Shown here: positions 1 to 32,623 of the stretch, piece by piece | Position numbering within the stretch: the first letter of the stretch is position 1 | How the letters are laid out: the number at the start of each line of letters is the position of its first letter | Source of the DNA: Nitrospirota bacterium | GTDB taxonomy: Bacteria; Nitrospirota; Nitrospiria; Nitrospirales; Nitrospiraceae | Length of the DNA stretch: 32,623 bases | Direction of reading: 5' to 3' | Assembly (NCBI GenBank): GCA_028876065.1 | Contig: JAGWTI010000033.1 | Location: forward strand, 1 to 32,623 | The notes under the pieces: model-generated | What the model saw: only the letters and a program-made list of their open reading frames with translations | Database searches by the model: none | Told to the model about the DNA's origin: nothing | Program-made: the position numbers and the translations under genes

Positions 1-2
1 GA

Positions 3-713
3 GGCGGGCACGACCAAGGCGATCATCGGCTGCTGTTGAACGAGGAGGTCCATGAAGGCGGCCTCGTCGGGGTGGCCCTGTCCGGCCCCGTCTCCATCCG
101 AACCGTCGTGTCGCAGGGCTGTCGGCCGATCGGCACCCCCTTTGTGATCACGAAAGCGGAACAGAACGTGATTCACGAACTCGGCGGGATTCCGGCCCTG
201 GACCGGCTTCAGGCCGTGTTCGAATCTCTGGCCGGCGACGAACGACGGATAGCGCATCAAGCCCTGCATGTCGGTATCGTCATCGACGAACACCGTGAAC
301 GGTTCGAACGAGGCGATTTCCTGATCCGCAATTTGATCGGCGCGGACCGTGGATCGGGCAGCGTGGCCATCGGGGACCATGTCCAGGAAGGACAGACCGT
401 CCAGTTTCACCTCCGCGATGCGAAATCGGCCAGCGAAGACTTGAACCTGCTGCTCGCCTTGGATCGAACCCGGCACGAGAACCAGCCGCTGGGCGCGCTC
501 CTCTTCAGTTGCTGCGGGCGCGGACAGGGACTGTTCGGGCGTCCGCACCACGACGTCAGCGTACTGCGGGAACGGACCGGCGACATTCCGGTGGCCGGGT
601 TTTTCGCCCAGGGGGAGATCGGCCCGGTCGGCGGCAGCAATTTCCTGCACGGCTACACCGCCAGCCTGGCGCTGTTTTCAGATCCAGCGTCCGAACCCGA
701 ACGGCCGGGCTGA
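3..713 (+). CDS. FIST-domain sensor protein, C-terminal part (5' end outside window)
   Basis: The reading frame is open from the left edge to TGA at 711-713, so about 236 residues of a longer protein are visible. The sequence has the signature of the FIST C-terminal region: VALSG, then [22 protein letters not shown], a GDFLIRN block, VQFHLRDA and, near the end, [11 protein letters not shown] followed by [13 protein letters not shown] and FLHGYTA. FIST proteins are predicted small-ligand sensors, often cytoplasmic and sometimes tied to signal transduction; the ligand here is unknown. The frame continues without a stop to base 3, so the TTG at 36 is not the true start. The gene is followed by a secreted FKBP after 44 bp. 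The family call is strong; the role is inference from the family. Confidence 0.85.
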
Positions 714-757
714 TGCGACGGGAACCGTCAGGCCATAACCTGATCAAGAGGGTACGC

Positions 758-1201
758 ATGATGAACCAGTGGGTGATCGTCGTCGTGCTGGCGGGAATGG
801 GCTGCCTCGCCACCCTGGCCACGGCCGACGAGCCGGCCGCCGGCAAGCACACAGCCGGGCAGACGGTGACGACCGAATCGGGGCTCCAATATGTGGACCT
901 GGTCGAGGGCACGGGCCGCCAGGCCGAATTGGGCGACACGGCAACCGTACACTACACGGGCTGGCTGGCAAACGGGACCAAGTTCGACAGTTCCCTGGAC
1001 CGGAAGGAGCCGTTCAAATTCCGCGTCGGGGCCGGGCAGGTCATCAAGGGCTGGGACGAGGGGGTCGGCACGATGAAAGTCGGCGGCAAGCGGAAGCTGA
1101 TCATCCCGCCCGATCTGGCCTACGGATCGCGAGGCGCCGGTCATGTGATTCCGCCCAACGCCACGCTGACCTTTGAAGTAGAGCTGCTGGGGTTACGCTA
1201 A
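758..1201 (+). CDS. Secreted FKBP-type peptidyl-prolyl cis-trans isomerase
   Basis: This 147-residue protein has an N-terminal hydrophobic signal segment (about residues 5-24, ending near ATADE) followed by one FKBP domain. FKBP landmarks are visible in order: [17 protein letters not shown], the [18 protein letters not shown] block, [15 protein letters not shown] and the closing [14 protein letters not shown]. It should catalyse proline isomerisation during folding of exported proteins in the cell envelope. I chose the ATG at 758 because an AGAGG-type ribosome site lies about seven bases upstream; the adjacent ATG at 761 is equally possible. A longer upstream extension of the frame lacks similarity and overlaps the FIST gene. 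The gene lies 16 bp before gcvT and may be cotranscribed with it. Confidence 0.92.
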
Positions 1202-1217
1202 AGGAGACGACACCGAA

Positions 1218-2309
1218 ATGAAACGAACTCCCTTGTATGAGAGGCACGTAGCGGCCGGCGCCAAACTGGTGGACTTCGCCGGCTGGGAAATGCCGATCCA
1301 GTATTCGGGCGTGATCGACGAATATCAGACGGTCCGTACCGCCGCCGGGCTGTTCGACGTCAGCCATATGGGCCGCTTTACGGTGGAAGGCCGGGATGTC
1401 CTGACCTTCTTGCAACACGTCACGACGAACAATGTCGGCCCGCTGGCCGTCGGGGCGGCCCAGTATTCCATGGTCTGCAACCAGACCGGCGGGATCAAGG
1501 ACGATATCTTCATCTATCGCCTGGCCGCGACCCGGTTTCTCCTCTGCGTCAACGCCTCGAACCGCGAGAAAATCTTCTCCTGGTTCTGCGCCAAAGCTCC
1601 GCAAGGAGACGTGCGCCTCAGCGACGAGAGCGACGAACTGGCGCAGATCGCGTTGCAAGGGCCGCGCTCGCCGCAAGTCCTGCGGGCGATCTGCCCCGCT
1701 GCGGCCGACAGTCTCAAACCCAGGCACTGTCTGGAGACCGACGTGCTGAGGACCCACGGCATCGTCTCCCGCACCGGGTATACGGGCGAGGTCGGCTACG
1801 AACTCTACCTGCCCTCGTCCTCGGCCAAGCCGGTCTGGGATGCGCTGATGAAGGCCGGCGCACCCGTCGGCATCAAACCCTGCGGCTTGGGCTCCCGCGA
1901 TTTGCTTCGTCTGGAAGTCGGGTATCTCTTGTATGGCAACGATATCGACGAACAGACGACGCCGTTGGAGGCCAGCGCGGCCTTCGCCGTGGATTTCACC
2001 AAGGGGGAGTTCATCGGCAGCCAGGCCCTGCACGGGCAGCAGGCGAAGGGGCCGGCCAAACGGCTGGTCGGCTTTGAATTGCTCGAGAAAGGCGTCCCCC
2101 GCCACGGGATGAAAATCCTGGCCGACGGGCAGGACATCGGCCTCGTCTCCAGCGGCAACCTGTCCCCTCGCTTGCAGAAAGGCATCGGCCTGGGCTACGT
2201 CCCGGCGAAGCTCAGCGAGCCGGGGACGCCGATTCAAATCGACATCCGCGGCCGGGTGCATCCGGCCGTCGTCGTGAAGCTGCCGTTCTATCAAAGAACA
2301 AAGGCGTGA
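1218..2309 (+). CDS. gcvT: Aminomethyltransferase, T-protein of the glycine cleavage system
   Basis: The 363-residue product matches GcvT in length and motifs. The N-terminus reads TPLYERHVAAGAKLVDFAGWEMPIQY, followed by GLFDVSHMG and a GGIKDDIFIY block whose aspartates (about residues 95-96) correspond to the catalytic region. SRTGYTGEVGYE and SRDLLRLEVGYLLYGNDID follow. It transfers the aminomethyl carbon from lipoylated H-protein to tetrahydrofolate, releasing ammonia. A good AAGGAGA ribosome site sits at about 1200-1206. The partner gcvP is about 5 kb away on the other strand, and no gcvH is in the window. The 3' flank carries a heptamer inverted array that may act as a terminator. Confidence 0.96.
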   Translation: MKRTPLYERHVAAGAKLVDFAGWEMPIQYSGVIDEYQTVRTAAGLFDVSHMGRFTVEGRDVLTFLQHVTTNNVGPLAVGAAQYSMVCNQTGGIKDDIFIYRLAATRFLLCVNASNREKIFSWFCAKAPQGDVRLSDESDELAQIALQGPRSPQVLRAICPAAADSLKPRHCLETDVLRTHGIVSRTGYTGEVGYELYLPSSSAKPVWDALMKAGAPVGIKPCGLGSRDLLRLEVGYLLYGNDIDEQTTPLEASAAFAVDFTKGEFIGSQALHGQQAKGPAKRLVGFELLEKGVPRHGMKILADGQDIGLVSSGNLSPRLQKGIGLGYVPAKLSEPGTPIQIDIRGRVHPAVVVKLPFYQRTKA

Positions 2310-2314
2310 ACGGT

Positions 2315-2367
2315 AATCAGTCAACAGTCATCAGTCCTGAAACTGAGAACTGTGAACTGAAAACTGA
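2315..2367 (+). repeat. Heptamer inverted array between gcvT and the NUDIX gene
   Basis: Three tandem 7-base units (AATCAGT, CAACAGT, CATCAGT) are followed, after a four-base gap, by four units of the complementary type (AAACTGA, GAACTGT, GAACTGA, AAACTGA). The two halves can pair imperfectly (about 14 of 18 positions), so the array can fold as a hairpin in RNA. This is the style of degenerate heptanucleotide arrays found between genes in some bacteria. Function is not evident; a terminator or spacer role is possible. Confidence 0.75.
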
Positions 2368-2387
2368 TAACCACGCACGAGGAACGA

Positions 2388-2903
2388 ATGACCAAGAATA
2401 TCTACAGCGGGCGCGTGGTGACTTTGAACCTGGACACCGTCACCTTGCCCAACGGGGCCACCATCGAGTTGGAGATCATCCGCCATCCCGGCGCCGCCGC
2501 CGTGGTGCCGATGAAGGACGATGGAACCGTGGTGCTGATCCGGCAGTTCCGCCATGCCGCCGGAGGATTCATCTATGAAATCCCCGCCGGCAAGTTGGGG
2601 CCCGGCGAAAATCCCCTGCTCTGCGCCGCGCGCGAGATGGAAGAAGAGATCGGCTACCGGGCCGGCTCCTTGGATCTTCTGGCCAGCATCTTCACCGCGC
2701 CTGGGTTCGCCGACGAAGTGATCCATATCTACCTGGGAACGGATCTGTCGCCGAGCAAACAGCAGCTGGAGCATGACGAGGTGCTGGAAATCGTGGAGAT
2801 GCCGCTGGAGCGGGCCCTGGGGTTGATCCAGGACGGTACCATCCGCGACGGGAAGACGATCGTGGGCCTGCAGTCCGTGTATCTGCGGCAACAGGCCCGC
2901 TGA
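2388..2903 (+). CDS. NUDIX hydrolase, ADP-ribose pyrophosphatase type
   Basis: The 171-residue protein contains a perfect Nudix box (GX5EX7REUXEEXGU) at about residues 67-89: G KLGPG E, seven residues, then REMEEEIGY. The preceding block VVLIRQFRHAAGGFIYEIPAGK is typical of the ADP-ribose pyrophosphatase (NudF-like) subgroup, which hydrolyses ADP-ribose to AMP and ribose-5-phosphate using divalent metal. The substrate is inferred from this subgroup and not proven. The start ATG is preceded by GAGGAA. The gene lies 78 bp after gcvT, separated by the heptamer array, and is not obviously linked to glycine metabolism. Confidence 0.92.
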   Translation: MTKNIYSGRVVTLNLDTVTLPNGATIELEIIRHPGAAAVVPMKDDGTVVLIRQFRHAAGGFIYEIPAGKLGPGENPLLCAAREMEEEIGYRAGSLDLLASIFTAPGFADEVIHIYLGTDLSPSKQQLEHDEVLEIVEMPLERALGLIQDGTIRDGKTIVGLQSVYLRQQAR

Positions 2904-2961
2904 CACGCCGTCCCCCGGATTCATGACGGCGGAAAATCTCCGCACCGCCGCACGACGCCCC

Positions 2962-3783
2962 ATGAAACCACCGCTCTTCATTGCCGCAGTCCTGACCCTC
3001 CTGCTGACCGGCTGCCAATCCGGCCCTCCCCAGCGCCCCCAGCCGCAGACCGACCACGGGACACTCGTCACCAAGGACCACGTCAAGACCACCATCGAGC
3101 ACGAAAAGGCTTTTGCCCAATATTACGATGTGCCGGCTCCGGCAGGAGAGAACTGGTTTGCGATCGACGTGGGACCGACTCCCGTCCTGGTGGTAGCCGG
3201 CCATGCCACCGCACACACCCGGGAAGGCGCACGCAAGGCGGCGGACCGAGGCACCGGGTCCCTGGCGGTCATGTTGCACAAGCTGACGGGCGTCACGGCG
3301 ATCTATACCGTGTATGCAAGCCCGTCGGACCCCAACTATGACGACGACAATGCGTTCAAAGAAGCCCTGTCGAACCTGCTGCAAGCATTGCAGCCGACGC
3401 TCGTCCTCGACTTACATACGTCCCACGCAGACCGGCCCTATGCGGTGGACTTCGGGACAATGGCAGGCCAGTCCCTGTTAGGACGGGCCGAGCTTCTGGC
3501 GAACCTGGAGGAGGCGCTTAGGCAGGCAGGGGTGGAGGACCTCTCGAACGAGTCTTTCTCGGCCCAACGCCACCACACGATCACGAAGTGGGTGGCTCGG
3601 CAGGGGGTGCCCGGCATTCAGCTGGAGATCAATTTCACGTGGTTGGCCCATGCCGGCGACAATCCGACGGAGGCCCACCGCGTCGCCAAACTGCTCCAAG
3701 GCTTGGTCAACTTCCTGCAACGCTTCGAGCCCAGCGAGGCGACCGAGGAGTCACAGTCCCTGCCGGCTTCCGCCCCACGGTAA
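2962..3783 (+). CDS. Lipoprotein with N-formylglutamate-amidohydrolase-like domain
   Basis: From the ATG at 2962 the protein has 273 residues and begins with a lipoprotein signal peptide ending in LLLTGC (Cys18), so it should be anchored in the envelope. An upstream ATG at 2923 would add 13 polar residues before the signal and is less likely. The body contains VLVVAGHATAHTREGARKAADRGTG, then TLVLDLHTSHADRP and GIQLEINFTW, a layout that resembles zinc-dependent N-formylglutamate amidohydrolases and related peptidase-like folds (the conserved H, D/H and E positions are present). The enzymatic assignment is tentative. The gene ends 17 bp from the convergent methyltransferase gene, with no clear terminator between. 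Confidence 0.72.
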   Translation: MKPPLFIAAVLTLLLTGCQSGPPQRPQPQTDHGTLVTKDHVKTTIEHEKAFAQYYDVPAPAGENWFAIDVGPTPVLVVAGHATAHTREGARKAADRGTGSLAVMLHKLTGVTAIYTVYASPSDPNYDDDNAFKEALSNLLQALQPTLVLDLHTSHADRPYAVDFGTMAGQSLLGRAELLANLEEALRQAGVEDLSNESFSAQRHHTITKWVARQGVPGIQLEINFTWLAHAGDNPTEAHRVAKLLQGLVNFLQRFEPSEATEESQSLPASAPR

Positions 3784-3800
3784 GAACGCGCGGCCCCGTG

Positions 3801-4589
3801 TCAGCCGGAGGCCCTATCCCCAGACCCGTCCCTGTGCCCCACGACGAGCCAATCCCAGGGAAGCGCTTTCCCCTTGAGCCGCGGGTGGCCGTCCTCAAAC
3901 CCTTCTTCGGACCAGGGAATCCAGACGCGGCGGGCCGTGCAGTTGCGAAACCCCGCCTGCTGTATCGCCTCGAGAATCTCCGGTTTCGAAAAATACTTTT
4001 GCGCCACGCCGTCGCACATCAAGATGCCGCGGGAGAGCAGCTTGCGCTTCGTGGCTCCCGTCAGTTGGCCCGTCTTGATCGTGCGATGGACGAACAGCGT
4101 GGACTCCAGCGAAGGCACCACCAGCAAAGTGGTGCCTTCCGGATTCGTCAACTTCCACAAAGACCTGAGCATCTTGTTTCTGATCCGCTTGCTCGGAGAA
4201 GTGACCACGTTCAGGCAGACCGTCAGGTCCCCGGTCGGCATCGTCCCATGGTCGATCCGGCTCAGATCGGCCTGCAGCCATCGCACATTGGAGACGCCCC
4301 GGCAACGACGCCGCGCGTAGCGCAGCATGTTCAGGGAAAAATCCGCCCCGTAGACGGACTGAAAGCGACGGCCATGGGTTTGGATAAAGGTCCCGATGCC
4401 GCAGCCCAGATCCAGCAAGACGGATCGCGAGAAGTCGCGGCGCAGTCCCTCGATCACCCGTTCGATGACGTTGCGGCTGTCCGCCGCGACGATGTCGCAG
4501 ACTTCGCCCTCGAAAGCATGGGCGAGGCGTTCCCACGATCCGCGCGTGAGGCCGCACGGTTTCAACGGGGCCGCAGCGTCAGGAGCCAC
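3801..4589 (-). CDS. Class I SAM-dependent methyltransferase
   Basis: The core carries the SAM-binding motif I VLLDLGCGIGTF (about residues 57-68 from the chosen start), an acidic ADFS motif II after strand 2 and a QADLS segment, characteristic of small class I methyltransferases. The substrate cannot be deduced. I chose a GTG at 4589, giving 262 residues and an 11-bp overlap with the upstream acetyltransferase gene, consistent with translational coupling. An ATG at 4670 is possible but would add 27 low-complexity residues and overlap by 92 bp. It is the last gene of the leftward PLP enzyme - acetyltransferase - methyltransferase cassette, so it may act on a product of those enzymes (inference). 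Confidence 0.83.
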   Translation of the reverse strand: MAPDAAAPLKPCGLTRGSWERLAHAFEGEVCDIVAADSRNVIERVIEGLRRDFSRSVLLDLGCGIGTFIQTHGRRFQSVYGADFSLNMLRYARRRCRGVSNVRWLQADLSRIDHGTMPTGDLTVCLNVVTSPSKRIRNKMLRSLWKLTNPEGTTLLVVPSLESTLFVHRTIKTGQLTGATKRKLLSRGILMCDGVAQKYFSKPEILEAIQQAGFRNCTARRVWIPWSEEGFEDGHPRLKGKALPWDWLVVGHRDGSGDRASG

Positions 4590-5421
4590 GGCTGTCCCAT
4601 CTCTTCGCCAGGCCTGCGGCGATCTCGCCCTGGTCGATCCCGAAATGGTCCTTGAGCAGGGCCCGGACATCGTCGGGATGGGCCACCGTCACCTGTCGGG
4701 TCCCGTCCTTCGTCCGAATTTTGAGCTTCTGATCCAGCAACATCACACGTCCTTGGCGAGTCGGTTTCGTACAGATGACGTGCCGCACGAACAGGGAATC
4801 CGGCGAATGCGAGTTGTAATAGTTGGCCACTATATAGTCTTCCGGCCGATACTGTTCAAGCGTAAACTCGTAGAGGTCATGCCACGACCCGGCGAGATCG
4901 TGCTGCAGGGTAAACGCCGGCGCCTCGGCGTCTCGATGTCCCACCACCCGAAAACGGTCCGCGTACTGCCGTTCGTCGTGCCCGTCGCGCAACGGCAGCG
5001 GCGCGATCAACCCGTTCCCGCCGAACCCCACGTCGGCGATCCATCGCTCGCCGCCGGCCTCCACCAGCAAGACTTCATGGCTTCTCGGCCGAACCGGCGC
5101 CGCGCCGGACAGAACCCGGGCCATCAGACGGCGCACGGCGAAGCCGAGCCGTTCGAGCATCACCGCGAACAGCCCGTTGAGTTCGTAACAATAGCCGCCG
5201 CGCCGTTCGTGGACGATTTTCCGGAAGAGTACGGACGGATCGAGGGAGATCGGCCGCCCCAGATGCACGTCGAGGTTCTCAAAGGGAACGGTCAGGACAT
5301 GGGCTTCATGGAGGCCCCGCAAGGTCTCCACCGAGGGGTCCAGCGTCCCGTGATAGCCGAGCCGGTCGGCATAGGCCGCCACATCGAGCGGCGCCTCCTC
5401 CCTGGCGTGCGGATCAGACAT
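4579..5421 (-). CDS. Arylamine N-acetyltransferase family protein
   Basis: This 280-residue protein has the full NAT signature. The N-terminal VPFENLDVHLGRPISLD is followed by RGGYCYELNGLF with the nucleophile Cys78, SHEVLL with His115 and WIADVGFG with Asp130, forming the expected Cys-His-Asp triad. NAT enzymes move an acyl group from CoA to arylamines, hydrazines or, in some biosynthetic pathways, close amide bonds. The length fits the family (about 260-290). It starts four bases after the stop of the class V PLP enzyme and overlaps the methyltransferase gene, so the three are probably one operon. The true substrate is unknown. Confidence 0.94.
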   Translation of the reverse strand: MSDPHAREEAPLDVAAYADRLGYHGTLDPSVETLRGLHEAHVLTVPFENLDVHLGRPISLDPSVLFRKIVHERRGGYCYELNGLFAVMLERLGFAVRRLMARVLSGAAPVRPRSHEVLLVEAGGERWIADVGFGGNGLIAPLPLRDGHDERQYADRFRVVGHRDAEAPAFTLQHDLAGSWHDLYEFTLEQYRPEDYIVANYYNSHSPDSLFVRHVICTKPTRQGRVMLLDQKLKIRTKDGTRQVTVAHPDDVRALLKDHFGIDQGEIAAGLAKRWDSRGS

Positions 5422-5425
5422 GGGC

Positions 5426-6754
5426 TCAGGTCGCGAGGGTCCCGACCGTCTGCAGGGTCTTCTCGACGTCCTCCGGCGACGTCAACAAGCTTGGGGCCAG
5501 GCGGACATACTTGGTCGCGTAAGGAGTTTCGCTGGCGACCACTCGTCGTTCGCGCAGACGCTTCACCGTCTGTGCCGGCGTCAACCCGTCGATCTCGAAA
5601 CAGACGATGCCGGCCGAGAGGTCCTCCGCCATCGGCGTATGGACCCTCACGTGCTTCATGCGGACCAGCCCCTCCTTCAATTGCCGGTTCAGCGCATGGA
5701 TGCGCTCGGCGATGCGCGCCTTGCCGATCGCCAGGTGGAATCGAAACGCCTCGTTCAAGGCCCACCGGTGTTCGAAGGAATGGAATCCGCCCGGCGTCAT
5801 CAGGGCCGACCGTGGGACCTCGTGCGGCGGAATCTCTTGCATCCAGATGCGGTAGGCTTCCAGGTTGAACGTGGGAATCGTCGCCTGGGCCAGGGGCCAG
5901 ACGCCGGGCTTGCCCCAGACCACGCCGGTTCCGCGAGGGCCGAGTATCCACTTGTGGCAGCCGGCGATGAAGAAGTCGCAGCCGAGATCCGCCATCGTGA
6001 CATTCTCGGCGCCGAAGCCGTGCACCCCGTCCACGCACAAGATCGCCCGGTCTGTTTCGTCGCGGGCGGCATTGACCTGAGCCAGCGCCTCGGCCATCTC
6101 GCGGATCGGCAACTTGAGCCCCGTGCTCGAATGGACCCAGGTGACGGCCACATAGCGGGTCTGGGGCCTGACGTTCCGGATGAGGGTCTCGACGATTTCC
6201 TGCTTCGAGACGGTCTTCAACTCTTGATACAAGGGAATCGTCCGCACCGATGCGCCGGTCCGCTCGGCCCGGTGCTGCCAGGAGACTTGCGTCGAGTAAT
6301 GGTCGTGAGTCGTGGTGAGAATTTCCTGCCCCTCGCGAAGAATCAGCCCTCCATACAGCAACCCCAAGCCCATGGTCGTGCTGTCGGTCAGAGCGATGTC
6401 CACGGGATTGACGCCCATATAGTCGGCCGCGGCCCGCAACACCTCCGCTTCGAACCGTTCCTCATTGTCGGCCCAATAATGGGCCGGGTTCTCGTCGAGG
6501 CCGCGGCGGTGCCGCTCGATCGCGGCGCGCACCGGAGCCGGGTGCGAGGCCAGCAAAAACCCCGTCATGTGGATGAACTCGCGCGAGAGGAGGAATTGTT
6601 TGCGCACCGCCGGCCACCCGGCGAATTTGGCCGGCGGCTTGGTCGAAACGGCCTGGGCCAACGCAGGCACAGCCCCGGACAAGAGGCCGGCGCCCAGCGT
6701 CAACCCTGTCCGGATCAGGAACGCCCGGCGGTTGAGATCAGGACGATGTTCCAT
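5426..6754 (-). CDS. Tat-signal class V aminotransferase / desulfurase-like PLP enzyme
   Basis: The protein (442 residues from the ATG at 6754, chosen over a GTG nine bases upstream because AGGTGAGG precedes it) starts with a twin-arginine signal, NRRAFLIRTG, followed by a hydrophobic stretch ending at ALAQA. The mature part is a fold-type I PLP enzyme of aminotransferase class V: TDSTTMGLGLLYGG, the cofactor-binding CVDGVHGFG, and the Schiff-base lysine in CHKWILGPRGTG (Lys268). Relatives include isopenicillin-N epimerase-like proteins, cysteine desulfurases and kynureninase-like enzymes; the reaction cannot be fixed from sequence. A Tat-exported PLP enzyme is unusual and suggests a periplasmic role. 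First gene of the three-gene leftward cassette. Confidence 0.9.
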   Translation of the reverse strand: MEHRPDLNRRAFLIRTGLTLGAGLLSGAVPALAQAVSTKPPAKFAGWPAVRKQFLLSREFIHMTGFLLASHPAPVRAAIERHRRGLDENPAHYWADNEERFEAEVLRAAADYMGVNPVDIALTDSTTMGLGLLYGGLILREGQEILTTTHDHYSTQVSWQHRAERTGASVRTIPLYQELKTVSKQEIVETLIRNVRPQTRYVAVTWVHSSTGLKLPIREMAEALAQVNAARDETDRAILCVDGVHGFGAENVTMADLGCDFFIAGCHKWILGPRGTGVVWGKPGVWPLAQATIPTFNLEAYRIWMQEIPPHEVPRSALMTPGGFHSFEHRWALNEAFRFHLAIGKARIAERIHALNRQLKEGLVRMKHVRVHTPMAEDLSAGIVCFEIDGLTPAQTVKRLRERRVVASETPYATKYVRLAPSLLTSPEDVEKTLQTVGTLAT

Positions 6755-6899
6755 GGCCCTCACCTGCCTTTCTGTTCACGCCCTTTTTTCACTATACACC
6801 ATACAACCCTTGCCGGAACAAACCAAGGGTCGGGAAGTGACGCGAACCACATCGGTTCGGGCGTTGCGGCTTCTGTGGTTGCTGCTGAACAGGCAGGGA

Positions 6900-6929
6900 G
6901 ACGGGACCTCGGCAAGACGAGGCCCCGTC
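6900..6929 (-). terminator. Terminator-like hairpin after the small secreted protein gene
   Basis: GACGGGACCTCG and CGAGGCCCCGTC form a 12-position stem with one mismatch around a six-base loop, 17 bases past the stop of the leftward gene ending at 6947. The following bases on that strand are pyrimidine-rich but lack a clean T run, so the termination call is moderate. Confidence 0.5.
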
Positions 6930-6946
6930 CTGTCGACACGGAACCG

Positions 6947-7297
6947 CTATTTGACCTCGACGGTAATCGTCTGGGTCGCAGCCACCGGCTTATGGTCCTT
7001 GGTGGCCCCGGTCACAGTGATCTGGTGTTTGCCTGGAGCCACGCCTTTAAAGGTGCCGCCGAATCCCTTCTGGTATTGGCCGTCCAAGTACACGTGGGCA
7101 TGGGCCGCCTGCGAACCTTTGGTCAGTTCGTATTTCAGGTCGAAGGTATCGCCGACCATGGCTCCGTCCTTGGGAGCCGTGATCGTGATCTTCGAGCCAT
7201 CCTCGATCGGCTGATCCGCGGCCATGGCCGAGGCTCCCATTGCACCCATCATCAGCACAGCCGACACGGCGATGGCGAACAACCGATTGGTCACCAT
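6947..7297 (-). CDS. Small secreted protein with beta-sandwich-like domain
   Basis: The ATG at 7297 is set by a strong ribosome site, AAGGAGGAAATC just upstream, giving 116 residues. The first 27 or so residues are a classical signal peptide ending ASAMA-ADQ. The mature part has an Ig-like or carbohydrate-module flavour: ITITAPKDGAMVGDTFDLKY, then HAHVYLDGQYQKGFGGTF and GKHQITVTGATKDHKP, ending TQTITVEVK. Short periplasmic domains of this style (DUF4399-like or similar) have no assigned activity and I cannot name a family with certainty. It lies 14 bp after the small lipoprotein gene and ends before a terminator-like hairpin, so it is the last gene of the gcvP-led transcript. Confidence 0.82.
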   Translation of the reverse strand: MVTNRLFAIAVSAVLMMGAMGASAMAADQPIEDGSKITITAPKDGAMVGDTFDLKYELTKGSQAAHAHVYLDGQYQKGFGGTFKGVAPGKHQITVTGATKDHKPVAATQTITVEVK

Positions 7298-7311
7298 GAT
7301 TTCCTCCTTCT

Positions 7312-7581
7312 CTATGGTTTCTCCCGGCTCTCGCGGCCGCCGACCCCCACGGCGGCCGGCTGAATCTCGCGCAAGGTTTGGGAATAGCCGGAACAATACT
7401 CCCGGGCCTTTGCAGGCTCCTTTTCGTACCATTCCATACACTCACGGTAGGCCCGGATCAGGTCCGCCGTCTCGGACCGGATGTCCGCCGTGCCCTTCAT
7501 CATGCGGAACTCTTCATAGTAATGGCAGCCGGCTGGCCCGCCCAGCAACGCGCAGACGCTCGCACACAGAACCCACCGCAT
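7312..7581 (-). CDS. Small lipoprotein, unknown function
   Basis: The 89-residue product starts at the ATG at 7581, preceded by a GAGGAGAG ribosome site. Its signal peptide ends at GPAGC, so Cys19 is the likely lipidated residue. The mature chain is mostly helical in character (IRSETADLIRAYRECMEWYEKEPAKAREYC) with two further cysteines, and a glycine-rich tail. I do not recognise the family. It begins 10 bp after gcvP and is followed 14 bp later by another exported protein, suggesting cotranscription, but a functional link to glycine cleavage is not evident. Confidence 0.75.
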   Translation of the reverse strand: MRWVLCASVCALLGGPAGCHYYEEFRMMKGTADIRSETADLIRAYRECMEWYEKEPAKAREYCSGYSQTLREIQPAAVGVGGRESREKP

Positions 7582-7591
7582 CGCACTCTCC

Positions 7592-10483
<2,892 letters not shown>

Positions 10484-10549
10484 CGTGGACTCGTGACTCC
10501 CGGGTCTAGATGGTTGGCGAGAGGACTTCTCGGTCTGCGTTCGGGCTCT

Positions 10550-10579
10550 GGTATACCACAATCACCGGAAGTCCGTGAA
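10550..10579 (-). promoter_or_regulatory. Candidate promoter for gcvP
   Basis: On the minus strand, TTCACG (10579-10574) and TATACC (10555-10550) are spaced by 18 bases and lie about 67 bases upstream of the gcvP start in the 240-bp divergent gap. The match to the sigma-70 consensus is moderate. I saw no glycine riboswitch motif in the gap. Confidence 0.3.
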
Positions 10580-10723
10580 GGGAAAGCCGAGGCCGGCTGT
10601 CTTGCGTAAACCGGCTGAATTGGGCCATCATAGAACGATGCAATCCTGCCGATCTGTTCCGTCACCGAGCCGCCACGCCATGGGCCGGGCCGGCAACCCG
10701 CCGACGCCGGCCGCTTCGGTTGC

Positions 10724-12388
10724 ATGAAGGTCCACGACCTGGTCATCGTCGGCGCCGGGTTGGCGGGCATGAGGGCGGCCCTGGCCGCGCTCGAAGCGCA
10801 TCCGCACCTCGACGTGGCGATCCTGTCCAAAGTCCATCCCGTGCGCAGCCACTCGGTCGCCGCGCAAGGGGGCATCAACGCGGCGCTCGGCGAGCACGAC
10901 TCCTGGGAAGCCCATGCCTTCGACACCGCCAAGGGAGGCCAGTATTTGGGCGACCAGGACGCCATCGAGGCCATGTGCCGCGACGCGCCCGGCGACGTGC
11001 TGGACCTGGAGCGGCTGGGCGTCATCTTCAGCCGCGACGAACAGGGCCGGATCGCGCAGCGCCCCTTCGGCGGAGCCGGGGCGGTGCGCACCTGCTACGC
11101 CGCAGACCGGACCGGGCACGCCATCCTCCACGCCATGTATGAGCAGTTGCTCAAGCGGCAGGTATTCGTCTACGAGGAGTGGTACGTCACGTCGTTGCTC
11201 GTCGAGGAAGGCCGCTGCCGCGGAGTCGTGGCCTGGGACCTCGTGCACGGCGGGCTCCGGGCTATCGGAGGGAAGGCCGTGATCCTGGCCACCGGCGGGA
11301 GCGGTCGCGTGTTCCTGACCTCCACCAACGCCGTGATCAACACCGGCGACGGCATGGCGCTGGCATACCGGGCCGGGGTGCCGCTCGAAGACATGGAGTT
11401 CGTCCAGTTCCATCCCACCACGCTGAAAGGCACGGGCATCCTGATCACCGAAGGAGCGCGGGGCGAGGGCGGCTATTTGCTGAACACGCTGGGCGAGCGG
11501 TTCATGAACGCCTATGCGCCGGAGCAGATGGAGTTGGCGCCCCGGTCGACCGTGTCGCTGGCCATCGGGCGGGAAATTCTGGAAGGCCGCGGGATGGACG
11601 GCTGCGTCCTCCTGGACCTGCGTCACTTGGGCCGCGCCAAAATTCAAGAGCGGCTCCCGCAAATCAGGCAACTGGCGATCGAGTTCGCCGGGGTGGACCC
11701 GGTGGAAAGTCCGATTCCCGTCCAGCCCGGGGCCCATTATCAGATGGGCGGGGTCCCAACCACCTCGTGGGGAGAGACCGACCTGCCCGGCCTCTATGCG
11801 GCCGGCGAATGTGCCTGCGTGAGCGTGCACGGAGCCAACCGCTTGGGCGGCAACTCGCTGCTGGAGACGATCGTGTTCGGCCGCCGGGCCGGCTTGCGCG
11901 CCGCCGAATCGCTGCTGGGACTTGCGCCGCGCGCGATTTCGGATCAGACTTTGCGGGCCGAAGCGCATCGGATCGACGCCCTCATGGACCGCAAAGGCCC
12001 GGAGCGGGCCTGGGAGATTCGGGACGATCTGGGGAGGGTCATGAGCCGGAACCTCGGCATTTTCCGAACCAAGGAGTCCATGACCGAGGCGCTCGAACAA
12101 GTCCGTGCCTTGCAAGGCCGCGCCGCGCACGTCTCGCTGCAGGATCGAGGCCGAGTCTTCAACACCGACCTCATTCATGCCTTGGAATTGCGGTCGCTGC
12201 TGGATGTCGCCGAAACGATCGTCGCAGGCGCGTTGGCGCGCGAGGAGAGCCGGGGCGCCCATTACCGGTCCGACTTTCCCGCCCGCAACGACAGGGCCTG
12301 GCTGAAACATTCTCTGGCCCGCCGGACCGACCACGGCCCGGCGCTCTCGCATCGTCCCGTGACGATCACCCGCTTTCCGCCGACGTAA
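10724..12388 (+). CDS. sdhA: Succinate dehydrogenase / fumarate reductase flavoprotein subunit (orphan)
   Basis: The 554-residue protein carries the FAD dinucleotide-binding motif [10 protein letters not shown] at residues 10-19 and [14 protein letters not shown], where His43 is the usual covalent FAD site. [23 protein letters not shown] and [15 protein letters not shown] hold substrate and catalytic residues, and GGNSLLE and the C-terminal [12 protein letters not shown] fit SdhA/FrdA better than L-aspartate oxidase. It would interconvert succinate and fumarate on the cytoplasmic side of a membrane complex. No iron-sulfur (SdhB) or membrane subunit gene is next to it, so its partners must be elsewhere. 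It is divergent from gcvP. The upstream gap has no strong ribosome site. Confidence 0.9.
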
Positions 12389-12390
12389 CC

Positions 12391-12420
12391 GTGAAGCGTC
12401 TCTCGTGAAGCGTGAAGCGT
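12391..12420 (+). repeat. GTGAAGC heptamer array downstream of sdhA
   Basis: Four tandem 7-base units, GTGAAGC, GTCTCTC, GTGAAGC, GTGAAGC, plus GT, start two bases after the sdhA stop codon. The same unit recurs at the right edge of the window (32601-32623), so this is a dispersed intergenic repeat family. Confidence 0.8.
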
Positions 12421-12460
12421 TTGGCTCGAAAAGACGAAGAGGCATATTGCTTTTGACCCT

Positions 12461-12490
12461 ACGAGATACGAACGACGAGATACGAGCGAC
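12461..12490 (+). repeat. ACGARNN heptamer array abutting the response-regulator start
   Basis: Four tandem 7-base units (ACGAGAT, ACGAACG, ACGAGAT, ACGAGCG) plus AC run directly into the ATG at 12491, in the position where a ribosome binding site would be expected. No Shine-Dalgarno sequence is visible there. Confidence 0.8.
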
Positions 12491-13165
12491 ATGAGAATCC
12501 TGGTCGTTGAAGACGAAACCAAAGTTGCGTCGTTCATCCGGAAGGCGCTGGAGGAGGAAAGCTACGCGGTGGATGTGTGCAGCGACGGGCCGACCGGTCT
12601 GGATCTGGGGCAAAGCGGCGCCTACGATCTGATCGTGCTGGACATCATGCTCCCGGGCCTGGCCGGTCTGGAAGTGCTCAAAGAGCTCCGGAAGGCCCGC
12701 ATCAAAGCCCCGATCCTCCTGTTGACCGCGCTCTCCAAGGTGGATCAGAAGGTGAAAGGGTTGGATGCCGGCGCGGACGATTACCTCACCAAACCTTTTG
12801 CGATCGACGAACTCCTGGCCCGCGTGCGGGCTCTGTTGCGTCGGGGCGCCGGGGAAGCGGCCGGTCTCTTGCAAGTGGACGATCTCGTCCTCAATCCCTC
12901 GACGCGCGACGTGACGCGCGGAGGCCAACGGATCGAGTTGACCGCGAAGGAATATGCCTTGTTGGAATACCTGATGCGCAACGCCGGGCGGGTGTTGACC
13001 CGTCCCATGATCTCCGAGCACGTCTGGAACCAGGACTTCGACACGTTTACCAACGTGATCGACGTGTACATGAACTACCTCCGCAACAAGATCGACCGGG
13101 GCCGGCCCCGCGCGCTGATTCAGACCGTCCGAGGGAGCGGCTACGTGCTCCGGGTGGACCCATGA
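12491..13165 (+). CDS. OmpR/PhoB-family response regulator
   Basis: The 224-residue protein has a receiver domain (residues about 1-115) with the acidic pocket VVEDE, phospho-acceptor Asp51 in LIVLDIMLPG, a LTAL switch residue and the lysine in LTKPF, followed by a winged-helix DNA-binding domain (about 125-222) ending RGSGYVLR. It is the partner of the kinase whose start overlaps its stop codon (ATGA). Sequence style resembles the CusR/PhoP-like group used for metal or envelope stress, but the signal is not known. Its start codon abuts a heptamer array and lacks a recognisable ribosome site, so translation may be weak or depend on the upstream leader. Confidence 0.95.
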   Translation: MRILVVEDETKVASFIRKALEEESYAVDVCSDGPTGLDLGQSGAYDLIVLDIMLPGLAGLEVLKELRKARIKAPILLLTALSKVDQKVKGLDAGADDYLTKPFAIDELLARVRALLRRGAGEAAGLLQVDDLVLNPSTRDVTRGGQRIELTAKEYALLEYLMRNAGRVLTRPMISEHVWNQDFDTFTNVIDVYMNYLRNKIDRGRPRALIQTVRGSGYVLRVDP

Positions 13166-14556
13166 CGGTTCGATTGCGGCTCTCGCTCTGGTACGGCTCG
13201 GCCCTGGCCCTGAGTCTGGTGCTCTTCGCCGCCCTGCTTTACGCGGTGATGGCCCGAGACCTGCGGGAGCAAATCGATCGGTCGCTCGCGCAGGCCGCGG
13301 CGGTGGCGGTTCGGGCCTTGGAAGTGCACGGGGTCGGCCCGGCGCTGCCGTTCGAAGACCTGGCCGCCGAGTTCCCCGAACTGGCGGTCTTGGACAAGTT
13401 TTTTCAAATCTTCAGCCCGGCCGGCCGCGTCACCATCCAATCCCCCAACGTGAGGCGTCATGACATCCCCCTGAGCCGGACCGCGCTGGATGCCGCGCTC
13501 GCAGGCCAGGCCACGCTCGAATCCGCCCGGTTCAAGGGGGAGTCGCCGATCCGCGTCCTTTCCGTGCCGATCCGCCGCGGCGACCTTCTCGTCAACATCG
13601 TGCAAGTCGGCACCTCCCTGCATCCAGTGGACCATACGTTGCGCCGGATGTTGGAGGTCTTTCTGGTGGCCGCCCCCTTCGCCTTGCTGGTGGCGCTGGC
13701 CGGAGGCTGGTTTTTGGCCGGGCGCGCCCTGCGTCCCGTGGATGCCATCACGGCGGCCGCCGAACGGATCGCCGGCGGGGACTTGAGTCAACGGTTGACC
13801 ATCCCTCCGTCAGAGGATGAGATCGGCCGGCTCATTGCGACCTTCAATACGATGATCGCGCGGCTGGACGCCTCCTTCCAGCAGGTGCGCCGCTTCAGCG
13901 CCGATGCCTCCCATGAGTTGCGAACGCCCTTGACCGTGATGCGGGGAGAAACGGAGCTGGCCCTGCGCCGTCCCCGTTCGGCCGAGGACTACCGGGAGGT
14001 GCTGGAAAGCAGTTTGGAAGAGATCGGCCGCTTGAGCCGCATCGTGGACGAGCTGCTGTTCCTGTCGAGAGCCGACCTCGGGCAGGTGCCGGTGCAGTCG
14101 GCCCCGGTCAGGTTGGACCTCGTGCTTCAGGACATTCAGCAGCAGGCCTCGGTGCTGGGGCAAGACCGCCAGATCCAGGTGACCGCCGGTCCGCTGGAAC
14201 CGGTCACCGTCCTGGGAGACGAGCTGCGGCTGCGGGAGTTGCTCCTCAACCTGGTGGACAACGCCGTGGCCTATTCCAAGCCTGGCGGGCCGGTCGAGTT
14301 GCAGCTGACACAAGACCGCCGCGAGGCAAGACTGACGGTGGCGGATTCCGGCATCGGCATTGCCCCGGAAGAGCAGGCCCGTATCTTCGACCGGTTTTAC
14401 CGGACCGACGCGGCCAGGGCCCATTCCAAGAAAGGCACAGGCTTGGGGCTGGCCATCTGCAAGTGGATCGCCGAGAGCCACAAGGGCCGCATCGAGGTCC
14501 ACAGCCGGCCGGGCGAAGGCTCGCGGTTTACGGTCGTTCTTCCCCTCGCCCCTTGA
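13162..14556 (+). CDS. Membrane sensor histidine kinase
   Basis: The 464-residue kinase starts at the ATG overlapping the regulator stop. It has a transmembrane helix at residues 8-30, a periplasmic domain of about 135 residues, a second helix at about 167-188 (FLVAAPFALLVALAGGWFLAG), a HAMP linker (RALRPVDAITAAAERIAGGDLSQRL) and a HisKA domain with phospho-acceptor His251 in ASHELRTPL. The ATPase domain shows the N box (LLNLVDNAVAYS), DSGIGI and GTGLGLAI. It resembles CusS-type kinases in layout. The ligand is unknown; the next gene, a DegP/HtrA-type protease, hints at envelope stress, but an insertion-like element lies between. Confidence 0.95.
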   Translation: MTVRLRLSLWYGSALALSLVLFAALLYAVMARDLREQIDRSLAQAAAVAVRALEVHGVGPALPFEDLAAEFPELAVLDKFFQIFSPAGRVTIQSPNVRRHDIPLSRTALDAALAGQATLESARFKGESPIRVLSVPIRRGDLLVNIVQVGTSLHPVDHTLRRMLEVFLVAAPFALLVALAGGWFLAGRALRPVDAITAAAERIAGGDLSQRLTIPPSEDEIGRLIATFNTMIARLDASFQQVRRFSADASHELRTPLTVMRGETELALRRPRSAEDYREVLESSLEEIGRLSRIVDELLFLSRADLGQVPVQSAPVRLDLVLQDIQQQASVLGQDRQIQVTAGPLEPVTVLGDELRLRELLLNLVDNAVAYSKPGGPVELQLTQDRREARLTVADSGIGIAPEEQARIFDRFYRTDAARAHSKKGTGLGLAICKWIAESHKGRIEVHSRPGEGSRFTVVLPLAP

Positions 14557-14571
14557 CGCGCTTCGCCTCTA

Positions 14572-14787
14572 TTAACCCGCATTCTTCATGAGGGTTCGTG
14601 ACGAAACCGCTGAGACGCCCGGCGAGACGGGCGCGTGGAGCCGTGAGGAAGGGAGGCATCCTTGAATGGGATGTCGACCGACCGAACGGCGAGCCCGCCC
14701 GCCTGGCCGCGTCATACCAGCGGCCAGGCTTGTCGCCGCCGCGTATCAGCAGTTGCAGTAGAAGCCTTCATGAATAATGCGGGTTAA
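14572..14787. mobile_element. MITE-like element with 20-bp terminal inverted repeats
   Basis: The ends are TTAACCCGCATTCTTCATGA (14572-14591) and its near-perfect reverse complement at 14768-14787, with one mismatch in 20. TTAA occurs at both outer ends and may be either part of the repeat or a 4-bp target duplication. The 216-bp unit has no coding potential. Internal hairpins are visible, for example CCTGGCCGC with GCGGCCAGG across a nine-base loop and CGCCCG with CGGGCG. This is the structure of a non-autonomous transposon remnant; TTAA targets suggest IS1380/piggyBac-like mobilisation, which is inference. It fills most of the 349-bp gap between the kinase and the protease gene and may also serve as a terminator. 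Confidence 0.72.
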
Positions 14788-14905
14788 GAACTTCTAATCC
14801 CGCTTTAACCTCCTTCTCATCCTCGGCTGTTACGCTCCCGATCAACGAGGCAGACCCAGCGGCACCCCGAGCCTCGGAGATGCATCAGCCACAAGGAGGT
14901 TTCAC

Positions 14906-16396
14906 ATGAATGGCCCGTTGTCCCGCTATCTCGCCAGCCGCTTTTCTGGATTGATACCTGCGATCGCCGTGCTGGTCGCCGTTGGATTCTTGGTCGGCGA
15001 ATACATGCCCGCGTCCCACGCTTCCAACGGCGGATCGCCACTCACCGCCGCAACGGTTCAGGCCAGCCCGCCCGCACCGGCCTCGGGCAATGGATTCGCC
15101 CAGACGGCCAAGGCCATTACCCCGGCGGTGGTCAATATCACGGCGACCGCGACGCGCGTGAGCCGCGGGCACGACCGGGACCGGCGCGACCCGATGGAAG
15201 AATTCTTCGGATTTCCCGGCCGGCCGCACGGTCCTGTTCCTCCGGGCGAGCCTCGGGGTGGCGTCGGCTCCGGTGTGATCGTGTCGCCCGACGGCTACAT
15301 CGTCACCAACAACCATGTGGTCGAAGGGGCGGGCGAACTGGCCGTGACCCTGCCGGACAAGCGGGAATTTCTCGGGAAAGTCGTCGGCACGGACCCCAAG
15401 ACCGACTTGGCCGTCATCAAAGTGGACGGACGCGACCTGCCTTTCGTGCCCTGGGGCGATTCATCGAAATTGCAGGTGGGGGAATACGTCCTCGCCGTCG
15501 GCAACCCCTTCGGGCTCAACTCCACCGTGACGCTCGGCATCGTCAGCGGCTTGGGACGAGGCCGGATGGGCATCACGCAGTATGAAGACTTCATCCAGAC
15601 GGATGCCGCCATCAATCCGGGCAATTCCGGCGGCGCGCTGGTCAACCAAGCGGGTGAATTGGTCGGCATCAACACGGCCATTCTCTCGCAAACCGGCGGC
15701 TATCAAGGAGTCGGGTTCGCCGTGCCGGTCAGCATGGTGAAACCGGTCTATGAGAGCCTGGTGGCCACCGGCAAAGTCGTCCGGGGCTATCTGGGCGTCG
15801 GCATCCAGGACTTGAATCAGGACTTGGCCAAGTCCTTCGACCTCAAAGACGTCAAGGGGGCGCTGGTCAGCAATGTCGCGGAAGACAGTCCGGCCGAGCA
15901 GGCGGGCCTCAAGCCAGGCGACGTGATCGTCGGCTTCCAAGGCGCGCCGGTCGAGGACGCCATCGCCCTGCAACGCCAGGTCACCCGTACGTCGGTCGGG
16001 ACCAAGGTCCCGGTTCACGTGATGCGGAACGGGAAGTCGCTGACGCTGGCCGTGACCATCGGCGAGCAGCCGGGGGCCGTCCGGGTCGCCAGCGCGGAAC
16101 AGGCCACGGACCACGCCCTCGCCGGACTTGCCGTCCAGGGCCTCGATCCCAAGACCGCCAGGGATCTGGGCCTGTCCGGCAAGACCCAGGGGGTCCTCGT
16201 GGTCGAGGTTGATCCGGACAGCGTCGTCGCTCGCGCGGGCATCGCTCCGGGCGACGTGATCCGCGAGATCAACAAGCAGCCGGTCAAGTCGGTGCAGGAG
16301 TTCGAGAAGATTGCGGCTGGCCTGAAGAAGGATCAACAGATCCTCTTGTTGGTCAACCGTCACGGCGCGGCCCTCTTCATTTCCGTGAAGGTGTGA
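14906..16396 (+). CDS. Do-family periplasmic serine protease (DegP/HtrA type)
   Basis: The 496-residue protein has an N-terminal membrane or signal segment (residues about 15-32), a trypsin-like domain with His137 in TNNHVVEG, Asp167 in KTDLAVIK and Ser241 in NPGNSGGAL, and two PDZ domains (about 285-375 and 395-490; GYLGVGIQDL and SPAEQAGLKPGDVI in the first). It degrades or refolds damaged envelope proteins. A strong AAGGAGGT site about six bases before the ATG sets the start. It follows the two-component pair and the MITE-like element, and precedes the type VI secretion block by 155 bp. The second PDZ has the usual GDVIREINKQPVK pattern. Confidence 0.95.
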   Translation: MNGPLSRYLASRFSGLIPAIAVLVAVGFLVGEYMPASHASNGGSPLTAATVQASPPAPASGNGFAQTAKAITPAVVNITATATRVSRGHDRDRRDPMEEFFGFPGRPHGPVPPGEPRGGVGSGVIVSPDGYIVTNNHVVEGAGELAVTLPDKREFLGKVVGTDPKTDLAVIKVDGRDLPFVPWGDSSKLQVGEYVLAVGNPFGLNSTVTLGIVSGLGRGRMGITQYEDFIQTDAAINPGNSGGALVNQAGELVGINTAILSQTGGYQGVGFAVPVSMVKPVYESLVATGKVVRGYLGVGIQDLNQDLAKSFDLKDVKGALVSNVAEDSPAEQAGLKPGDVIVGFQGAPVEDAIALQRQVTRTSVGTKVPVHVMRNGKSLTLAVTIGEQPGAVRVASAEQATDHALAGLAVQGLDPKTARDLGLSGKTQGVLVVEVDPDSVVARAGIAPGDVIREINKQPVKSVQEFEKIAAGLKKDQQILLLVNRHGAALFISVKV

Positions 16397-16436
16397 GGGT
16401 CTGCATCATGGGCGCATGGCTGGCACAGCGCAGGGA

Positions 16437-16538
16437 CCGCGGGTGGAAGGAGGTGACGAGACCCGCGGGGACGAAATGAATCGCAACAGGGCACAGCAGG
16501 GAAACAGGGAGTGCGAGTACGCCCCCATCTACCGATGA
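16437..16538 (+). other. Structured leader before hcp with a possible 20-codon peptide
   Basis: In the 155-bp gap upstream of hcp, CCGCGGGT (16437-16444) and ACCCGCGG (16461-16468) can form an eight-base-pair stem whose 16-base loop contains a near-perfect anti-ribosome sequence, AAGGAGGTGA. Downstream, an ATG at 16476 opens a 20-codon frame (MNRNRAQQGNRECEYAPIYR) that stops just before the hcp ribosome site. The spacing from the loop sequence to the ATG is about 18 bases, too long for a standard ribosome site, so a real leader peptide is speculative. Confidence 0.25.
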
Positions 16539-16551
16539 AAGGAGAGCCATC

Positions 16552-17037
16552 ATGCCAAGTCCCGCGTATATGCAGGTGCAAGGCGAGAAGCAGGGCAAGA
16601 TCGAAGGGTCGTGCGACATCAAGGGCCGGGAGGGGACGATTCTCGTCCAGGCCATCGACAGCCTCGTCAACATCCCCAAGAGCCCCCAGACCGGGATGCC
16701 CACCGGCAAGCGCGTCCACAACCCCTATACCGTGGTCGCCGAATTGGACAAGGCCACCCCGAAGATCTACCAGGCGCTCTGCAACGGCGAGCGGATGAAG
16801 AGCGTGCAGGTGGATTACTACCGGGTCAGCCCGGCGGGGAACGAGGAGAAGTACTTCACGATCAAGCTGGAGAACGCCATCGCGGTGTCGGCGCATCATT
16901 ACGTGCCGAACTGCCTGGACCAGACCAATGCGACGATGGGGCACATGGTCGAGTATTCGTTCACGTACGAGAAGGTGACCTGGACCTGGGTGAAGGACGG
17001 CATCGAGGGCGAGGACAACTGGAAGGTGCCCTCCTGA
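16552..17037 (+). CDS. hcp: Hcp family type VI secretion tube protein
   Basis: The 161-residue protein has the Hcp layout: YMQVQGEKQGKIEGSC near the N-terminus, GREGTILVQAIDSLV, TGMPTGKRVHNPYTVVAELDKATPKIYQAL and the later KYFTIKLENAIAV. Hcp hexamers stack to form the inner tube of the type VI injector and also carry small effectors. An AGGAGA site lies about eight bases before the ATG. It is the first gene of the secretion block, about 140 bp before tssE. No fused toxin domain is present; the length is standard for the family (about 150-175). Confidence 0.95.
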   Translation: MPSPAYMQVQGEKQGKIEGSCDIKGREGTILVQAIDSLVNIPKSPQTGMPTGKRVHNPYTVVAELDKATPKIYQALCNGERMKSVQVDYYRVSPAGNEEKYFTIKLENAIAVSAHHYVPNCLDQTNATMGHMVEYSFTYEKVTWTWVKDGIEGEDNWKVPS

Positions 17038-17070
17038 GAATGCCGTAGGTTGCTGAGTCAGCATGTCTTG

Positions 17071-17180
17071 CAGGATGGTCAAAAAGGCCGTCCAGCAAGG
17101 CCGCAACGAGCGAGGAGACGACGCGTACTCTCTGCCGTACGTGGAGCCTCTGAGCGATGAGAGAACGAAGCTGGGCGACG
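17071..17180 (+). repeat. Dispersed intergenic repeat abutting the tssE start
   Basis: The stretch from CAGGATGGTCAAAAAGGCCG through AACGAAGCTGGGCGACG, immediately before ATG 17181, matches from memory a roughly 110-150 bp repeat scattered through Nitrospira-type genomes, whose usual ends form a large inverted repeat (AGGATGCTCAAAAAG... and its complement). Here the left arm is intact but the right arm is replaced by coding sequence. Internally GCGTAC and GTACGT can pair. The identification of the family is from recall and should be tested against the rest of the genome. Confidence 0.6.
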
Positions 17181-17597
17181 ATGAGCGAGCAACGACTGCT
17201 GGAGCGGATCTCGCAATGGGAAGAGGGGACGGATTACACGGCCAGTCCCAGCGCGGATACGTTGGTCCGGTCGCTGCTCCGCCATCTCCAGCGGATTTTG
17301 AACACGAAACAGGGCAGCGTGCCGATCGACGACACGTTCGGGGTGCCGGATTATACGAATCTGGCCGGCTCCCTGGTCCCGGGCACGCCGCAGGAAATCG
17401 AGGTGGGGCTCAGGCAGGTGATCGAGCGGTTTGAGCCCCGCCTCAAGTCTCCGCACGTCAAGCTGGTCTCCGGCGGGGACGACCCCTTGTCGTTGAGGTT
17501 CGAACTGTCCGGCACGGTCGCCGTGGACGATCGGGATATTCCAATCCACCTGTCCACGGTGGTGTCGGCGAACGGCAAAGTCTCGGTGTATCACTAA
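17181..17597 (+). CDS. tssE: TssE, gp25-like type VI baseplate protein
   Basis: From the ATG at 17181 the product is 138 residues, within the usual TssE range. It begins MSEQRLLERI, has LVRSLLRHLQRILNTKQG with the following PDYTNL block, and the diagnostic gp25 motif VIERFEPRLKSPHVKLV (about residues 80-96). TssE is part of the baseplate wedge that anchors sheath assembly. A second in-frame ATG at 17157 lies inside the dispersed repeat and would add eight unlike residues, so I prefer 17181, though no strong ribosome site precedes either. It is followed by tssF after 113 bp. Confidence 0.93.
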   Translation: MSEQRLLERISQWEEGTDYTASPSADTLVRSLLRHLQRILNTKQGSVPIDDTFGVPDYTNLAGSLVPGTPQEIEVGLRQVIERFEPRLKSPHVKLVSGGDDPLSLRFELSGTVAVDDRDIPIHLSTVVSANGKVSVYH

Positions 17598-17710
17598 GCC
17601 AAGCGTCCCGGTTTCTCCCTCCCTCTTCGTCTTGGCGGTGCGTAAGGAACCACGGATGACAGCACGAGAGGGGAGTTTGGCCGCACCGCAGCAGTCGTCG
17701 TAGCCCCGTC

Positions 17711-19441
17711 ATGCTGGACCGTTACTACGAACAAGAACTCCGGCACCTCCGGGACCTGTCCGTCCAGTTCTCCAAAGAAAATCCGGCCCTGGCTCCGATG
17801 CTCAGCGGACCGTCGTCCGACCCGGACGTCGAGCGCCTGTTGGAAGGCGTGGCGTTTTTGGTCGGCATGGCCCGCCACAAGCTTGCGGACGGGTTCCCGG
17901 AATTTATCCAGGAACTGGCGCGCCTGCTCTTTCCGCAGTACCTTCGCCCGATCCCGTGCACCAGCGTCATCGTATTTGCCCCCGCGGGCAAGCTCAACGA
18001 GCCGGCCCACGTGCCCGCCGGCGTGGAGGTCAATTCGGCCCCGGTGGAAGGCACCTCCTGCGTCTTTCGCACCTGTTACGAGGTGGAGGTCTACCCGATC
18101 GCGTTGCAGGACGTGCAAGTGGTGAAAAAGCCGGGGGCGCCGGCGGCGATCAAGCTGGCCTTCGAACTGAACGGCATGGCGCTGCCGCAATGGAAAGCGT
18201 CCACCCTGCGCCTGTTCCTGGCCGGGGCGTTCCCTGACGCGTCCAAACTCTTTCTGCTCCTGAGCCGCTATCTCCAGAGCATCGTCGTCGGCGCCCCCAA
18301 CGCCGGTACGCTCACGCTGCCCCCCGACGCGTTGACGCCGGTGGGCTTTTCCAGGGCGCAGGCGCTCCTGCCCTATCCGTCGCACATCTATCCGGGCTAC
18401 CGGCTCTTGCAGGAATACTTCGTCTTGCCCGAAAAGTTTTTCTTTCTGGATTTGGACGGGCTGGATCGCTGGGACAACCGTGGAACGGGGACCAAGTTCG
18501 ACGTGGAGTTCCGTCTGCGCGACATCCCCGACTGGATGCCGGAGGTCCGGCGCGACAGCATCGTCTTGCACGCCACCCCCGCGATCAATCTGTTCCCCTA
18601 CGACGCCAGCCCCATCGCGTTGGAGCATCAGCGCAGCGAGTACGAAGTCACGCCCGCCGGCGCGACGAAGGCCCATTACCAAATCCATACGATCGATCAG
18701 GTCGTCGGATTCCGGCAAGGCGTGACGCAGGAAAAACCCTACTACCCGTTCGGGTTCTTCCGGCAGCCGACGGAAGAGGAGAGCGGCACGTACCACACCG
18801 TGCTCAAGCCTTCGGCGGTGACGCGAGGCACCGATGTCTACTTGTCGGTCATCTATGCGCCGGACGAAGTGCCCGGCGAGGAGACCCTCTCCATCAAGTT
18901 GACCTGCACGAACGGCACATTGCCCGAGAATCTCTTGATGGGGGACGTTTCCAAGCCCAGCGGCACCTCGCCGGAACGGCTGACATTCAAAAACATCCGC
19001 CCGCCGACGGCGTTTCAGATGGCGCCGGCCAACGATGCGTTGCTCTGGCGGCTGCTCTCGCATCTGACCTTGAACTATTTCTCGATGGCTACGGCGCAGA
19101 ACCTGAAAACCCTCCTGTCGCTCTATTTGTTTTCGGAGGCGCACGAACGGGGGCTCGATGTGGCGAACCGGAAACGGATCGACAGCATTCTGGAAGTCAA
19201 GGCCGAAGCGGCCAGCCGCCTGGTCTCCGGCTACCTGATGCGGGGCTGGAACATCCGGGTGAAATGCCAGCCGGATCATTTCGCCGGCGAGGGCGACCTG
19301 TTCCTGTTCGGTTGCATCCTCGACCATTTCCTGGGATGTTATGCGGGGCTCAACTCGTACACCCGGTTTGAGATCGAAGATGCCTTCACGGGAGAACGGT
19401 ATCAATGGCCGGAACGGATCGGGCAGCAACGGTTGATCTGA
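17711..19441 (+). CDS. tssF: TssF, type VI baseplate subunit
   Basis: The 576-residue protein starts MLDRYYEQELRHLRDLSVQFS and continues with PALAPMLSGPSSDPDVERLLEGVAFL and the characteristic FPEFIQELARLLFPQYLRPIPC, all typical of the TssF/VasA/ImpG family. TssF dimers with TssG form the wedge of the baseplate around the VgrG hub. It is slightly shorter than the common 590-630 residues. The stop overlaps the tssG start by 37 bp, indicating coupled translation. No clear ribosome site precedes the ATG; a 113-bp gap with a weak GCCAAG/CTTGGC inverted repeat separates it from tssE. Confidence 0.95.
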   Translation: MLDRYYEQELRHLRDLSVQFSKENPALAPMLSGPSSDPDVERLLEGVAFLVGMARHKLADGFPEFIQELARLLFPQYLRPIPCTSVIVFAPAGKLNEPAHVPAGVEVNSAPVEGTSCVFRTCYEVEVYPIALQDVQVVKKPGAPAAIKLAFELNGMALPQWKASTLRLFLAGAFPDASKLFLLLSRYLQSIVVGAPNAGTLTLPPDALTPVGFSRAQALLPYPSHIYPGYRLLQEYFVLPEKFFFLDLDGLDRWDNRGTGTKFDVEFRLRDIPDWMPEVRRDSIVLHATPAINLFPYDASPIALEHQRSEYEVTPAGATKAHYQIHTIDQVVGFRQGVTQEKPYYPFGFFRQPTEEESGTYHTVLKPSAVTRGTDVYLSVIYAPDEVPGEETLSIKLTCTNGTLPENLLMGDVSKPSGTSPERLTFKNIRPPTAFQMAPANDALLWRLLSHLTLNYFSMATAQNLKTLLSLYLFSEAHERGLDVANRKRIDSILEVKAEAASRLVSGYLMRGWNIRVKCQPDHFAGEGDLFLFGCILDHFLGCYAGLNSYTRFEIEDAFTGERYQWPERIGQQRLI

Positions 19442-20430
19442 CCGCCAGACTTCTCCGGGACGCCCCCTCGTTCACGTTTTTTCAGGCGATCCGGTTGCTG
19501 CAGGGCATCCTGCGTCAGGAGCGGGGCGAGGGCGGCCCGCCGGCCGATGTCTGGGACCGGATTCACATCCGGCCGAACCTGAGCCTGGCGTTTCCCGAAA
19601 CCGATCTTGACGCCATCGAGGCCTTGCCCGATCACAACGGCTATCGGGTCACGGCCAACTTCTACGGACTCTACGGCGTGTCCTCGCCGCTCCCGACTTT
19701 CTACACCGAAGACCTGATCGAAGAGCAGCGGGCCGACAAGCGCGCGGTTCGGGCGTTTCTGGATATCTTCCACTACGCCATCTATCCGATCTTCTTCGAG
19801 GCCTGGGCGAAAAATCGGCAGTTCCTGACCATCTACGAGGAAGGTAACGCCGCGCATCTCGATCAACTCTATGCGTTGATCGGGTTCGGCGAACCGGCGA
19901 TCCGCGATCGGCAACCCCATGCCTATCAGCTCCTGCGGTATGCCGGCCTCTTTACTCAGTCCCCGCGATCGGCCATGGGACTGGAAACGCTGTTGAGCGA
20001 TGCGCTGGCGCACGTTCCGGTCGCCGTCGAGTCCTGTGTGCCCAAAAAGATGGATATCCCCGCCGACCAACGGCTGATTCTGGGCGAGGCCCGGGACCTG
20101 TCGGGGCAGGGCCGACTGGGGCAAGGGGCCTGGCTGGGGCAGTCGTTGGACGACCGGATGAATCATTTCTTGATCCGCGTCGGGCCCGTGTCCGCGGAGC
20201 AGTACCATCAACTGCTGCCCGGACAGCCCCAATATGGATGGTTGAAGTATCTGGTCCGGCTGTATCTGGTCGGGTGTCTGGGCAGCACGTTACAATTGGT
20301 GCTCAAGGCCGGCAGTCTTCAACCGGCCTGCCTGGGTGTCGTACAATGGGGCCGGTTGGGATTGGATACCTGGATCTTTTCCGGCACGTACGAGCAAGAG
20401 GGACGGGTGCCGTTCGCGCTCTATCATTAA
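19405..20430 (+). CDS. tssG: TssG, type VI baseplate subunit
   Basis: The 341-residue protein matches TssG/ImpH/VasB in length and layout: an early FTFFQAIRLLQGIL, RIHIRPNLSLAFPETDLDAIE, the conserved NFYGLYGVSSPLPTFYTEDL, and DIFHYAIYPIFFEAWAKNR. TssG bridges two TssF copies in the baseplate. Its ATG is inside tssF (37-bp overlap) and is preceded by GGGAGAA. It is followed by clpV after 27 bp. The C-terminal half contains PGQPQYGWLKYLVRLYLVG, as expected. Confidence 0.94.
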   Translation: MAGTDRAATVDLTARLLRDAPSFTFFQAIRLLQGILRQERGEGGPPADVWDRIHIRPNLSLAFPETDLDAIEALPDHNGYRVTANFYGLYGVSSPLPTFYTEDLIEEQRADKRAVRAFLDIFHYAIYPIFFEAWAKNRQFLTIYEEGNAAHLDQLYALIGFGEPAIRDRQPHAYQLLRYAGLFTQSPRSAMGLETLLSDALAHVPVAVESCVPKKMDIPADQRLILGEARDLSGQGRLGQGAWLGQSLDDRMNHFLIRVGPVSAEQYHQLLPGQPQYGWLKYLVRLYLVGCLGSTLQLVLKAGSLQPACLGVVQWGRLGLDTWIFSGTYEQEGRVPFALYH

Positions 20431-20457
20431 TCTTCAATCGTCGCAATCGAGGGCACT

Positions 20458-23097
20458 ATGATTCTCGTCGACCTGAAACCGCTGATCTCCCGCTTGAACC
20501 CCTATTGCACCCAGGCCCTGGAAGGGGCGGCGGGGCTCTGCCTGTCCCGCGGCAATTACGAAGTGACCGTGGAACATCTCTTCAGCAAGCTGCTGGAGGA
20601 CCTGCAGGCCGATTTCTCGCTGATCCTCCGTCAAAGCGACCTCGATGCGGCCTTGGCCAAGCGGGCGATCGACCAAGCCATCGAAGATTTTCGGACGGGC
20701 AACAGCGGGAAGCCGGTCTTCTCGCCCCTCTTGCTGGAGCTGATCCAGGACGCCTGGCTGGTGTCCTCGATCAACCTGCTGGAGTCGCGCATCCGGTCGG
20801 GGGCCCTGCTCCTGGCGTTTTTGAGCCGGGCCGCCTTCTTCGCCTCCGGCAGCTACGTGGACATGCTCAAGTCCGTCAATCGGGACGTGCTGCTCGCGAA
20901 ATTCGGAGACTGGACCAGGGGGTCGGTCGAGACCTCGACGGCGGGCGGCCCTGCGGCCGCAGGCGAGGCGCATGCCGGCGCAGCCGGGGGCGGGGGCACG
21001 GCCCTGAGCCGCTTCTGCACCGACTTCACCGCCAAGGCCAAGTCGGGCGAGATCGATCCGGTCTTCGGCCGCGACCAGGAGATCCGGCAGATGGTGGACA
21101 TTCTGGCGCGGCGGCGGAAGAACAACCCGATCGCGGTCGGCGATCCCGGGGTCGGCAAGACGGCGCTCGTCGAAGGGCTGGCGCTTCGGATCGTGCAGGG
21201 CGACGTGCCGGAGATCATTCGGGACATCACGCTGCTGGGGTTGGACATGGGATTGCTGGAAGCGGGCGCCGGCGTGAAGGGCGAATTCGAGAACCGCTTG
21301 AAAGGCGTGATCAACGAGATCAAGGCCTCGCCCAAACCCATCATCCTGTTCATCGACGAGGCCCATACCTTGATCGGCGCGGGCGGCTCGGCCGGCGGCG
21401 GCGACGCCGCCAATCTGCTCAAGCCGGCGCTGGCGCGCGGGGAACTGCGCACGATCGCGGCCACGACCTGGAGCGAATACAAGAAGTACTTCGAAAAGGA
21501 CCCGGCCCTGGCCCGCCGCTTCCAATTGGTGAAGCTGGACGAGCCGTCCGTGGACACGGCGGTCGTCATCCTGCGCGGGCTGCGCGACAACTACGAGGCG
21601 GCGCACAAGGTGGTGATGCGGGACGACGCCATCGTCGCGGCGGCGGAGCTCTCCAGCCGTTACATCAGCGGCCGCCAACTGCCGGACAAGGCCGTGGATC
21701 TCCTGGACACGAGCGCCGCGCGGGTGAAGGTCAACCTCTCCTCCACCCCCGACGTGGTGGAGGACAAGGAGCGCCGCATCCAGGCCCTTCAACGGGAGCA
21801 GCGGGCGCTGGAACGGGACCGGGACAACGGGCAAGTCGTGGACGAGGCCCGGCTCAAGGAGATCACGACGGAGGTTGCGGCGCTGACCAAGGAGGTCGAG
21901 GCCCTCCGGGCCAGGTGGCAGAAGGAAAAAACGGCGGGCGAGAAAGTCGTCCAGCTCCGACAGAAGCTGGCCGAGGCCCGAGCCAAGGGCGAGTCGGCGG
22001 CGACGGTGACCAAGCTCCAGGGCGAGGCGGAGCGGGCCATGGCGGAGTTCAAGAAACTCCAGGGGGACACCCCGCTGATCCGGGTGGAGGTGGACCCGGA
22101 CGTGGTGGCGAAGGTCGTCTCCGACTGGACCGGCATCCCGCTGGGCAAGGTGCTCCGCGACCAGGCTCAAAATACCCTGCACATGGACCGGCTCCTCAAG
22201 AAGCGCATTCAGGGGCAGGACCATGCCATGGATCAGATCGCGGAGATTCTCAAGGCCGCCAAGTCGGGGGTCAAGGACCCCAACCTGCCGGAGGGGGTCT
22301 TCCTGCTGGTCGGCCCCAGCGGCACGGGGAAGACCGAGACGGCCCTGACCGTGGCCGACATGATGTTCGGCGGCGAACAGTCGGTCATCACGATCAACAT
22401 GAGCGAGTTCCAGGAGAAGCACACGGTCAGCCGCCTGATCGGCTCGCCGCCCGGCTACGTCGGCTACGGGGAGGGGGGCGTGCTGACCGAAGGCGTGCGC
22501 CAGCGGCCCTACTCCGTCGTCCTGCTGGACGAGGTCGAGAAGGGGCACCTGGACGTGCTGAACCTGTTCTATCAAATTTTCGACAAGGGCGCCTGCGCCG
22601 ACGGCGAGGGGCGGATCATCAACTTCCGGAACACGGTGCTGTTCCTGACGAGCAACCTGGCGACCGACGTGATCGCGGAACTCACCCAGGGCGGGACGCG
22701 GCCGCCGTTGGAGACGGTGATGGGCGCGGTCCGGCCCCTGCTCAGCAACCATTTCAAGCCGGCGCTGCTGGCCCGCATGACGGTCATTCCCTATTACCTG
22801 CTGGAGCCGGAGGCGATGAAGGGGATCGTGCGGTTGAAACTCAACAAGCTCGTGTCGCGCCTGGCCGAGAACAACAAGATGACGATGACCTACACGGACA
22901 AGGTCGTGGATCAGATCACGGCGCGTTGCACGGAGTCCGAGACCGGCGCCCGGAACATCGACTTCATCCTGCGGGGGACGATCATGCCCCAGCTCTCGCA
23001 GGAGATTCTCAAACACATGGCCGACGGGACCATGCCGTCGAGCGTGAACCTGGATGTCGCCGCCGACGGGAGCTTCGCGCTCACGTTCAAGGCTTGA
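20458..23097 (+). CDS. clpV: ClpV (TssH), AAA+ ATPase of the type VI secretion system
   Basis: The 879-residue protein is a ClpB-like double AAA+ ATPase. An N-terminal Clp repeat region (residues 1-160) is followed by a Ala/Gly-rich linker, AAA1 with Walker A GDPGVGKTAL (about 225-234) and Walker B ILFIDEAHTLIG, a long M-domain coiled coil of about 100 residues (EDKERRIQALQREQRALERD onward), and AAA2 with GPSGTGKTET (about 618-627) and VVLLDEVEKGH. The context and N-terminus fit ClpV, which disassembles contracted sheath, more than housekeeping ClpB. A GAGGG site precedes the ATG. A terminator-like hairpin follows directly downstream. Confidence 0.95.
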   Translation: MILVDLKPLISRLNPYCTQALEGAAGLCLSRGNYEVTVEHLFSKLLEDLQADFSLILRQSDLDAALAKRAIDQAIEDFRTGNSGKPVFSPLLLELIQDAWLVSSINLLESRIRSGALLLAFLSRAAFFASGSYVDMLKSVNRDVLLAKFGDWTRGSVETSTAGGPAAAGEAHAGAAGGGGTALSRFCTDFTAKAKSGEIDPVFGRDQEIRQMVDILARRRKNNPIAVGDPGVGKTALVEGLALRIVQGDVPEIIRDITLLGLDMGLLEAGAGVKGEFENRLKGVINEIKASPKPIILFIDEAHTLIGAGGSAGGGDAANLLKPALARGELRTIAATTWSEYKKYFEKDPALARRFQLVKLDEPSVDTAVVILRGLRDNYEAAHKVVMRDDAIVAAAELSSRYISGRQLPDKAVDLLDTSAARVKVNLSSTPDVVEDKERRIQALQREQRALERDRDNGQVVDEARLKEITTEVAALTKEVEALRARWQKEKTAGEKVVQLRQKLAEARAKGESAATVTKLQGEAERAMAEFKKLQGDTPLIRVEVDPDVVAKVVSDWTGIPLGKVLRDQAQNTLHMDRLLKKRIQGQDHAMDQIAEILKAAKSGVKDPNLPEGVFLLVGPSGTGKTETALTVADMMFGGEQSVITINMSEFQEKHTVSRLIGSPPGYVGYGEGGVLTEGVRQRPYSVVLLDEVEKGHLDVLNLFYQIFDKGACADGEGRIINFRNTVLFLTSNLATDVIAELTQGGTRPPLETVMGAVRPLLSNHFKPALLARMTVIPYYLLEPEAMKGIVRLKLNKLVSRLAENNKMTMTYTDKVVDQITARCTESETGARNIDFILRGTIMPQLSQEILKHMADGTMPSSVNLDVAADGSFALTFKA

Positions 23098-23126
23098 TCG
23101 GACCGGTCGAAGGAGCGCCTGGGTGT

Positions 23127-23163
23127 CGCCCGCTCGCCGTTTGGGGAGCGGGCGCGCCTTTTT
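23127..23163 (+). terminator. Rho-independent terminator between clpV and vgrG1
   Basis: CGCCCGCTC (23127-23135) and GAGCGGGCG (23146-23154) form a perfect nine-base-pair GC-rich stem with a 10-base loop, followed by CGCC and five T residues. The vgrG1 ribosome site GAGGAGG begins immediately after. The position between co-oriented type VI genes suggests partial termination or attenuation of vgrG1. Confidence 0.75.
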
Positions 23164-23177
23164 GAGGAGGATGGGAC

Positions 23178-25562
23178 ATGCCCGCATTCAACGAACAACT
23201 GGGGGATCAGCGTCGCTTCGCCTTCACCTCGACCGCCGTCCCGGCCGACACCTTCGGCGTGGTGGAGATGGAAGGGATCGAGGCCCTCTCGCAGCCCTAC
23301 GAGTTCACGCTCACGCTCATCGCCGAACGGGTGGACGTCCCCGTGGAGACGTTGCTCAATCGACCGGCGACGTTCACGATTTACGGGCAACCGGGCGGCG
23401 GCGCCCCGGTGCCGTATCACGGCATCATCCGGGCCTGCGAGCAATTGCATCAGGTCGGCCCGTACACCCTCTACCGGGTGGTGTTGGTCCCCCGACTCTG
23501 GCGGCTCTCGCGAGCCCGCGAGTCGGAAGTGTACCTGGGCATGACGATCCCGCAGATGATCGAGCGCGTGCTGACGGACGCCGGGCTGGGGGGCGACAAC
23601 CATGCGTTGCAACTCAACGCGTACTACAAGGTCTGGTCCTACTATTGCCAGTACCAGGAGACCAACTTCGCGTTCATTTCCAGGCTGATGGAGCGGGTCG
23701 GGATCTATTACTTTTTCGAACAGCGCCGCGGCGCCGAGAAACTCCGGCTGGTGGATTCCCTCACGTTCCACGATCACACCAAGCAGGTCGTGCCCTATCT
23801 GGCGTCCGGTGACCCGGCGCTGGCGAAGCGCGAGGGCGGCATCCAGGCGTTTGTCTGCAAACAGGAGCCGATGCCGAAGCAGATCGTGCTGCAGGACTAC
23901 AACTACGAGAAAGCGGCGATGGAGTTGACCGCGGAGGCGGCGGTGGATCCCAATGGCATCGGCGAGGAACGGATCTTCGGGGAGCATTATGAAAATCCGG
24001 AAGAGGGCAAGCGGCTGGCCGACATCCGCGCCCAGGAGTTCTTGTGTCGCCGGAAACAATTTTATGGAGAGGGCGACGCAACGGGGTTGCGCGCGGGCTA
24101 TTTTTTCAAGCTCGACCGGCATTACCGGGCGGACTTCAACGGCGCCTATCTGACGACTCGCGTCCGGCACGAGGGGTCGCAGGCCGCCGCCCTCTTCAGC
24201 GGGTTGAGGCCGGAGGGGCAGCCGGGCGAGCGGGAGTCCTTCTATCGCCAGGAGTTCACGGCCATTCCGGCCGCGACGCAATTCAGACCCGAGCGGCGAA
24301 CGCCCTCTCCGCGGATCGAAGGCACGATCAGCGCGTTCGTGGACGCGGAAGGCAGCGGCCAGTATGCGGAGATCGACGACCAGGGGCGCTACAAAGTCCA
24401 GGTGCCCTTCGACAAGACCGACAAACAGGCAGGGAAGGCCTCGACCTGGATCAGGAAGACGTCTCAATACTCCGGCAAGGACCACGGCATGCACTATCCC
24501 CTCCACAAGGGCACGGAGGTGTTGCTGAGCTTCGTGAACGGAGACCTCAACCAACCGGTGATCGTCGGAGCCGTGCATAACTCGGAAGCCCCCAACATCG
24601 TGACCCGCTTCAATCAAACCCAGACCGTGTTGCACACCGGCGGCAGCAACCGGATGGTGATGGAGGATCTGATCGGCAACGAGCACATTCACCTGAATAC
24701 GCCCAAGGCCAATACCACGTTGCGGATGGGCACCGGCATGCAATCTACGGTGGGCGCCCAGGCGGCCGGCTCGACGACCGACGGCTTCACGTTCAGCACG
24801 GACGCCAACTGGACGGTCAGCGCCACGGACGCCAGCACGACTCTGGAGAACGACACGCTCAACGTGAGCGACACCCAGGCAGAAACCATCGGCCGCCAAA
24901 CCACGACCTACGGCGTCCCGGCGGATATCTACAAGGAGGCGATGTGCTATTTCCCGATCCTGTCGTTCTGGGGGAATCCCACGGTGAAACGCACGATCTA
25001 CGGAGCCGAAAGCCAGTCCATCTACGGCCAGTCCAGCAAGACGGTGATCGGCAAGGCCGGGGGGACCTACGTGGGCGCCGCGGGAGACATCTACGTGACC
25101 GTCCCCGGGGCGGTCCAGGTGCCCTGCATTAGCTCCTCCGGTCACATGTACATCGGGGCCTGGGGCGACATGTGCGTCGGGACCTACGGAAAGACCATCG
25201 TCGGCGAGGAGCAAATTTTCCGCTTCGCGAACGTCATGGAATTCGCCACCTCCAAATGGGAGGCCACCGCCAGCACCCGGAAGGCCATCGGCTCCAAGCT
25301 GGAAACCCTGGGGTCGAAGATCCAGTCGGTCGGGGAAACAATCGTGTCGGCGGTCTCCTCCATCCGGTCGAGCCAATCCATGGTCGTCGTCGAAGAGATC
25401 GAGCTGACCGACCGGGGGACGAGGGTGGGGAACACCGGCGTCGACGTGGAGGAGACGGGCACGGTGGTGTGGTCTTCGGACATGCGGGTGGACGAGACGG
25501 CCACCGATATCAAGAGCGGCGAGATCGAGATGACCACCTACGGCGTGACGATGCTGGGCTGA
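23178..25562 (+). CDS. vgrG: VgrG (TssI) spike protein with C-terminal extension
   Basis: The 794-residue protein has the standard VgrG core: a gp27-like hub (residues about 10-370; RRFAFTSTAVPADTFGVVEMEG, LMERVGIYYFFEQ, HYRADFNGAYLTTRVRHEG), a gp5 OB-fold at about 382-460 and a beta-prism needle. The core ends near residue 560-570. Beyond it is an extension of some 220 residues with glycine/aromatic repeats (TIYGAESQSIYG, TYVGAAGDIYV), a short heptad stretch (about residues 704-729) and a valine/threonine-rich end. I see no recognisable toxin domain. GAGGAGG lies about nine bases before the ATG. It is paralogous to the next VgrG. Confidence 0.93.
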   Translation: MPAFNEQLGDQRRFAFTSTAVPADTFGVVEMEGIEALSQPYEFTLTLIAERVDVPVETLLNRPATFTIYGQPGGGAPVPYHGIIRACEQLHQVGPYTLYRVVLVPRLWRLSRARESEVYLGMTIPQMIERVLTDAGLGGDNHALQLNAYYKVWSYYCQYQETNFAFISRLMERVGIYYFFEQRRGAEKLRLVDSLTFHDHTKQVVPYLASGDPALAKREGGIQAFVCKQEPMPKQIVLQDYNYEKAAMELTAEAAVDPNGIGEERIFGEHYENPEEGKRLADIRAQEFLCRRKQFYGEGDATGLRAGYFFKLDRHYRADFNGAYLTTRVRHEGSQAAALFSGLRPEGQPGERESFYRQEFTAIPAATQFRPERRTPSPRIEGTISAFVDAEGSGQYAEIDDQGRYKVQVPFDKTDKQAGKASTWIRKTSQYSGKDHGMHYPLHKGTEVLLSFVNGDLNQPVIVGAVHNSEAPNIVTRFNQTQTVLHTGGSNRMVMEDLIGNEHIHLNTPKANTTLRMGTGMQSTVGAQAAGSTTDGFTFSTDANWTVSATDASTTLENDTLNVSDTQAETIGRQTTTYGVPADIYKEAMCYFPILSFWGNPTVKRTIYGAESQSIYGQSSKTVIGKAGGTYVGAAGDIYVTVPGAVQVPCISSSGHMYIGAWGDMCVGTYGKTIVGEEQIFRFANVMEFATSKWEATASTRKAIGSKLETLGSKIQSVGETIVSAVSSIRSSQSMVVVEEIELTDRGTRVGNTGVDVEETGTVVWSSDMRVDETATDIKSGEIEMTTYGVTMLG

Positions 25563-25611
25563 GTCGCGGCGCGCTTCCACGCCGATGCCGAGTCGTTCCG
25601 TCCCTCCGGCA

Positions 25612-25640
25612 TTGACTAGAGTCTCCGAATTCCGCATCCT
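25612..25640 (+). promoter_or_regulatory. Candidate promoter upstream of vgrG2
   Basis: TTGACT (25612-25617) and CATCCT (25635-25640) are spaced by 17 bases, about 50 bases before the vgrG2 start. The same -35-like hexamer, spacing and a conserved ATTCCGCATCYTRCC block recur at 28089-28117, which raises confidence that this is a functional element even though the -10-like hexamer is a weak sigma-70 match. Confidence 0.45.
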
Positions 25641-25692
25641 ACCCCCTAGGCCACGGTCCGATCTCGGGCGGGACAATTCTGTGGAGGGTGTC

Positions 25693-28011
25693 ATGGCATC
25701 GCTGGACGACAAGCTTGGGACACAGAAGCGCTTTGGGTTCACCTCGAAATCCTTGCCGCCCGGCACCTTCTCGGTGGCGGAGCTGTCGGGCACGGAGGCG
25801 ATCTCGCGCCCCTATGAGTTCGAGTTGACCCTGGTTTCCGAGAACCCGGACCTGCCCCTCGAGACGGTGCTCGATCAGCCGGCCACGCTGACGATTCACC
25901 CCAGGACCGGCGCCGCTCAGTCGGTGCTGTATCACGGTCTGGTGAAGCAATTGGAACAGGCGCACCAGATCGGTTCGTACACGTTCTATCGGGTGTTGTT
26001 GGCGCCGCGTGTGTGGGACCTCTCCCTGGACCGGATTTCCGAGGTCTATTTGGACCGGACGATCCCCCAAATTCTCGATCTCAAGCTGAAAGAGAACGGA
26101 CTCACGAGCCAGGACTACGAATTGAAGCTGGCCAGCACGTACAAGCCCTGGCCCTATGTCTGCCAGTATCAGGAGACGGATCTGGCGTTCATCGCCCGCC
26201 TGATGGAACGGGACGGGATCTATTTCTATTTCGAGCAAGGAACGGAACGCGAGAAACTGATCGTCATCGACGCGAAAGCGATGCAACCTGCGTCGGTGCG
26301 GAAAGTGTCCTACCGGCCGGCCGCGCAGCTGGAAACGGGCATCAGCGAGGAATCCATCCAGGCCTGGGTCTGCCGGCAGAAGCCGGTCCCCCGAAAAGTG
26401 GTCCTGCAGGACTACAACTATCGCACCGCGTCGCTGGCCCTCTCGGCTGAAGCGGACGTCGTATCCTCGGGCAAGGGCGAGATGCGGCTCTACGGAGAAG
26501 CGTTCGAGACCCAGCAGGAAGGCAAGGCTCTGGCGATGATTCGGGCTCAGGAACTGGCCTGCCGGAAAAAGACGTTCCAGGGAGACGGGACGGCGACGGG
26601 GCTGCGCGCCGGGTTTTTCATGGAGGTCCAGGGCCATTACCGGACGGACTTTAACGGGCGCTACCTGGTGACCGAGGTCCGCCACGAAGGGGCGCAGGCC
26701 GGCACCTTGCTGGCCGGGCTGGAGGGCAAGGCCGGCGAGGGGGCCCGGGAGGACTTCTACCGGAACGAGTGCGCCGCGGTGCCGGCCGATGTCCAGTTCC
26801 GCCCCGAACGGCTGACGCCCAAGCCGGTGATTCACGGCACCATGACGGCCTTTGTGGACGCGGAAGGCAGCGGCCAGTACGCCGAGCTGGACGACCAGGG
26901 CCGGTACAAGGTGCAGTTGCCGTTCGACAAGACGGACAAGGGGGCGGCCAAGGCCTCCGCCTGGATCAGGATGGCGACGCCCTATGCGGGCAAAGACCAT
27001 GGCATGCATCTCCCCTTGCACAAGGGCGCGGAAGTGCTCCTGTCGTTCCAGGACGGGGACCCGAACTGGCCGGTGATCACGGCGGCGGTGCCGAACTCCG
27101 ACAATCCGAATCTGGTCACGCGCAACAACCAGACCCAGAGCGCCATCCGTACGGCGGGGAGCAACCTCCTGACCTTCGAGGACAAGGAAGGATCGGAACG
27201 CATCTACCTCAAGACACCGAAGGCCCAGACCCATATCCGGATGGGCGCCGCCAAGTCCGAGACGGTTTCCGGCGATCCGCCAGGGACGTGTACCGACGGG
27301 GAAGAGACGATCGACGGGCTGTGCTTCGAAACCGAGGCCCATTCGTACACCGAAGTCGGAGGCAACAGCATCGAGATCATCCACGGAAACAGCACGGAGA
27401 CCGTGTATGGAGATATGAGCGAAACCGTCGGCGGGAACTTTCGGGAGACGCTCAACGGGACCAGCTTTTCCTTGATCAAAGGCGGCTACAACGGCGAAGT
27501 GATACTGGGAGCCGATACCTACATCGTTGTGGGGCCCAGGGTGGATACGGCCCTGGGCGCCAGCGTCGATTTCTTCCTCGGGGCGCTCCAACTCGAACTC
27601 GTGCCCGTTGCGTGGAGCCTCCAATTGACCGGCGGGATCTCGACCGAAGTGCACAACTTCCACGTCAACGCGACGGAGAACGAGATCAAGGCCATCCAGG
27701 GGAAGATCAGCGCCACGCAGACCCATATCCAGGCCACGAACAGCATGGTGCTGGCCCACGATGCGACGATCGAAGCCCACGGCAACCGGATCACGGCGGC
27801 CGAGCAAGACATCGGGGTTCATACCAATCAGATCATCGCGGCGGCCCAGCAACTCACCGCTGCCGAGGGGCGTATTACGACGACCGAAACAAACATTAAT
27901 ACAATAGCCACGGATATCAACACCATAGAGATGGGAGTCAATGCGATTGAAATGGACGTGCGTAACTCAGGCATGGCCATGACGAATGCCGACCTGTTCA
28001 TCATCAGTTAA
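25693..28011 (+). CDS. vgrG: VgrG (TssI) spike protein with long C-terminal coiled coil
   Basis: From the ATG at 25693 (GGAGG six bases upstream; a frame from 25585 adds unlike residues) the product is 772 residues. The hub (RFGFTSKSLPPGTFSVAELSG, FIARLMERDGIYFYFEQG, HYRTDFNGRYLVTEVRHEG), OB-fold (from about residue 382) and beta-prism repeats (IIHGNSTETVYGDMSETVGGN, about 560-585) are standard. The tail is not: from about residue 658 to 756 a hydrophobic residue (I, V or L) falls at every seventh position without a break, giving a predicted trimeric coiled coil that would extend from the spike tip. The last 130 bases are less GC-rich than the rest of the gene. No toxin domain is recognised. 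Confidence 0.93.
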   Translation: MASLDDKLGTQKRFGFTSKSLPPGTFSVAELSGTEAISRPYEFELTLVSENPDLPLETVLDQPATLTIHPRTGAAQSVLYHGLVKQLEQAHQIGSYTFYRVLLAPRVWDLSLDRISEVYLDRTIPQILDLKLKENGLTSQDYELKLASTYKPWPYVCQYQETDLAFIARLMERDGIYFYFEQGTEREKLIVIDAKAMQPASVRKVSYRPAAQLETGISEESIQAWVCRQKPVPRKVVLQDYNYRTASLALSAEADVVSSGKGEMRLYGEAFETQQEGKALAMIRAQELACRKKTFQGDGTATGLRAGFFMEVQGHYRTDFNGRYLVTEVRHEGAQAGTLLAGLEGKAGEGAREDFYRNECAAVPADVQFRPERLTPKPVIHGTMTAFVDAEGSGQYAELDDQGRYKVQLPFDKTDKGAAKASAWIRMATPYAGKDHGMHLPLHKGAEVLLSFQDGDPNWPVITAAVPNSDNPNLVTRNNQTQSAIRTAGSNLLTFEDKEGSERIYLKTPKAQTHIRMGAAKSETVSGDPPGTCTDGEETIDGLCFETEAHSYTEVGGNSIEIIHGNSTETVYGDMSETVGGNFRETLNGTSFSLIKGGYNGEVILGADTYIVVGPRVDTALGASVDFFLGALQLELVPVAWSLQLTGGISTEVHNFHVNATENEIKAIQGKISATQTHIQATNSMVLAHDATIEAHGNRITAAEQDIGVHTNQIIAAAQQLTAAEGRITTTETNINTIATDINTIEMGVNAIEMDVRNSGMAMTNADLFIIS

Positions 28012-28088
28012 GCCGATTGGCGTAGCGCCGGGGATGGAACGTGCAGTACCGGGAGGACGGCGTGGGACGGGCCGGTCTGGTTTTTCGG

Positions 28089-28117
28089 TTGACTGGATTT
28101 TTGAGATTCCGCATCTT
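28089..28117 (+). promoter_or_regulatory. Second copy of the TTGACT-N17-CATCYT element
   Basis: TTGACT (28089-28094) and CATCTT (28112-28117), 17 bases apart, repeat the element before vgrG2, including the block ATTCCGCATC between them. It lies 30 bases before the truncated DUF2169 start and upstream of the two pentapeptide-repeat genes, so it may drive the cargo module separately from the spike genes. Confidence 0.45.
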
Positions 28118-28146
28118 GCCGATAGGTCGCCCGGACAGGGGAAATT

Positions 28147-28242
28147 ATGAACGTCGTTAAAGATCTCGGCCGGGGGCTGCTCCTGTACCGGCCGATCCAA
28201 GCTCGGTCCACGCGTGGCATGGTCCGGTTGACGGCGAGCTGA
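28147..28242 (+). pseudogene. 5' remnant of a second DUF2169-type gene
   Basis: An ATG at 28147 opens a 31-codon frame whose first 15 codons (MNVVKDLGRGLLLYR) are nearly the same as the start of the intact DUF2169 gene at 28611 (MKVIKDLDQGLLLYR); about 39 of 45 bases match. After that the similarity stops and the frame ends at TGA 28240-28242. This looks like the leftover start of a duplicated adaptor gene, cut off where the small helical-protein gene begins. It could instead still be translated as a short leader. Confidence 0.6.
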
Positions 28243-28246
28243 TCGG

Positions 28247-28624
28247 ATGGCGGCACAACACGCAAGTTTGGCGGCAGGCCGGTGGCAGACGCTCTCGCTG
28301 GCCGAGCAGTTGGCCAATGTCGGGAGCGAAGTGGCGCGCGTCCGACGTTGGCAAGGGAAGGATGCTGCGCTGTGTGTGCGCGCGTCCGTCCGCGCCTTCG
28401 AGCTCTTGGCCCTGACCATCGGCGATCCACGGTGGAGGAGACGATTGAAAGAATTGACGCGTGTCCGCGAATGTCTCTGCGATGCGATGACGGGCGGGCA
28501 AGAGTATGGGAACACCCTGGAATCCCTCGATCGCTATTTCTTGGCCTTTGCCGTCGCGGCTCGCATCGGTCGCGCTAACGTGAGCCAGTCCACCGGAGGG
28601 GAAGCCAACCGTGAAAGTCATTAA
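28247..28624 (+). CDS. Small helical protein of an uncharacterised family
   Basis: The 125-residue product is predicted mostly helical and cytoplasmic: GRWQTLSLAEQLANVGSEVARV, then RWQGKDAALCVRASVRAFELLALTI, DPRWRRRLKELTRVRECLCDA and ESLDRYFLAFAVAARIGR. From memory it resembles a widespread set of short proteins of unknown function with the same SLAEQLANVGSEV and RWQGK pattern, found in many unrelated phyla, which hints at mobility; I cannot assign an activity. It starts four bases after the DUF2169 remnant and its end overlaps the intact DUF2169 start by 14 bp. Its position between spike and adaptor genes could mark a cassette insertion, or a coupled immunity/chaperone role; neither is shown. 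Confidence 0.7.
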   Translation: MAAQHASLAAGRWQTLSLAEQLANVGSEVARVRRWQGKDAALCVRASVRAFELLALTIGDPRWRRRLKELTRVRECLCDAMTGGQEYGNTLESLDRYFLAFAVAARIGRANVSQSTGGEANRESH

Positions 28625-31478
28625 AGATCTCGACCAGGGGCTGCTCCTGTACCGATACGCCAAGGCCGGCAACTTCGCCTTCGCCACCACGGTCCTGTAC
28701 TGCTTCGACTTCAACGATCCCGGCAAGCCCCTCACCGAGCAGCAACTCTGGCCGCTCGTCACGAAGGAATTGGGCAAGGACGCGATCCTGGATGCGGGCA
28801 TGCCGAAAGTCAGCGGCGAAATCCTGCTCCGCGGCAAATGTTATGCGCCCAAGGGCAAAACCATTCCCGCCGCCAAGGTGACGGCGAAAGTCGGGTCCCT
28901 CTCGAAAAGCCTGGCCGTGTTCGGCAACCGGACATGGGTCAAGCGGGGCGGAGTCCAGGTCCCTTCCGAGCCGGAGCCTTTTGCCGAGATGGACCTGACC
29001 TATGCGCATGCCTTCGGCGGCAAGGGCTATGACCAGAACCCGATCGGCAAGGGCTTCATCGCCGAGCCGGACCAGGCGGCGGAGCAGAATCTGTCTCTGC
29101 CGAACGTCGAGTCGCCGAATAGTTTGATCGGCAGTCCGGCGGACCGGCGCGAGCCGTCCGGCTTCCTGCCGTACGACGTCATGTGGCCCCAGCGCAGCAA
29201 AAAGCTGGGCACCTACGACGAGCGGTGGTTGAAGGAGCGCTGGCCCTACTTCCCGGACGACATGGACTACAGCTTCTTCAACGTGGCGCCCAAGGACCAG
29301 TGGCTGACGGGGGCGACGAAGTTCTTCAAGGGCGACGAGGGGCTGGAAGTGGACGGGATGCATCCGGAGAAGCAAGCGCTCCGGTCGCGCCTCCCCGGAC
29401 TCCGCCCGCGCCTCTTCCTCGTGCATCAGAAGAAGGACGGGGAGGTCTTCGGCGAGTTCGCGCTCGACCTGGACACGGTCTGGCTGTTCCCCTCCATCGA
29501 GAAGGGGCTGGTGCTCTATCGCAGCATCGCTCCGGCGGCGGACGATGAGGCCTCCGATGTGATCAAGCTGTTCCTGGTCGCCGAGAAGTTGACGGACCAG
29601 CCCAAGAGCTTCGCGTTCTACAAGGAGGAATTCCAGAAGCGGCTGGACCGGAAGGTTCCGGCGGACATCGCGGCCATCAAGGCCGACGCGGACGCGAAGA
29701 TGGCGGACGCCAAAGGCAAGATCGCGCAGGCCAAGGCGGACGTGGCCAAGATCAAGGACCAGCTGGCCAAGGGCGAAGTCCCCGACATCGTCAAGCATGC
29801 GCCGAAAGGCGATCCCGCCGCGGCGTTGGATACGGGCGGCGCGCAGCTCGGGGCCGCGGCCGATAAGCTCGCCGGCCTTCAGGACAAGCTGGGTCCGATG
29901 GGCTATGTGGATACGGCCCCGATGCGCGAGGCGCAGGCCAAGATGGCCGAGGCGAAGGGCAAGATCGCGGACGCCATGGCTCGGGTGGACGAGGGCAAGG
30001 CTCAGGCCAAGCAGCAACTGGTGGATGCTCTGGCCAAGAATCCCGAAGCGGCCAAGAACGTCGATGTCGAGAAACTCTTCAATCCGCCGCCCCCTCCGCC
30101 GCTCGACAAGATTCCGACCAAAGACGAGATTCTGGCTCAGGTCGAAGAGGCCAAACAGAAGGCCCTGGCCCAGGCCACCGAGGCCATGCAGCAAGCCGGG
30201 CAGGACCCCAAGCAATTGTTGGATGCCTTGAACGCGCCCCCGCCGGCCGGTCCGCCCAGTTTCGACTTTCCCGGCATTCCGGACGACGTCAAGGCCAACC
30301 TGACGCCGGACCAACTCCGGAACGTGTTGGAGCAGGAAGAAAAGGCCAAGGCGATGCTGGCCGACGCCAAGGTCAAGTACGAAGCCGCCATGGCCAAGGC
30401 GGAGCAGCTCAAGGCCAATCCGATTCCCGATTGGGCCAGGGAGCGGCTCAAGAAGGCCGGGATCGACGTGGACGACATGCAGCCCCTCACGCGGGACGAG
30501 GTGGTGGCCCGTTACCGGGCCGGCAAGAGCCTGGCGGGGAAGAAATTGGCCGAACTGGACCTCTCCGGCCTGGATCTGCACGGGGCCGATCTGGCCGGCG
30601 CGAACCTGTCGAAAACCAACCTGTCCGGGGCCAATCTCTCCGGGGCCAATCTGACGAAGGCCATCGCCGGCGAAGCGGACTTCTCCCGCGCCAATTTGAA
30701 GGGCGCGAAGCTGCCGAAAGCCCTCCTCATGAAGGCCAAACTCCCGCAAGCCGACCTGACCGGCGCGGATTTGTCGAAGGGGGTCTGCAGCCAGGCGGAC
30801 TTCACCGGCGCCAAGATGGCCGGCGGGACCTGCGAAGGGACCCTGTTCGAAAAGGCGACGCTCAAGGGGGCCGATGTGTCGAAGGCGTCCGCCTCCAAGG
30901 GCTATTTCCTCACCGCCGACCTGAGCGGGGCCACATTCGCCGGGGCCAATCTTGAGAAGGCGGTCTTCATGAAGAGCAACGTGGACCAGGCGGACTTCAG
31001 CAAGACGCGGGCCAAGGGCGCCATCTTCTGGGAAGTCTCCGGCGAGCGGGTCAAGTTCGGCCAGTCGGACCTGACGAACCTCCGGATCGGCAACTCGACG
31101 CTCCCCGGCGCGGAGTTCAAGGAGTCCACCATGCCCAAGGCCAGCCTGATGAAGACCGATTTCACCGGCGGGAACTTCCAGGATTGCGCGATGCACCGGG
31201 CGATGGTGGACAGTTGCCAGTTGGGCCGGGCGAACCTCTACCACATCAAGGCGGTGAGCGCCCAGTTCACCAAGTCCGACCTGAGCGGGGCGAACATGGT
31301 GGGCGCCAACCTGTTCAAGGCGTCTCTGCGCAAGGCCAAGCTGGTGAACACCGATCTGCGCGGGTCCAACCTCTATGCCGCCGAGACCCTGCGGGCGGAG
31401 GTCAGGGACACGAAGCTGAACGATGCGATCCTGACCATGACGAAGCTCAAACAGCAGCAACGGGAGGGCCAGAAATGA
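28611..31478 (+). CDS. DUF2169 adaptor-domain protein fused to coiled coil and pentapeptide repeats
   Basis: The GTG at 28611, preceded by GGAGGGG, begins a 955-residue protein. Residues 1 to about 320 form a DUF2169 domain (LLLYRYAKAGNFAFATTVLYCFDF, FAEMDLTYAHAFGGKGYDQNPIGKGF, PDDMDYSFFNVAPKDQWL), a family that acts next to VgrG as an effector-loading adaptor. Residues about 350-640 are Ala/Lys/Asp-rich and predicted coiled coil, with a proline patch (FNPPPPPPLDKIP). Residues about 650-945 are pentapeptide repeats of the A(D/N)LSG type, expected to fold as a right-handed beta helix. The stop overlaps the next gene start (ATGA). Whether the repeats are cargo, a scaffold or a tip structure is inference. 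Confidence 0.9.
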   Translation: MKVIKDLDQGLLLYRYAKAGNFAFATTVLYCFDFNDPGKPLTEQQLWPLVTKELGKDAILDAGMPKVSGEILLRGKCYAPKGKTIPAAKVTAKVGSLSKSLAVFGNRTWVKRGGVQVPSEPEPFAEMDLTYAHAFGGKGYDQNPIGKGFIAEPDQAAEQNLSLPNVESPNSLIGSPADRREPSGFLPYDVMWPQRSKKLGTYDERWLKERWPYFPDDMDYSFFNVAPKDQWLTGATKFFKGDEGLEVDGMHPEKQALRSRLPGLRPRLFLVHQKKDGEVFGEFALDLDTVWLFPSIEKGLVLYRSIAPAADDEASDVIKLFLVAEKLTDQPKSFAFYKEEFQKRLDRKVPADIAAIKADADAKMADAKGKIAQAKADVAKIKDQLAKGEVPDIVKHAPKGDPAAALDTGGAQLGAAADKLAGLQDKLGPMGYVDTAPMREAQAKMAEAKGKIADAMARVDEGKAQAKQQLVDALAKNPEAAKNVDVEKLFNPPPPPPLDKIPTKDEILAQVEEAKQKALAQATEAMQQAGQDPKQLLDALNAPPPAGPPSFDFPGIPDDVKANLTPDQLRNVLEQEEKAKAMLADAKVKYEAAMAKAEQLKANPIPDWARERLKKAGIDVDDMQPLTRDEVVARYRAGKSLAGKKLAELDLSGLDLHGADLAGANLSKTNLSGANLSGANLTKAIAGEADFSRANLKGAKLPKALLMKAKLPQADLTGADLSKGVCSQADFTGAKMAGGTCEGTLFEKATLKGADVSKASASKGYFLTADLSGATFAGANLEKAVFMKSNVDQADFSKTRAKGAIFWEVSGERVKFGQSDLTNLRIGNSTLPGAEFKESTMPKASLMKTDFTGGNFQDCAMHRAMVDSCQLGRANLYHIKAVSAQFTKSDLSGANMVGANLFKASLRKAKLVNTDLRGSNLYAAETLRAEVRDTKLNDAILTMTKLKQQQREGQK

Positions 31479-32590
31479 CGCGCGACGAGCTGCTGGCCAA
31501 GGTCAACAAGAACGAGCGCATCGTCGGCGCCGACCTGACCGGCATGGACCTCTCCCGGGCCGACCTTTCCAAGGGGTTTTTCCAGAAGACCCTCCTGAAA
31601 AACGTCAACTTGTCCGGCGCCATCGTCAAGAAGACGGTCTTCCGCGACTGCGATCTCTCCGGGGCCAGATTCGACGGCTGCGACCTGGAGAAAGTCGTCT
31701 GGGTGAAGCTGAAACTGACCGGAGCCGGTTTCAAGCAGGCGAAACTCGTCAAGGCGGTCCTGACGGAAGCGGACATGGCCGGCGCGGACTTTGCCGGGGC
31801 CGATCTGACCCAGGCGGTGATGAACAAGACGAACCTGACGGGCGCCAAGTTCGCCGGGGCCAATCTGACCAAGACCGTGCTGCCGGATGCGGACCTGAGC
31901 CAGGCCGATCTCTCCGGGGCGAACCTGTTCAAGGCCGCCCTGGCGAAGGCCAAGCTGAACGGGGCCAAGCTGGCCAAGTGCAACCTGGACGGGGCCGTGT
32001 TCTACAAAGCCGACCTGAGCGGGGCGTCGCTGGCCGGGGCCCAGATCCACAAGGCGTTTCTGCGGGACTGTACGTTGACGAACCAGGATTTCAAGGGGGC
32101 CTCGTTCGTGAAGGTGCAAGCCGGCGGCTCGGATTTCAAGGGCTCGGACTTCACCGGCGCCGAGATCACCCAGTCGAATTTCATGCAAGGAGACCTGGCC
32201 GGCGTGAAATTCGACCGCGTCAAAGGAACCGGCGCGGTCTTTATGGAGGCCAAGCTCGCCGGGGCCAGTTTCAAGCAGGCCTCGCTCACGCAATCCTGTT
32301 TTTCGGACGCGGACCTGACCAAGGCCGACCTGACCGGCTCGGACCTGAGCCGCAGCATTTTGACCGGAGTGAAAGCGATCGAGACGAAACTGAACAACGT
32401 CGATTTGACCTATAGCGACCTGTCCCATGCGGACGTCACGAAAGCGAACTTGTCCGGGGCGAAGCTCTTCCGGACGAAGCTGCACAAGATCAAAGAAGAG
32501 CAGACCCAGTGGGATACGACGGCCAAGGCGACGGCGTTGGGCGACGACGCGGAGTTGTCGCTGGCGGAGGCCTGGCGTCCGCCGTACTGA
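31475..32590 (+). CDS. Pentapeptide-repeat protein downstream of the DUF2169 fusion
   Basis: The ATG at 31475 overlaps the upstream stop by four bases (ATGA), and GGGAGGG lies eight bases before it. The 371-residue protein is almost entirely pentapeptide repeats (from GADLTGMDLSRADLSKG near residue 18 to about 340), with a short charged C-terminus. No signal peptide, membrane segment or enzyme domain is visible. Its repeats are like those of the upstream fusion protein, so the pair probably arose by duplication and may assemble together or act as effector and partner. Some pentapeptide proteins mimic DNA and bind gyrase; nothing here proves that role. Confidence 0.9.
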   Translation: MTRDELLAKVNKNERIVGADLTGMDLSRADLSKGFFQKTLLKNVNLSGAIVKKTVFRDCDLSGARFDGCDLEKVVWVKLKLTGAGFKQAKLVKAVLTEADMAGADFAGADLTQAVMNKTNLTGAKFAGANLTKTVLPDADLSQADLSGANLFKAALAKAKLNGAKLAKCNLDGAVFYKADLSGASLAGAQIHKAFLRDCTLTNQDFKGASFVKVQAGGSDFKGSDFTGAEITQSNFMQGDLAGVKFDRVKGTGAVFMEAKLAGASFKQASLTQSCFSDADLTKADLTGSDLSRSILTGVKAIETKLNNVDLTYSDLSHADVTKANLSGAKLFRTKLHKIKEEQTQWDTTAKATALGDDAELSLAEAWRPPY

Positions 32591-32600
32591 CGCGTGCTGT

Positions 32601-32623
32601 GTGGCTCGTGAAGCGTGAAGCGT
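32601..32623 (+). repeat. GTGAAGC heptamer array at the window edge
   Basis: GTGGCTC, GTGAAGC, GTGAAGC and GT run to the last base, ten bases after the pentapeptide gene stop. The unit is the same as in the array after sdhA, and the array probably continues beyond the window. Confidence 0.75.

Follow-up and report, generated by a model that had tools for sequence, protein, structure and literature searches.

A PvdN-like PLP enzyme with a predicted Tat signal beside gcvP in Nitrospiraceae, and its N-acetyltransferase and methyltransferase neighbours in one genus

Introduction

A PLP enzyme with a predicted twin-arginine (Tat) signal, an arylamine N-acetyltransferase (NAT), and a SAM methyltransferase are encoded in close succession in a genome of the Nitrospiraceae. 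A preliminary description of this DNA likened the trio to a small tailoring pathway. Two questions follow: what kind of enzyme is the one with the export signal, and do the three work together?

The closest characterized relative of the PLP enzyme proves to be PvdN. PvdN is the Tat-exported PLP enzyme of Pseudomonas that converts the glutamate of pyoverdine to succinamide (PMC6206403), and the available portion of that review reports its chemistry for pyoverdine tailoring only. We found no literature joining PvdN with Nitrospira or with glycine dehydrogenase, and the sources on Nitrospira and isopenicillin N epimerase were metagenome surveys.

Layout of the Locus

The window, that is, the whole stretch of 32,623 nucleotides that was analysed, belongs to a genome of 3.4 Mb, where it forms contig C29. 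The features of interest are collected in Table 1.

Table 1. Features of the PvdN-like locus and its flanks (positions in the window).
Feature	Position	Strand	Match or remark
PvdN-like class V PLP enzyme, predicted Tat-exported, 442 aa	5426..6754	-	PF00266 (Aminotran_5), E 1.6e-34
Arylamine N-acetyltransferase (NAT), 280 aa	4579..5421	-	PF00797 (Acetyltransf_2), E 9.1e-73
Class I SAM methyltransferase, 262 aa, GTG start	3801..4589	-	PF13649 (Methyltransf_25), E 2.3e-12
gcvP, glycine decarboxylase; neighbours the PvdN-like gene upstream, as is conserved in the family	7592..10480	-	PF02347; synteny
Small ORF whose start resembles a signal peptide; between gcvP and the PvdN-like gene	6947..7300	-	no Pfam match
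Short ORF, probable lipoprotein (Cys-containing N-terminus), between gcvP and the PvdN-like gene	7312..7653	-	no Pfam match
Convergent lipoprotein-like gene	2923-3783		flanks the methyltransferase side

The Pfam matches bear out the three enzyme families that had been named, all on the minus strand, and the ORF coordinates agree with the packing that had been described: 4 nt separate the stop of the PLP enzyme gene from the ATG of the NAT gene, and the start of the methyltransferase gene overlaps the NAT stop by 11 nt. The flanks were also correctly given: gcvP lies upstream in the same orientation, and the gene on the other side is convergent. The span assigned to the set, 4579-6754, contains the PLP enzyme and the NAT but leaves the methyltransferase outside, as the set extends to 3801.

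The 11-nt overlap recurs in two genus mates (G001 and G002), and the position of the methyltransferase start codon, GTG or TTG, is kept in all four genomes of the host genus. For every gene and pair measured (the NAT from three genomes, the PvdN-like and methyltransferase genes from four), dN/dS lies between 0.12 and 0.23. All three frames are under purifying selection and are, therefore, not chance ORFs. There is no Rfam match to RNA elements within the window, and promoter and terminator scans of positions 3500-8000 gave signal no higher than that of shuffled sequence. The product of the convergent gene has a sub-threshold match to N-formylglutamate amidohydrolase (28.3 bits, the cut-off being 28.9), and neighbourhood clustering found this gene common to two genus mates.

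Relationship of the PLP Enzyme to PvdN

The best NCBIfam match of the PLP enzyme is PvdN (NF051467), at 424.7 bits, which is below the equivalog cut-off of 650 bits. Its top PDB matches are the PvdN structures 5i90 and 5hh9 (E 1e-102), it is 42% identical to 5i90 over the whole chain, and 5i90 ranks first in a fold comparison with the predicted model (mean pLDDT 76). The pLDDT of this model falls below 50 at residues 1-40, 62-69, 267-273, 293-299, 304-306, and 308-324; since the model is partly weak, it carries no active-site claim. The preliminary description was right about the families and the Tat signal, but it missed both the relatedness to PvdN and gcvP as a conserved neighbour.

In the class V fold of PLP enzymes, a conserved Lys carries PLP and an Asp pairs with its ring nitrogen. 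The PLP enzyme has the features of this fold, and K268 and D242, which would fill these two roles, align to 5i90. The two proteins share their motifs around the PLP lysine. Near-invariant residues in 70 full-length Nitrospiraceae sequences are R9-R10, S125-T126-T127, H152, D242, K268, and R418. Differences from PvdN are also present: the loop after the PLP lysine is longer here (about residues 300-312 of the query, a gap in PvdN), and His208 stands where PvdN has Gln.

The N-terminus of the PLP enzyme, MEHRPDLNRRAFLIRTGLTLGAGLLSG, has the form of a twin-arginine signal like that of PvdN, with the twin Arg at R9-R10. As a sequence prediction, the signal that had been claimed for this enzyme holds for the family: RR-x-F-L is present in 71 of 74 Nitrospiraceae loci, the exceptions being one with RRQAL and two in which the N-terminus is missing. 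TatC was found in all four genomes of the host genus. The tatC gene is doubled in each of them; in G000, the copies lie at C149:6080-6751 and C19:3325-3942.

Is the enzyme then a true PvdN, working on a pyoverdine-like siderophore? Its whole-chain identity to PvdN and the retention of every matched catalytic motif speak for such an assignment. However, the NCBIfam score falls well short of the equivalog cut-off, the neighbourhood is that of gcvP and its Pfam-named genes include none for pyoverdine, and an NRPS condensation domain was found in 0 of 4 genomes of the host genus, in a search whose control was positive in 4 of 14 known genomes. Since the condensation domain is absent from the genus, pyoverdine is a very unlikely substrate here, and a pyoverdine or other NRPS setting was rejected. 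We find it scarcely credible that this is PvdN itself.

Distribution of the Three Genes

The PvdN-like gene occurs in 74 of 175 Nitrospiraceae genomes (1e-30), the NAT in 60 (1e-10), and the methyltransferase in 4 (1e-10). In an evenly drawn sample of 395 genomes of the phylum, the PvdN-like gene was found in 53 (1e-60), all of them Nitrospiraceae. Among 17 named loci with a PvdN-like match, 14 are good relatives, in records titled Nitrospira/Nitrospiraceae, Deltaproteobacteria, Acidobacteria, Polyangiaceae and Myxococcales, Paenibacillus, Flavisolibacter, and Segetibacter; the remaining three, from Planctomycetes records, match only weakly and in part. Four plasmid records hold a relative (1e-40), two of which, from Pseudomonas aeruginosa, are annotated as pvdN.

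Two copies in the family look truncated. The locus of G129 (L154) contains an N-run, so that its truncation is an assembly gap. In G122 (L155), a copy with only about residues 260-440 lies about 135 nt after gcvP, in a locus with no N-run; it looks like a real remnant, an apparent case of gene decay in one species.

The NAT has an Acetyltransf_2 domain with the catalytic triad Cys79-His115-Asp130 and resembles the known arylamine N-acetyltransferases, with full-length matches to PDB 2bsz and 1e2t. It differs from them in its place directly after a PvdN-like gene, an arrangement of the host genus only. Elsewhere in the Nitrospiraceae, clustering of 30 NAT loci, from the 60 NAT-positive genomes, gave no clear partner, with antisense frames dominating the clusters.

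The methyltransferase shares the SAM-binding fold motif LLDLGCGIGTF with the BioC, UbiE, and CpaM models, yet it scores far below every curated NCBIfam cut-off and falls in no specific family. At 1e-8, it is matched in 8 of the 395 phylum genomes, of which three are from the host genus; the matches in the other five are 30-36% identical and, therefore, too distant to name a function. A structure model of the methyltransferase was discarded (pLDDT 36; three sequences).

Is the Trio One Pathway?

Of the 74 PvdN-like loci, 4 have the NAT and the methyltransferase as neighbours; these come from 4 of the 175 genomes, all of the host genus. One of these four is broken. In G003 (L085), the NAT between an intact PvdN-like gene and an intact methyltransferase gene is a pseudogene, with its start codon lost or changed, a 1-nt shift, and a 181-nt deletion that spans the region of the catalytic His and Asp; the copies in G000, G001, and G002 are intact. 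Conservation of the three genes jointly across relatives is, accordingly, lacking. Nor are the PvdN-like gene and the NAT associated in the family at large: both were found, from the match tables at 1e-30 and 1e-10, in 22 of the 175 genomes, against 25.4 expected (Fisher p 0.33). In all 18 joint genomes outside the genus, the two genes are not adjacent, being on different contigs in 15 and at least 176 kb apart in 3.

It is possible to imagine a dedicated pathway in which an amine is acylated by the NAT and then methylated in the cytoplasm, and the product is exported and finished in the periplasm by the PvdN-like enzyme. The tight packing and the overlap, which G000, G001, and G002 all retain, would fit with this, as would the low dN/dS of all three genes, and NATs are documented in secondary-metabolite clusters, according to the available part of PMC11213898. 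Nevertheless, the set has no exporter and no scaffold-building gene, the NAT is dead in one species of four, none of the remaining 70 PvdN-like loci shows the trio in the flanks that were retrieved, and joint genomes are no more frequent than expected. We therefore regard a dedicated pathway as unlikely. Of the tailoring proposal, the enzyme families, the Tat signal, and the packing stand; the pathway idea itself is weak, as the trio occurs in a single genus, and it is weakened further by the loss of the NAT where both its neighbours are intact. The gene set is real, but its reading as a pathway is poorly backed.

The Link to gcvP

What is conserved around the PvdN-like gene is gcvP. Of the 74 Nitrospiraceae loci, 69 have it upstream and in the same orientation, within 3 kb in 67 and at 3.5-3.9 kb in 2. 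The gap, counted from match end to match start, is at most 269 nt in 56 of the 67, two of which (L154 and L155) have a C-terminal match only. gcvP was not on the fetched stretch in the five remaining loci; four of these have less than 1.5 kb upstream, and in the fifth, L103 (3.6 kb upstream fetched), gcvP is on another contig.

Given this arrangement, the PvdN-like enzyme might act with GcvP in glycine or one-carbon metabolism, for instance through periplasmic amino acid handling, with the operon link functional. The same-strand adjacency and the short gaps favour such a role. Against it, gcvP is present in 160 of the 175 genomes and the PvdN-like gene in 74, so that roughly half of the genomes have gcvP but no PvdN-like gene; GcvP is a cytoplasmic protein; and no gcv gene was found beside the relatives outside the Nitrospiraceae within the flanks examined. 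A functional tie of this kind strikes us as improbable.

The adjacency may instead be inert, conserved gene order. Nearby genes are also conserved, among them those for a two-component system, an SdhA-type flavoprotein, a trypsin-like PDZ protease, GcvT, a NUDIX protein, and a FIST protein, and part of the gcvP linkage may, therefore, be plain conservation of gene order. The conservation extends across gcvP, and none of 20 sampled gcvP loci in genomes without the PvdN-like gene shows a trace of it, both of which allow for an inert adjacency. Over 60 genomes, the distance matrices of the PvdN-like protein and GcvP correlate with r 0.94. This agrees with a shared vertical descent, which alone would yield such an r.

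Discussion

The explanation that we consider probable is that of an ancestral gcvP-pvdN pair, whose exported PLP enzyme acts on a substrate other than pyoverdine, and to which the NAT and the methyltransferase were added in one genus. The core would be these two genes, passed down as a pair within the family. The PvdN-like protein would probably be loaded with PLP on K268 in the cytoplasm, fold, and then cross the membrane via Tat. Once in the periplasm, it probably acts on a small molecule or a peptide, at a free alpha-amino/alpha-carboxyl group. In the host genus, the NAT and methyltransferase genes would have been added directly downstream, with translational overlap; the NAT, transferring acetyl to an amine, and the methyltransferase are probably separate cytoplasmic enzymes, not obligatory steps with the exported one. 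Some points sit less easily with this explanation. In three of the four genus genomes, the trio is intact, retains the 11-nt overlap, and is under purifying selection, as would be expected of a shared pathway; the adjacency to gcvP may be inert; and the relatives outside the family are without an adjacent gcv gene in the flanks examined.

It is tempting to go further and propose that the PLP enzyme, exported throughout the family and made together with glycine decarboxylase, decarboxylates a common periplasmic molecule bearing an amino acid and forms an amide in doing so, as PvdN does, and that the NAT and the methyltransferase extend this in one genus. We hold this to be a long shot; if true, it would mean that PvdN-like chemistry is used outside siderophores in Nitrospira-type bacteria. 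The family-wide link between gcvP and the PvdN-like gene is the part of the finding that deserves further study. A PvdN relative beside gcvP across many genera of the family, with no condensation domain found in the host genus, suggests an unassigned periplasmic PLP reaction.
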